Below are positions 1 through 64,000 of a stretch of 64,000 nt of DNA, in pieces (position 1 is the stretch's first letter; each line of letters opens with the position of its first letter). Source of the DNA: Synergistaceae bacterium (GTDB taxonomy: Bacteria; Synergistota; Synergistia; Synergistales; Aminobacteriaceae); NCBI GenBank assembly GCA_017448795.1, contig JAFSKV010000063.1, positions 1 to 64,000 on the forward strand. The letters are read 5' to 3'. A model generated the notes under the pieces. It searched no databases, was not told the DNA's origin, and saw only the letters and a program-made list of their open reading frames with translations. Both the position numbers and the translations under genes were made by a program.

Positions 1-456
1 TGCCAGCACAAACGCTGCGAGAAAATCTCAGACATCGCGGACTGGGACATAGCCCGGAAATACCTGAACGTATGTCTTGGAGACCCCCTCATATTCGGCG
101 CGCCAGGCCATGAGTCCCAAGAGGAGGCCGCGAACTGCTCAAGGTGCGAGAAGTGCATGAGGACTCAGGCTGTCCTTGAGGCTCTGGGGAAGCTGGGGGA
201 GTTTTCGGGGGTGTTTGACGAACGGACGTACAGGAAGCATGATTTCGGCTACAAGTGCAGGATGGTAGCACTCAGGAACACGGACGACAGCAGGGCATGG
301 GTGCTGACGGAGAATTACGGGCTCTGCCGGGAGAAAGGGCTTCCTCTTCCGTCGCCTCTGGCAGCACGGGCATATCTCCTCGCGAGCTGGCTTCTCTCAC
401 TGCCCGGCCGGATACTCAGGAAGGCAAAACGAATCATCACACGAAAGGAGCATTAA
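1..456 (+). CDS. C-terminal part of a Cys-motif protein of unknown function (5' end outside window)
   Basis: The frame is open from the first base of the window to the stop at 454-456, so the start lies upstream. About 151 residues are visible. They contain a CxxCxKCxRT motif (codons near 145-165), probably a zinc or Fe-S ligand set, then a region with a hydrophobic stretch (LASWLLSLPG) and a very basic tail. The Cys motif recalls the zinc-binding ends of PP-loop (QueC-like) enzymes and of unnamed proteins in surface-polysaccharide loci, but the catalytic part is not in the window. The aldo/keto reductase starts 5 bp downstream, so the two are probably co-transcribed. Function is not assigned. 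Confidence 0.6.
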   Translation, partial: CQHKRCEKISDIADWDIARKYLNVCLGDPLIFGAPGHESQEEAANCSRCEKCMRTQAVLEALGKLGEFSGVFDERTYRKHDFGYKCRMVALRNTDDSRAWVLTENYGLCREKGLPLPSPLAARAYLLASWLLSLPGRILRKAKRIITRKEH

Positions 457-460
457 CACG

Positions 461-1411
461 ATGGAAAATTTCACGCTCTCTAACGGCCTAAGCATCCCCG
501 CGTCAGGCTACGGTACAGGAATCGCCAACGGAATCAGCCATCACCCCCTGCGCATCATCAAGCGTCTCATCAAGGAGACCGCGAAGAGGATACTCCGGCC
601 CGGCTCGCTCGACGGCAGCCACTACACGCTCGCAAAAGACTTCAGGAAGGACAGGATGCTCAAGACCGTAGCCCGGACAATCGCGCAGAATGGCTGCAGG
701 CTCTTCGACACGGCGCGGGCGTATTCACAGAGCGAGTCATACCTTCGTGAGGCGTTCGGCGGGTGGCAGGGGGATTTTCACCGTGAAGACTTCTTCATCA
801 TCACCAAAGCTACGAACAGGGCCCAGCGTGAGCATACAGTCATGGCCGACCTTGAGGCGTCGCTCGCGAATCTCGGCACGGATTACGTTGACTTGTACCT
901 TCTGCACTGGCCGCAGGAAGGCGCATACTTGGACTCGTGGAAGGTCATGGAGGAAATTTACGCGTCAGGAAAGGCAAAAGCTATCGGAGTCTGCAACTGC
1001 CACGTCCATCACTTGGAGGCCTTGATGAGTGTTGCTCAGGTTGCGCCTATGGTTGACGAATTAGAGTGCCACCCGTTCCTTCAGCAGCATGAAGTCCGCG
1101 ATTATTGCCGTGCGCACAACATACAGCTTATAGCCCACACTCCGACCGGGAAAATGAGCAGCTCCGGGTCTGACGTGCTGAGGGGGATTTCCGCGAGATT
1201 AGGTGTCGGAGTATCACAGGTTATATTGAGGTGGCATTATCAGATGGGGGACGTGTCTATTCCGAACTCGACTAATCCTGAACACGCCTTGCAGAACATG
1301 AATATCTGGGGATTTGAGCTGACTGACGACGATATGAACGCAATACGCGGCCTTGACTGCGGAAAAAGAATCTGGCCTGACCCGGACAACTGCGACTTCA
1401 ACAAGCTCTAG
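461..1411 (+). CDS. Aldo/keto reductase family oxidoreductase
   Basis: Predicted cytoplasmic NAD(P)H-dependent carbonyl reductase of 316 residues. The AKR catalytic tetrad is visible: D83 (FDTARAY), Y88, K116 (IITKATN) and H149 (LLHWPQ), followed by the usual GKAKAIGVCN strand. A strong Shine-Dalgarno (AAAGGAG) precedes the ATG. An unusual basic insertion of about 50 residues (roughly 22-72) lies between the first strand and the catalytic Asp, where typical AKRs have only a few residues. The gene follows the Cys-motif protein by 5 bp and its last 14 bp overlap the convergent rsmA gene. The substrate cannot be inferred. Confidence 0.88.
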   Translation: MENFTLSNGLSIPASGYGTGIANGISHHPLRIIKRLIKETAKRILRPGSLDGSHYTLAKDFRKDRMLKTVARTIAQNGCRLFDTARAYSQSESYLREAFGGWQGDFHREDFFIITKATNRAQREHTVMADLEASLANLGTDYVDLYLLHWPQEGAYLDSWKVMEEIYASGKAKAIGVCNCHVHHLEALMSVAQVAPMVDELECHPFLQQHEVRDYCRAHNIQLIAHTPTGKMSSSGSDVLRGISARLGVGVSQVILRWHYQMGDVSIPNSTNPEHALQNMNIWGFELTDDDMNAIRGLDCGKRIWPDPDNCDFNKL

Positions 1412-2150
1412 CCGCCCGGTAAATCTCCAGCCATTGCCCGCACGTGAGATCCTCAGCCCTCAATCTCCCGTAATCCAGAACATCAGCAAATCCCTTCAGG
1501 TTGTTGGCGAGGGTCTTTCTTCTGTGCGCAAAGCCCCGGTGCAGCAGCTCACTCCACAATGAATCACACGCAAGCTCACAGTTCTTCTCACACACAATCT
1601 CACACAACGCCGACTCAACATCAGGAACAGGCCGGAAACATTCACGCGAGACTCTCCTCACAATCTCAGCATGTCCCATAGCCTCAACCGTAACGCCGAG
1701 CGGGTAGCGTTCCTTCGTGTCAGGCCGGGCAACTAGCCTCATGGCCGCCTCCTTCTGTAACATGTACAGGTGATACTTCAGGCCATGACGGGCAAACTTC
1801 ATCAGCTCCCATATCAGGGGCGTTGTTATGTTGTAGGGGATATTAGCGACTGCCTTATTCGGGAACGGTGAAAGCGGCTCATAGTCATACCTGACAGCAT
1901 CAGCCCAATGAAGCGACAAGCCGGGAAATTCCCCCGCAATCTCCTCAAGCTCAGGCCTCATCCTCTCATCAATCTCGACACAATGCACATGCCTCACACC
2001 TGACGCAAGAAGCTCACGAGTCAGCACACCATGACCCGGGCCGACCTCAAGAATCACATCATCATGCGTGAGATTTGCCCGGCGTATTATGCAGGCGAGA
2101 ATATTTTTGTCGGCAAGGAAATTCTGCCCGTAACGCTTCAGAGCCTTCAT
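1398..2150 (-). CDS. rsmA: 16S rRNA (adenine1518-N6/adenine1519-N6)-dimethyltransferase RsmA (KsgA)
   Basis: This enzyme dimethylates two adjacent adenines in the 3' terminal helix of 16S rRNA during 30S maturation, using SAM. The 250-residue protein starts with the family signature YGQNFL. It has the SAM-binding loop EVGPGHG (35-41), an acidic VEID strand end and the catalytic NIPYNI motif (103-108). The C-terminal helical domain is present but short. It is the last gene of the six-gene minus-strand operon. Its ATG overlaps the stop of the upstream GGDEF-like gene by 4 bp (ATGA), suggesting translational coupling. Confidence 0.95.
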   Translation of the reverse strand: MKALKRYGQNFLADKNILACIIRRANLTHDDVILEVGPGHGVLTRELLASGVRHVHCVEIDERMRPELEEIAGEFPGLSLHWADAVRYDYEPLSPFPNKAVANIPYNITTPLIWELMKFARHGLKYHLYMLQKEAAMRLVARPDTKERYPLGVTVEAMGHAEIVRRVSRECFRPVPDVESALCEIVCEKNCELACDSLWSELLHRGFAHRRKTLANNLKGFADVLDYGRLRAEDLTCGQWLEIYRAARAC

Positions 2151-3427
2151 GTGTTGCGCGCAAGAACGGTCGTGTTCCCGCCGGAGTCTATTGCCTCGTT
2201 CAGCGCAGAATAAGCCGCTCCTACAAACTCGCTCACGCTCATATATCCCCCGTCAGTAACATCAGCAACACCCGCGCTAAGAACAATATCCTTCGACTTG
2301 CCGCGAATCTCATTTGCCAAGACTACAGCAGAAGCACCCGAACAATGAGCCATCACAACAAACTCGTCTTCGCTCCACCGGCCCAGCACCGACTTCCCAC
2401 GCCCCGCTACAAGCCTCTGAGCCGTCCTCACAAAGCCCCTTATTATCCGCCCGGCGGCCATGTACCCCCGCGAGTCCAAGATTATCCTGTAGTTCTCAGC
2501 GCGAATCACAGCAAGGCTCAGATGTTCCCCGCTCTGTATTGCCCCGTGAATGCCCCTGTGTATCATGTGTTCCATTCCGCGGCGGTTGAGAAGGCCTGTT
2601 GACGTGTCCACAGTAAGAAGCCGCCTCAGCTGGTCATGTGTCTTCCTGAAGTCCGTAACATCCTCAAACGTCAGCATCACGGACTGTTCACCGTTCCAGT
2701 CAATGGGCGAGGCATGGAGAATTACGCGCCTTGAAGCGTCAATCTCAGCATCTCCGGGAATCTCGTTAAGCTCCTCGTCAAGATATGGGGAAATGTCGAA
2801 AGGATAGAAGTTTTCCGCCGCCGAAATGTCAGGCATTGTGCATTCTACAGAGCCTGCCCGCTTCAGGAGGATGTGAGTTATCTCGGAGCTGATTTCTGGT
2901 GAGACAAGCTCAACGATATTCCGCCCGACAAGTTCAGCCCTGACGCATGACGCAAGGAATCTGTTGACCGCGAGAAACACGCCCTCGCTGTTCACGACTC
3001 CCGCACGGAAAGGCACGGAGTTAAGGATTTCCGGGTTGCTTCGGATTACGTGGGGGACATTAGGGGATGATTTGGCGGGAGATTCTGAGGCTATGCGCAG
3101 GACTACCCCGGCGACTCCCTGAGCGTCAATCCTGAGGGGCGAGGCCGTAAGCTCCCATATTTTGCCGCCCTCTGAGATCTCGATTGCGTTCGTGTCTCCA
3201 AGACATGCCGCAGTAAGTGCCTCATGTATCCCCATGTCAAGCTCTGTGATAAGCGGGGGGTAATTCCTGCCTTCCTCGCATTTGTGGCCGAATAATCTTG
3301 CCGCAACAGCCTTGTAGCCGTTCGTCGCGTGAAGCAGCTTGCCCTTGAGGTTGATGACACAGCAGAGAAGTCCCGGACATGAATCCAGGACTCCGCCCCA
3401 TACAGTCATATTAGTCCGCGTAGCCAT
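2147..3427 (-). CDS. PAS-like sensor protein with degenerate GGDEF domain
   Basis: A 426-residue predicted cytoplasmic protein with no membrane segment or signal peptide. Two PAS-like stretches are seen (about 10-115 and 135-260; the second ends TFEDVTDF, a typical PAS-to-output junction). A GGDEF-type domain follows from about 265, with the family sequence STGLLNRRG near 276-284. The signature is SEDEF (352-356) instead of GG(D/E)EF. The two glycines that hold GTP are replaced, so cyclase activity is doubtful and it may be a nucleotide-binding or purely regulatory domain. It overlaps the end of galE by 17 bp and rsmA by 4 bp. Confidence 0.8.
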   Translation of the reverse strand: MATRTNMTVWGGVLDSCPGLLCCVINLKGKLLHATNGYKAVAARLFGHKCEEGRNYPPLITELDMGIHEALTAACLGDTNAIEISEGGKIWELTASPLRIDAQGVAGVVLRIASESPAKSSPNVPHVIRSNPEILNSVPFRAGVVNSEGVFLAVNRFLASCVRAELVGRNIVELVSPEISSEITHILLKRAGSVECTMPDISAAENFYPFDISPYLDEELNEIPGDAEIDASRRVILHASPIDWNGEQSVMLTFEDVTDFRKTHDQLRRLLTVDTSTGLLNRRGMEHMIHRGIHGAIQSGEHLSLAVIRAENYRIILDSRGYMAAGRIIRGFVRTAQRLVAGRGKSVLGRWSEDEFVVMAHCSGASAVVLANEIRGKSKDIVLSAGVADVTDGGYMSVSEFVGAAYSALNEAIDSGGNTTVLARNT

Positions 3428-4400
3428 TCGGGTGGGACTGATGCCACTTCCACGCAGTCGCGATTATATCCTCCATGCTGACAATCTCAGGCTTCCAGTG
3501 AAGTATCTCACGTGCCTTTGTGCTGTCCGCTATGAGGCGTGCAGGGTCTCCGGGTCTTCTTGCGCCGATTTCCGCCGGGATTGCGTGGCCTGTTACCTTT
3601 CTTGCCGCCGTAATCATCTCCATCACTGAATACCCGTCCCCGCTTCCCAGGTTGAATATGCTGCTCTCACCGCCTGACCTGAGATATTCCAGCGCGCGTA
3701 TGTGAGCATCAGCCAGATCCTCAACGTGGATGTAGTCGCGTATGCATGTGCCGTCCTTCGTGGGGTAATCGTCGCCGTAAACCGTAACATGCTCACGTTT
3801 TCCCAGAGGAACTTGCAGGATTATGGGGATGAGGTGGGTTTCTACCTTGTGATCCTCGCCTATTGTCCCGTCATGCCACGCGCCCGCAACGTTGAAGTAG
3901 CGCAGTGAGACATACTTTATCCCGTGAAGCTGAGATACCCAGTTCATCATCTTCTCCATGATGCGCTTGCTTTCACCGTAGGGGTTCGTGGGGACTGTGG
4001 GATCTGTCTCAAGAATCGGGACTTTCTTGGGTTCGCCGTAAGTTGCCGCTGTCGACGAGAATATTATTCGCCCTACATTGTGCCTCTGCATGGCCTCAAG
4101 AAGGGTAATCATTCCGCCTACGTTGTTGTCGAAGTACTTTAGCGGCTTCTCCATGCTCTCGCCGACGAGTGAGTACGCGCAGAAATGCACAACCGCTTCA
4201 ATCTTGTTCTCCGTGAAGACTGCATCAAGTATGCCGGAGTCCCTTATGTCGCCCTTGTAGAACTTTATGCCTTCAGGGACTGATGCCCTGTGTCCTGTTT
4301 CGAGGCTGTCGACAACGATAACATCCTCGCCGTGCTGTGTGAACGCCCTGACGTTGTGGGAGCCTACATAGCCTGCTCCTCCGCAGATTAGTACCGACAT
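3411..4400 (-). CDS. galE: UDP-glucose 4-epimerase
   Basis: Interconverts UDP-glucose and UDP-galactose with bound NAD, supplying galactose for surface glycans. The ATG at 4400 is chosen because a strong Shine-Dalgarno (TAAGGAGGA) sits 7 bp upstream; the frame is open further 5' but has no site there. The 329-residue SDR protein has the NAD motif GGAGYVGSH (7-15), S116 and the YGESK catalytic pair Y141/K145. Length matches the family. It lies between a secreted protein gene (22 bp gap) and the GGDEF-like gene (17 bp overlap), in an operon that also encodes a membrane glycosyltransferase. Confidence 0.95.
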   Translation of the reverse strand: MSVLICGGAGYVGSHNVRAFTQHGEDVIVVDSLETGHRASVPEGIKFYKGDIRDSGILDAVFTENKIEAVVHFCAYSLVGESMEKPLKYFDNNVGGMITLLEAMQRHNVGRIIFSSTAATYGEPKKVPILETDPTVPTNPYGESKRIMEKMMNWVSQLHGIKYVSLRYFNVAGAWHDGTIGEDHKVETHLIPIILQVPLGKREHVTVYGDDYPTKDGTCIRDYIHVEDLADAHIRALEYLRSGGESSIFNLGSGDGYSVMEMITAARKVTGHAIPAEIGARRPGDPARLIADSTKAREILHWKPEIVSMEDIIATAWKWHQSHPNGYAD

Positions 4401-4422
4401 GATTTTTTCCTCCTTAATGTGA

Positions 4423-5151
4423 TTACATATTGCCGCTGTCATAGTGCGTGTTGGGTATGGGCTTGAATATCACGTCGCCCACGTCTATATCGTAGCTTTC
4501 GCCGAACTCATGTTTTCTGTTGCTGTGCATCTCACCGGGCTTCCTGACTTCTGACGGCCTGACCTGGTCATAAATGCTGACACGGTCTGAGACTCCTTCC
4601 GGCTTATGTAGGCCTGAGACTTTCACGCCCCATCTGCTCATGACTTCCTGCGCTGCCTTGCGTGTGAAATCAGGGTATGACTGCCACCATTCATTTCCGT
4701 CAACGCTGAAGAAGACTGCTCCGTCTGCCTGTGATGCTTTGAGTGATGACGCTGTGAGCCTGCCGCCATGAATCACGCCTGCCTTGACCCACGCGAAATC
4801 TTCGCCCAGCCATGAAGAACCCGCGGGCGTGTCAGTGATTCCAAGACGCTGGGAGTTTGCGCGGAGATACTTGCGGGCTGTCGAGTACTTGCCGACTGAG
4901 ACTCCCGCCCAAAGCTCATTGTTCACACGCACAGCCTTCACACCTTCAAGCCATCCTCCGGGAATGTCAGCAAAATATTTTCTCAGAGTACGGATGTCAG
5001 AATCAGCTTCACCGTTCACAGCCAGAGCTGAGACTAGGGAATAAAGCCCGCCGATGACCTTGTGAATCTCTGTGTCAGGGTTGACATCAGCGGCATTGCA
5101 GACCCCGCATGAGAATACGCAGAGAATAAACGCTGTGAGAATTTTACGCAA
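4423..5151 (-). CDS. Secreted protein of unknown function
   Basis: A 242-residue protein with a clear signal peptide (basic RK, hydrophobic core, cleavage near CNA-AD at 20-21). The start is a TTG, supported by GAAGGAAGG 8 bp upstream. The mature part contains a WWQSYPDF stretch and a polar, charged C-terminus, with no membrane anchor or recognisable catalytic motif. The position between a membrane glycosyltransferase and galE suggests a role at the cell envelope, but no family is recognised. Confidence 0.75.
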   Translation of the reverse strand: MRKILTAFILCVFSCGVCNAADVNPDTEIHKVIGGLYSLVSALAVNGEADSDIRTLRKYFADIPGGWLEGVKAVRVNNELWAGVSVGKYSTARKYLRANSQRLGITDTPAGSSWLGEDFAWVKAGVIHGGRLTASSLKASQADGAVFFSVDGNEWWQSYPDFTRKAAQEVMSRWGVKVSGLHKPEGVSDRVSIYDQVRPSEVRKPGEMHSNRKHEFGESYDIDVGDVIFKPIPNTHYDSGNM

Positions 5152-5167
5152 AACATTTACCTTCCTT

Positions 5168-6739
5168 CTATTGGTTGCTTAAGAGAAGCAGGCCTTCTCC
5201 CTCCGTTATGTGAAAAACGTTCTGAGGAAGAGGGGTATCCGGCTTCAAGTCTGACGGCATAATCAGATAGACCCGTGATTTTCCGCCCCATAACTGGCTT
5301 ATTGCTGACTCAGGAGCGGCGAATTTGTGTTCTGAGACTCCCGGTGTGAAATCCGCGCTGATTATCCGGGAATTTCTCAGAGTGTAGAAATACATTGACG
5401 GATGATTCACGCCGTATTGCAGGACAACATCATTTCCCTTCACCATATCACGGAGCTTCATCCCCACGTCATGAGCCGAGAACATTCCCGCCGAGAGATT
5501 CACTACCCCCGCAAGAGGCATGAGGCACAGCAGGGCACTTGCGGAGACATTACGAGCCCACTTCACGGGCTGGCGCGTCTTCGTGTAGTACCAGGCGGCG
5601 AACATGAACAGTCCTACAGCGAGCCACCAGGGAATCAGCGACATCATAGAGGCCTCAATCACCGGAAAATTGTGGGTAACGAAAGGCAGGAAGAAATACA
5701 GCACAGGAATCACAATCACAGTGTTAAGCATGACAGCATAGCGCATTGATGTGAAGCTCCTCTGCCTGAGCCATGAGTCAATTTTCCGACCAAGAAGAGC
5801 CGACAACGCCGGGACACATGCCGCAAGAGACAATATATCCCCCGACAGAAGCGGCGCAAGGGCAAACACTCCTGCCCATACCAGCATCAGAAGCTCGTAC
5901 GATTTCTGCGCAGGATACTCACGCGGGAAAACCTCGTAAACCGCCCGGACAATGAAGCCGTGAAAAGGCACGAACGCAACGAACAAAAATATTCCAATCC
6001 CTGCAAGCCCCCCGAATGTGTATGTGAGATTCTGGCAGCGCATGAAGTGGACTATTTCAGGATTGGTGAAGACCAGGAGGACGAAATAGAGTCCTGACAC
6101 AAAGATTGTGATGATTATTCCGCCCGGCCATGTGAAGAAGTCGCGCATCATGTCCCAGTCCTCAGAGATGACACAGTATATCAGCATAGCCAGCAGCGGG
6201 AGATAAAGCCCCTCGAAGCCGTAAGAAATAAAGGCAAAGGACACAGCCCAGTGAGCGGAAGAAAGTTTGTGTTTGTTCCCGCCCGAAAGCACAACGTCAG
6301 CAAGAACGACACCCATGAGGAAGGAATACAGGGCGTGCGAAGTTGAGAGCTGTGAGACAATGAAGCAGAGTGTCATTCCCGCGCAGACACAGGCGGCCAG
6401 CCATGATTTGCGCATAGGATCATCATCATAGGGGCGTGCGGCCTTTGCTGAGACCCAGACCATCCCAAGACCCGCAAGAGCTGAGACGAATCTCACTGCG
6501 AACTCGCTCCAGCCTATGAGCTTTATTGCGATTACGGACAGCCACCAGTAGCCCATAGTTGAACCTGACGCAAGAGCCTCGCCTATTTTTGGGACAAAGT
6601 AATTCCCTCCTCCTGCCATGTGGGCGGAAATTGATGCGTTCATGCCCTCGACAGGGTCAATGAGTCCGTGAGAGCCTATCCCCCGGAAAAATATGTAGAA
6701 CAGCAGCAGCCCGAACAATACGGCGGGTTTGAGTCGCAT
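5168..6739 (-). CDS. Multi-spanning membrane glycosyltransferase (GT39/GT83, ArnT/PMT-like)
   Basis: A 523-residue polytopic protein with about 11-12 hydrophobic segments and a soluble C-terminal domain (from about 420). The first periplasmic loop after TM1 has IDPVEGMNA, corresponding to the acidic DE/DxxE site that binds polyprenyl-phosphate sugar in ArnT-like transferases. It likely transfers a sugar from a lipid carrier to a lipid or protein on the outer face of the membrane. It starts 3 bp after the isochorismatase-like gene, so it is coupled to it. The acceptor is unknown. Confidence 0.82.
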   Translation of the reverse strand: MRLKPAVLFGLLLFYIFFRGIGSHGLIDPVEGMNASISAHMAGGGNYFVPKIGEALASGSTMGYWWLSVIAIKLIGWSEFAVRFVSALAGLGMVWVSAKAARPYDDDPMRKSWLAACVCAGMTLCFIVSQLSTSHALYSFLMGVVLADVVLSGGNKHKLSSAHWAVSFAFISYGFEGLYLPLLAMLIYCVISEDWDMMRDFFTWPGGIIITIFVSGLYFVLLVFTNPEIVHFMRCQNLTYTFGGLAGIGIFLFVAFVPFHGFIVRAVYEVFPREYPAQKSYELLMLVWAGVFALAPLLSGDILSLAACVPALSALLGRKIDSWLRQRSFTSMRYAVMLNTVIVIPVLYFFLPFVTHNFPVIEASMMSLIPWWLAVGLFMFAAWYYTKTRQPVKWARNVSASALLCLMPLAGVVNLSAGMFSAHDVGMKLRDMVKGNDVVLQYGVNHPSMYFYTLRNSRIISADFTPGVSEHKFAAPESAISQLWGGKSRVYLIMPSDLKPDTPLPQNVFHITEGEGLLLLSNQ

Positions 6740-6742
6740 GTG

Positions 6743-7312
6743 TTACTTGAACAGTGGGAGCAGTGCCTTGAACTGTGGAGTTCCTGCCCTGCCCAGCATG
6801 TGGTAAATCACCGTTTCAGTCGGCACAACAAGGCAGCCTGAAGCCCTCATAGCCTCAAGTGCGAGCGCGTGGTTCTCACGTGTCCTGCTTCCGCACGCGT
6901 CGGCGGCTACAACGACATTGAGGCCGTATTTCTCCATGAGGTCAAAGGCAGTCCCAAGAACGCAGATGTGAGTCTCAATCCCGAAGAGTATAGCTGTGTC
7001 CTTAGTGCCGGAATTGAAGCGGAGGTTGAGGAAAGCGTCGCCGAAGCCGGGATTTGCGCAGCATGAAAACTCTGTCTTGCCGATGACGGGCGAGCCTTCC
7101 GGGATTAATGCCGACAGTTCCGGGACTGTTGGGCCGATTCCTTTGGGGTACTGCTCGGAGATTATCGCGGGGAGTGAGAGTTCTTTTGCGGCGGTGAGGA
7201 GCCTGGCGGAATTGCTGAGTACTTCATCTTTATTGTGCATGGCCGGGAGGAGCCGTTCCTGAATGTCAATCATGAGCATGAACGAAGACATGACCTCTAT
7301 AGACTTGCGCAC
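6743..7312 (-). CDS. Isochorismatase-like cysteine hydrolase
   Basis: A 189-residue single-domain hydrolase. The Asp-Lys-Cys triad is visible at D16 (MIDIQERL), K79 (GKTEFS) and C117 (ETHICVLGT), and the cis-peptide region precedes the Cys. Family members cleave amides or vinyl ethers (nicotinamide, N-carbamoyl compounds); the substrate is not evident here. The start is GTG, preceded by GAGAGG at 8 bp. It is the first gene of the minus-strand operon ending with rsmA and is divergently transcribed from glutaredoxin. Confidence 0.88.
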   Translation of the reverse strand: MRKSIEVMSSFMLMIDIQERLLPAMHNKDEVLSNSARLLTAAKELSLPAIISEQYPKGIGPTVPELSALIPEGSPVIGKTEFSCCANPGFGDAFLNLRFNSGTKDTAILFGIETHICVLGTAFDLMEKYGLNVVVAADACGSRTRENHALALEAMRASGCLVVPTETVIYHMLGRAGTPQFKALLPLFK

Positions 7313-7354
7313 GGTTACAGCCTCTCAATCTGTGAAAATTTTGTGATGGAAGTT

Positions 7355-7364
7355 ATTATATACT
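7355..7364. promoter_or_regulatory. Overlapping divergent -10 elements
   Basis: On the minus strand TATAAT (7355-7360) lies 42 bp before the isochorismatase GTG. On the plus strand TATACT (7359-7364) lies about 31 bp before the glutaredoxin start. No good -35 is seen for either. The overlap implies the two operons compete for RNA polymerase. Confidence 0.45.
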
Positions 7365-7395
7365 ATCCAGAAAAATGAAAGGAGACGTGTAATTG

Positions 7396-7683
7396 ATGAG
7401 CGCAAAAAAGGTTATTGCCTTCTACCTTGAGGGCTGTCCGTATTGCAGTATGGCAAGAAAGGCTGTCGATGAACTGAAATCTGAGATGCCGGAGAAATAT
7501 TCACAGGTCGAAATCGAATGGGTAGAGGAAAACCAGCACCCTGAAATTTCGGCGCAGTATGACTACTATTATGTGCCTGCGATGTTTGTTGACGGTAAGA
7601 AGATGTACGAGGCCTTCCCTGGCACGGACTACAAAACGTGCTGGAGGAACGTGAATCGTGTGCTTCATTCGGCAGTAAGCTGA
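7396..7683 (+). CDS. Glutaredoxin-like protein
   Basis: A 95-residue thioredoxin-fold protein with a CPYC active site (C14, C17) preceded by the FYLEG strand and followed by the conserved VPAMFVDGKK cis-Pro strand. It likely reduces protein or small-molecule disulfides in the cytoplasm. AAAGGAG precedes the ATG at 7396 by 10 bp; a TTG one codon earlier (7393) is also possible. It is probably monocistronic, about 160 bp upstream of the small heat-shock gene. Confidence 0.85.
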   Translation: MSAKKVIAFYLEGCPYCSMARKAVDELKSEMPEKYSQVEIEWVEENQHPEISAQYDYYYVPAMFVDGKKMYEAFPGTDYKTCWRNVNRVLHSAVS

Positions 7684-7845
7684 GAAATATATTAGGTCAT
7701 CTTTCGTCAACAAGTCAGTAAAAGTCATTAGTCAGGATTAGTGTATTCTCCCGATATGGTAAACGAAAGTCAGAGTATAATTCTCCGTGTCGTGAGGGAA
7801 CGAACGAGCCTTCACGGAAAATCACAAACAAGGAGACGTATTACA

Positions 7846-8295
7846 ATGAGAAGAGAAAGATTTTACCCTGCAATGAGAATGATGGATCCTGAGAGCATGA
7901 TAGACACGTTCATGAGGGGCTTCACAGAACCGTTCTTCACGGAAGGCTTCCCTGAGTTCGGCGCAAAGACTGACCTTTACCGCAAGGACGGAAAAATCTA
8001 CGCTGAGGCCGAGCTTCCCGGGATTGACCCGGCAGATGTCGAGCTTCATGTTTACGGAGACAGGCTCACGCTTTCAGCCGAAAAGAAGTCCGAGACAAAG
8101 GAAGAAGGGGGCGATAAGAGCTACTTCCGCAGTGAGAGGCGTTACGGGAAAATTGAGCGCGTGATCTCGTTCCCTGTTGAGGCAGACCCGGAGTCAGCAA
8201 AGGCTACCTTCAAGAACGGACTCCTCACAGTCGAAATCGCAGAGAAGAGCCAGGACAAAGCACACAAGAAAGTCGAAATCACTTCTGAAGCATAA
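7846..8295 (+). CDS. Hsp20 / alpha-crystallin family small heat-shock protein
   Basis: A 149-residue ATP-independent holdase chaperone. The alpha-crystallin domain runs from about 45 to 140 and contains the AELPGI turn, the GDRLTLSAEK strand and the FKNGLLTVEI motif that ends the domain. The C-terminus lacks the usual IxI tail. The ATG at 7846 has AAGGAG 9 bp upstream; the reading frame is open further upstream but without a site. The 160-bp leader contains TATAAT at 7776-7781 but no CIRCE element. It is followed by a strong terminator. Confidence 0.93.
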   Translation: MRRERFYPAMRMMDPESMIDTFMRGFTEPFFTEGFPEFGAKTDLYRKDGKIYAEAELPGIDPADVELHVYGDRLTLSAEKKSETKEEGGDKSYFRSERRYGKIERVISFPVEADPESAKATFKNGLLTVEIAEKSQDKAHKKVEITSEA

Positions 8296-8316
8296 ACGTC
8301 AAAAGCAATACCCCCG

Positions 8317-8346
8317 CCGCGGTCTGAGATAAGGCCGCGGTTTTTT
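8317..8346 (+). terminator. Rho-independent terminator of hsp20
   Basis: An 8-bp GC-rich stem (8317-8324 with 8333-8340, one G-U pair) with an 8-nt loop is followed by six T residues. Confidence 0.9.
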
Positions 8347-8386
8347 GTCCGCCAAGAAAAAGAAGGGCAGCGGGGCAGGTATCACA

Positions 8387-8716
8387 CTATTTCAGGTGCG
8401 CTTCCTCAGTCTTTATCTCCCAGTGAATAAGGAACGTCAAAGCCCCCCTCAGCACGATAATCGCCCCAAGTATCGCCAGCTCCGACCATTCACGCACAAT
8501 CACCGTCCTCAAGACCTCGCCGCCTAGCTTGAACTCAAGGGACAAAGCAATTCCCTTAGCGAGAGTCAATCTCACGTGTGAATCTCTCGTTAGTATTCCC
8601 CAGATGGATTTGATGGCCGTCGTCAGAAGGATTGTTACTCCTACGCACTCCATCATGAGTATGCCGTACTGTACTACGAGCTGAAATGCTGTCTCTATGT
8701 GATGCAGGTATTCCAT
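8387..8716 (-). CDS. DUF1622 family membrane protein
   Basis: A 109-residue protein with three predicted membrane segments. It carries the family's conserved block of an acidic or polar helix (LSLEFKLGGEVLRT) followed by a hydrophobic LAILGAIIVLR segment. Function of DUF1622 is unknown. The ATG has AAAGGGG 9 bp upstream. It is the last gene of the minus-strand run that starts at 14805, 17 bp after the Sel1 gene. Confidence 0.82.
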   Translation of the reverse strand: MEYLHHIETAFQLVVQYGILMMECVGVTILLTTAIKSIWGILTRDSHVRLTLAKGIALSLEFKLGGEVLRTVIVREWSELAILGAIIVLRGALTFLIHWEIKTEEAHLK

Positions 8717-8733
8717 CAGTACATCCCCTTTCT

Positions 8734-9678
8734 TTATCTCAGGCGGTCAAGTGCTTCTTCTGCTGACGGGTAATCCTGAGCCGCCGCCCTCCCGTACCAT
8801 TTACGGGCTTCTTTGGGATTCTTCCTTACGCCCTCGCCCTTCTCGTACATTTCCCCAAGATAATACTGTGCTGTAGCGTTGCCGTGTTCCGCCGCTTTCC
8901 TGTACCATTTCAGGGCCTCAAAGTAATTTCTTTTCACGTCCCTGCCGCTTCTGTACATATGTCCAAGCATGTATTGCGCTGAAGCGTTCTCCTGTTTTGC
9001 TGACATGAGAAAATATTTCAGAGCCCCGCTGATATTTTCGCCTGCCCCCCAGCCGTTGTAGTACATATTTCCAAGCAGGAACTGAGCTTCAGGGTCTCCC
9101 TTGTCAGCGTCCCGGCGGTAAGTCTCTATAGCCCTGAGATACCATTTTTCTGCTTCTTCCGGGTCTTCGTCAACAAACTCACCGCCTGAGTCGTATAAAT
9201 CTCCGAGCCATTTCTGAGCGTTTCCGAATCCGTTTTCAGCAGACAGCCGCCACAGCCTCAAGGCCTCGGATTTGTCCTGCTCTACTCCTTGATGAAGATA
9301 GTACATCCAGCCAAGACGGTATTGCGCCTCAGCATCACCATTATCCGCCGCCTTCCTGCGGACATGGAAAGCCCTGATGTACCACCGCCGGGCCTCTGTC
9401 TCATTACTGCTGACCCCCCGCCCAATCTCATACATGAGGGCAACACTGCTCTGAGCAGCAGCAAGCCCATGTTTTGCCGCTTTCATGTACCACCTGAAGG
9501 CCTCCGCGTAATCATGTCTCACTCCGTCCCCGTGATAATATCTTTCGCCAAGCCTGTACTGAGCTTCTGCTTCTCCTTTTTCCGCAAGCCTCGTTACTTC
9601 ATCCGCGTGAACAGGAAAAGCTGAGATGATGAGAATAAATGCCGCGGCTATTTTCCGCACCGTCATTCCTCCAGTCAT
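8734..9678 (-). CDS. Secreted Sel1-repeat (SEL1-like TPR) protein
   Basis: A 314-residue protein with a signal peptide (cleavage near VHA-DE, about residue 25) and then seven Sel1 repeats. Each repeat follows the AxAQYxLGxMYxxGxGVxxDxxEAxxWYxxAAxxG pattern. Two repeats (second and fourth) carry 7-8 extra residues between the helices. Such solenoids act as protein-protein scaffolds in the periplasm or at the cell surface. The start could instead be the ATG four codons in. The gene is 9 bp from its upstream neighbour in the same operon. Confidence 0.88.
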   Translation of the reverse strand: MTGGMTVRKIAAAFILIISAFPVHADEVTRLAEKGEAEAQYRLGERYYHGDGVRHDYAEAFRWYMKAAKHGLAAAQSSVALMYEIGRGVSSNETEARRWYIRAFHVRRKAADNGDAEAQYRLGWMYYLHQGVEQDKSEALRLWRLSAENGFGNAQKWLGDLYDSGGEFVDEDPEEAEKWYLRAIETYRRDADKGDPEAQFLLGNMYYNGWGAGENISGALKYFLMSAKQENASAQYMLGHMYRSGRDVKRNYFEALKWYRKAAEHGNATAQYYLGEMYEKGEGVRKNPKEARKWYGRAAAQDYPSAEEALDRLR

Positions 9679-9687
9679 TACAGCATC

Positions 9688-10458
9688 CTAGTTCCTTATG
9701 CTGATCTCACCCAGCCAGTAATACCCCCAAGCCTTTGCCTGCTGTGCAAGAACAGGCGTATCCTGAGCGTACCACTTGAAGCCGGAGTCCCTCACTAGCC
9801 TCTGCACCTTGCTGTAATTCCTCACTAGGACTTTCTTCGGGGTACGGATTTCCCCCGTGTCTATCTGAGTCCACATTGTCCCCGTCCAAACGTAAATAAC
9901 ACGCGGGCTTCCTCCTGACCACGCCGCAGGGACTCCAAGCTCTGACAGGACAGCCATGCGGTCAACAGTACCCTTCCAGTTCCCGACGGCCATGAATGAC
10001 GCGTCAAATGACCACGCCGGAATATAGGTAGAATACTTCTTGCCTTGCGCCATTTGGTTACGGGTAAAACCTTTCTGCCTCACTTCCAGGATTTCAGCAT
10101 TGGGGAATCTCCTAAGCTCCGAGATCTGGACATCGCTTATCCATTTCGTTATTCCTGCCATTGACGGGACTATTGAGCCTACGACGTAGTTTGTCGGGAC
10201 AAGGTTGGGCCCTTCCGCCGTGCCGTATACCCACATTCCGTCGGGGTTCTTGTGTACAGGGTAACCGTCAAGCGTTATGTACCAGTCCTTAGGCATGTTG
10301 TATGGGCGGTAGACGTAGAACGTCATCCCCGCGTACGGAGACTGTGGCACAAGAAGCGGCTCTGTGATGTAGCGTTTTGCGTGGGACGGCGTGGACAGCG
10401 CAAGAACCGCGAGAGCCAGCGCAAGAATTCTCCGCGTGTTCAGCCTGAATGCAGTCAT
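9688..10458 (-). CDS. Secreted protein of unknown function, paralogue A
   Basis: A 256-residue protein with a signal peptide ending near SHA-KR. The ATG at 10458 overlaps the stop of the upstream gene (TGATG) and has GGAGGGA upstream. Its mature part is clearly homologous to the next upstream gene. Both share an FYVYxPxNxPKDxYxTxDGY block after the signal peptide, a YVVGSxxP block near residue 90, an SFMAVGxWxxxxxxM block, and a C-terminal VLAQxAxxWGYxWxGxI block. No catalytic motif is seen. The pair arose by tandem duplication. Confidence 0.78.
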   Translation of the reverse strand: MTAFRLNTRRILALALAVLALSTPSHAKRYITEPLLVPQSPYAGMTFYVYRPYNMPKDWYITLDGYPVHKNPDGMWVYGTAEGPNLVPTNYVVGSIVPSMAGITKWISDVQISELRRFPNAEILEVRQKGFTRNQMAQGKKYSTYIPAWSFDASFMAVGNWKGTVDRMAVLSELGVPAAWSGGSPRVIYVWTGTMWTQIDTGEIRTPKKVLVRNYSKVQRLVRDSGFKWYAQDTPVLAQQAKAWGYYWLGEISIRN

Positions 10459-11264
10459 CAATAGTAATCCCTCCCCAAGATAATTTGTCCTGCCCATTCA
10501 TAGCCCCACATGGCCGCGTACTGCGCGAGAACGTGGGTGTCGTCTTCCGTCCATGAAAGCCGGCTGTTCCTGTTATGGCTGACGGTGAGGTCATAAATTC
10601 CGCGCCTGAGAATGCTTCTTGCTGTCATGCCAGGATTCTTTGAGGCAAGCTGTATCCATTGCATACCGTTCCAGGCGTATACGACTTCCGGGAAATCTCC
10701 CTTCCAGGCAACGGGTATCTTAGGGCGGTAAAGCACTCCCATTTTCGAAATGCTCTTCTGCCATTTCCCGACGGCCATGAAGCTGCTGTTCTGTGTCCAG
10801 TCCGGCTCGTTTGGCGTAAGGGGTCTGCCTGAATAAAGCTCCGTGTACATCTCAGGCGGCATGTATACGACTCTTTCCGGCTTGGGCTCAGGCTTTGCGC
10901 TTGGACTCGGCGGGGGGTCAATGACACGGCTGCTCCCCAAGACAGGCGCAACGGATGAGATTCTTGCGTTGTAGGGCTTGAGCTTCACCACGTAAGGCAG
11001 GACTGAGCCGACAACATAGCCCGTTTTTGTGAGGCCGCCTTTCTCCGCGCTCCCGTAATACCAGATGCCTTTAGCCCCCCTGTAGACAAGATAGCCGTCA
11101 AAAGTGACGTAGAAATCTTTGGGGAGATTGCCCGGCTTGTAGACGTAGAAATTCATCGAGTGATAAGCGGGCTGGTTCACGCGTATTGCCTTCTCTGCGC
11201 AAATTGCCTCAGAACACATGAGGGAAAGCGCAAGAATAACGGCCGCAAAAATTTTCCTCATCAT
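10458..11264 (-). CDS. Secreted protein of unknown function, paralogue B
   Basis: A 268-residue paralogue of the downstream gene with its own signal peptide (cleavage near CA-EK). It differs by a Pro-rich linker insertion (PPPSPSAKPEPKPE) in the middle. Conserved Trp/Tyr-rich blocks suggest a beta-rich extracytoplasmic fold. The start could be the TTG at 11267 or either ATG just after it; ATG 11264 fits the GAGG site best. It lies 15 bp from the TPR/Pro-Ala gene. Confidence 0.78.
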   Translation of the reverse strand: MMRKIFAAVILALSLMCSEAICAEKAIRVNQPAYHSMNFYVYKPGNLPKDFYVTFDGYLVYRGAKGIWYYGSAEKGGLTKTGYVVGSVLPYVVKLKPYNARISSVAPVLGSSRVIDPPPSPSAKPEPKPERVVYMPPEMYTELYSGRPLTPNEPDWTQNSSFMAVGKWQKSISKMGVLYRPKIPVAWKGDFPEVVYAWNGMQWIQLASKNPGMTARSILRRGIYDLTVSHNRNSRLSWTEDDTHVLAQYAAMWGYEWAGQIILGRDYY

Positions 11265-11279
11265 CAAGAAATCACCTCG

Positions 11280-12572
11280 CTAATTCTGGCTTTGTCCGAC
11301 GGGCGGAATTGGCCTGTCCGGGATCGTCCCGGGGTCAGGCGTGTATTGTCCCACAGGAGGAAGATATTCTGTCTGCCTTCTTGGTTCTGTCGGAGGCTCT
11401 GGCTGTGTGCGTGTAACAGGCGGAGTCTGACGCGATGGTGCCGGAGTCTGCGGCCTCACGTCTTGGGATGCAGGCCTTGAAGGAGTCTTAGTCTGGGACT
11501 TCCTAGTCTGCTTCGCCGGGGCTTTTGCCGGGGATTTTGCGGCCGGGGCTGCGGATTTCTTCTGCCTGACCACCCTGCTTGCCGGGACTGTAGCGGATTT
11601 CTTCTGCGCCGCGGGCTTTGTCGGGATCTTCACGGACTGCCTCTGCGGCTCTGCTTGGGGCTTTGGAGGGGGGGTGACTTTCTGACCGGGAGCAGGAGGG
11701 GTGTACAGGGGCTTGTCTGCGCGGAGTATCTTGTCCCTGTCAGCAATAATCTGGTCACTCTCCGGGCTGTATGCGACGGTCTGGGGCAAAGTGTCAGGGC
11801 TTACGTCTGCTATTACACCCGCGGCATCCGGCGGCATGTAAACTGGGGACTGCCCGTCCATACGCGGAAGCTCCTCCGGGCTTGGCGGAACGTAGACAGA
11901 AGGACTCCATGAGTCTCCATCAAGCGGAGATGCCCCAGGCTCAGGAGGAGTGTACACGGGGACTTGGGGAACTTCAGGGTCATCAGGAGCATTGGGGAAA
12001 CGTGAGACATCAAGCGGCACTGAAGCTGTCTCGACAGGATAGACTCTAGCCGGACGCTTGGGGTCCCACAGGGGGGTCTTCTCCCTGTCCTCCGGGTAAA
12101 ACACGACGCGTGAAAGAGGCTCAAAAGCCGGGTCAATCGTTACGGCCTTGCTGTAGAAATACTGGGCCTGATAGAAGCCTCCTGTCTTCTCGTGGTAGAC
12201 ACCGTACCAGTACCACGCGTTGGGGTTGTTGCGCTCCTCCTGGATGGCCTTGAGCAAATACGGCCTAGCCTGCTCGTACCTTTCCTGTTGCATGAGCTCG
12301 ATCCCTTTCTGGAGTGAAGTCTTCCGGGCTGGAGCCGCTTTCTTTGGGGCGGCTTTCTTGGGAGCAGGCTTCTTTGCGGGAGTCTTCTTCTTTGGGGCGG
12401 CTTTCTTTGGAGCGGGCGCGGGCTTGGGCGCGGGAGCCGGGGGCGGAGTTTCTGCCTGTGGGGGGACGGGGTAAGGTGAATATATCGCGCTGTCATCGTC
12501 CGGGACTGCGGCGGCGTGTGAAATTCCCGCAAGCATGGCCGCTGTTATCACCGTCAGCATTATTCTTTTCAT
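11280..12572 (-). CDS. Secreted Pro/Ala/Lys-rich protein with TPR segment
   Basis: A 430-residue protein with a signal peptide (cleavage near SHA-AA). A low-complexity Pro-Ala-Lys stretch (about 40-85) follows, resembling TonB-like or histone-like linkers. A TPR-like pair comes next (about 90-150: GIELMQQERYEQARPYLLKA, then a second helix pair). The long C-terminus is rich in Pro and carries recurring VYxPP(D/S/E) motifs at spacings of 25-40 residues. Such composition suggests an extended, wall- or envelope-spanning scaffold. The ATG at 12572 is preferred over GTG codons further upstream. Confidence 0.75.
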   Translation of the reverse strand: MKRIMLTVITAAMLAGISHAAAVPDDDSAIYSPYPVPPQAETPPPAPAPKPAPAPKKAAPKKKTPAKKPAPKKAAPKKAAPARKTSLQKGIELMQQERYEQARPYLLKAIQEERNNPNAWYWYGVYHEKTGGFYQAQYFYSKAVTIDPAFEPLSRVVFYPEDREKTPLWDPKRPARVYPVETASVPLDVSRFPNAPDDPEVPQVPVYTPPEPGASPLDGDSWSPSVYVPPSPEELPRMDGQSPVYMPPDAAGVIADVSPDTLPQTVAYSPESDQIIADRDKILRADKPLYTPPAPGQKVTPPPKPQAEPQRQSVKIPTKPAAQKKSATVPASRVVRQKKSAAPAAKSPAKAPAKQTRKSQTKTPSRPASQDVRPQTPAPSRQTPPVTRTQPEPPTEPRRQTEYLPPVGQYTPDPGTIPDRPIPPVGQSQN

Positions 12573-12580
12573 CACTTGTA

Positions 12581-13621
12581 TCACCTGCCTGTTATTCCTG
12601 TCTTCTTGACGACTAAATCCTTGAGGGTTACAGGCTCTCTCTTGCTGTCCTTAATGACCCTCACAACCGCGTTGTCCTCGTAGACTTTTATCACCTTGAC
12701 TTTTCCGACAACTTTCGGGAGAACCACAACGGGATCTTCAGGGACAACAGTAACGTATGTGTCAGCCCTCACGACATCCAGGACTTCGCCGACCTTCACG
12801 CCGTCAAGCGAGCCGTTAGCGAATTTTCCCAGAGAGATTATGTAGTCGCGCTTCTTCTTTGTGGCTGTGGCTGTCGGGGCGAGTATTCTTCCTACTGTCT
12901 GATAGCTGTCAGAGAAAGTGTCATTGCCCGCGAACTTCGCCCCGGGATCGTTAGAGCGTATGACGTTGCGGACTTGGTCAAGGGACTCGCGGTGTGCCTG
13001 TGCTATTGCGTTCTTGATTGACTGCCAGTAGGACGTTACTTTGAACTGGTCCCATGTAGGACGGCTCATCTTCTGCCCGGTGTACTTGGTCTGAGTCAGG
13101 CCGAACAAGTCAAGCCCGTTCTCGAATGGAATCCCCAGCCCCGCAACGGCCGCGTCAACCCAGAACAGGGACTCGTCATCATCCAGAGTGAAACGTGTGC
13201 TTTTGCCTCGTACATTGCGCACGGCGATCTCACGGACTCTTGCGCGGTCAAACACTCTTATCCTCACAAGAACCCTTCCTGTTGACGCTGTCCCTACAAC
13301 ATGCCTGTCCTTCATGACGGCGGAATAAAGCTCAAGCTGTACGGCCATATCATCGCCAGACCTTGAGCCTGAAAGCCACCTGTTCATCGCGGCCTCGTCA
13401 AGGACTCGCGCCTCAATCAATGGCGAGGTCTTATAGAGCGACTCTAGGTACTCTGACATCTTTTCTTCCAGCACATTGAAGGGGTAATACTTGCTCTGCC
13501 ACACTTCAAGCTCCGTCGAGTTCACCGTCGGGAAAATGACGACTGAGAGCCTCCGCTGGGCGGCCTCGGAGATCCCGCAGAGAGAGAGCAGGACAAGGGC
13601 GCAGAGAATCTTCCTCATCAT
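12581..13621 (-). CDS. Secreted protein of unknown function with FlgT-C/CsgG-like features
   Basis: A 346-residue protein with a signal peptide (cleavage near SEA-AQ). The N-terminal part (RLSVVIFPTVNST, then a helix) resembles the opening strand of CsgG/GNA1162-like envelope proteins. The C-terminal 90 residues (GxVKVGEVLDVVR, then VGKVKVIKVYEDNAVVRV) resemble the beta-barrel end of FlgT-like proteins. Both resemblances are from pattern only. It overlaps the upstream gene by 4 bp (ATGA), so it is translationally coupled to it. Confidence 0.7.
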   Translation of the reverse strand: MMRKILCALVLLSLCGISEAAQRRLSVVIFPTVNSTELEVWQSKYYPFNVLEEKMSEYLESLYKTSPLIEARVLDEAAMNRWLSGSRSGDDMAVQLELYSAVMKDRHVVGTASTGRVLVRIRVFDRARVREIAVRNVRGKSTRFTLDDDESLFWVDAAVAGLGIPFENGLDLFGLTQTKYTGQKMSRPTWDQFKVTSYWQSIKNAIAQAHRESLDQVRNVIRSNDPGAKFAGNDTFSDSYQTVGRILAPTATATKKKRDYIISLGKFANGSLDGVKVGEVLDVVRADTYVTVVPEDPVVVLPKVVGKVKVIKVYEDNAVVRVIKDSKREPVTLKDLVVKKTGITGR

Positions 13622-14805
13622 TCCTCAATCAGCCCCGCGAATTTCCACACGTAAGGCTTTATTGTCCTGTACCACGCGCTGAACTCTTTTGCCCAAAGAA
13701 GGCGTGTTATCGTGAAGAACTCGTTTCCGCTCGCCCCGCCCATGGTGTCCTCCTTCATGGCCGCCTCAAATATCTTTGACGGAATCATTATGACCATGTC
13801 GCCTTTGTGCCTGCCTGTCTGCATTCTCGGATTGCAGCCGAAAGCGGTCATGCCTTCCTCCCCGTTCTCGTAGAATGTTACCCTGTAGGGGACATCGCCG
13901 AGTGTTCCTGTGTTGAAGTCTATCCGCCTTGTACGTGTGAAACCTGACTCTGTAAGCTCCTTCTCACTGTCGTCAGCATAGGTTATCTTCACGTCCTTAA
14001 GCCTGTACATGTGGCGTATGTATGCGGTGAATTTGTGTCCCAGCCTCATCAGGTCGGGGTCATGGATCGAGAGCTTCTTAACGGGGGCTTTCATCGCGCT
14101 GACGTTGGGGTTGGTGTTCTTGGGCTTCTCGCCTGCCGTCCAGAGGGCATCGGCTGTCTTAGTCCCGTCCGCCCCGCAGTAAGAGAAGCCGAGCATCATG
14201 GCCGCCGCGACGACCCTCACTGTGTTGTGCCAGCGCTCAGGGTTGGCCTTCTTGAGGAGTTCGGGGATGCCGAGCTTGAAGAGCCCTTCCGTCGAGCGCA
14301 TCTGGAGGCTGGTTATCCTGCACCGTTCATCCGTCATGACTGCCTGCTCCTCTGCCGTTAGGGGGAAGAACGGCCTGAAGTGCCCCGTGTTCCTGTCGCC
14401 GTCCGAACAGTCAGCAATCCAGAGTGAAGAACGCTTCTCATCCGTCATCATGGCAAAATCTGCCTTGCTTGCTACGAGCTCCGGGTGATGAATGGCTTTC
14501 TCAAGGTCTATCACGAGCTTGAAGTACTTGACCTTGAAGTTTGTGCGCGCGAAATATTCCGTGAGTATCCTTGTGATTGCCGGCTCAAAGTCTTTCACGC
14601 TGTACGTGATGCTCTCGCCCGGATTGCCGCCGTTGATGGCAAGGGTGCGGGAGCGTTTCTCGACCCATGCTATATGGATGAGCTTGCGGGAATTTTTGGC
14701 CTTGTTGAGGATTGAGAGGCGCGGAGTTTTTCCTCTCGTCCATATCTGGAGGGCAAGGTTCGCGTCAACATCACAGGAACTGATTATCTTTCCTTGTTCT
14801 TCCAT
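13618..14805 (-). CDS. Hypothetical protein, first gene of the secreted-protein operon
   Basis: A 395-residue protein with no signal peptide or membrane segment, so cytoplasmic unless exported otherwise. It contains HIAWVEKRSRTL and a WHNTVRVVAAAMMLGFSYCGA stretch but no motif I recognise. It opens the seven-gene minus-strand run. AAGGAG lies 11 bp before the ATG, and a TATAAT is found 46 bp upstream. Co-transcription with six envelope-directed genes is the only functional clue. Confidence 0.65.
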   Translation of the reverse strand: MEEQGKIISSCDVDANLALQIWTRGKTPRLSILNKAKNSRKLIHIAWVEKRSRTLAINGGNPGESITYSVKDFEPAITRILTEYFARTNFKVKYFKLVIDLEKAIHHPELVASKADFAMMTDEKRSSLWIADCSDGDRNTGHFRPFFPLTAEEQAVMTDERCRITSLQMRSTEGLFKLGIPELLKKANPERWHNTVRVVAAAMMLGFSYCGADGTKTADALWTAGEKPKNTNPNVSAMKAPVKKLSIHDPDLMRLGHKFTAYIRHMYRLKDVKITYADDSEKELTESGFTRTRRIDFNTGTLGDVPYRVTFYENGEEGMTAFGCNPRMQTGRHKGDMVIMIPSKIFEAAMKEDTMGGASGNEFFTITRLLWAKEFSAWYRTIKPYVWKFAGLIEE

Positions 14806-14850
14806 GCTGAAATTCTCTCCTTATGATATGAGTGTTTAATGAATGCCGAA

Positions 14851-14856
14851 ATTATA
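14851..14856 (-). promoter_or_regulatory. -10 element of the 14805-8387 operon
   Basis: A perfect TATAAT on the minus strand lies 46 bp upstream of the first ATG, in an AT-rich gap. No convincing -35 is seen. Confidence 0.5.
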
Positions 14857-14885
14857 GCGCAATTGAATTTAGTTATTATTGTGTA

Positions 14886-14913
14886 TTGTGATGAGTGCCA
14901 CAAATTTTATACA
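14886..14913 (+). promoter_or_regulatory. Promoter of secreted thioredoxin-like gene
   Basis: TTGTGA (14886-14891), a 16-bp spacer and TATACA (14908-14913) lie 50 bp before the ATG at 14963. Confidence 0.55.
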
Positions 14914-14962
14914 ATTCAGGCGTAAGATTATCCCGTAAAAATTTCAAGAAGGAGTGTGCAGA

Positions 14963-15307
14963 ATGAAGGCTAAAATCTTATCGGCTTTGTTGCTTGTTAT
15001 GGTGTTATGTTCCGTTGCGGGTGCTGCTTCTCTTCCTTCGGTAACTATGCTCTCAACGAAGACATGCCCGGCCTGCGAGCAGATGGCAAAAGTCCTCAAT
15101 GACATCAAAGCCAAATACGGCGGCAAGGTCTCAACGTATCATTACTACCTTGAGGACAAGCCGGAGCTGGCGAAACAGTACAATGTGAGATATGTTCCTA
15201 TGCTGATATTCCGGGACGCGTCAGGAAGGGAGCGCGCAAGGGAAGTCGGCTACAAGTCAATTGATGAAGTGATAAGCACATTCCGCAAGGCAGGTATCAC
15301 AATTTAG
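14963..15307 (+). CDS. Secreted thioredoxin-like protein
   Basis: A 114-residue protein with a signal peptide (cleavage near AGA-AS, residue 21-22) and a single thioredoxin fold. The active site is CPAC (C35, C38) and the cis-Pro strand is VRYVPMLIF. It likely acts as a thiol-disulfide oxidoreductase outside the cytoplasmic membrane. Start ATG 14963 has AAGGAG 8 bp upstream. It stands alone between a promoter and a terminator. Confidence 0.85.
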   Translation: MKAKILSALLLVMVLCSVAGAASLPSVTMLSTKTCPACEQMAKVLNDIKAKYGGKVSTYHYYLEDKPELAKQYNVRYVPMLIFRDASGRERAREVGYKSIDEVISTFRKAGITI

Positions 15308-15358
15308 ACAGCCGCAGTAAATCATCAGCTTCCGCATAATAAAATCTCCTTAAGATGG

Positions 15359-15395
15359 CCGGGATTGTCTCAGTATATGGGGCAGTCCCGGTTTT
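15359..15395 (+). terminator. Rho-independent terminator of the thioredoxin-like gene
   Basis: A 9-bp stem (15359-15367 with 15383-15391, one G-U pair) is followed by TTTTATTT. The 3' arm CAGTCCCGG plus T-run recurs near 25236 and 25309. Confidence 0.85.
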
Positions 15396-15517
15396 ATTTG
15401 CGGGCGTTACTGCTTGCGCCTATGTGCTTACGGCTTGGGGGTGTCTATAGCAGGGGAGTGATGGGCGTGAATTTGCCTCTTGCGTCTATATGCTAGAATA
15501 GTCTCATCCACAAATCT

Positions 15518-15546
15518 TTGACACATTAAGGAGACATATCTAGTAT
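15518..15546 (+). promoter_or_regulatory. Strong sigma-70-type promoter of the structured RNA region
   Basis: A perfect TTGACA (15518-15523) with a 17-bp spacer precedes TAGTAT (15541-15546). Transcription would start near 15553, about 290 nt upstream of the tannase-like gene. The preceding stretch 15396-15517 shows no gene or clear element. Confidence 0.65.
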
Positions 15547-15607
15547 AGAGAAATAGTGTGAAATAATGATAAAAGGTGTTACTTATTTCAGACTTGATAA
15601 GATATTG

Positions 15608-15839
15608 AAGGAGGAATAGGCTGCTACGTAATGTCAGGTGCTGGACAGGTAACACCAATCCACAGAAATGTGGCTACCTCCGGCTAGGGGGGAAGTCAAA
15701 GCCTCTGGACTGCCGTACAAGCCTAAGTAGCATTTGCGAACAGGGGCAGGAAATGTCTTAGAGATAAGGAAAGAACGAGGAAAACTCGAAAGAGTGTACA
15801 CAGCACAGAATTACACTTTTTACGTAGCAGTGCTGTATC
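15608..15839 (+). ncRNA. Structured RNA of unknown class in the leader of the tannase-like gene
   Basis: This non-coding stretch is closed by a perfect 10-bp helix (15621-15630 with 15821-15830). Inside are several hairpins: 15660-15664/15669-15673 capped by GAAA, 15757-15760/15765-15768 capped by GAGA, 15776-15779/15785-15788, and 15793-15797/15813-15817. An alternative pairing, 15801-15806 with 15830-15835, would compete with the base of the closing helix. A perfect Shine-Dalgarno (AAGGAGG, 15608-15614) sits just 5' of the closing helix, while the gene's ATG (15840) sits 9 nt 3' of it. The general look recalls omega/re-RNAs at right ends of IS200/IS605 (TnpB) elements, but no transposase is present. 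It could equally be a riboswitch-like leader. The class is not identified. Confidence 0.5.
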
Positions 15840-17243
15840 ATGCGCCTGAATTTTTCGCTCGCGTTATTGCTGGTTGCCGTTCTGTGTTCGTGTTCATTTG
15901 GGGCGGATTTCGCCAACGGTCCGGCAGACTCAATCACAATGCCTCCGGGCAACCGGGTATCACAGACATTGCTCGCCGGGGACAAGCTCGTAACATTCCG
16001 TTCATGGCTGGATATTCCGTACGTCAGCAAGCCAGTTGAACCGGAATATCAGCGTCTCAACATCTACATCCCGGAAGAATACTTCAACGGTCAGAGCATC
16101 AACGGCTTCACTGCCAAGACCGCGCCGATCTTCATGCCCAACGGTGTGGGAGGCTACATGCCCGGCAAGCAGTTCATCCCCGCCAACGATACCCGCCACG
16201 GCACACCCAACGCGGCACTTTACGCGCTCTCACGGGGATATGTCGTAGTTGCCCCGGCCATTCGCGGAAGGACTCTCGCAAACGGAAAAGCCCCCGCCCT
16301 CATCGTGGACTACAAGGCGGCTGTGAGATGGGTCAGACACAACAAGGACAGGCTCCCGGCAGGAGACCCGGAGAAAATCATCTCTGACGGACTCAGTGCA
16401 GGGGGTGCATTGTCCTCACTCTTGGGAGCAACAGGAAACGCTAAGGAATATGAGCCATACTTGAAGGAAATCGGGGCGGAAGATGAGCGTGATGACATTT
16501 TCGCGTCGGCCGTGTACTGCCCGATCACCAACCTTGAGAACGCTGACATGCCGTATGAATGGATATTCAACGGGGTGAACACATACCACATGGGGTCGGC
16601 GCGTGAGATGGACGACAACATGAAGGCCGCTTCTGACGCATTGAAGGCAGCTTTCCCGGCGTATTTGAACGGGCTGAAACTTGAGGGCTACACGCTGGAC
16701 GAGAACGGCAACGGCTCATTCCGCGAGTACATAGAGGGGCTGTATGTCGCGGCGGCGCAGAAGGCTCTTGACGCTGGCGAGAACGTGCTCGGCCTAGACT
16801 GGCTGACGGTTGAGGGCGGCAAGGTTACGGGTGCTGACTTGGGAAAATATGCTGTGTGGGCTACGAGGATGAAGGCCGCTCCTGCGTTTGACTCTCTGAA
16901 CATGGCCAGCTTCGAGAACAACGAGTTTGCGGACAAGCATTTCACGGAGTACTCATTCAAACACTCAACGGCTGAGAGTCCGGCAATGGCTGACGCTGAG
17001 AAAATCTACATCATGAATCCGATGAACTTTATCGGGCGTGAGGGAGTCGACACGGCTAGGCACTGGCGCATTCGGCACGGCGTGAAGGACCGTGATACGT
17101 CTATGGCTGTCCCGGCGATTCTCGCTCTGAAGCTGAAGCAGGCGGGGTATGATGCTGATGTTGCGGCGGTTTGGGGAGTCCCTCATGATGGGAATTATGA
17201 CCTGCCGGAGCTGTTTGACTGGCTCGACTCAATCTGCAAATAG
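15840..17243 (+). CDS. Secreted alpha/beta hydrolase, subtype-B tannase-like
   Basis: A 467-residue protein with a signal peptide (cleavage near SFG-AD, about 21). The nucleophile elbow is GLSAG (S186). The C-terminal pattern RHWRIRHGVKDRDTS (acidic residue D417 or D419) and VPHDGNYDL (H449) matches bacterial subtype-B tannases such as Lactiplantibacillus tannase, as does the large lid insertion between them. Predicted action is hydrolysis of gallate or other aromatic esters outside the cell; the true substrate is inferred only. The ATG has no Shine-Dalgarno next to it; the nearest one lies upstream of the structured RNA. A terminator follows. Confidence 0.8.
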   Translation: MRLNFSLALLLVAVLCSCSFGADFANGPADSITMPPGNRVSQTLLAGDKLVTFRSWLDIPYVSKPVEPEYQRLNIYIPEEYFNGQSINGFTAKTAPIFMPNGVGGYMPGKQFIPANDTRHGTPNAALYALSRGYVVVAPAIRGRTLANGKAPALIVDYKAAVRWVRHNKDRLPAGDPEKIISDGLSAGGALSSLLGATGNAKEYEPYLKEIGAEDERDDIFASAVYCPITNLENADMPYEWIFNGVNTYHMGSAREMDDNMKAASDALKAAFPAYLNGLKLEGYTLDENGNGSFREYIEGLYVAAAQKALDAGENVLGLDWLTVEGGKVTGADLGKYAVWATRMKAAPAFDSLNMASFENNEFADKHFTEYSFKHSTAESPAMADAEKIYIMNPMNFIGREGVDTARHWRIRHGVKDRDTSMAVPAILALKLKQAGYDADVAAVWGVPHDGNYDLPELFDWLDSICK

Positions 17244-17266
17244 TGAGGAAATAAGCTGAACATTGA

Positions 17267-17298
17267 GGCTGTCCCGGAAACAAGGGGCGGCCTTTTTT
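17267..17298 (+). terminator. Rho-independent terminator after the tannase-like gene
   Basis: A 9-bp stem (17267-17275 with 17284-17292, two G-U pairs) is followed by six T residues. Confidence 0.85.
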
Positions 17299-17321
17299 GT
17301 TGGCTGTGATAGTATTAGCTC

Positions 17322-19214
17322 ATGATAGACATCAAGAATTTATCCCTCTCATTCGGTGAACACGTAATATTCCGGGGGCTTAACCTCCAAATCCCCAACA
17401 TGGCCCGGATTGGCATTGTCGGAGCAAACGGCGCGGGAAAAACTACCCTCCTCCGTGTCATCATGGGCGAAATTGAGTCAGACGGCGGCACAATCGAACG
17501 CTCAAAGGGACTCACTGTCGGCTGTCTCCCCCAAGACCTCGCGGAAATTGAACCCGTCCCACTCATGCAGTACTTGAAGGACAAAGCCGGGCTCTCACAG
17601 ATTGAGTCGAAGCTCCGGGCTGTCGAGGAAAAATTATCGGACTCAGCCGGGAATCATGATGAGCTTTTGCAGGAACATTCACGGCTTGAGAGACGCTTTG
17701 AGGACTCCGGGGGCTTCGCGTTCGAGGCAATGGCGATGAAGGTCTTGCACGGTCTCGGCTTCAGGAAGGGTGATGAGTCCAAGAACTGCCGGGACTTTTC
17801 CGGGGGCTGGAAGATGAGAATCACTATGGCCGGGCTGCTGCTGTCGTCGCCTGATGTGCTGCTTCTGGATGAGCCGACAAATCATCTTGACACTGAGTCT
17901 ATGGAGTGGCTTGAAGGCTGGCTTAGGACTCACAGGGGTGCGGTTGTCTCAGTCTCACATGACACAAGATTTCTGGAGAACATGGCCGGGTCAATCGCTG
18001 ACATTGAACACGGAACAATCACACTTTACCCCTTCAGCTACGACGAGTACACCGCCGCAAAAGCACAAAGCCGCGAACTCTTGGAGAAAGCATTTGCCCG
18101 CCAGCAGTCAGAAATCCAGCGCATAGAGTCATTCGTCAGCAGATTCCGCTACAAGGCCACCAAAGCCGCACAAGTCCAGAGCCGTATCAAGCAGCTGGAG
18201 AAGATCGAGCGCATAGAACTCGCACAAGGCAGAAAATCCGTGAAACTCACAATCCCAGAAGCCCCCCCAAGCGGCCGTGAAGTGCTGAAGGTCTCAGGCT
18301 TGGCGAAATTCTATGACGGCGTGAGAGTCTTTGAGGGCGTGAATTTCTCGGTCGAGCGCGGTGAACGTGTGGCTCTTGTCGGGGTCAACGGCGCGGGGAA
18401 ATCAACACTCTTGCGCCTGCTCAGTCTCACCGAGTCGCCCACATCAGGAACGGTGAAGCACGGCCACAACGTCAAATTCTCGTACTACTCCCAAGAAAGC
18501 GCGCAGAACATAAACTACTCTCATACTGTCTGGGAGGAAGCCCGCTCTGTGCCGTCAAAGCTGAATGACGTTGAACGGCGGAATTTGCTGGGAGCATTCC
18601 TGTTTTCGGGGGATGAAATCTACAAGCCCGCAAGCGTACTCTCAGGCGGGGAAAAGGCAAGGTTAGCCCTGTACAAGCTCATGCTGGAGTCGACAAACTT
18701 TCTGATTCTTGACGAGCCTACGAATCATCTTGACACTGACACGCGGGAAATCGTAGAACGTGCTTTGCTGAAGTATCAGGGTACATTGCTGATAGTCTCA
18801 CATGACCGCCATTTTCTGGACGCATTGGCTGAACGTGTGCTTGAGATTCGGGACGGGAGTCTCTACGATTATCCGGGAAATTACTCGTGGTTCCTGGAGA
18901 AGCGGGATGAGACCTTACAGCCTGACGCTCAGGACTCCAATCCGTCAGCAAAACCCAAATCCCCCAAGCGTGAGGACAACACCCGGCTCCTCCGTGAGAC
19001 CAAGCGCGAAATCTCACAGGCTGAACGGGACATATCCGGCCATGAAGCGAGGATTGCGGAGATTGACGGGGCATTGTGCCAGCAGGAGACACTCAGGGAC
19101 TCTCAAAGGGTGCAGGCACTGATGACTGAGAGGGCGGGTCTTGACAGGGAGCTTGCCGGGCTATATTCTCGCTGGGAGGAACTGAGCCTGAAACTTGATG
19201 AGATGAAGGGATGA
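17322..19214 (+). CDS. ABC-F family ATP-binding protein (ribosome-associated)
   Basis: A 630-residue soluble protein with two ABC domains and no membrane part, as in the translation-factor ABC-F group (EttA, Uup, YheS/YdiF). The first Walker A is GANGAGKT (34-41), with signature FSGGW and LLLDEPTNHLD. An Arg/Lys-rich linker of about 80 residues follows. The second domain has GVNGAGKST (about 354-362), LSGGEKARL and LILDEPTNHLD. The C-terminal coiled coil (from about 560) is of the YdiF/Uup type. No Shine-Dalgarno is visible before the ATG. It is followed 4 bp later by a glycosyltransferase gene. Confidence 0.93.
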   Translation: MIDIKNLSLSFGEHVIFRGLNLQIPNMARIGIVGANGAGKTTLLRVIMGEIESDGGTIERSKGLTVGCLPQDLAEIEPVPLMQYLKDKAGLSQIESKLRAVEEKLSDSAGNHDELLQEHSRLERRFEDSGGFAFEAMAMKVLHGLGFRKGDESKNCRDFSGGWKMRITMAGLLLSSPDVLLLDEPTNHLDTESMEWLEGWLRTHRGAVVSVSHDTRFLENMAGSIADIEHGTITLYPFSYDEYTAAKAQSRELLEKAFARQQSEIQRIESFVSRFRYKATKAAQVQSRIKQLEKIERIELAQGRKSVKLTIPEAPPSGREVLKVSGLAKFYDGVRVFEGVNFSVERGERVALVGVNGAGKSTLLRLLSLTESPTSGTVKHGHNVKFSYYSQESAQNINYSHTVWEEARSVPSKLNDVERRNLLGAFLFSGDEIYKPASVLSGGEKARLALYKLMLESTNFLILDEPTNHLDTDTREIVERALLKYQGTLLIVSHDRHFLDALAERVLEIRDGSLYDYPGNYSWFLEKRDETLQPDAQDSNPSAKPKSPKREDNTRLLRETKREISQAERDISGHEARIAEIDGALCQQETLRDSQRVQALMTERAGLDRELAGLYSRWEELSLKLDEMKG

Positions 19215-19218
19215 TTTC

Positions 19219-19849
19219 ATGAGCGATGTTACTGTGGTGTGCTGTTACAACGACGAGAAGATGTACGCTGACTTTGTGGAGACGCTGAAGTCCCAAGCCT
19301 GCCCGTGCGAGATAATCGGCATCGACATTGTCGGAGTTGCGGGAGTGAGATTTGACGAAGCAGGAGTGATAACCAACATAAGGCACAAGTGGCGTTACAG
19401 GAACGGCGAGATTTCGTACGCTGGCTCACGCCGTGTTGAGGGCGGAATGATGACTTGCGGGACGGTTGACGAGTGTTTCTTCGGGAGACATACGGAGCAT
19501 TTCCGGGAATATCCGTTCAACGAGGACTTGTGCAACGACTGGCACTTGTACGCGGCGGAGGCATGTCTTCATGTAGGCCGATTACGTACAGGGGGGGCAA
19601 AACTACGTATATATCTGTGATGTTGAGCTTCTTCACCTTTCTTCCGGGACACTCTCATTCAGGTTTTACCGCGGCTTCTACAGGCTGTGCAGGCATTATC
19701 AGGCAGATTACCCTGTGATAGGCACAACCTGCGACGGCTCAAAGACAGACACACTTCATCTTGTCGCTCACTTCATCTACAAGGTCGTCCGCATGTACCT
19801 GGGGCGGGTCAAACGCCTCGTAAGGAGCTGGATTGCCCCCAAGCAGTAA
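19219..19849 (+). pseudogene. Frameshifted (possibly phase-variable) glycosyltransferase, GT2-like
   Basis: The first frame (19219-19620, 133 residues) opens like the small GT2_5-type glycosyltransferases: VTVVCCYND, then GVAGVRFDE, TCGTVDECFFG and a WHLYA block near residue 115. It then ends out of frame. The continuation lies in the frame just after the G7 tract at 19591 (YVYICDVELLHLS, then a basic C-terminus) and stops at 19849. Loss of one G (G6) or gain of two (G9) joins the two frames into a protein of about 209 residues, normal for this family. An indel near 19573 would also restore it. Start ATG follows AAGGGA. Confidence 0.7.
19591..19597 (+). repeat. Poly-G tract (G7) in glycosyltransferase gene
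   Basis: Seven consecutive G residues sit exactly at the frame break of the 19219 glycosyltransferase. G6 or G9 would be in frame. Confidence 0.6.
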
Positions 19850-20618
19850 CTTCTTCGCCGAACTCTCGCGCTCACTTCAAGCCGTGAAGGACTCCCCAGT
19901 CTCACGCCTCATTCTCGGATGGCACGCCAGCTTCATCATGTCGGATGACGGCCGGGCAGGTGTCGGCTTCGTCCCGGACTCGCGCCTTGAGCCACACACA
20001 TCCCGCCCGATTCACACAGCTTCCCTTCTCACGTCAACCCTGAAAGAATTAGCCTCCCTTTATGTCTCGCCGTTCCCGCAGGAATTTGCGGCGGCAAGCG
20101 CGGCGTGTTCTGTGCTGCTTCCTTTTGCTGACGGGGGGCAGTACCTCGACGCTGTGATGACGTGCGCACGTGGCGACAAGGTTGCGGTTTTGGGGTACGA
20201 GCGGGACTTAGTGCCGTTCATGCGCGACTGGGGATGGCGGGCGGCGTTCTTCGATGACTGTTACGCGGGGAGGACGGACTGTTTTCCGCAGGAAGATTTT
20301 TCGCGGGCTGTGCGTGAGGCTGAATGGGTTTGGCTTTCACCTGAGGCAATCCGGGACAGGTGGCTTTTGTCGACACAGAATATTTTGCGCGGGAAGAAGG
20401 GCTGTTTTCTGCAAGGGCCGGGAATCCCTGCATTGCCCGGAGCGTTCTCACGGTTGGGGGTAACTCACCTTGTTGCGCCGCTGTGTGATGACGCGGGGAA
20501 AATCGAGGCTCATATTTCGGCAGGGGGGAGCGCGTGGCTCTGTGAGAGTCTCAGGTGGCGGGTGTATATCGCGGGCATGTTGGGGGCGCAAAACACGTGC
20601 AAATCTGGATTCATGTGA
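19833..20618 (+). CDS. DUF364 (putative heavy-metal chelation / DUF4213) protein
   Basis: A 261-residue protein. The N-terminal enolase-N-like part contains SRLILGWHASFIMSD and a GRAGVGFVPD loop. The C-terminal Rossmann-like part contains VAVLGYERDLVPFMRDWGW and EWVWLSPEAI. Members are found near metal and radical-SAM genes and are proposed, not proven, to bind metals or pterin-like ligands. A TTG start at 19833 has AAGGAG 5 bp upstream and overlaps the end of the glycosyltransferase by 17 bp; the ATG at codon 36 is the alternative. Confidence 0.7.
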   Translation: MPPSSNFFAELSRSLQAVKDSPVSRLILGWHASFIMSDDGRAGVGFVPDSRLEPHTSRPIHTASLLTSTLKELASLYVSPFPQEFAAASAACSVLLPFADGGQYLDAVMTCARGDKVAVLGYERDLVPFMRDWGWRAAFFDDCYAGRTDCFPQEDFSRAVREAEWVWLSPEAIRDRWLLSTQNILRGKKGCFLQGPGIPALPGAFSRLGVTHLVAPLCDDAGKIEAHISAGGSAWLCESLRWRVYIAGMLGAQNTCKSGFM

Positions 20619-20624
20619 TATAAT
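20616..20624 (+). promoter_or_regulatory. Extended -10 promoter of ferredoxin gene
   Basis: TGATATAAT, a perfect extended -10, lies 74 bp before the ferredoxin ATG and overlaps the stop of the DUF364 gene. No good -35 is seen. Confidence 0.6.
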
Positions 20625-20697
20625 CTCCTCGTCAGGAAGCAGAGGGGCTTCAAGACAAAACGATACGAGCAAGATAACACGAGGGGAGGAAAATATA

Positions 20698-20871
20698 ATG
20701 GCAAAGGCAGTAGTAGATCAGGACGTATGCGTAGGATGTGAGTCATGCGTAGGAGCTTGCCCCGTTTCAGCAATCGCAGTTGACGGCGGAAAAGCAAAGG
20801 TAGACGCTGATGCCTGCGTGGAGTGCGGAACCTGCGTAGGCACATGCCCGGTTTCAGCAATCTCACAGTAA
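20698..20871 (+). CDS. 2[4Fe-4S] ferredoxin
   Basis: A 57-residue clostridial-type ferredoxin with two CxxCxxCxxxCP clusters (CVGCESCVGACP and CVECGTCVGTCP) related by internal duplication. It carries low-potential electrons between fermentative oxidoreductases in the cytoplasm. GAGGGGAGGA precedes the ATG. Its own extended -10 promoter and terminator make it a single-gene unit, as expected for a highly expressed protein. Confidence 0.95.
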   Translation: MAKAVVDQDVCVGCESCVGACPVSAIAVDGGKAKVDADACVECGTCVGTCPVSAISQ

Positions 20872-20899
20872 CACAGAATCACAGCTTCAGAATTTATGA

Positions 20900-20933
20900 C
20901 TGGCAGGGAACAACAAACCCTGTCAGTTTTTTT
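20900..20933 (+). terminator. Rho-independent terminator of ferredoxin gene
   Basis: A 9-bp stem (20900-20908 with 20918-20926, one G-U pair) is followed by seven T residues. Confidence 0.9.
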
Positions 20934-20956
20934 ATGCACAGGAGGAACAATCACAC

Positions 20957-23900
20957 ATGAAAATTTTGCTTCCCGACAATACCCCCGCAGGCCAGCACGA
21001 CGCAATCACCGCAGGCGACAAAACTATAACCGTCGAAGCAGGAGCAGGGACGGGCAAAACTTGGGTTCTCTCACAGCGTTACCTTCACCTTCTGCTGAAT
21101 GATAATGACTTGCTGCCGCAGGATATTCTGACGCTGACTTACACAGAAGCAGCCGCGGGCGAAATGAAGGCAAGAATAGAGAGCCTCATAGCCGACTCGC
21201 TTCACTTTTTCCCCAGTCCTGAACGCAGGCAGATGATACTTGACGGCCTCAGCGATTCATGGATTTCAACGATACACGCATTCTCAACGAGGCTGATACG
21301 TGAGTCGGGGCTGTCTCTTGACATTGACCCGCGGGCATCTGTGATTTCGGCGTATCAGGAACAATCATTCTGGGAGGACTTGAGGAATGCCGCAGAGTTT
21401 GCCCGGCTTGAGAGTCTTGCGCAGCATTACACGGGCGGGAAAATTCTTGAGGCGGCAAAAGCTCTAGACAATGACGGATACATGAGCGCGGCTGCCGGGA
21501 AATGGGGTGCTGGGACTCTCGCCTCACTCGCTAGGAAAGCGGCGGATCTTCATGCGTCTTCGGGGCGTTCATGGGAATGTATGCTTGGATGGGCAGATGA
21601 TGACTCGGAGCTTGTTTACGGGGCAGGGCTGGCGGTCATGGCCTCGCTGTGCGGAATATGGCGGGCTTTGTGGCACTTGTGGGAAAATGTGCGGCTTGAG
21701 AAAGTCAAGGCTGATGACGCGGAAGGAAACGCGCTCAATTCTTTTCTTGACGGAATGAGGGCAAATCCCCCGGCGGATTATAACAGCCTGCGGAATTTCT
21801 ACGTAACAATAGTAACTGATGACAATATTGCCGGAGCAACAAGGGTATTCTCACAGCTCAAGGGAATACTAGGCGGCAGCACATTCGGGGCATGGCGCAA
21901 AAAGCGAAAGGAAAGCCTGACGTTCCGAATCATGAACGGTTTTTCCTCCCCCATAACGGAACAAGAAATCAAGATGCGCAAGACTCTCCTCAAGTTCTGC
22001 GCTGTCTCGTGGGGAATCTGGGACAAAATGAAATCAAAGCGCGGCCTTCTCTCATTCTCAGACATGATACTTCACGCAAGGAAGACGATTGAGCGCAGGG
22101 GCATACGCAAGAAATTCCGGCACATTCTCGTTGACGAGTTCCAGGACACTGACCCCCTCCAGTTCGCAATGATTGAGGCTCTCAAGGATTACGGGGAAAA
22201 CTCAGGGCTTTTTGCTGTAGGAGACCCCAAGCAGTCAATCTACAAGTTCAGGCACGCAGAACCCGGACTTTTCGCGCGCACAATCAGGAAATCCGACAAG
22301 GCCATAACCCTGGATACCAGCTTCAGGACAAGGGATGCCCTTCTCTCACGCATAAACGGAATGTTCTCGAATCTCTGGCCCGACGGTATCAGCAGACAGG
22401 CTTCAATGCTCGGCGTGAAGTACAACCCTTTAGACCCTGCCGGCCTTTGCGCTGAACGTGAGACAGGGACAATGCCCCCCTTCAATGTGTATCTTCTGAG
22501 AAATGATTTAGGCGCGGAGGAAAGCAGGAAAATTCTTGCCTCATATATCGCCGGGAAAATATCATCATGGGTCAGGGAAAAGCGCACAATCTGGGACAAG
22601 AAAGACGGAAAGATACGCACGGTTACGTTCAAAGACTTCGCGATTCTCTCACGTAGCAGGGGCTGCTTCACGGTGCTTGAAGAAGCGTTAGAGCGTTACG
22701 GCATTCCGTCAGTACAGGACAGGAGCAACGATTACTTCAGCCGCGGAGAAATAGGCGATATAGTCTGCACGCTCCGGGCCGCCGCGGATTTCAGCGATGA
22801 TTTTTCCGTCATGGGCTGGCTGCTGTCCCCGTTCTCAGGCGTGAATGAGGATGAAGCAATCACAAAATGCCTCGCACTCGCTGATGATGACCATCACCCC
22901 GCTGACCTCATGCGCGGGAATTTACCCGATGCATATTCACGGCTTAAGTATCTCGCAGTTGTCGGCAGGAACAAAGGAGCTTCCGGGATTATCGCCTTCT
23001 ATGACATGAACAGGGATTGGCTCTCCTGCTGGCGTGAAAAGGACAGGCTGAGAGTCCTCCGTAATGCGAGGCTCGCTCTGAGGATTGCCCGCGATTTCGA
23101 GTCGTCAGGAACATCAAGCCTCGTTTCCTGCGCTGACTATATGACACGCTCTGTAAGGAGTGAATCAGCCTATGAGGAGCCCGCTTGGCACGACGATGAA
23201 GAAGAGGCCGTGAAGCTCGGTGCTGTTCATTCCGCAAAAGGCTTGGAATACCCCGTAACAGTCATATTCTCAGACAAGACGAGGAGGAAAATAGACACAG
23301 ACTCACTCAAAGCCTCGCGGGATTTAGGCCTCGTTTTCAGCAAGCTCCCAGACGAGAAGACTCCCCCTGACGGATTCAAGTCCAAGCTGTCAGACTGGCA
23401 CAAACTCTTATCCGAACAAGGCGACATTGAGGAAGAAGAAAGACTGTTCTACGTCGCCTGCACACGCGCTCAAGACAGCCTGATATTCTGCGGGCTGATC
23501 CCCCCCATCACCCAAGCGAACCCAAGCCCTGAACCGCGAGGTTACGCCGGGACATGGTCAGAGTTCCTGCTGAGAAGCATCAAGGGAATGAAGAATGTTG
23601 CCCCCGAAATCATCACGGCTGACAGCGTCATTTCTCCTGACACTTCCGGCCATGATGAGGAGTCGCGGGCATTGTCTCAGGCTGAGACGGTGAAGACTGC
23701 GCGGGCATTGTGTCAGATTTCGGCTACGTCGTTCGCTCTGTATGAATGGTGCCCGTATGCTTGGCGGAGGAAATACAGGCAGGGGCGGACTCTCACATGG
23801 GAACTCCCGGACAGGGACAATGATTCTGATGATGATGTTCACGGCGGGGCAGCACTTGGGAGTCTCGCGCACTGGGTGCTGTCCCGGTGGCCTAAGAGTG

Positions 23901-24469
23901 AGGATTACGGGGCGGAGCTTGACACGCTGCTTTATGACCATGAGACAATCAAAATCGTTCCGGGTTACCTTCGTGATACTTGGCGGGGGCGTAATAAGGA
24001 TGCTCTGCGTGAATGGCTGATGACGTTTGCGGGAAGCCCGTTGTCCGCGAAAATTCGGAACGCTCCCGGTCTCAGGCGTGAATACACGTTCCGTGTTCCT
24101 CTCACGAATGATACTGTCATGGCCGGGGCTGTTGATGCTGTTTTCGGTAACTGTGTAGTTGACTACAAAATCACAGCGGCTGATGATGTCCCGGAAGGCC
24201 TTTATGACTCACAGATGGACTTCTACGCGCTGGCAATACATGAGCAGAAAGGCTATGACAGTGTCAGCGTAACAATATCATTCCTCAAGGAGAACACAGC
24301 CCAAGAGAGAGTCATAACTGATTTCGCGGCAATACGTGAGAGAATAGAACACGCTGCCTCACAGTGCGCTTCAGATTTACCGGGAGCGTATGAGGCAAAT
24401 CACAATCACTGCGGAAAATGTCCGTTCAAGAAAGGCTGTGTGAAGGATGCAGGAAAAGTTGCAGGCTGA
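20957..24469 (+). CDS. AddA/RecB-like UvrD-family helicase with Fe-S PD-(D/E)XK nuclease domain
   Basis: An 1170-residue protein for double-strand-break end processing. The SF1 helicase core has AGAGTGKT (28-35), the motif II VDEFQDTD with the following VGDPKQSIYKFR, an LDTSFRT motif IV and VACTRAQD near the end of the motor. The C-terminal nuclease has GAVDAV, VVDYKIT and QMDFYALA, the RecB-type active-site blocks. Four Cys appear placed for an Fe-S cluster: one in YEWCPYAW before the nuclease and C1152, C1155, C1161 after it. That cluster is typical of AddB rather than AddA. No addB partner is in the window. It overlaps the next gene by 23 bp. Confidence 0.88.
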   Translation: MKILLPDNTPAGQHDAITAGDKTITVEAGAGTGKTWVLSQRYLHLLLNDNDLLPQDILTLTYTEAAAGEMKARIESLIADSLHFFPSPERRQMILDGLSDSWISTIHAFSTRLIRESGLSLDIDPRASVISAYQEQSFWEDLRNAAEFARLESLAQHYTGGKILEAAKALDNDGYMSAAAGKWGAGTLASLARKAADLHASSGRSWECMLGWADDDSELVYGAGLAVMASLCGIWRALWHLWENVRLEKVKADDAEGNALNSFLDGMRANPPADYNSLRNFYVTIVTDDNIAGATRVFSQLKGILGGSTFGAWRKKRKESLTFRIMNGFSSPITEQEIKMRKTLLKFCAVSWGIWDKMKSKRGLLSFSDMILHARKTIERRGIRKKFRHILVDEFQDTDPLQFAMIEALKDYGENSGLFAVGDPKQSIYKFRHAEPGLFARTIRKSDKAITLDTSFRTRDALLSRINGMFSNLWPDGISRQASMLGVKYNPLDPAGLCAERETGTMPPFNVYLLRNDLGAEESRKILASYIAGKISSWVREKRTIWDKKDGKIRTVTFKDFAILSRSRGCFTVLEEALERYGIPSVQDRSNDYFSRGEIGDIVCTLRAAADFSDDFSVMGWLLSPFSGVNEDEAITKCLALADDDHHPADLMRGNLPDAYSRLKYLAVVGRNKGASGIIAFYDMNRDWLSCWREKDRLRVLRNARLALRIARDFESSGTSSLVSCADYMTRSVRSESAYEEPAWHDDEEEAVKLGAVHSAKGLEYPVTVIFSDKTRRKIDTDSLKASRDLGLVFSKLPDEKTPPDGFKSKLSDWHKLLSEQGDIEEEERLFYVACTRAQDSLIFCGLIPPITQANPSPEPRGYAGTWSEFLLRSIKGMKNVAPEIITADSVISPDTSGHDEESRALSQAETVKTARALCQISATSFALYEWCPYAWRRKYRQGRTLTWELPDRDNDSDDDVHGGAALGSLAHWVLSRWPKSEDYGAELDTLLYDHETIKIVPGYLRDTWRGRNKDALREWLMTFAGSPLSAKIRNAPGLRREYTFRVPLTNDTVMAGAVDAVFGNCVVDYKITAADDVPEGLYDSQMDFYALAIHEQKGYDSVSVTISFLKENTAQERVITDFAAIRERIEHAASQCASDLPGAYEANHNHCGKCPFKKGCVKDAGKVAG

Positions 24470-25196
24470 GAAACACAAGGAGCTTCACCGCGAGCATTAC
24501 CTGACGTGCGAGAAGTACTATATATTTGAGCTTCTTGCGGTTGCCGGGGGGATGATGGGGCTTTACACGTACAGTTTGAGGGGGCAGGTGTTCTGCAACG
24601 CTCAGACGGGAAATATCGTGAAGATGACTGCGGCAATAGGCTGGGGGCGTTACGGTGTCGCGCTGTACTACCTGATTCCGTTCATGGCGTATGTAGTCGG
24701 CACGATAATATCGGAGATACTCCCGGAGAAAGTCAGCCATGCTATATTCATACGCTGGGAGACTGCGCTTGTCGGGGTTGAGATTCTCGTACTGTTCATG
24801 ATAGGGTTCATCCCGTTCACGTGGCCGGACCAGATTGTGCAGGTGATGATAAACTTTCTTTGCGCGATGCAGTTCAACACGTTCCGCCAAGCAGAAGGCA
24901 TCCCTATGGCGACTCTTTTCGTCACGAACCACGTCCGCCAGATAGGAATATCAATCGCCCGCATAATCAAGCATCATGAGCAGGAAGCCGAAGCCCGCGC
25001 GAAAATGGCCAAGCACGTGAAGATAATCTTTGCGTTCATGTTCGGGGGGGCAATCGTTACAGCCCTGTCGTCGTACCTGAAAGAGCGGACGATATGGCTT
25101 GCGATTATCCCGCTGAGTGCGTGTTTCTGTGTGATGCTGAGGTCGGATCTGGTGTATGAGCGGGCAATGCTGGACATCACGCCCCACGGGCATTAG
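24447..25196 (+). CDS. YoaK/DUF1275 family membrane protein
   Basis: A 249-residue protein with about six membrane segments. The family block CNAQTGNIVKM follows the first segment (about 50-60), and an MQFNTFR block lies at the fourth. DUF1275 proteins are suspected transporters of unknown substrate. The long polar N-terminus and ATG at 24447 mean the gene starts inside the end of the helicase gene, so translation is probably coupled. A terminator follows. Confidence 0.85.
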   Translation: MQEKLQAEKHKELHREHYLTCEKYYIFELLAVAGGMMGLYTYSLRGQVFCNAQTGNIVKMTAAIGWGRYGVALYYLIPFMAYVVGTIISEILPEKVSHAIFIRWETALVGVEILVLFMIGFIPFTWPDQIVQVMINFLCAMQFNTFRQAEGIPMATLFVTNHVRQIGISIARIIKHHEQEAEARAKMAKHVKIIFAFMFGGAIVTALSSYLKERTIWLAIIPLSACFCVMLRSDLVYERAMLDITPHGH

Positions 25197-25214
25197 TGAG
25201 CTGAGGAAAGGAGG

Positions 25215-25246
25215 CCGGGATTCCTGATGAGGGAGTCCCGGTTTTT
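25215..25246 (+). terminator. Rho-independent terminator after the YoaK-like gene
   Basis: A stem CCGGGA (25215-25220) pairs with TCCCGG (25236-25241), extended by TCC/GGGA pairs, and is followed by five T residues. The remaining gap to 25326 holds a second CAGTCCCGGTTTT copy without a partner arm. Confidence 0.8.
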
Positions 25247-25326
25247 GTTGACGGGGGGAATGTGGCTTCGAGGCTGTTTTTGCGGAGGGGGATATTCGGT
25301 CAACAGTCCCGGTTTTGTTTTGCGGA

Positions 25327-26349
25327 CTAATTCAGCTCACGTTCTATTGCCTCGCTGGCTCTCTTCAGGTCAAGGCGTGAACGTACAGCCCTCATCCCCT
25401 CAAGTGCAAGACGTTCTGATTCTTCCTCGTGCGTGCAGGCATGAAGGAGATTCTCGGCGAGCCCTCCCACATCGTCAACATCACTCCCAAGCGCGAACCT
25501 GTAGCCCTCTGTAAGGTATTCACTTGCTGGTATTTTGCTCACGACGGCAAAGCATCCCTGCATCATGGCCTCAGCCAAAGCAATCCCAAAAGACTCCCAC
25601 GTCGAAGGAAACGCAAAAATCTTAGCGTCCCGGTAAATCTCCAGCAGCCGCGCCCTGTCCCTGATTTCCCCTGTGAACACAACACGCCCGCTCAGTCCGG
25701 GATATTTGGCGTAAAAGTCCGAAGCTATGCTCATGTTCTCCTCGACGCGCCCGGCGAGCTTCAGCGTCCAGCCCGGAATCCTGTCCGCAATCCCCGCGAA
25801 TGCCTCAAGCAGTATCTCCGTTGCCTTCTGGCGTGTGCCGAGCCTGCCGACGGTCAGAATCGTGTTGCTGCGCTGTGAGAACGGCCGGAAGTCCTCCAGC
25901 TCATGAGGGACTGCGGGGTTGGGTATCCAGATTATTTTGCGCCCCCAGTCGCGCGTGAGGATTTCGTCGTTGCCTTCGAGTTCGGTGCTGACACAGCCGG
26001 AATGATTCATCAGCCAGTTGATGAACGGAAGCTTCCAGCGTTTCGTGGCTGACTTCCTGTAAGCTCCGTCGAATTTCACATAGACTTTCCCGGCCGGATT
26101 GAAGAGCTTGTACGTGAAAGCCCGGAAGAATGAGCCTAACACCGGGTGCATCAGGTACAGGACATCAATTCTCTTTGCGTTTCTTGTGAGCCACAGGCAG
26201 GAGGCAAGGGTGAAGTTGAGCTTTCTGCTGCGGGAAATATTTTTCTTGGGGACAAACTCAATTCTTACGCCGGGTATATACTGCAAGTTTGGGTAGCTTC
26301 CGTTTTCGCACGTGGCAATGAACGAGTCGTAACCGCAGTATTCAGACAT
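25327..26349 (-). CDS. GT4 glycosyltransferase, 5' end switched by an 8-bp repeat
   Basis: Retaining glycosyltransferase with the GT-B fold, likely cytoplasmic and acting on surface glycans. The in-frame part (340 residues) holds a C-terminal GT4 domain with ILTVGRLGTRQKATEILLEAF, VVFTGEI and a FPSTWESFGIALAEAM E-x7-E motif. The usual N-terminus is missing from this frame. It is found directly upstream in the same frame (PSFCHLANLTNEYILKEHG, 26350-26420), as far as an 8-bp tandem repeat. On the far side an ATG (26470), a Shine-Dalgarno (26487-26493) and an extended -10 are in another frame. Five or two repeat copies instead of four would give one continuous ORF to 26470. As sequenced it is OFF. 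Confidence 0.8.
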   Translation of the reverse strand: MSEYCGYDSFIATCENGSYPNLQYIPGVRIEFVPKKNISRSRKLNFTLASCLWLTRNAKRIDVLYLMHPVLGSFFRAFTYKLFNPAGKVYVKFDGAYRKSATKRWKLPFINWLMNHSGCVSTELEGNDEILTRDWGRKIIWIPNPAVPHELEDFRPFSQRSNTILTVGRLGTRQKATEILLEAFAGIADRIPGWTLKLAGRVEENMSIASDFYAKYPGLSGRVVFTGEIRDRARLLEIYRDAKIFAFPSTWESFGIALAEAMMQGCFAVVSKIPASEYLTEGYRFALGSDVDDVGGLAENLLHACTHEEESERLALEGMRAVRSRLDLKRASEAIERELN

Positions 26350-26424
26350 GCCATATGGGATGATACCGTGTTCCTTCAGGATATATTCATTGGTGAGATT
26401 TGCGAGATGGCAAAAGGATGGTCG

Positions 26425-26456
26425 TGGCTTCGTGGCTTCGTGGCTTCGTGGCTTCG
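26425..26456. repeat. 8-bp tandem repeat, four copies (TGGCTTCG)
   Basis: Four perfect copies of an octamer lie 15-46 bp into the minus-strand glycosyltransferase gene. Eight is not a multiple of three, so each copy gained or lost changes the frame. With four copies the ATG at 26470 runs into a TGA within about 25 codons. Confidence 0.9.
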
Positions 26457-26509
26457 ATTATGGCGACCATGATGGGAAATGTCAAGCTCCTTTCTGTGGA
26501 TTCCGCCAG

Positions 26510-26518
26510 ATTCTAACA
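26510..26518 (-). promoter_or_regulatory. Extended -10 of the repeat-switched glycosyltransferase
   Basis: TGTTAGAAT on the minus strand lies 40 bp upstream of the proposed ATG at 26470 and supports that distal start rather than the one at 26349. Confidence 0.5.
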
Positions 26519-26533
26519 CGCCCCCCGCCAATC

Positions 26534-26542
26534 TGGTATAAT
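26534..26542 (+). promoter_or_regulatory. Extended -10 promoter of the deoxynucleoside kinase operon
   Basis: TGGTATAAT, a perfect extended -10, lies 45 bp before the TTG start at 26588. It is divergent from the glycosyltransferase promoter. Confidence 0.6.
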
Positions 26543-26587
26543 CGCCTCAATTTCTCACATACAATCACACCAAGGAGCTGTAATCTT

Positions 26588-27262
26588 TTGGGACAGATTC
26601 AAATCATCGTCGAGGGCATGACAGCCAGCGGCAAGTCCACAATCGTCAGCCTTCTCTCCGAGCGCTTGGGCTTCGACGTGATGCCGGAAGAGTTCCGCGA
26701 CCCCTTAGACCTTCTCGGACGCTTCCACCACGACCGCAAATGGGCCTTCCCCATGCAGCTTAACTTTCTCGTTACCCGGTTCGCACAGTACCTTTGCGCG
26801 TCTGAGCAGGACAACTACATTCTCGACAGGAGCGTTTTCGGCGACAAGGTCTATGCCATGCTCTACTACAAGTCAGGCTACTTCAAGGACAGCCAGCTGG
26901 GATGTTACCTGACACTCTATGACTCGCTTCTGCGCGGCGTGAAGCCTCCTAGGCTGTTCGTGATTGTGCGTTGCAGGTTCGACGAGATCATGAGGCGCAT
27001 CCATGACAGGGGCAGGCAGGATGAGATTGACGCGGGCGAGCCTTACTGGCGGAGTCTCTATGACGCTTACATGCCGTTCCTCGATTTCCTGAAGTCAGAG
27101 CTTGGCGGGGATATTACGTTCTACGAGCTTGAGCTGTCTGACCCGGCTTTCATTCACACGCCCTCAATGGTTGACTCGTTCCTTGGGGACATACGGGGAT
27201 ATTTCCCGGAAAGGAGGATATTGCACGGCCATGAAGGTCAGCGGATTGCTCAGGCACATTGA
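26588..27262 (+). CDS. Deoxynucleoside kinase (dNK family)
   Basis: Phosphorylates deoxynucleosides for salvage into dNTPs. The 224-residue protein has the P-loop GMTASGKST (10-18), an EE pair at 34-35, the DRS motif (80-82, ILDRSVFGD) and a lid Arg segment RRIHDRGRQDE, all characteristic of the dNK/thymidine-kinase-like family. The TTG start at 26588 is preceded by AAGGAG and the open frame upstream lacks a site. It heads a long plus-strand operon and overlaps the Nif3-like gene by 32 bp. Confidence 0.9.
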   Translation: MGQIQIIVEGMTASGKSTIVSLLSERLGFDVMPEEFRDPLDLLGRFHHDRKWAFPMQLNFLVTRFAQYLCASEQDNYILDRSVFGDKVYAMLYYKSGYFKDSQLGCYLTLYDSLLRGVKPPRLFVIVRCRFDEIMRRIHDRGRQDEIDAGEPYWRSLYDAYMPFLDFLKSELGGDITFYELELSDPAFIHTPSMVDSFLGDIRGYFPERRILHGHEGQRIAQAH

Positions 27263-27992
27263 CACATTCGCGCCGTTCTCGCTCGCTGAAGAGTGGGACA
27301 ACTCCGGGCTTCTTGTCGGGAATTATGATGACGACATAAAGAGGATAGGTGTGTGTCTTGACGTTGTGAGCGAGGCAGTAATTGAGGCTGAAGAGCTGGG
27401 CTGCAACGTGATAGTCGCCCATCACCCGGTAATCTTCCGCCCCGTGAAAAGCATCACCGACCAGTCCGAGCAGGGAAGGACGATACTTGAGGCAGTCAGG
27501 CGCAACATCAGCATAATCGCGGCTCATACCAACTGGGACAAGGCCAAAGGGGGAGTGAATGACACTCTTGCGGCAATCCTCGCGCTGAAGAACGTTGAGT
27601 CTCTTGGGACGTTCGGGGTATGGGGTGTGCTCGCGCCGAGGATGAAGCTCAAGCAGTTTGCCGAACACGTCAAATCCTCGTGGAATCTCTCACGCCTCGA
27701 CATATACACGAAGAACCGTCCTGTCTCAGTCGCAAGAATCGCGCTGTGCGGCGGGTCAGGCGGGGAGTTCTGGCAGTCAGCGAAATCAATCGGGGCTGAC
27801 GTTTACGTTACGGCGGACATGAAGTATCACGAGCTTTCTGACGCGGTGAATGACGGCCTGACGGTAGCAGTCTGCAATCACGGCGAAATGGAGCGCGCAT
27901 CAGTCTCACAGCTTGCGGTGAAACTCGAAGGGTGTGGGATTGAGACGGTCATGATAGACGTTAAGGCACTGCCCCAAATTCTCAGGATATAG
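27231..27992 (+). CDS. Nif3-like dinuclear metal-centre hexameric protein
   Basis: A 253-residue member of the Nif3/YqfO (DUF34) family. The dinuclear metal ligands are visible at H64-H65 (AHHPVIF), in HTNWDKAKGG (H99, D103) and in the C-terminal CNHGEMER block. The family is annotated as GTP cyclohydrolase I type 2 in places, but its real role is unsettled. The ATG at 27231 lies within the kinase gene, with AAAGGAGG 13 bp upstream. It is followed 13 bp later by trpS. Confidence 0.9.
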   Translation: MKVSGLLRHIDTFAPFSLAEEWDNSGLLVGNYDDDIKRIGVCLDVVSEAVIEAEELGCNVIVAHHPVIFRPVKSITDQSEQGRTILEAVRRNISIIAAHTNWDKAKGGVNDTLAAILALKNVESLGTFGVWGVLAPRMKLKQFAEHVKSSWNLSRLDIYTKNRPVSVARIALCGGSGGEFWQSAKSIGADVYVTADMKYHELSDAVNDGLTVAVCNHGEMERASVSQLAVKLEGCGIETVMIDVKALPQILRI

Positions 27993-28005
27993 GTGAACTA
28001 TCAGC

Positions 28006-29016
28006 ATGAAGAAACGTGTATTAAGCGCAATGAGACCAACCGGCCCGCTACACTTGGGACACATGGCCGGAGCGTTGAGCAATTTCGTGAAGCTGCAGAA
28101 TGATGACAGCTACGAGTGCTTCTATGCAATAGCAGACTGGCACGCCCTCACGTCAAACTATGAGGACTCCGCCAACACAGGAGAGTATTGCTACACTGCC
28201 CTGCTGGACTGGCTGTCGGTCGGACTTGACCCGGAGAAATCCCCCCTGTTCATTCAGTCCCACGTACCACAGCACGCGGAATTAGCCCTCGCTCTCGGAA
28301 TGATTACCCCGCTGGGCTGGCTGTACAGGAATCCCACGTACAAGGAGCAGCTCCAGAACATCCAGAATAAGGACTTGGGGACTTACGGCTTCCTCGGCTA
28401 CCCTGTGCTGATGGCGGCGGATATATTGCTGTACAGAGCGGAGCTTGTCCCGGTCGGCGAGGATCAGAGCGCACATCTTGAGATTTCCCGCGAACTCGTG
28501 AGACGCTTCAACAACTTTTTCGGTGAAGGCCTCCTCGTTGAGCCTCAGCCCCTGTTCACGCAGACCCCAAAAGTCCCCGGAACAGACGGCCGCAAAATGA
28601 GCAAGTCATACGGGAACGCCCTCGAAATCTCCGAGAGTGAGGACTCAATGTGGCAGAAATTGCGCACCATGATGACAGACCCCGCCCGAATGAGACGCAA
28701 AGACCCCGGCGACCCGGAAAAGTGCCCGGTGTGGGATCTGCACAAGGTCTTCAACCCGGACGCTGACGAGAAGGCCGAAATCTGCGAGGGGTGCAAATCC
28801 GCCGGAATTGGCTGTATCGACTGCAAGAAGAAGCTCAACGCCCACATTCAGGAGATGATGACACCAGTCCGCGAACGCCGTGCGAAATACGAGGGCAAGA
28901 AGTCATTGCTTGATGAGATTTTTGCTGACGGTGCAGAGAGGGCCGGGAAGGTTGCGCGTGAGACTATGAGCGTGATTTACCCGGCTATGGGACTGCTGCC
29001 TAACCCCAAGCGTTGA
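28006..29016 (+). CDS. trpS: Tryptophanyl-tRNA synthetase with [4Fe-4S] motif
   Basis: Class Ic aminoacyl-tRNA synthetase charging tRNA-Trp. The HIGH-type sequence is PLHLGH (14-19) and the KMSKS loop is at 197-201. Near the anticodon-binding region are C240, C263, C270 and C273, spaced C-x22-C-x6-C-x2-C. This is exactly the arrangement of the Fe-S cluster in Thermotoga maritima TrpRS. Length (336) fits that subfamily. Its stop overlaps the scpA start (TGATG). Confidence 0.96.
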   Translation: MKKRVLSAMRPTGPLHLGHMAGALSNFVKLQNDDSYECFYAIADWHALTSNYEDSANTGEYCYTALLDWLSVGLDPEKSPLFIQSHVPQHAELALALGMITPLGWLYRNPTYKEQLQNIQNKDLGTYGFLGYPVLMAADILLYRAELVPVGEDQSAHLEISRELVRRFNNFFGEGLLVEPQPLFTQTPKVPGTDGRKMSKSYGNALEISESEDSMWQKLRTMMTDPARMRRKDPGDPEKCPVWDLHKVFNPDADEKAEICEGCKSAGIGCIDCKKKLNAHIQEMMTPVRERRAKYEGKKSLLDEIFADGAERAGKVARETMSVIYPAMGLLPNPKR

Positions 29017-29753
29017 TGATTGATTTCCCGGTTGAGGTTGACGGGTATTCTGGGCCGTTTGACCTGCTATGTTCGCTGGTTGAGAGCAGGAAGCTCAATG
29101 TGTCAGGCATAAAGATAGCCCGGCTCATCCAGATTTACGGCCTATACCTCGTGAAGTCAGGACAGACTCCCGCCGATACCCTCGCCGATTTCTTCAGCAT
29201 GACCGCCGGACTCGTCCTTGAGAAAACACGCTCCCTTCTCCCGAACAATGACTCGATTCCTGAGACAGTCCCGGACGAGCAAGTGTTCATGAAATCGCTT
29301 GAGCGTTACAGGCCTTACAGGAAAGTTTACTTGTGGCTTGCGGAAAAATTCGCGTCGGCACAGCCCGCTTACAGGCGCGGAATCCCGGACGTTCCTTCTG
29401 ATGATGAGCGTGAAATTCTGGTTGACGGTGAGGGAGCTTACATTCTCGCGAAAACTTGGAGGGACATAAACGCCCGGCACATTTCGGCCATGATTGCGCG
29501 CGAGACTCTCACGGATGCGGCGGCTGGTGCTGACTGGGACGGATTCGCCCGCGATGACCAGGAGCAAATCGAGGCAAGAGTCGCGGAAATAGAGTCGTTG
29601 CTGGCCGTGTCGGAATCTTTGAGCCTTCACGAAATCGCCGGGAATAATCTCGTTGTTACGTTGCTGGCTGTCTTGGAGCTTTGCAGGATGGGCCGGGCCA
29701 TGATTGAGCAGGATGAACTTTTCGCCGATGTCAGAATTAGCCCGAAAGGTTGA
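29016..29753 (+). CDS. scpA: Segregation and condensation protein A
   Basis: Kleisin subunit of the SMC-ScpAB condensin that organises the nucleoid. The 245-residue protein has the N-terminal FEGPFDLL-type motif (YSGPFDLLCSLVESRKLNV) and a winged-helix C-terminus (SLHEIAGNNLVVTLLAVLELCRMG). The ATG at 29016 overlaps the trpS stop; a TTG one codon before is also possible. The usual scpA-scpB-rluB order follows. Confidence 0.93.
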   Translation: MIDFPVEVDGYSGPFDLLCSLVESRKLNVSGIKIARLIQIYGLYLVKSGQTPADTLADFFSMTAGLVLEKTRSLLPNNDSIPETVPDEQVFMKSLERYRPYRKVYLWLAEKFASAQPAYRRGIPDVPSDDEREILVDGEGAYILAKTWRDINARHISAMIARETLTDAAAGADWDGFARDDQEQIEARVAEIESLLAVSESLSLHEIAGNNLVVTLLAVLELCRMGRAMIEQDELFADVRISPKG

Positions 29754-30264
29754 AGCCCTCCTGTTCGTCTCATCATCCCCCGTATCAGAGCGCGAACTCA
29801 GGGACGCACTAGGTGTAGGACTGCGCGGGATAAGGGAGGCGTTATCGGAGCTTGCCGGGATTCTTGACGGTGAAAATCACGGTGTGTACCTGCGGAATCT
29901 TGCGGGGGATTGGGTCATTGAGACACGCCAGGAGATGGCTGACGTTGTCGGAAATTTCCGCGAAAACGCCGGGAAGAAGCGAGTCCGTCTCAGCAAAGCC
30001 GCAATAGAGACCGCCGCAGTAATCGCCAAGAAACAGCCGGTAACACGCAGTGAGATTGACGAAATTCGCGGGGTGAACTCAGCCAGCCCACTCGAAAAAC
30101 TGCTTGAGCTCGGACTCGTCAAGACAGCAGGACACAAGAAGGAAGGCCGTCCGTCATTGCTCTATGTTACGACGGTGAAATTCCTTGAGGTATTCGGGAT
30201 AAACGACATAGGCGACATCCCGGAGCTTGAAGAGACTGACACAGAGGAGGAATTATCTACATGA
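29728..30264 (+). CDS. scpB: Segregation and condensation protein B
   Basis: Winged-helix dimer partner of ScpA in the SMC complex. The 178-residue protein has the N-terminal KVEALLFVSSSPVSERELRDALG and the conserved IAKKQPVTRSEIDEIRGVNS segment in the second winged helix. It overlaps scpA by 26 bp and rluB by 4 bp. The ATG at 29728 is chosen by alignment to family N-termini; TTG 29704 and ATG 29713 are in the same frame. Confidence 0.93.
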   Translation: MSELARKVEALLFVSSSPVSERELRDALGVGLRGIREALSELAGILDGENHGVYLRNLAGDWVIETRQEMADVVGNFRENAGKKRVRLSKAAIETAAVIAKKQPVTRSEIDEIRGVNSASPLEKLLELGLVKTAGHKKEGRPSLLYVTTVKFLEVFGINDIGDIPELEETDTEEELST

Positions 30265-30974
30265 GGCTGAACGCTTACCTGTCATCATGCGGAGTGGCAT
30301 CAAGGCGGAAATCGGAGGCAATAATTCTCAGCGGAAGGGTGCAGGTGAACGGCAAAATTGTTCTCGCGCCCTTCTTTGACGTTGACCCGGAGAATGACAC
30401 TGTTACGCTTGACCGCAAGCCCCTGAAATTTTCCCCGCATGTCTATTACGTCATCAACAAACCAGCCGGGTACGTCTGCGCGTCATCCGACAAGTATGAC
30501 CCTGTTGTTGTCGACCTTGTCCCCCATGAAGGCAGGCTCTACCCCGTCGGAAGGTTAGACCGCGACTCAGAAGGCCTCCTCATCCTCACCAATGACGGCC
30601 AATTCACACAAAGCATCCTCCATCCCTCAAAGGAAATCCGCAAAGAGTATGAAGCCCTCCTCAACATCCCGGTGAACGCAAAGAACCTCGAACACCTCAA
30701 GGCAGGCTATGACACTGAGGAAGGAAGGCACGTAAAGCCGATAAGTGTTAGTGTGATGGATCGTGAGCCGGGCGGACGCTGGATAAGGGTTGTGATTGTT
30801 GACGGACTGAAGCGCGAAGTCAGGCTCATGGCACGCAACGCAGGCTTGAAGGTTGAGCGGCTTATACGCAGGAAGATAGGAAGGATGAGGCTTGAGACTC
30901 TGGAGGGCGGGGGGTATGTGAGTTTGTCATTTTCCGAGCTGTACACTAAAATATTTGACGGCGGCGAAGTCTAA
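30261..30974 (+). CDS. rluB: 23S rRNA pseudouridine synthase (RluB/RsuA family)
   Basis: Isomerises uridines in rRNA. The 237-residue protein has an N-terminal S4 RNA-binding domain (MRLNAYLSSCGVASRRKSE) and the catalytic GRLDRDSEGLLILTNDG motif with Asp100. The specific target (RluB, RluE or RsuA site) cannot be read from sequence; genomic position next to scpB favours RluB. ATGA overlap with scpB indicates coupling. Confidence 0.92.
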   Translation: MRLNAYLSSCGVASRRKSEAIILSGRVQVNGKIVLAPFFDVDPENDTVTLDRKPLKFSPHVYYVINKPAGYVCASSDKYDPVVVDLVPHEGRLYPVGRLDRDSEGLLILTNDGQFTQSILHPSKEIRKEYEALLNIPVNAKNLEHLKAGYDTEEGRHVKPISVSVMDREPGGRWIRVVIVDGLKREVRLMARNAGLKVERLIRRKIGRMRLETLEGGGYVSLSFSELYTKIFDGGEV

Positions 30975-31006
30975 CAATTATCCAGAAGAAAAGGGGGTTA
31001 AAGTCC

Positions 31007-31897
31007 GTGAGTGAAATAGATGAGAAATCCCGGGAGCTAATCAAGACCCGCATAATCAACAACATGCAGAACATCAAATCCTTTCCCCAGTTCGTGCTAG
31101 AGACGATGAGAAAACTGAATGACCCCGAAAGCAACGCGGCGGACGTGGCTCAGAGTCTCTCACGCGACGAAGGACTCGTACTCCGCATCCTCAAGCTCGC
31201 AAACTCAGCGGCATACGGTGCAAGCCGGAGCATCTCCAATATCTCCGAGGCAATCGCGCTTCTTGGCTACAAGTCAGTCAGCAACATCATCTTGGCGGCG
31301 ACGGTCTACTCAGCGATGGACAAGGGTCTTACTGGTTACGCTCTTGACCGCGGGGAACTTTGGCGGCATTCCCTCATGGTGGCGTACACTTCCCGGCATC
31401 TCGCAGGCCTCACCGGGAAAGTCAGCACAGAGGACGCTTACGTAGGGGGGCTCCTTCACGACATCGGCAAGGTGATTCTGAATGACTACGTGAGGTTCGG
31501 CTACGGAATAATAGTGAAGATGGTCGAGGAGAAGCACATACCCTTCACTGAGGCGGAACAGCGGGTATTAGGGTTTGACCACGCGGCAATAGGTGAGATT
31601 CTTGTCGACAAGTGGGCAATGCCGCCGTCCTATAGTGTCCCGATTGCCTACCATCACAAGCCCAACGAGCTTCCTGACGACCTCAAGAAGTATCAGCCGC
31701 TTCTTGACGTTGTAACGACCGCAAACGCGATATGCCTCATGCTTGGTATAGGGCTGGGTGCTGACGGTTTGCAGACTTACATGTTCCCTGAGCCAATAGA
31801 GAGACTCGGCATAACGAATTTCGACAGCTTGTTGTCTGAGATGATAGACTTTGCCGGGAGTGTTGCGGGGGACATGGGCGACATGGCCGGGCTGTAG
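31007..31897 (+). CDS. HDOD domain protein
   Basis: A 296-residue HD-related output domain protein. It starts with PQFVLETMRKLNDP and has the HDOD core (SRDEGLVLRILKLANSAAYG, SISNISEAIALLGYKSV), then an LLHDIGKV HD motif and a FDHAAIGEILVDKWAMP block with AYHH. Retention of the HD pair makes nucleotide phosphohydrolase activity possible, but most HDOD proteins are regulatory. GTG start with AAGGGGG upstream. It sits 32 bp after rluB, with cmk 5 bp downstream. Confidence 0.88.
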   Translation: MSEIDEKSRELIKTRIINNMQNIKSFPQFVLETMRKLNDPESNAADVAQSLSRDEGLVLRILKLANSAAYGASRSISNISEAIALLGYKSVSNIILAATVYSAMDKGLTGYALDRGELWRHSLMVAYTSRHLAGLTGKVSTEDAYVGGLLHDIGKVILNDYVRFGYGIIVKMVEEKHIPFTEAEQRVLGFDHAAIGEILVDKWAMPPSYSVPIAYHHKPNELPDDLKKYQPLLDVVTTANAICLMLGIGLGADGLQTYMFPEPIERLGITNFDSLLSEMIDFAGSVAGDMGDMAGL

Positions 31898-31902
31898 CGG
31901 GA

Positions 31903-32571
31903 ATGTCATACGTGATCACAATAGACGGTCCGGCGGGGGCTGGCAAAAGCACGGCCGCGAAGGAAGTTGCGCGCAGGCTCGGAATAAGTTATCTCGACAC
32001 GGGGGCAATATACCGGGCTGTTGCGCTGATACTGTATGAGTCGGAAGTCCCCGCTGTTGACGGCTACATTATGCGCGAGGCTCTCAGCAAGATTCGCATT
32101 GAACTCCGCAACAAGTCGGTGTTCGTGAATGGCTTTGACGTTACTGGCGAGATTCGGACTCCTATGGTTGACGAGCTGGCCTCTATGTATTCGGCGATAC
32201 CGTCGGTGAGGAAGGCTCTTTTGTCCCTCCAGAAAGACCAGGAGAAGCACGGCTCATTCGTGGCGGAAGGCCGGGACGTTGGGAGCGTTGTGTTTCCTGA
32301 CGCTGAGGCAAAATTCTTCCTGACAGCGTCCCCCGAAGCAAGGGCAAAACGCCGTTACTCTGAACGGGTCAGCAAAGGCAAGCCCGCCGACTATGACGAG
32401 ATATTACGTGCGATAATCGATCGCGACAAGAACGACTCAACCCGCGAAGTAGCGCCCCTCACAGTGCCAAAGAATGCAGTTTACGTAGACACATCAGACA
32501 TGACGGAAGAACAGGCAGTGCAATTCATACTCGACAAAGTGAAAGAAGTAATCCCCAATGAAGCAAAGTAA
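31903..32571 (+). CDS. cmk: Cytidylate kinase
   Basis: Phosphorylates CMP and dCMP to diphosphates. The 222-residue protein has P-loop GPAGAGKST (9-17), the YLDTGAIYRA signature, EGRDVGSVVFPDA and the lid RRYSER. It overlaps plsC by 14 bp; the cmk-plsC order is common in Gram-positive-like and Synergistota genomes. Confidence 0.96.
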   Translation: MSYVITIDGPAGAGKSTAAKEVARRLGISYLDTGAIYRAVALILYESEVPAVDGYIMREALSKIRIELRNKSVFVNGFDVTGEIRTPMVDELASMYSAIPSVRKALLSLQKDQEKHGSFVAEGRDVGSVVFPDAEAKFFLTASPEARAKRRYSERVSKGKPADYDEILRAIIDRDKNDSTREVAPLTVPKNAVYVDTSDMTEEQAVQFILDKVKEVIPNEAK

Positions 32572-33184
32572 GATATTCTATTTCATCGTCAAAAATTTCT
32601 TCAGGATACTGCTGACGATATACAACCGCTGTACATCCCGCTGGCTTGAGCCTCTCAGTCCCGGCGAGAAATTCATTGTGGCCTGCAACCACGCAAGCAA
32701 CCTTGACCCGCTCATAGTTGGGTGCTATTTTCCCCGCAGGCTTCGTTACCTGGCGAAAGAAGAACTTTTCACGGGCTGGTTTCTCGGAACATGCATAAGG
32801 GCATTGGGTGCAGTCCCGGTCTCACGCCAAAGCAACGCATCAGCCGCCGGGGCACTCAAGGGATTCATGAAGCTGTACCAAGAAGGAAGCGACGTGCTGA
32901 TATTCCCGGAAGGAGGAAGGACTCTTGACGGGAAATTACAGCCGCTTGAAGCAGGTGTAGCACTGATAGCCGCCCACGAACACGCGCCGATTCTCCCGGT
33001 CTTCATTCACGGGTCATTCCGGGCGATGCCTCCGGGTTCTGCGTTCGTGAAGCCGACAAAGCTCCGTGTAACTTTCGGGAAGCCGCTAAGATTCGGCGAG
33101 GAAGTCTACAACAGCAGGGAAGGCCGCAAAACCATCATGGACAGCCTGACGCGTGCATTCCGTGAGCTTGAGGCGGGGGAATAA
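32558..33184 (+). CDS. plsC: 1-acyl-sn-glycerol-3-phosphate acyltransferase
   Basis: Makes phosphatidic acid at the cytoplasmic face of the membrane. The 208-residue protein has a hydrophobic N-terminus, the NHASNLDP motif with H45 and D50 (HX4D), and the FPEGGRT acyl-acceptor motif followed by PVFIHGS. It lies between cmk (overlap) and yicC (3 bp gap). Confidence 0.94.
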   Translation: MKQSKIFYFIVKNFFRILLTIYNRCTSRWLEPLSPGEKFIVACNHASNLDPLIVGCYFPRRLRYLAKEELFTGWFLGTCIRALGAVPVSRQSNASAAGALKGFMKLYQEGSDVLIFPEGGRTLDGKLQPLEAGVALIAAHEHAPILPVFIHGSFRAMPPGSAFVKPTKLRVTFGKPLRFGEEVYNSREGRKTIMDSLTRAFRELEAGE

Positions 33185-33187
33185 GCT

Positions 33188-34072
33188 ATGTTTGTCAGCA
33201 TGACAGGCTACGGCAGCAAGTCCCACGAATTTCCATGGGGTACAGTCAAGTTTGAGCTGTCCTCCGTCAACCACAAGTACCAAGACTTCAGCGTCAGGCT
33301 CCCCCGCGAACTGTCATCCCTTGAGAACCGAATCCTCGCCATCCTCAGAAACAACATCGCCCGCGGGAAGGTCAAGCTGTCAGCCGAAATCACCTACAAC
33401 CCCGGCGCGAACCTGCCAGCCCTCGACAATGACGGCCTCAGCGTCCTCATCAGCCAGGCACGGAGCATCGCCAAGCGCAACAACCTTGAAGTGGCACGGG
33501 ACATAACCAGCTTCCTGATGATACCGGGAGTCTTGGACGAGTCCGGGAATGTAGCTGAGGAAGCCGCCCTTGAGTCCCCCGAAATATGGGACAGGCTCGC
33601 GTTTGACGCTGTGGACTCGCTCCTTGAGATGAAGAAGGCTGAAGGCGAAAAGCTCCGTGAGAACGTGGACGCTGAAATGTCCCGGCTTGAGGACATAGCA
33701 GACTCGCTCAAATACCGCTGGACTGTGGCGCAGGATGAGGCTATCGAGGGGCTGAGGTCGCGTATTGAGTCGGTCATGGAGCATTATGCCCTTGAGGTTG
33801 ACGACGCAAGAATCGCGCAGGAAGTCGCCCTTTTGTCGGACAAGTGGGACGTGTCAGAGGAGCTTGCACGGCTTGAGGCTCACACGGGGAAATTCCGGCA
33901 GGTCATGGATGAGCCTTCGTGCGGGAAAAAGCTGGATTTCCTCGTTCAGGAGATGAACAGGGAGATCAACACGATGGGGAGCAAGGTCAACGATGCCGAG
34001 TTCAGATGGGGAGTCGTTGAGGCTAAAACGTGCGTTGAAAGAATACGCGAGCAGATACAGAACATAGAATGA
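33188..34072 (+). CDS. yicC: YicC/YloC family endoribonuclease
   Basis: A 294-residue protein that begins MxxSMTGYG, the family signature, and ends with the DUF1732 domain (SCGKKLDFLVQEMNREINTMGSK, then VVEAKTCVERIREQIQNIE). Family members cleave RNA, including small regulatory RNAs in E. coli. Position directly before gmk is conserved in many phyla. It overlaps gmk by 4 bp. Confidence 0.94.
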   Translation: MFVSMTGYGSKSHEFPWGTVKFELSSVNHKYQDFSVRLPRELSSLENRILAILRNNIARGKVKLSAEITYNPGANLPALDNDGLSVLISQARSIAKRNNLEVARDITSFLMIPGVLDESGNVAEEAALESPEIWDRLAFDAVDSLLEMKKAEGEKLRENVDAEMSRLEDIADSLKYRWTVAQDEAIEGLRSRIESVMEHYALEVDDARIAQEVALLSDKWDVSEELARLEAHTGKFRQVMDEPSCGKKLDFLVQEMNREINTMGSKVNDAEFRWGVVEAKTCVERIREQIQNIE

Positions 34073-34620
34073 TGAAGACAGGAAGATTATTCGTGCTTTC
34101 AGGCCCAAGCGGAGTCGGCAAAGGCACCCTCAGAGAACACGCCCTCAATAACGCCCCCAATCTCACATACTCCATATCATGCACGACACGCAAGCCCCGT
34201 GAAGGTGAGACTGACGGTGTGGAATACAGGTTCATATCGCGGGAAAAGTTCACGGAAGGAATCTCGCGGGGACTCTTCCTAGAATACGCCCACGTTCACG
34301 AGGACTATTACGGGACACTGAGGGCTGATGTTGAACGTGAGCTTGAGGTCGGCCATGACGTGCTGCTTGAGATTGACGTTCAGGGGGCTTTGCAGGTCAG
34401 GGAGAAGATGCCCGGAGCTGTGCTGATATTCGTCGCCCCGCCTAGCGTTGAGGCACTGGAGCAGAGACTCAGAGGGCGCGGGACTGAAGCCGCCGGAAGC
34501 CTGAGCGTGAGGCTCGCAAACGCAGAGAAGGAACTGGCCATGAAGGATGAGTATGATTACGTGATAGTGAACGATGATTTGGACACGGCATGTGAGGAGC
34601 TTCGGAAGATAATACTATGA
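34069..34620 (+). CDS. gmk: Guanylate kinase
   Basis: Phosphorylates GMP to GDP. The 183-residue protein has P-loop SGPSGVGKGT (11-20), the GMP-binding block SCTTRKPREGETDGVEYRF and the EIDVQGALQVR motif. It is coupled by 4-bp overlaps to yicC before and the membrane-protein gene after it. Confidence 0.96.
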   Translation: MMKTGRLFVLSGPSGVGKGTLREHALNNAPNLTYSISCTTRKPREGETDGVEYRFISREKFTEGISRGLFLEYAHVHEDYYGTLRADVERELEVGHDVLLEIDVQGALQVREKMPGAVLIFVAPPSVEALEQRLRGRGTEAAGSLSVRLANAEKELAMKDEYDYVIVNDDLDTACEELRKIIL

Positions 34621-35063
34621 CTGCTGACAGGATATTGCGCTGGGTGCTTTTCTGCGCGGGGATAATCACGGCGATATTCGCGGGCTACATGTTCAGCGAG
34701 GGAAGAATCGACTGGGGGGCGGCTTGGCTTGCGGTTACTGTGGGATTCCTGACGTTCGCGACAAGGATCAGCGGGGGCAGATCGTCAGCGGCCTCATCAT
34801 CTGACGACGGGAACAAGGAGCTTCACGACATGGCCATACTCATAGCCGACACAGCGGTAGCAACACTCAAGAACATTGGCAGGACGATTCCACCCGGCAC
34901 GAAGGAGATTGACGAGCTCGAAGAGAAGGTGAACAGCTTCCTTGACGTTATGCCCGTGAGCGGGGAGGAACGGCAGGAGTTCGCGGAAGAGTTTGACCGT
35001 CTCCGTAACAGAACGAGGCGCAACGAGGGCGGAAGGGCATTGATGAGGAGCGCAAGGCTTTGA
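34617..35063 (+). CDS. Small membrane protein of unknown function
   Basis: A 148-residue protein with two hydrophobic segments in the first 60 residues (LRWVLFCAGIITAIFAGYMF and WGAAWLAVTVGFLTFATRI). A low-complexity Ser linker and a charged, probably helical cytoplasmic tail follow (ELHDMAILIADTAVATLKNIGR, EEKVNSFLDVMPV, EEFDRLRNRTRR). It occupies the place where rpoZ (omega) often follows gmk, but it does not resemble omega. It overlaps gmk by 4 bp; ftsH begins 54 bp downstream. Confidence 0.7.
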   Translation: MTADRILRWVLFCAGIITAIFAGYMFSEGRIDWGAAWLAVTVGFLTFATRISGGRSSAASSSDDGNKELHDMAILIADTAVATLKNIGRTIPPGTKEIDELEEKVNSFLDVMPVSGEERQEFAEEFDRLRNRTRRNEGGRALMRSARL

Positions 35064-35116
35064 CCGACATAGACAGAAGCGCAAGACTTTAACCAACCCC
35101 AACAGGAGATTTTCAT

Positions 35117-53794: not shown

Positions 53795-54265
53795 GTGTGG
53801 CCTACCTACCTTCAGTTCCGATGCCTCTCCAACGACGGCAGCGACACTATCCCCGCATTAAGATGGAAACGCGGAAATCTTTACGGCCTTTCCCTCAACG
53901 GCGAGTCAGGACACGACAAGGAATATCTCTACGTCCACCTTCAGAAACGCGCAATGACTTTCCCTCCCGGTCTCGAAAAAGAAGACAGCTTCATGATAAA
54001 TCCTAACGAATTTGTGAGAGACCACGAGCTTACCCAAGAAGAAATCACCTCATTCATCACGCCAAATCCAGAATACGAACGCGCCATGAGAGTCAAATAC
54101 AGCTGGGGCATCAGGAAGACTCCGCTCCAATGGTTAAGATCATTCTTTGCGAGCGATTTTGCGTATAAGCGTCTCAGGCTCAAGGGGCTGATGAACAAAA
54201 TCTTTGGCAGGAAACTCGCCAGCATGTGGGAGGAAAAAGGCGTAAGACCTACATACCTAGCATGA
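53795..54265 (+). CDS. Phase-variable DUF6625-like glycosyltransferase 1, C-terminal part
   Basis: The frame that follows the G11 tract, with no Shine-Dalgarno of its own, so it is translated only if the tract shifts. It holds LRWKRGNLYGLSLNGESGHDKEYLYVHLQKR, matching the C-terminal half of glycosyltransferase 2, and ends in a basic amphipathic tail (LQWLRSFFASDFAYKRLR) that could bind the membrane. Confidence 0.7.
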   Translation: MWPTYLQFRCLSNDGSDTIPALRWKRGNLYGLSLNGESGHDKEYLYVHLQKRAMTFPPGLEKEDSFMINPNEFVRDHELTQEEITSFITPNPEYERAMRVKYSWGIRKTPLQWLRSFFASDFAYKRLRLKGLMNKIFGRKLASMWEEKGVRPTYLA

Positions 54266-54277
54266 AAACTCGGCGGG

Positions 54278-54288
54278 TGATATATAAT
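54278..54288 (+). promoter_or_regulatory. Extended -10 promoter of glycosyltransferase 2
   Basis: TGATATATAAT lies 34 bp before the GTG at 54323. The same 13-bp string GTGATATATAATT recurs before gpx (55372-55384). Confidence 0.55.
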
Positions 54289-54322
54289 TAATGGCATCCA
54301 TAAGCTAAGGAGGCTGTGAGAA

Positions 54323-55075
54323 GTGAGGAAGCATTCCGCCGCCATCATCCAGCATTACTACGGGAAGCTGCCCAACTATTTCCCCTTGTGGCTGAAATCA
54401 GCAGGCTGTAACCCCCAGTTCGACTTCATGATCTTCACCGACTGCGATTTTTCCGGCTACAAAGTCCCCGGCAACGTCCACGTAATTCACATGACGTTCG
54501 ACGAGCTGAGGGCAAGAATAGCGCAGCACCTTGATTTCCCGTTCGTCTGTGACACCGCCTACAAGGCCTGCGACTATCGGCCAATGTACGGGCTGATATT
54601 CGAGGATTACCTTGCGGATTATGAGTTCTGGGGGACGTGCGACCCTGACGAAATCTGGGGGGACATGGGCAGGTTCATCACGCCTGAAATTCTGGACAAC
54701 TACAGCAGAATATACAGGCTTGGGCATCTTCAGCTTTTCCGCAACACTGAGGATGTGAGGACGTTTGCGCTTCATGAGCTGCCAAGCTGCCCGTTCTCGT
54801 ACAAGGACATATTCAGGACGAAGGCTCATATTGCCTACGAAGAAAAGGCACTTGCCGCAGAATTATTCAGTAGATTTACTCTTGCGGGGGGGGGGGGCAG
54901 TACTGGTCGCCTGACTACGCTGATGTGCACCCTTACTTCAAGCAGTTCCTTGTGTCAGGCCACACAGTCCCGGCTTTCAGGTGGGAGAACGGCAGGATCT
55001 TCGGCTTGTCTCTTGACGGCAAAACCGGGAATGACACGGAATATCTGTATGTCCATCTCCAGAAGCGAGCCATGA
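54323..55075 (+). CDS. Phase-variable DUF6625-like glycosyltransferase 2, N-terminal part (OFF as sequenced)
   Basis: GTG start with AGGAGG 10 bp upstream. Residues 1-190 are a close paralogue of glycosyltransferase 1: QHYYGKLPNYFPLWLKSAG, FMIFTDCDFSG, CDPDEIWGDMGRFI and FSRFTLAGGGG. After the G12 tract (54886-54897) the frame reads a Ser/Thr-rich nonsense tail to 55075. With G13 or G10 the protein would continue to 55341 (about 340 residues). It probably acts on surface glycan. Confidence 0.8.
   Translation: MRKHSAAIIQHYYGKLPNYFPLWLKSAGCNPQFDFMIFTDCDFSGYKVPGNVHVIHMTFDELRARIAQHLDFPFVCDTAYKACDYRPMYGLIFEDYLADYEFWGTCDPDEIWGDMGRFITPEILDNYSRIYRLGHLQLFRNTEDVRTFALHELPSCPFSYKDIFRTKAHIAYEEKALAAELFSRFTLAGGGGSTGRLTTLMCTLTSSSSLCQATQSRLSGGRTAGSSACLLTAKPGMTRNICMSISRSEP
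54886..54897 (+). repeat. Poly-G tract (G12) inside glycosyltransferase 2
   Basis: Twelve consecutive G residues at the same position in the protein as the G11 tract of the upstream paralogue. G13 or G10 restores the frame to QYWSPDYADVHPYFKQF and on. Confidence 0.9.
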
Positions 55076-55341
55076 ATTTCACACCGGGACTTGAGGATGA
55101 AGACAGCTTCATGATTGTACCCAATGAGTTCGTGAAGGATCATGAGCTGACGGAAGACGAAGCAAAATCCCTCATGACACCAGACGCTGAATATGAGCGC
55201 GCGATGAGAAGGAAAATCAGCAGAAGCAGCAGGGGATTTTTCGGAGCAGTGAAGGCCTTTCTAGAAACGGACAGCGTAGAAAAAAGGATGGTCATTTACC
55301 GCCTCATGTGCCGCCTTCTCGGGAAGAAATCCTACATATGA
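54925..55341 (+). CDS. Phase-variable DUF6625-like glycosyltransferase 2, C-terminal part
   Basis: The frame following the G12 tract, without its own ribosome site. FRWENGRIFGLSLDGKTGNDTEYLYVHLQKRAM matches the C-terminal half of glycosyltransferase 1, showing the two genes are full-length tandem paralogues. A basic C-terminal tail follows. Confidence 0.7.
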   Translation: MHPYFKQFLVSGHTVPAFRWENGRIFGLSLDGKTGNDTEYLYVHLQKRAMNFTPGLEDEDSFMIVPNEFVKDHELTEDEAKSLMTPDAEYERAMRRKISRSSRGFFGAVKAFLETDSVEKRMVIYRLMCRLLGKKSYI

Positions 55342-55372
55342 GGGAAGAAATTTCCCCCGCAACAGCCTGCAG

Positions 55373-55383
55373 TGATATATAAT
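55373..55383 (+). promoter_or_regulatory. Extended -10 promoter of gpx-trxA
   Basis: TGATATATAAT lies 41 bp before the gpx ATG, with the same flanks as the glycosyltransferase 2 promoter. Confidence 0.55.
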
Positions 55384-55424
55384 TGGCGCATACAATCCCA
55401 ACAATCACAACGGAGGCACAAAGT

Positions 55425-55970
55425 ATGAGCAGCATATACGACTATTCCGTGTTCACCCCCAAGGGCGGCGAGGTCAAACTCTCCGCGTTCAAGGGCAAAG
55501 TTCTTCTCATCGTCAACACAGCAACAGGCTGCGGCTTCACACCCCAGTACGAGCAGCTCGAAGCCATGCACAAGAAGTACCACGCCAAAGGCCTCGAAAT
55601 CATCGACATCCCCTGTAACCAGTTCGGCGGCCAGGCTCCCGGCACAGACCAGGAAATTCACGAGTTCTGCGCGCTCCACTTCAACACCGAGTACGACCAG
55701 TTCAGGAAGTCGGACGTCAACGGCCCGGAAGAACTCCCCCTCTACACGTACCTGAAGAGCCGGAAGGGGTTTGAGGGTTTCGGACAGCACAAGCTGACCC
55801 CGGTTCTTGAGGACATGCTCGGCAAGGCTGATCCAGATTACGCCAAGAAACCCGACATCAAGTGGAACTTCACGAAATTCATTGTCGACCGCAACGGGAA
55901 CGTCGTCAAACGCTTTGAGCCTACTGCTGACATGGCCGAAGTTGAAGCGTTCGTGGCATCATTGCTGTAA
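55425..55970 (+). CDS. Glutathione peroxidase family protein
   Basis: A 181-residue thiol peroxidase. The peroxidatic Cys is C36 (NTATGCGFT), with Q70 (CNQFGGQAPG) and a Trp-Asn pair in KWNFTKFIVDRNG, giving the Cys-Gln-Trp-Asn site. Cys rather than selenocysteine and the neighbouring thioredoxin suggest a thioredoxin-dependent peroxidase. ATG 55425 has CGGAGG upstream. trxA follows after 14 bp. Confidence 0.93.
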   Translation: MSSIYDYSVFTPKGGEVKLSAFKGKVLLIVNTATGCGFTPQYEQLEAMHKKYHAKGLEIIDIPCNQFGGQAPGTDQEIHEFCALHFNTEYDQFRKSDVNGPEELPLYTYLKSRKGFEGFGQHKLTPVLEDMLGKADPDYAKKPDIKWNFTKFIVDRNGNVVKRFEPTADMAEVEAFVASLL

Positions 55971-55984
55971 CAGGAGGGGTAACA

Positions 55985-56299
55985 ATGGCAGTCAACATTA
56001 TCACAGGCGATGACGCAAGCGCACTTGAGGCGGCAAAGGTGGCACTGCTGGACGTTTCAGCGACATGGTGCGGGCCGTGCAAGATGATAGCTCCTGTTGT
56101 CGAAGAGCTGTCGGAAGAGTTTGCAGGACGGGTTGAGTTCTTCAACGCTGACGCTGAGGAGAATCCCGGGCTGGCAAAGAAGCTCCGTGTCATGAGCATA
56201 CCCAACCTCGTTATCATGAAGGAAGGCAAGGTTGCTGCGAGGCAGGTCGGCTTCCAGAGTGCGGAGGAACTCAGGGCATGGCTTGAGGCGAATATCTAG
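55985..56299 (+). CDS. trxA: Thioredoxin
   Basis: A 104-residue classical thioredoxin with WCGPC (C29, C32) and the cis-Pro strand MSIPNLVIMKEGK. Probably the reductant of the peroxidase encoded just upstream. AGGAGGGG precedes the ATG. Confidence 0.93.
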   Translation: MAVNIITGDDASALEAAKVALLDVSATWCGPCKMIAPVVEELSEEFAGRVEFFNADAEENPGLAKKLRVMSIPNLVIMKEGKVAARQVGFQSAEELRAWLEANI

Positions 56300-56307
56300 G
56301 CGGTGAA

Positions 56308-56345
56308 GAGTCCCTCTCACATTTCGGCGTGGGAGGGAGGCTCTC
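56308..56345. terminator. Hairpin between convergent trxA and peptidase genes
   Basis: A stem of GAG, CCCTC and CAC with GTG, GAGGG and CTC, with small mismatches, lies between the convergent stops. No long T-run follows, so termination is inferred. Confidence 0.5.
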
Positions 56346-56351
56346 TGCATC

Positions 56352-57068
56352 TTATTTCTTCAACAGCGGGAATCTCTCCTGCTCACCCTCAAGCATCCTC
56401 CGCGCAGTCTCAAGAGTATTCATCCATTCAGCGAACACAAGATACTCTTCCGGCTCATGCTCACGGTAATACCCCACGCTGAGATTCACCCCGCAGATTT
56501 CCCCGCATAAGTGGACTATGTCGGTCGATGAGCCTTTCCCCGCGTCATGATACCCGGTCGATGACTCTATGAAGTCCGTGAAGTTTTTGCTGACGGGGAT
56601 ATTGTAGGTCTTGTAGTCGCCGGCGTGCCTCCTGTCAAACTCTATCATGTAGCTGTGGCCGTTAATCTCCCTGAACAAATCCTTGTGAACGTCCCTAATA
56701 TCCTGCGCGCCTAGCGAGCCGACTTCCTCATCGTTCGTAACAAGCAGTGAATGCCCCGACTCACGTAACAGCCACAAAATAGCGCAGCCTGCCCGGTCAT
56801 CAGCCCTTATCCCGTAATCAGGACTCCCGCTCTTGTAGGTATCACCGTCAAGAATCATCTCATGTTTTCCCGGAACTTTGAACACAGTATCAGCATGTGC
56901 CACAAGAAGGACTCTGTCCCTGCGTTTTCCTGGGACATAGACAGCGTCGGGAACGTCATAATGCATGTAGTAACGCGCGCCCTCCAGCTTGATGAACTTG
57001 TCGAAAACCTCATCAGGGTAACCAAGCTCGCAATTCATGAACATTTCAAGCGCTTCTCTGTCTGTCAA
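56352..57068 (-). CDS. M20/M28-type zinc peptidase-like protein
   Basis: A 238-residue protein with the co-catalytic zinc motifs of the M20/M28 clan: AHADTVF (about 57-63), an IRADDRAGCAI block with the bridging Asp, DEEVGSLGA with the catalytic Glu, and EFDRRHAGDY. A C-terminal His-bearing segment (GYYREHEPEEY) may provide the last ligand. It is shorter than M20 enzymes, lacking a dimerisation domain. TTG start with GGAGG upstream. Last gene of the ankyrin cluster. Confidence 0.8.
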   Translation of the reverse strand: MTDREALEMFMNCELGYPDEVFDKFIKLEGARYYMHYDVPDAVYVPGKRRDRVLLVAHADTVFKVPGKHEMILDGDTYKSGSPDYGIRADDRAGCAILWLLRESGHSLLVTNDEEVGSLGAQDIRDVHKDLFREINGHSYMIEFDRRHAGDYKTYNIPVSKNFTDFIESSTGYHDAGKGSSTDIVHLCGEICGVNLSVGYYREHEPEEYLVFAEWMNTLETARRMLEGEQERFPLLKK

Positions 57069-57084
57069 AACAATCTTCCTCCTG

Positions 57085-57927
57085 TTACTGTAGTAATGAA
57101 ATCACGCGCTCTTTTTCCCGCGTCATGTTCTGCCGGAGAATGTCGATTGCCCTCGTGCCTTTTGCGTCGAACGTTGCGTTGATGTTAGCTCCGTGTTTTA
57201 CGAGGCACTCTATCATTTCCCCGGCGTAACCGCATCTGCTCATGGCCGCGTATATCAGGGGGGTAAATCTGTTGTCGTGGTTCTTGCGTTTGTTGACATC
57301 AGCACCGGCATCAAGGAGGAATTTCACAGCATCAAGGTTGCGGTCGTTCCTGTTTCTGCCTGCTGACCTTATGCACGACATTAACAGTGTCATTCCCTCG
57401 TCATCATAGTCATCAATGCCCCTGCTGTCCGGGAAAAGTGCCTTCAACAGCGCGAGTTCTTCAGCGTTCATGCTCCGGGCGCAAAGAATCCCGGCGCAAA
57501 GCCTGCGTGTGTAGGGATGACTCGCCGCGTAATTCCTGACGATATAGCCCGCGGTTCTGGAAGCGTAAATGCCGCTGTAGACATTCTCACCGATGACGGG
57601 AATATTCTCCGGCCTTATGATGGGGGTATATGTGAGGTCTTCTTCCGGATTCCACTTTGAGTCCAAGTCCCAGTCATCACGCCACTCATCAAGCCCCGCG
57701 CCCGCGTCAACAATCATCTTCACGGCCTCAAATCTCGCCTTGCTTTCGTCCCAATTGAAGCCGTCAACGCACACTTCAAGGGGGGTAAATTCCTCGTCCG
57801 ACGTGTTGAGGAGGTAACTATGGCCGCGCAAAATGAGGCCCAGTTCCCGCAAAGTATCAATGACTATTTCACCCTCGCACAGGCTGTAGAGTCGGCTTCC
57901 TGCGTCGCCGCTGTCCTTCACGCTCAT
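57085..57927 (-). CDS. Ankyrin-repeat protein
   Basis: A 280-residue cytoplasmic protein. Clear ankyrin repeats occur in the C-terminal half (DEGMTLLMSCIRSAGRN, AVKFLLDAGADVNKRKN, RFTPLIYAAMSRCGYAGEMIECLVKHGANIN) and weaker ones at the start (FTPLEVCVDG, AVKMIVDAGAGLD). A non-repeat insert of about 80 residues separates them. The repeat near 205-270 is very close to the C-terminus of the upstream gene, so the two are paralogues. ATGA overlap with that gene. Confidence 0.82.
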   Translation of the reverse strand: MSVKDSGDAGSRLYSLCEGEIVIDTLRELGLILRGHSYLLNTSDEEFTPLEVCVDGFNWDESKARFEAVKMIVDAGAGLDEWRDDWDLDSKWNPEEDLTYTPIIRPENIPVIGENVYSGIYASRTAGYIVRNYAASHPYTRRLCAGILCARSMNAEELALLKALFPDSRGIDDYDDEGMTLLMSCIRSAGRNRNDRNLDAVKFLLDAGADVNKRKNHDNRFTPLIYAAMSRCGYAGEMIECLVKHGANINATFDAKGTRAIDILRQNMTREKERVISLLQ

Positions 57928-59219
57928 TCCTCCTGTTGCTGTAATAGAGATCTCACGCGTTCCTTTGACGGGTTGGAGCGAATCTTGAGGAAGTTCACAG
58001 CCTTCCAGCCGTTCTTGATGGCAACTTGGGTGTCAGCTCCGTGTTCTACCAGGTACTCGATGATGTCCCCCGCGTATTCACATCTGCACATGGCCGCGAA
58101 CATCAGGACGGTGAATCTGTTCTCGTTGTTCCTTCTTGCGTTGACATCCGCGCCCGACTCGACGAGGAACTTCACGGCCTCAAAATTTCTGTCATCCTCC
58201 CTGCTTTTTGCACCGACTACACAGCGCATAAGGGGAGTCATTCCGTCAGGGCCGGGAGAATTTATGTCCGCCCCGCGGCTCACAGCCAGTTTCAGGACTT
58301 CAAGCCGGGCTTCGTTGAACGTTCCCAGGCACAAGTCATCAATGAAGCTCATTCCTTCAGCGTCCCGGATATTGGGGTCAGCTCCGTGTTCGAGAAGATA
58401 GGAGGCAATCTCCGGGCTGAACCTGTCATCCCGGTCACTGAGCGTGTACATTAACGCCGTCTTCCCCTCGCCGTCATCTGACACAGCGTTGACGTTCACG
58501 CCGAACTCCTCAACCAGCCTCCTTGTTCCGCCCCAGTCGTCATAATTCAGGGGAAGCCCGCCCTCATTCACGGCCTCAATCACGCAGTTCATCAGAGGAG
58601 TCATTCCGTTGTCATCGTACCTGTCTAGGGGATTCACGCGTTCTTGTGTGTACAGTCCGTGCTTGGCGAATATTTCTGCGAGCTTCGGGTCTTTGCTGAC
58701 GAAATCAGCGCATGTTTCCCCGCGGCTGTTGGGTATGTCAGGGTCTGCACAGTGGAACAAAAGCAGGTCTATTGCCTCGTAGTAGGAGACAAACGCGCCT
58801 TTTGCCTGTTTGCGCACCATCCCAAGTAGCAGAGTCTCGCCGCCGATAATCATATCCGGGTCCGCTCCGTGTTCCAGAAGTATCTCCATGCCGTCAATGT
58901 TGCCGCTGTCCAGCGCGCTTGTCATCGCTGTAAGGCCGTCTTCTGTCTGGAAGTCCACGTTGATTCCAGGCTTTGAGTCCAAGAGTTCTTCGAGGCTGTC
59001 GTTGTCCTCAACGTATGCATAAACCATCACACGCAGCTCATCTTCTGACAAATCAGACTCGCCCTCGATGTACCTGACGACTTCCCGGCAAAAATCCCAG
59101 TCGCAATGAAACTCGCAGTAATCGCTGACGGCCTCAGCTCCGCATATTCCCTCAAGGAAGCTGTAGTATTTCGCCTCAAGTGCCGACAATTCTTCATCTG
59201 CAAGGCTGTCCAAGTCCAT
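57924..59219 (-). CDS. Ankyrin-repeat protein
   Basis: A 431-residue protein. An N-terminal helical domain (about 1-85, with EVVRYIEGESDLSEDELRVMVYAYVED) is also found in the broken gene upstream. At least eight ankyrin repeats follow with the HGADPxxxxxxGxT signature, for example SYLLEHGADPNIRDAEG and KFLVESGADVNARRN. ATG 59219 is chosen because AAGGAG lies 8 bp upstream. Such proteins bind partners; no enzymatic domain is present. Confidence 0.85.
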   Translation of the reverse strand: MDLDSLADEELSALEAKYYSFLEGICGAEAVSDYCEFHCDWDFCREVVRYIEGESDLSEDELRVMVYAYVEDNDSLEELLDSKPGINVDFQTEDGLTAMTSALDSGNIDGMEILLEHGADPDMIIGGETLLLGMVRKQAKGAFVSYYEAIDLLLFHCADPDIPNSRGETCADFVSKDPKLAEIFAKHGLYTQERVNPLDRYDDNGMTPLMNCVIEAVNEGGLPLNYDDWGGTRRLVEEFGVNVNAVSDDGEGKTALMYTLSDRDDRFSPEIASYLLEHGADPNIRDAEGMSFIDDLCLGTFNEARLEVLKLAVSRGADINSPGPDGMTPLMRCVVGAKSREDDRNFEAVKFLVESGADVNARRNNENRFTVLMFAAMCRCEYAGDIIEYLVEHGADTQVAIKNGWKAVNFLKIRSNPSKERVRSLLQQQEE

Positions 59220-59224
59220 ATCAC

Positions 59225-60085
59225 TCACTCCTTCGCTCCGTGCGCAGCAAGATATTCCGTCATTTCGTCCCCGTAATCACAATCCGGCCTTATGTCGCAC
59301 ATCAGCGGGGTAATTCCGCGTCCGTCCTTCATGTTCACGTCAGCACCAGACTCAACAAGGAACTTCAACGCCTCAAGGTTGCAGTCCTCATTGTCGAAAC
59401 CCGCCGACTCTATGCATGACGTGAGGGGAGTCCGGCCTTCAGCGTTCAGGCTGTTGACCTCCGCGCCATGAGCAACGAGCATCTTCATGAGCCGCAAATC
59501 AACACTGGAGATGCTGAATAGGTCGCCCCCGCACACACAGGCCATGCAGCTGTCGCCTCGGCTGTCCTTGATGTTGGGTCAGCTCCGTGTTCAAGGAGAA
59601 GACGCACAAATTCATACTCGGTTTCGTCCGGGGTCCAGGCAGGCGGAAAGCACTGATACAGTCTCATAAAGCACAGTCCCGCCCCGTGAGTCCTCAGTGT
59701 TGGGGTTCGCGCCGTGTTCAAGAAGCAGCCTCATTCCCTCAAGGTTGTACCTGTAGGATGATATTTCGAGGGCTGACTCGCGGTCTGAGTTCTTAGCGTC
59801 AACGTTGATTCCTGGATTGGCCGCAAAAAGTCCCGCAAGCCTCTCATTGTTCCCAGTGTAAACGCAGAGCATCATAGCCAGCTCATCAAATGACAGCGCA
59901 GACTTTCCGCGAAGATACCGGGAAACCTCGGCTGAGATTCCCCGCTGTTTCCAGAAAAACACATGCCCTCCTTTTGTCGTCTCAAGCGTGAAGGGACGCT
60001 TCTCCTTTATGCACGGCAGTAGTTCATTCTTGTAGAAATTCTCGCTGCTGAAAAGTTCTATTAATTGCTCGCGGTAATCATTCAT
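59225..60085 (-). pseudogene. Ankyrin-repeat protein gene broken by two frameshifts
   Basis: Three overlapping minus-strand frames make one ankyrin protein. 60085-59680 holds the N-terminal helical domain and first repeats (ending near ETVSVLS). A middle frame holds TPDETEYEFVRLLLEHGADP. A third frame from about 59590 holds NIKDSRGDSCMACVCGG and repeats to the stop at 59225. Breaks lie near 59635 and near 59577, where one C is missing from a CCC run. Neither is a long repeat, so decay or assembly error is more likely than phase variation. Confidence 0.75.
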
Positions 60086-60284
60086 CTTCTTTTGCCCCCG
60101 TAACGAAATCTCCCGGCGAAAACATCATTGACAGCCTCGCCATCTCCTCATCGCTGAGGGTGAAATCACCGGCTTCATCATCTTGCGGGGCTTTTGTGTC
60201 AGTGATGAAGTCTTCCGGCGTGAACATGCTCCGAATTTCCTCGCGTGTCGTGCGCTTGAAGCGTGGCTTTCTCTCGTCCGTCAT
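60078..60284 (-). CDS. Small acidic protein with duplicated MF(T/S)PxDF motif
   Basis: A 68-residue protein, ATG 60284 with AAGGAG 10 bp upstream. It contains the same short motif twice, MFTPEDFITDTK and MFSPGDFVTGAK, 31 residues apart, in an acidic context. No signal peptide. It is the first gene of the ankyrin cluster and overlaps the broken ankyrin gene by 8 bp. Function unknown; a docking or adaptor peptide is possible. Confidence 0.6.
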   Translation of the reverse strand: MTDERKPRFKRTTREEIRSMFTPEDFITDTKAPQDDEAGDFTLSDEEMARLSMMFSPGDFVTGAKEDE

Positions 60285-60380
60285 TGCGGGTTGTCTCCTT
60301 TGTGTTCTGGATTTATGCGCTAATGATACACTATCACCACGAACAAAGAATGTGGGGTGTGTCATGTCATGCAGGGTGGT

Positions 60381-61388
60381 ATGTCGTCAGTGCGGTATGA
60401 GAGGCTTCACAGGCTCATCGCGCTGCTGCAGTCGAGGAAGTCAGTATCACGCGGGGAGCTTGAGGCAGCCGGGCAGTACACGTTCACCAAAAAGAGGAAA
60501 GGCTATGAGCAGAACAGGACGCTGCAGAAAGATTTAGACTTCCTCCGTGATGAGGGGGCTGAAATAGTTTATGACCGCGCAATGAAGAAATATATTCTCA
60601 GGCGTGAAGGCTCTCTGCTGGTGAACATAAAGATTTCGGGCGGTGAAGTGAAGGCTCTCGCCGCAGGTCTGAGGATGGCCGGGCATTTTCTGCCGCACCT
60701 TGAGGAGGACGCGGGGGAATTGTGGGACAAGATAGCCGCCTATATCCCCCAGGACTTGGCACAGGAAGGCGACTCACTCGCAAGGTCAACAGTAATATCA
60801 ATCCCTGCCGCAAAAGTGAAGCCGGAAGTCTTCAGCCTCCTCACCAAAGCGAAGCACAAGCGCAAAGCCGTCAACATACTCTACATTTCGCCTGGCAATG
60901 AGCCCCGTGAGTGGACAGTCTCGCCGTATGACTTCTATTTTCGCGGCAACTCTTTGTACATGGTCTCGTTCAACCACAAACACAGCGCACTTACCACGCA
61001 CAGAATGAGCAGGATAACCCGGGCAAGTTACGCTGATGATGAGTATGTTCCGCCTGAGACCGGGGGCTTCACGGATGATTACGCGCTGACGGCCTGGCAT
61101 GTCTCGCCGGGAAAGGATAAGCATCTTGTGAGGATATTGCTACGCGGGAGGCTGGCTGAAACTGTGAGGGAGGTTGAGTTCCACCCGACGCAGAAACTTG
61201 ACAAGGCCGGGGACGGCGGAGTGATTCTGACGGCTGAAGTCCCGTATCTTGATGAGGCGGCAAGGTGGGTGCTGTCGTGCGCGGGGAATGCCGTTGTGAT
61301 TGAGCCTGACGAACTGCGCGGGATGGTGAGGGATTACGCGGCCATGATTCTTGAGGGTAGCAAAAACGGCCAAGCCCCCGAATCCTGA
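60381..61388 (+). CDS. WYL-domain transcriptional regulator
   Basis: A 335-residue regulator. The N-terminal winged helix starts SVRYERLHRLIALLQSRKSVSRGELEAAG and continues to RTLQKDLDFLRDEGAEIVYD, as in DeoR/YafY-type proteins. The central WYL domain has AVNILYISPGNEPREWTVSPYDFYFRGNSLYMVSFNH, with the usual W-Y-L positions, then a WCX-type C-terminus. WYL domains sense ligands such as nucleotides or ssDNA. It is divergent from the ankyrin cluster and may control it. Start may be 60357, 60369 or 60381. Confidence 0.85.
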   Translation: MSSVRYERLHRLIALLQSRKSVSRGELEAAGQYTFTKKRKGYEQNRTLQKDLDFLRDEGAEIVYDRAMKKYILRREGSLLVNIKISGGEVKALAAGLRMAGHFLPHLEEDAGELWDKIAAYIPQDLAQEGDSLARSTVISIPAAKVKPEVFSLLTKAKHKRKAVNILYISPGNEPREWTVSPYDFYFRGNSLYMVSFNHKHSALTTHRMSRITRASYADDEYVPPETGGFTDDYALTAWHVSPGKDKHLVRILLRGRLAETVREVEFHPTQKLDKAGDGGVILTAEVPYLDEAARWVLSCAGNAVVIEPDELRGMVRDYAAMILEGSKNGQAPES

Positions 61389-61424
61389 GAGCCTGACCGC
61401 CGTTGTTGCCTGTTGTGTTGCTGC

Positions 61425-64000
61425 CTACTTGTTCTCAGCGTTGAGAGTCTGAGCCGCGATTCTTCCTGACACGAATATTTCTGTTATCGCGTTCCCTCCG
61501 AGCCTGTTTCCGCCGTGAATGCCTCCAGTAACCTCGCCTGCCGCGTAAAGTCCCGGAACGATTCTTCCTGCTGACGTGAGGACGTGCCGCCCCTCGTCGA
61601 CCAAAATTCCGCCCATCGTGTGGTGTGTGCTGGGAGCCATGAGACGGATTGTCATTATCGTGTTGTCGAGGTCGTATGTGTCGGGGTTGTATGAGCCGTC
61701 GGGGTTCTTCTGGACGTTGCCGACCGGGCGCGACGCAATGGCTTTGCCGACATCTGGAAACTCGCTCCCTGTCATCACTGCCTTGTCGTATGCGCGGATT
61801 GTGGCCTCGACAGTTTTCGGGTCAGCCTTAACGCCAAGCTCCTCGAACAGCGCGGGAAGCTCCGAGATTTTGCGCCTGTAGTAGCGTCCGGGATAGTCGC
61901 CTGCTTCGGGCAGCTGTGTGGGGGCTGGCATCTTCTGCTCTGCGTTGTAGAACTCAAGGAAGACTCCCTTGCTGCCCTTGTAGTCCATGCCGTTCTTGAA
62001 CTCAGCGAGCGACAGGACATCGCGCTCCGAGCCCTCGTCAACGAACCTGTGTCCCGTTATCGGCGAAATCCAGCAGGCATAATTCCCGCCGCCGAAAGCA
62101 AGATTTCCGTTGTCGATCCACGCTATTGGCATCATCTGTGTGAAGCCCATTCCTGTTGACGCGCCCCCGGCTTCCTCGGCCATCTTCACGCCGTCCCCCT
62201 GCAACGATGAGCGGTTGGTTGTCTTGGTCGACATGCTGACGTATTCGGGCGACCAGTAAACGTTCTCGTCGACAACTTCCTTCAGGTTCGCCGCGAAGCC
62301 TCCTGTGGCGACAATAACACCCTTCGCCGCGTACGCTGTGATCTCCGTGCCGTCATAGCGTTTCGCCTTCACGCCGACCACGCGCCCGCCGTCCTTGATG
62401 AGGCCTGTTGCTGTTGTGCGGAGCATGAGCCTGTTCGCGGGATTGGCCTTGTACATGGCCGTGAGGGGTGCGACAAAGTATGTCCCCCAGCGTCCGGGGT
62501 AGCTCTCAGGGTTTCCGTCGCCGTCTGTGTCGACATTAGCCCCGATGAACTCGTTTTCCCTGTACCACAATGCGCCGATGAGTGTCTGCTGTGTGTCCTC
62601 GTGGAAGGTTGACCCCATAGCTTCGAGCCACTCTTTGAGTCCCTGAGCCTGGTTGATGAACTGGCTGACGAGTTTCACATCGCCGTAAATCCAGCTCTTC
62701 TTGTCCGCGCTCTGTCTGAGTCCGCCGTAATAGGTCTGGAAGATGTGAAGGTTGAGCGTCGAGAACAGAGCAAGCTGATTCTCAGGAGTCCCGGCATCGA
62801 GCTTAGGCTGTGCCCAGTCGAGATAAGCCTTGATTTCCTCCTTGAGAGCCTTCAACACCGGGAGATACTCTGCGTGAACACCGTGCTTCGAAAGTTCCGC
62901 CGCGTCGCCAGCAACGTATTCATGCGTCTCGTAATATGCCGCGTCAAAGGGGGCTTCGTTCCAGTTCAGAATCATCTTCAGCTCGTTGATGCATCCCTGC
63001 ACACTCTTGACCTTGGGATATTCCTGGCCTGTGAACGCGTAAATCCCGGTCTCAGCGTCGGGGTTCTTGGGGTCCCACACGAGATAGGGCATGACTGACT
63101 GATACTGACCGCCCGAAACAAGGGTGTTGCCGCCTGCCTCAGCGTTCTTCTCGATGATGAGGACAGTGTTGCCGTCCTGGGCTGCCTGCGCTCCTGCCGC
63201 CACACCTGCACCGCCAGCTCCGATTATTACGACATCGTAGTTGTACTTTTCGGGTTTGCCTGGCTTGTGCTCGACTTTTGCGGACTTGAAGGCCTCAATG
63301 TTCGTGCAGCCAGCCTTCTCCGCCGCGGCATTGACCGCATTCCTGAGTGCGCGGGTCGAGAACGTAGCACCTGATACAGCGTCAACGCCTGAGCCGTTAG
63401 CCTCCAGCATTTCGGGAATCATGATGTCGAACGCTATATCCCCGACGTGAGCGGTCTCCGTGTGAGTCGCAACCTCAAGCTCGGTCATCTTGTCGGCGGT
63501 GAATCTTGCGCGTACGTGAACAGGGCCGTTATAGCCGGGAGCTTCTGCTGTGTACTCGCCGGGTGTGAACGACGGGGGGGCATTGCTGGCTGTGTCCTCG
63601 CCTCTTGCGGATGATAGAGCCTTCTCGACAGCCTCAACTATTCCGTTGCGTGTCATTGTGGCATTGCTGACCGCGTCAATTTTCGCCTCGCTCTTGCCGA
63701 TGAGCTGGCCCGCGTAGTTCTCGAAATTCTGGACACCGAACGGGACTTCTTCCGGCGCGTCAATCACAACAGCCGTAATCTTGTCCGCGTCAACAGTAAC
63801 TTTGACTTTCACGGGAGCTGACTCGCTGTAGCCCTTGCCCTGACCCTCGTATGTGCCGGGGGTGAAGCCTGTCTGCTTGGGTGCGGCGGCCTTGAGTGCT
63901 TTCTCGACAGCCTCAACTATTCCGTTGCGGGTCATTGTGGCGTTGCTGACAGCGTCAATTTTCGCCTCGCTCTTGCCGATGAGTTGCCCGGCGTAATTCT
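61425..64000 (-). CDS. Multi-FMN-domain FAD-dependent reductase (fumarate/urocanate reductase-like), N-terminus beyond window
   Basis: The frame is open to the window edge, so the N-terminus and any signal peptide are missing. It contains two nearly identical FMN-binding domains (DAVSNATMTRNG sites), a third with DAVSGATFST, an ApbE flavinylation motif, then an FAD-binding_2 domain (VVIIGAGGAGVAAG, EKNAEAGGNTLVSGG). The C-terminal end is GGIHGGNRLGGNAITEIFVSGRIAAQ. This layout is that of extracytoplasmic flavin-linked reductases that use fumarate, urocanate or other enoates as electron acceptors. The substrate cannot be read. Confidence 0.9.
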   Translation of the reverse strand, partial: NYAGQLIGKSEAKIDAVSNATMTRNGIVEAVEKALKAAAPKQTGFTPGTYEGQGKGYSESAPVKVKVTVDADKITAVVIDAPEEVPFGVQNFENYAGQLIGKSEAKIDAVSNATMTRNGIVEAVEKALSSARGEDTASNAPPSFTPGEYTAEAPGYNGPVHVRARFTADKMTELEVATHTETAHVGDIAFDIMIPEMLEANGSGVDAVSGATFSTRALRNAVNAAAEKAGCTNIEAFKSAKVEHKPGKPEKYNYDVVIIGAGGAGVAAGAQAAQDGNTVLIIEKNAEAGGNTLVSGGQYQSVMPYLVWDPKNPDAETGIYAFTGQEYPKVKSVQGCINELKMILNWNEAPFDAAYYETHEYVAGDAAELSKHGVHAEYLPVLKALKEEIKAYLDWAQPKLDAGTPENQLALFSTLNLHIFQTYYGGLRQSADKKSWIYGDVKLVSQFINQAQGLKEWLEAMGSTFHEDTQQTLIGALWYRENEFIGANVDTDGDGNPESYPGRWGTYFVAPLTAMYKANPANRLMLRTTATGLIKDGGRVVGVKAKRYDGTEITAYAAKGVIVATGGFAANLKEVVDENVYWSPEYVSMSTKTTNRSSLQGDGVKMAEEAGGASTGMGFTQMMPIAWIDNGNLAFGGGNYACWISPITGHRFVDEGSERDVLSLAEFKNGMDYKGSKGVFLEFYNAEQKMPAPTQLPEAGDYPGRYYRRKISELPALFEELGVKADPKTVEATIRAYDKAVMTGSEFPDVGKAIASRPVGNVQKNPDGSYNPDTYDLDNTIMTIRLMAPSTHHTMGGILVDEGRHVLTSAGRIVPGLYAAGEVTGGIHGGNRLGGNAITEIFVSGRIAAQTLNAENK
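63622..64000 (-). repeat. Tandem duplication of an FMN-binding domain (279-bp period)
   Basis: 63622-63721 and 63901-64000 match at about 93 of 100 bases, in the same reading frame, 93 codons apart. More copies may lie beyond the window edge. Confidence 0.85.

Follow-up and report, generated by a model that had tools for sequence, protein, structure and literature searches.

Translational contingency loci of the SSR type, such as the LOS glycosyltransferase genes of Haemophilus influenzae and Neisseria, mainly use tetramers or homopolymers. In pil1 of Streptococcus gallolyticus, an array of the pentamer GCAGA lies in a short leader ORF, the frame of which controls the downstream gene (PMC3894217). 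The hmw1A and hmw2A genes of H. influenzae carry 7-bp repeats in the promoter region; their effect is gradual and two promoters have been proposed (PMC8262952). In Beggiatoaceae, TAACTGA heptamers form short arrays near start codons throughout the genome, with a single stop-containing unit placed upstream of the starts and no functional bias (PMC4679880).

The window analysed here, 64,000 nucleotides of a contig from a Synergistaceae bacterium, contains a GT4 glycosyltransferase gene on the minus strand. As judged from its sequence, the locus is very probably a contingency (phase-variable) gene, one of a genus-wide set of translational switches located at genes for surface-glycan enzymes and for surface proteins. 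The gene body (25327–26421) runs from a repeat array to a TAG stop codon and was assigned with Pfam and orthologues. A Glycos_transf_1/Glyco_trans_1_4 domain scores above cut-off (PF13692, 3.3e-22, 79.7 bits, cut-off 27; PF00534, 1.7e-19, 70.5 bits, cut-off 26.4), and the best structures by profile are PimA-type. The gene is solitary, with a divergent deoxynucleoside kinase gene on one side and a convergent DUF1275 gene on the other. The mechanical ORF at 26348–27262 carries the kinase through the array on the opposite strand; the true kinase start is probably near 26580.

The array (26456–26422, minus strand) consists of 4.4 copies of CGAAGCCA, 35 bp with 100% match and a TRF score of 70, equalled in the window only by a degenerate 15-bp array at 12337. 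Its 8-bp unit is not divisible by three, contains no stop codons and begins 14 nt past the A of ATG 26470 (26468–26470), the inferred start codon. At the present copy number this ATG opens 27 codons that end in TGA, and the GT4 frame is closed to it. Recomputing the frames, we obtained 383, 375 and 391 codons, covering the whole enzyme, for changes of +1, −2 and +4 units, respectively, while the remaining changes tried give 19–36 codons; the ATG is thus in frame at 2.4, 5.4 and 8.4 copies. This bears out the preliminary description, which had placed four 8-bp copies just inside the gene and predicted that two or five would join the ATG to the enzyme and four would meet TGA. The N-terminal residues that it reported as missing and present in another frame were recovered as well: FCHLANLTNEYILKEHG is encoded in the GT4 frame immediately 3' of the repeats, with F, C, L, N and K invariant among orthologues.

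Two promoters surround the start codon. The −10 hexamer of the upstream promoter, P1 (TAGAAT, 26510–26515, minus strand), is extended by TGT and was read directly as TGTTAGAAT. It is followed by a Shine-Dalgarno (SD) sequence, AAAGGAG (26487–26493). The second promoter, P2, matches the sigma-70 consensus at 11 of 12 positions and comprises TTGACA (26485–26480), a 17-nt spacer and CATAAT (26462–26457). ATG 26470 is located within the P2 spacer, and the first base of the array directly follows CATAAT. The extended −10, AAAGGAG and ATG 26470 had all been noted before and are present, but P2 and the wider family of like modules had been overlooked. The distance from GGAG to the ATG is about 16 nt, compared with the usual 5–9, so weak initiation is predicted; among sister modules, spacings of 7–11 nt are frequent, as are spacings of 15–16 nt. 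Because a P2 transcript would begin inside the repeats, without SD and ATG, the promoter geometry suggests that translation from 26470 requires P1.

Orthologues with 49–60% identity were found in 9 of the 43 genomes of the genus, each species being represented by one genome and the own genome included (E ≤ 1e-30), together with a fragment in G017. The named orthologue records are from uncultured Synergistaceae or Synergistales, with goat, reindeer and red deer as hosts. At the same position, the orthologues carry arrays of GAGCAAC (G032), CAAGCAA (G017) and GGCTCAC (G024), all in frame, of GACCAGC (G035), out of frame, and of CACGA (G036); the repeats in G034 and G026 are degenerate or two-copy. 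The layout is shared although the units differ, indicating that SD and P2 are retained through replacement of the unit. GT4 copies that lack an array (two in G016, one each in G031 and G024) have a normal start with no complete P2 beside it. Three paralogues with similar flanks within the single genome G024 contain 3.7, 5.7 and 5.7 copies. Two G034 contigs, C147 and C178, were considered as alleles of one locus but proved to be different loci.

Scanning the 43 genomes for TTGACA-N17-TATAAT returned about 100 sites, about half of them directly followed by tandem repeats. Since this set was chosen by promoter, we separately sampled 0.94 Mb of the own genome and 0.40 Mb of a second species (G030) without selection, counting an array as promoter-linked when its first repeat lay no more than 3 nt from the end of a promoter matching at least 10 of 12 positions. 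Such promoters adjoin 10 of 30 arrays in the own genome (offset control 1/1764; Fisher 4e-18) and 6 of 10 in G030 (control 0/684; Fisher 1e-12), or 16 of 40 in the pooled sample (control 1/2448). The promoter-linked units are exclusively 5, 7 or 8 bp long, with no multiple of three among the 16, compared to 11 of the 24 other arrays (Fisher p 0.001). The search rule admits array starts from −3 to +3 nt relative to the end of the P2 −10 hexamer; most fall between −2 and +1. By simple extrapolation from this sample, a genome would hold roughly 25–40 modules. Such a number of switches would put this rumen genus beside Neisseria or Campylobacter, and would imply that phages or the host exert strong pressure on commensal cell surfaces.

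The 35 strong TTGACA/TATAAT sites of the unselected sample divide into 11 with both SD and array, 19 with neither, 4 with an array only and 1 with an SD only. By eye, the SD-only site (L130) has GAGAAGC repeats a few bases downstream, and an SD-like word lies barely outside the search rule at two of the four array-only sites (L137, L174). Mutational array birth at any strong promoter was rejected as a sole cause, as arrays are missing from 19 strong promoters that lack an SD. Shared descent of the modules is an unlikely explanation for the promoter: P2 spacers and start positions vary while the hexamers are constant.

The anatomy of the module was derived from 52 non-redundant, mostly promoter-selected examples. 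Read from these sequences, a module is a P1 −10, an SD, TTGACA-N16–18-TATAAT with the start codon within the spacer, the array and the body. The P2 spacer is 17 nt in 45 of the 52. An SD-like 5-mer lies at most 16 nt before TTGACA in 47 modules, against 14% of shuffles, and a P1 −10 (at least 5/6 match to TATAAT, 27–54 nt before TTGACA) in 46, against 31%. No unit in the set is divisible by three. All but one of the 28 distinct units are free of stops in all frames, which random genomic words equalled in 6 of 20,000 trials; shuffling the letters of the units equalled it in 561 of 20,000 shuffles, a weaker contrast. The sole stop-containing unit, 13 bp long, belongs to a locus without an upstream SD (L080:1543, G031:C9), where five copies lie between an SD and a consensus promoter that itself closely follows an apparent tRNA 3' end. 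This array is possibly a 5' UTR tuning array.

Of the loci with the array fused directly to the body, start codons near the SD assign about 11 to ON and about 17 to OFF, and the bodies have no SD or start of their own past the array. Two WbaP-type paralogues of the own genome (L062:1531 and L063:1510; G000:C55 and C72) carry the 7-bp unit CGCACAT in three versus two units, a one-unit difference that leaves one in frame (ON) and one out (OFF). In leader forms (L065, L066, L064, L124, L162), the array is part of a short ORF preceding a gene with its own SD and start. One of these, L064:2147 (G000:C32), contains about 2.6 copies of CGAAGCCA after TAGACA-N17-TATAAT, with a putative secreted protein bearing an Ig-like domain on its 3' side. 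The module bodies encode glycosyl- and sugar transferases (GT2, GT4, GT8, GT10, GT61 and WbaP-type), methyl-, pyruvyl-, sulfo- and acyltransferases, MBOAT enzymes, and surface proteins of the lectin/papain and Listeria-Bacteroides-repeat types. Almost all are surface-glycan enzymes or surface proteins, the classes expected of contingency loci.

We propose that the P1 transcript bears the SD and the start codon, and that ribosomes would translate an array of 5-, 7- or 8-bp units before reaching the enzyme. Whole units lost or gained in living cells would shift the frame, so that about one in three copy numbers would yield the enzyme; at the GT4 locus, four copies would correspond to OFF and two or five to ON. 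In the leader forms, the frame would instead act through coupling or attenuation on a gene with its own SD. The arrays mostly comprise 3–6 units, and at such lengths slippage rates could be low. The preliminary description had called the locus a classic translational phase switch. The locus is best read as a translational frame switch, given the layout kept in orthologues with other units, three of them in frame, the unit lengths that are not multiples of three, and the ON/OFF pair of WbaP-like genes. "Classic" is too simple, since the start codon falls within a near-consensus P2 whose end meets the first repeat, and tens of loci are present per genome.

Alternatively, P2 could be the sole working promoter, with the array as a 5' UTR element at the mRNA 5' end whose copy number tunes expression gradually, as is reported for hmw1A of H. 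influenzae. The near-consensus P2 and the start of the array at its −10 end would fit, as would L080, whose stop-containing array lies between P2 and the SD with none upstream. We regard this as improbable: it does not account for the absence of units divisible by three, for the SD and start codon that precede nearly every array, or for direct-fusion bodies that lack both past the array, and the hmwA repeats, which act gradually from within the promoter region, are different (PMC8262952). Very improbable is a dead gene that lost its frame once without return; the GT4 frame is out at present, but the body is otherwise open for 364 codons with no further lesion, and similar modules are in frame in the own and other genomes. 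That the gene begins at ATG 26349, as the longest listed ORF does, with the array a neutral intergenic microsatellite, is scarcely credible given the five invariant residues upstream of that Met, the orthologues that run unbroken through their arrays into the same residues, and the coincidence of arrays with SD and P2.

The conserved P2 is unexplained by a purely translational mechanism. P2 may raise the mutability of the array, add transcription of downstream genes, or take part in the OFF state. A more specific and rather doubtful proposal is that P2 is a dedicated mutator promoter, at which melting and scrunching of the first repeats by RNA polymerase would make short arrays slip often; transcription, besides replication, would then drive switching. 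Orthologues that retain P2 under changed repeat units look as if arrays arose anew repeatedly at this site. With each array coupled to a consensus promoter in a fixed way, transcription-driven repeat instability is open to direct test.

The module resembles SSR contingency loci in having a non-3n unit just past the start codon of surface-glycan enzymes, where the frame would set ON and OFF. It differs in its 5-, 7- and 8-bp units, its short arrays, the change of unit among loci and orthologues, and the consensus promoter overlapping the start codon. The leader-type modules are similar to the pil1 leader switch; that leader ends near a terminator, and the parts of the report drawn on here describe no second promoter adjoining the array (PMC3894217). 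Repeats beside a promoter and a pair of promoters are shared with hmw1A/hmw2A; here, the repeats would be read as codons, and instead of an untranslated leader acting independently of frame we find an SD and start codon upstream and unit lengths that avoid multiples of three (PMC8262952). Short heptamer arrays close to start codons across the genome are shared with Beggiatoaceae, but here the units are many, stop-free, downstream of start codons and on surface genes (PMC4679880). The module appears to be a variant of SSR contingency loci in which the array is joined to a second strong promoter.

A literature search found no report of phase variation in Synergistota. Across 188 Synergistota genomes, the SD-spaced module pattern outside the genus returned only tRNA or ordinary promoters, except for one possible two-copy case in G056. 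In 0.29 Mb of four other genera there were no P2-linked arrays, and the two arrays present, both of 6-bp units, lacked P2. Within the phylum, the module family is apparently confined to one Synergistaceae genus, with one possible outlier.

Heptamers of another kind (TAGTGAT, CTAGTGG, CCACTAC) occur at L105:7982, L131:13201, L134:1417, L160:12162 and L116:1973; they contain stops, lack the promoter and probably constitute a separate intergenic repeat family. Many arrays are located exactly at contig ends (L111:1–28, L137:1–23, L141:1–33, both ends of L157 and the end of L149), so that assemblies break there, likely because of mixed copy numbers or arrays common to several loci.
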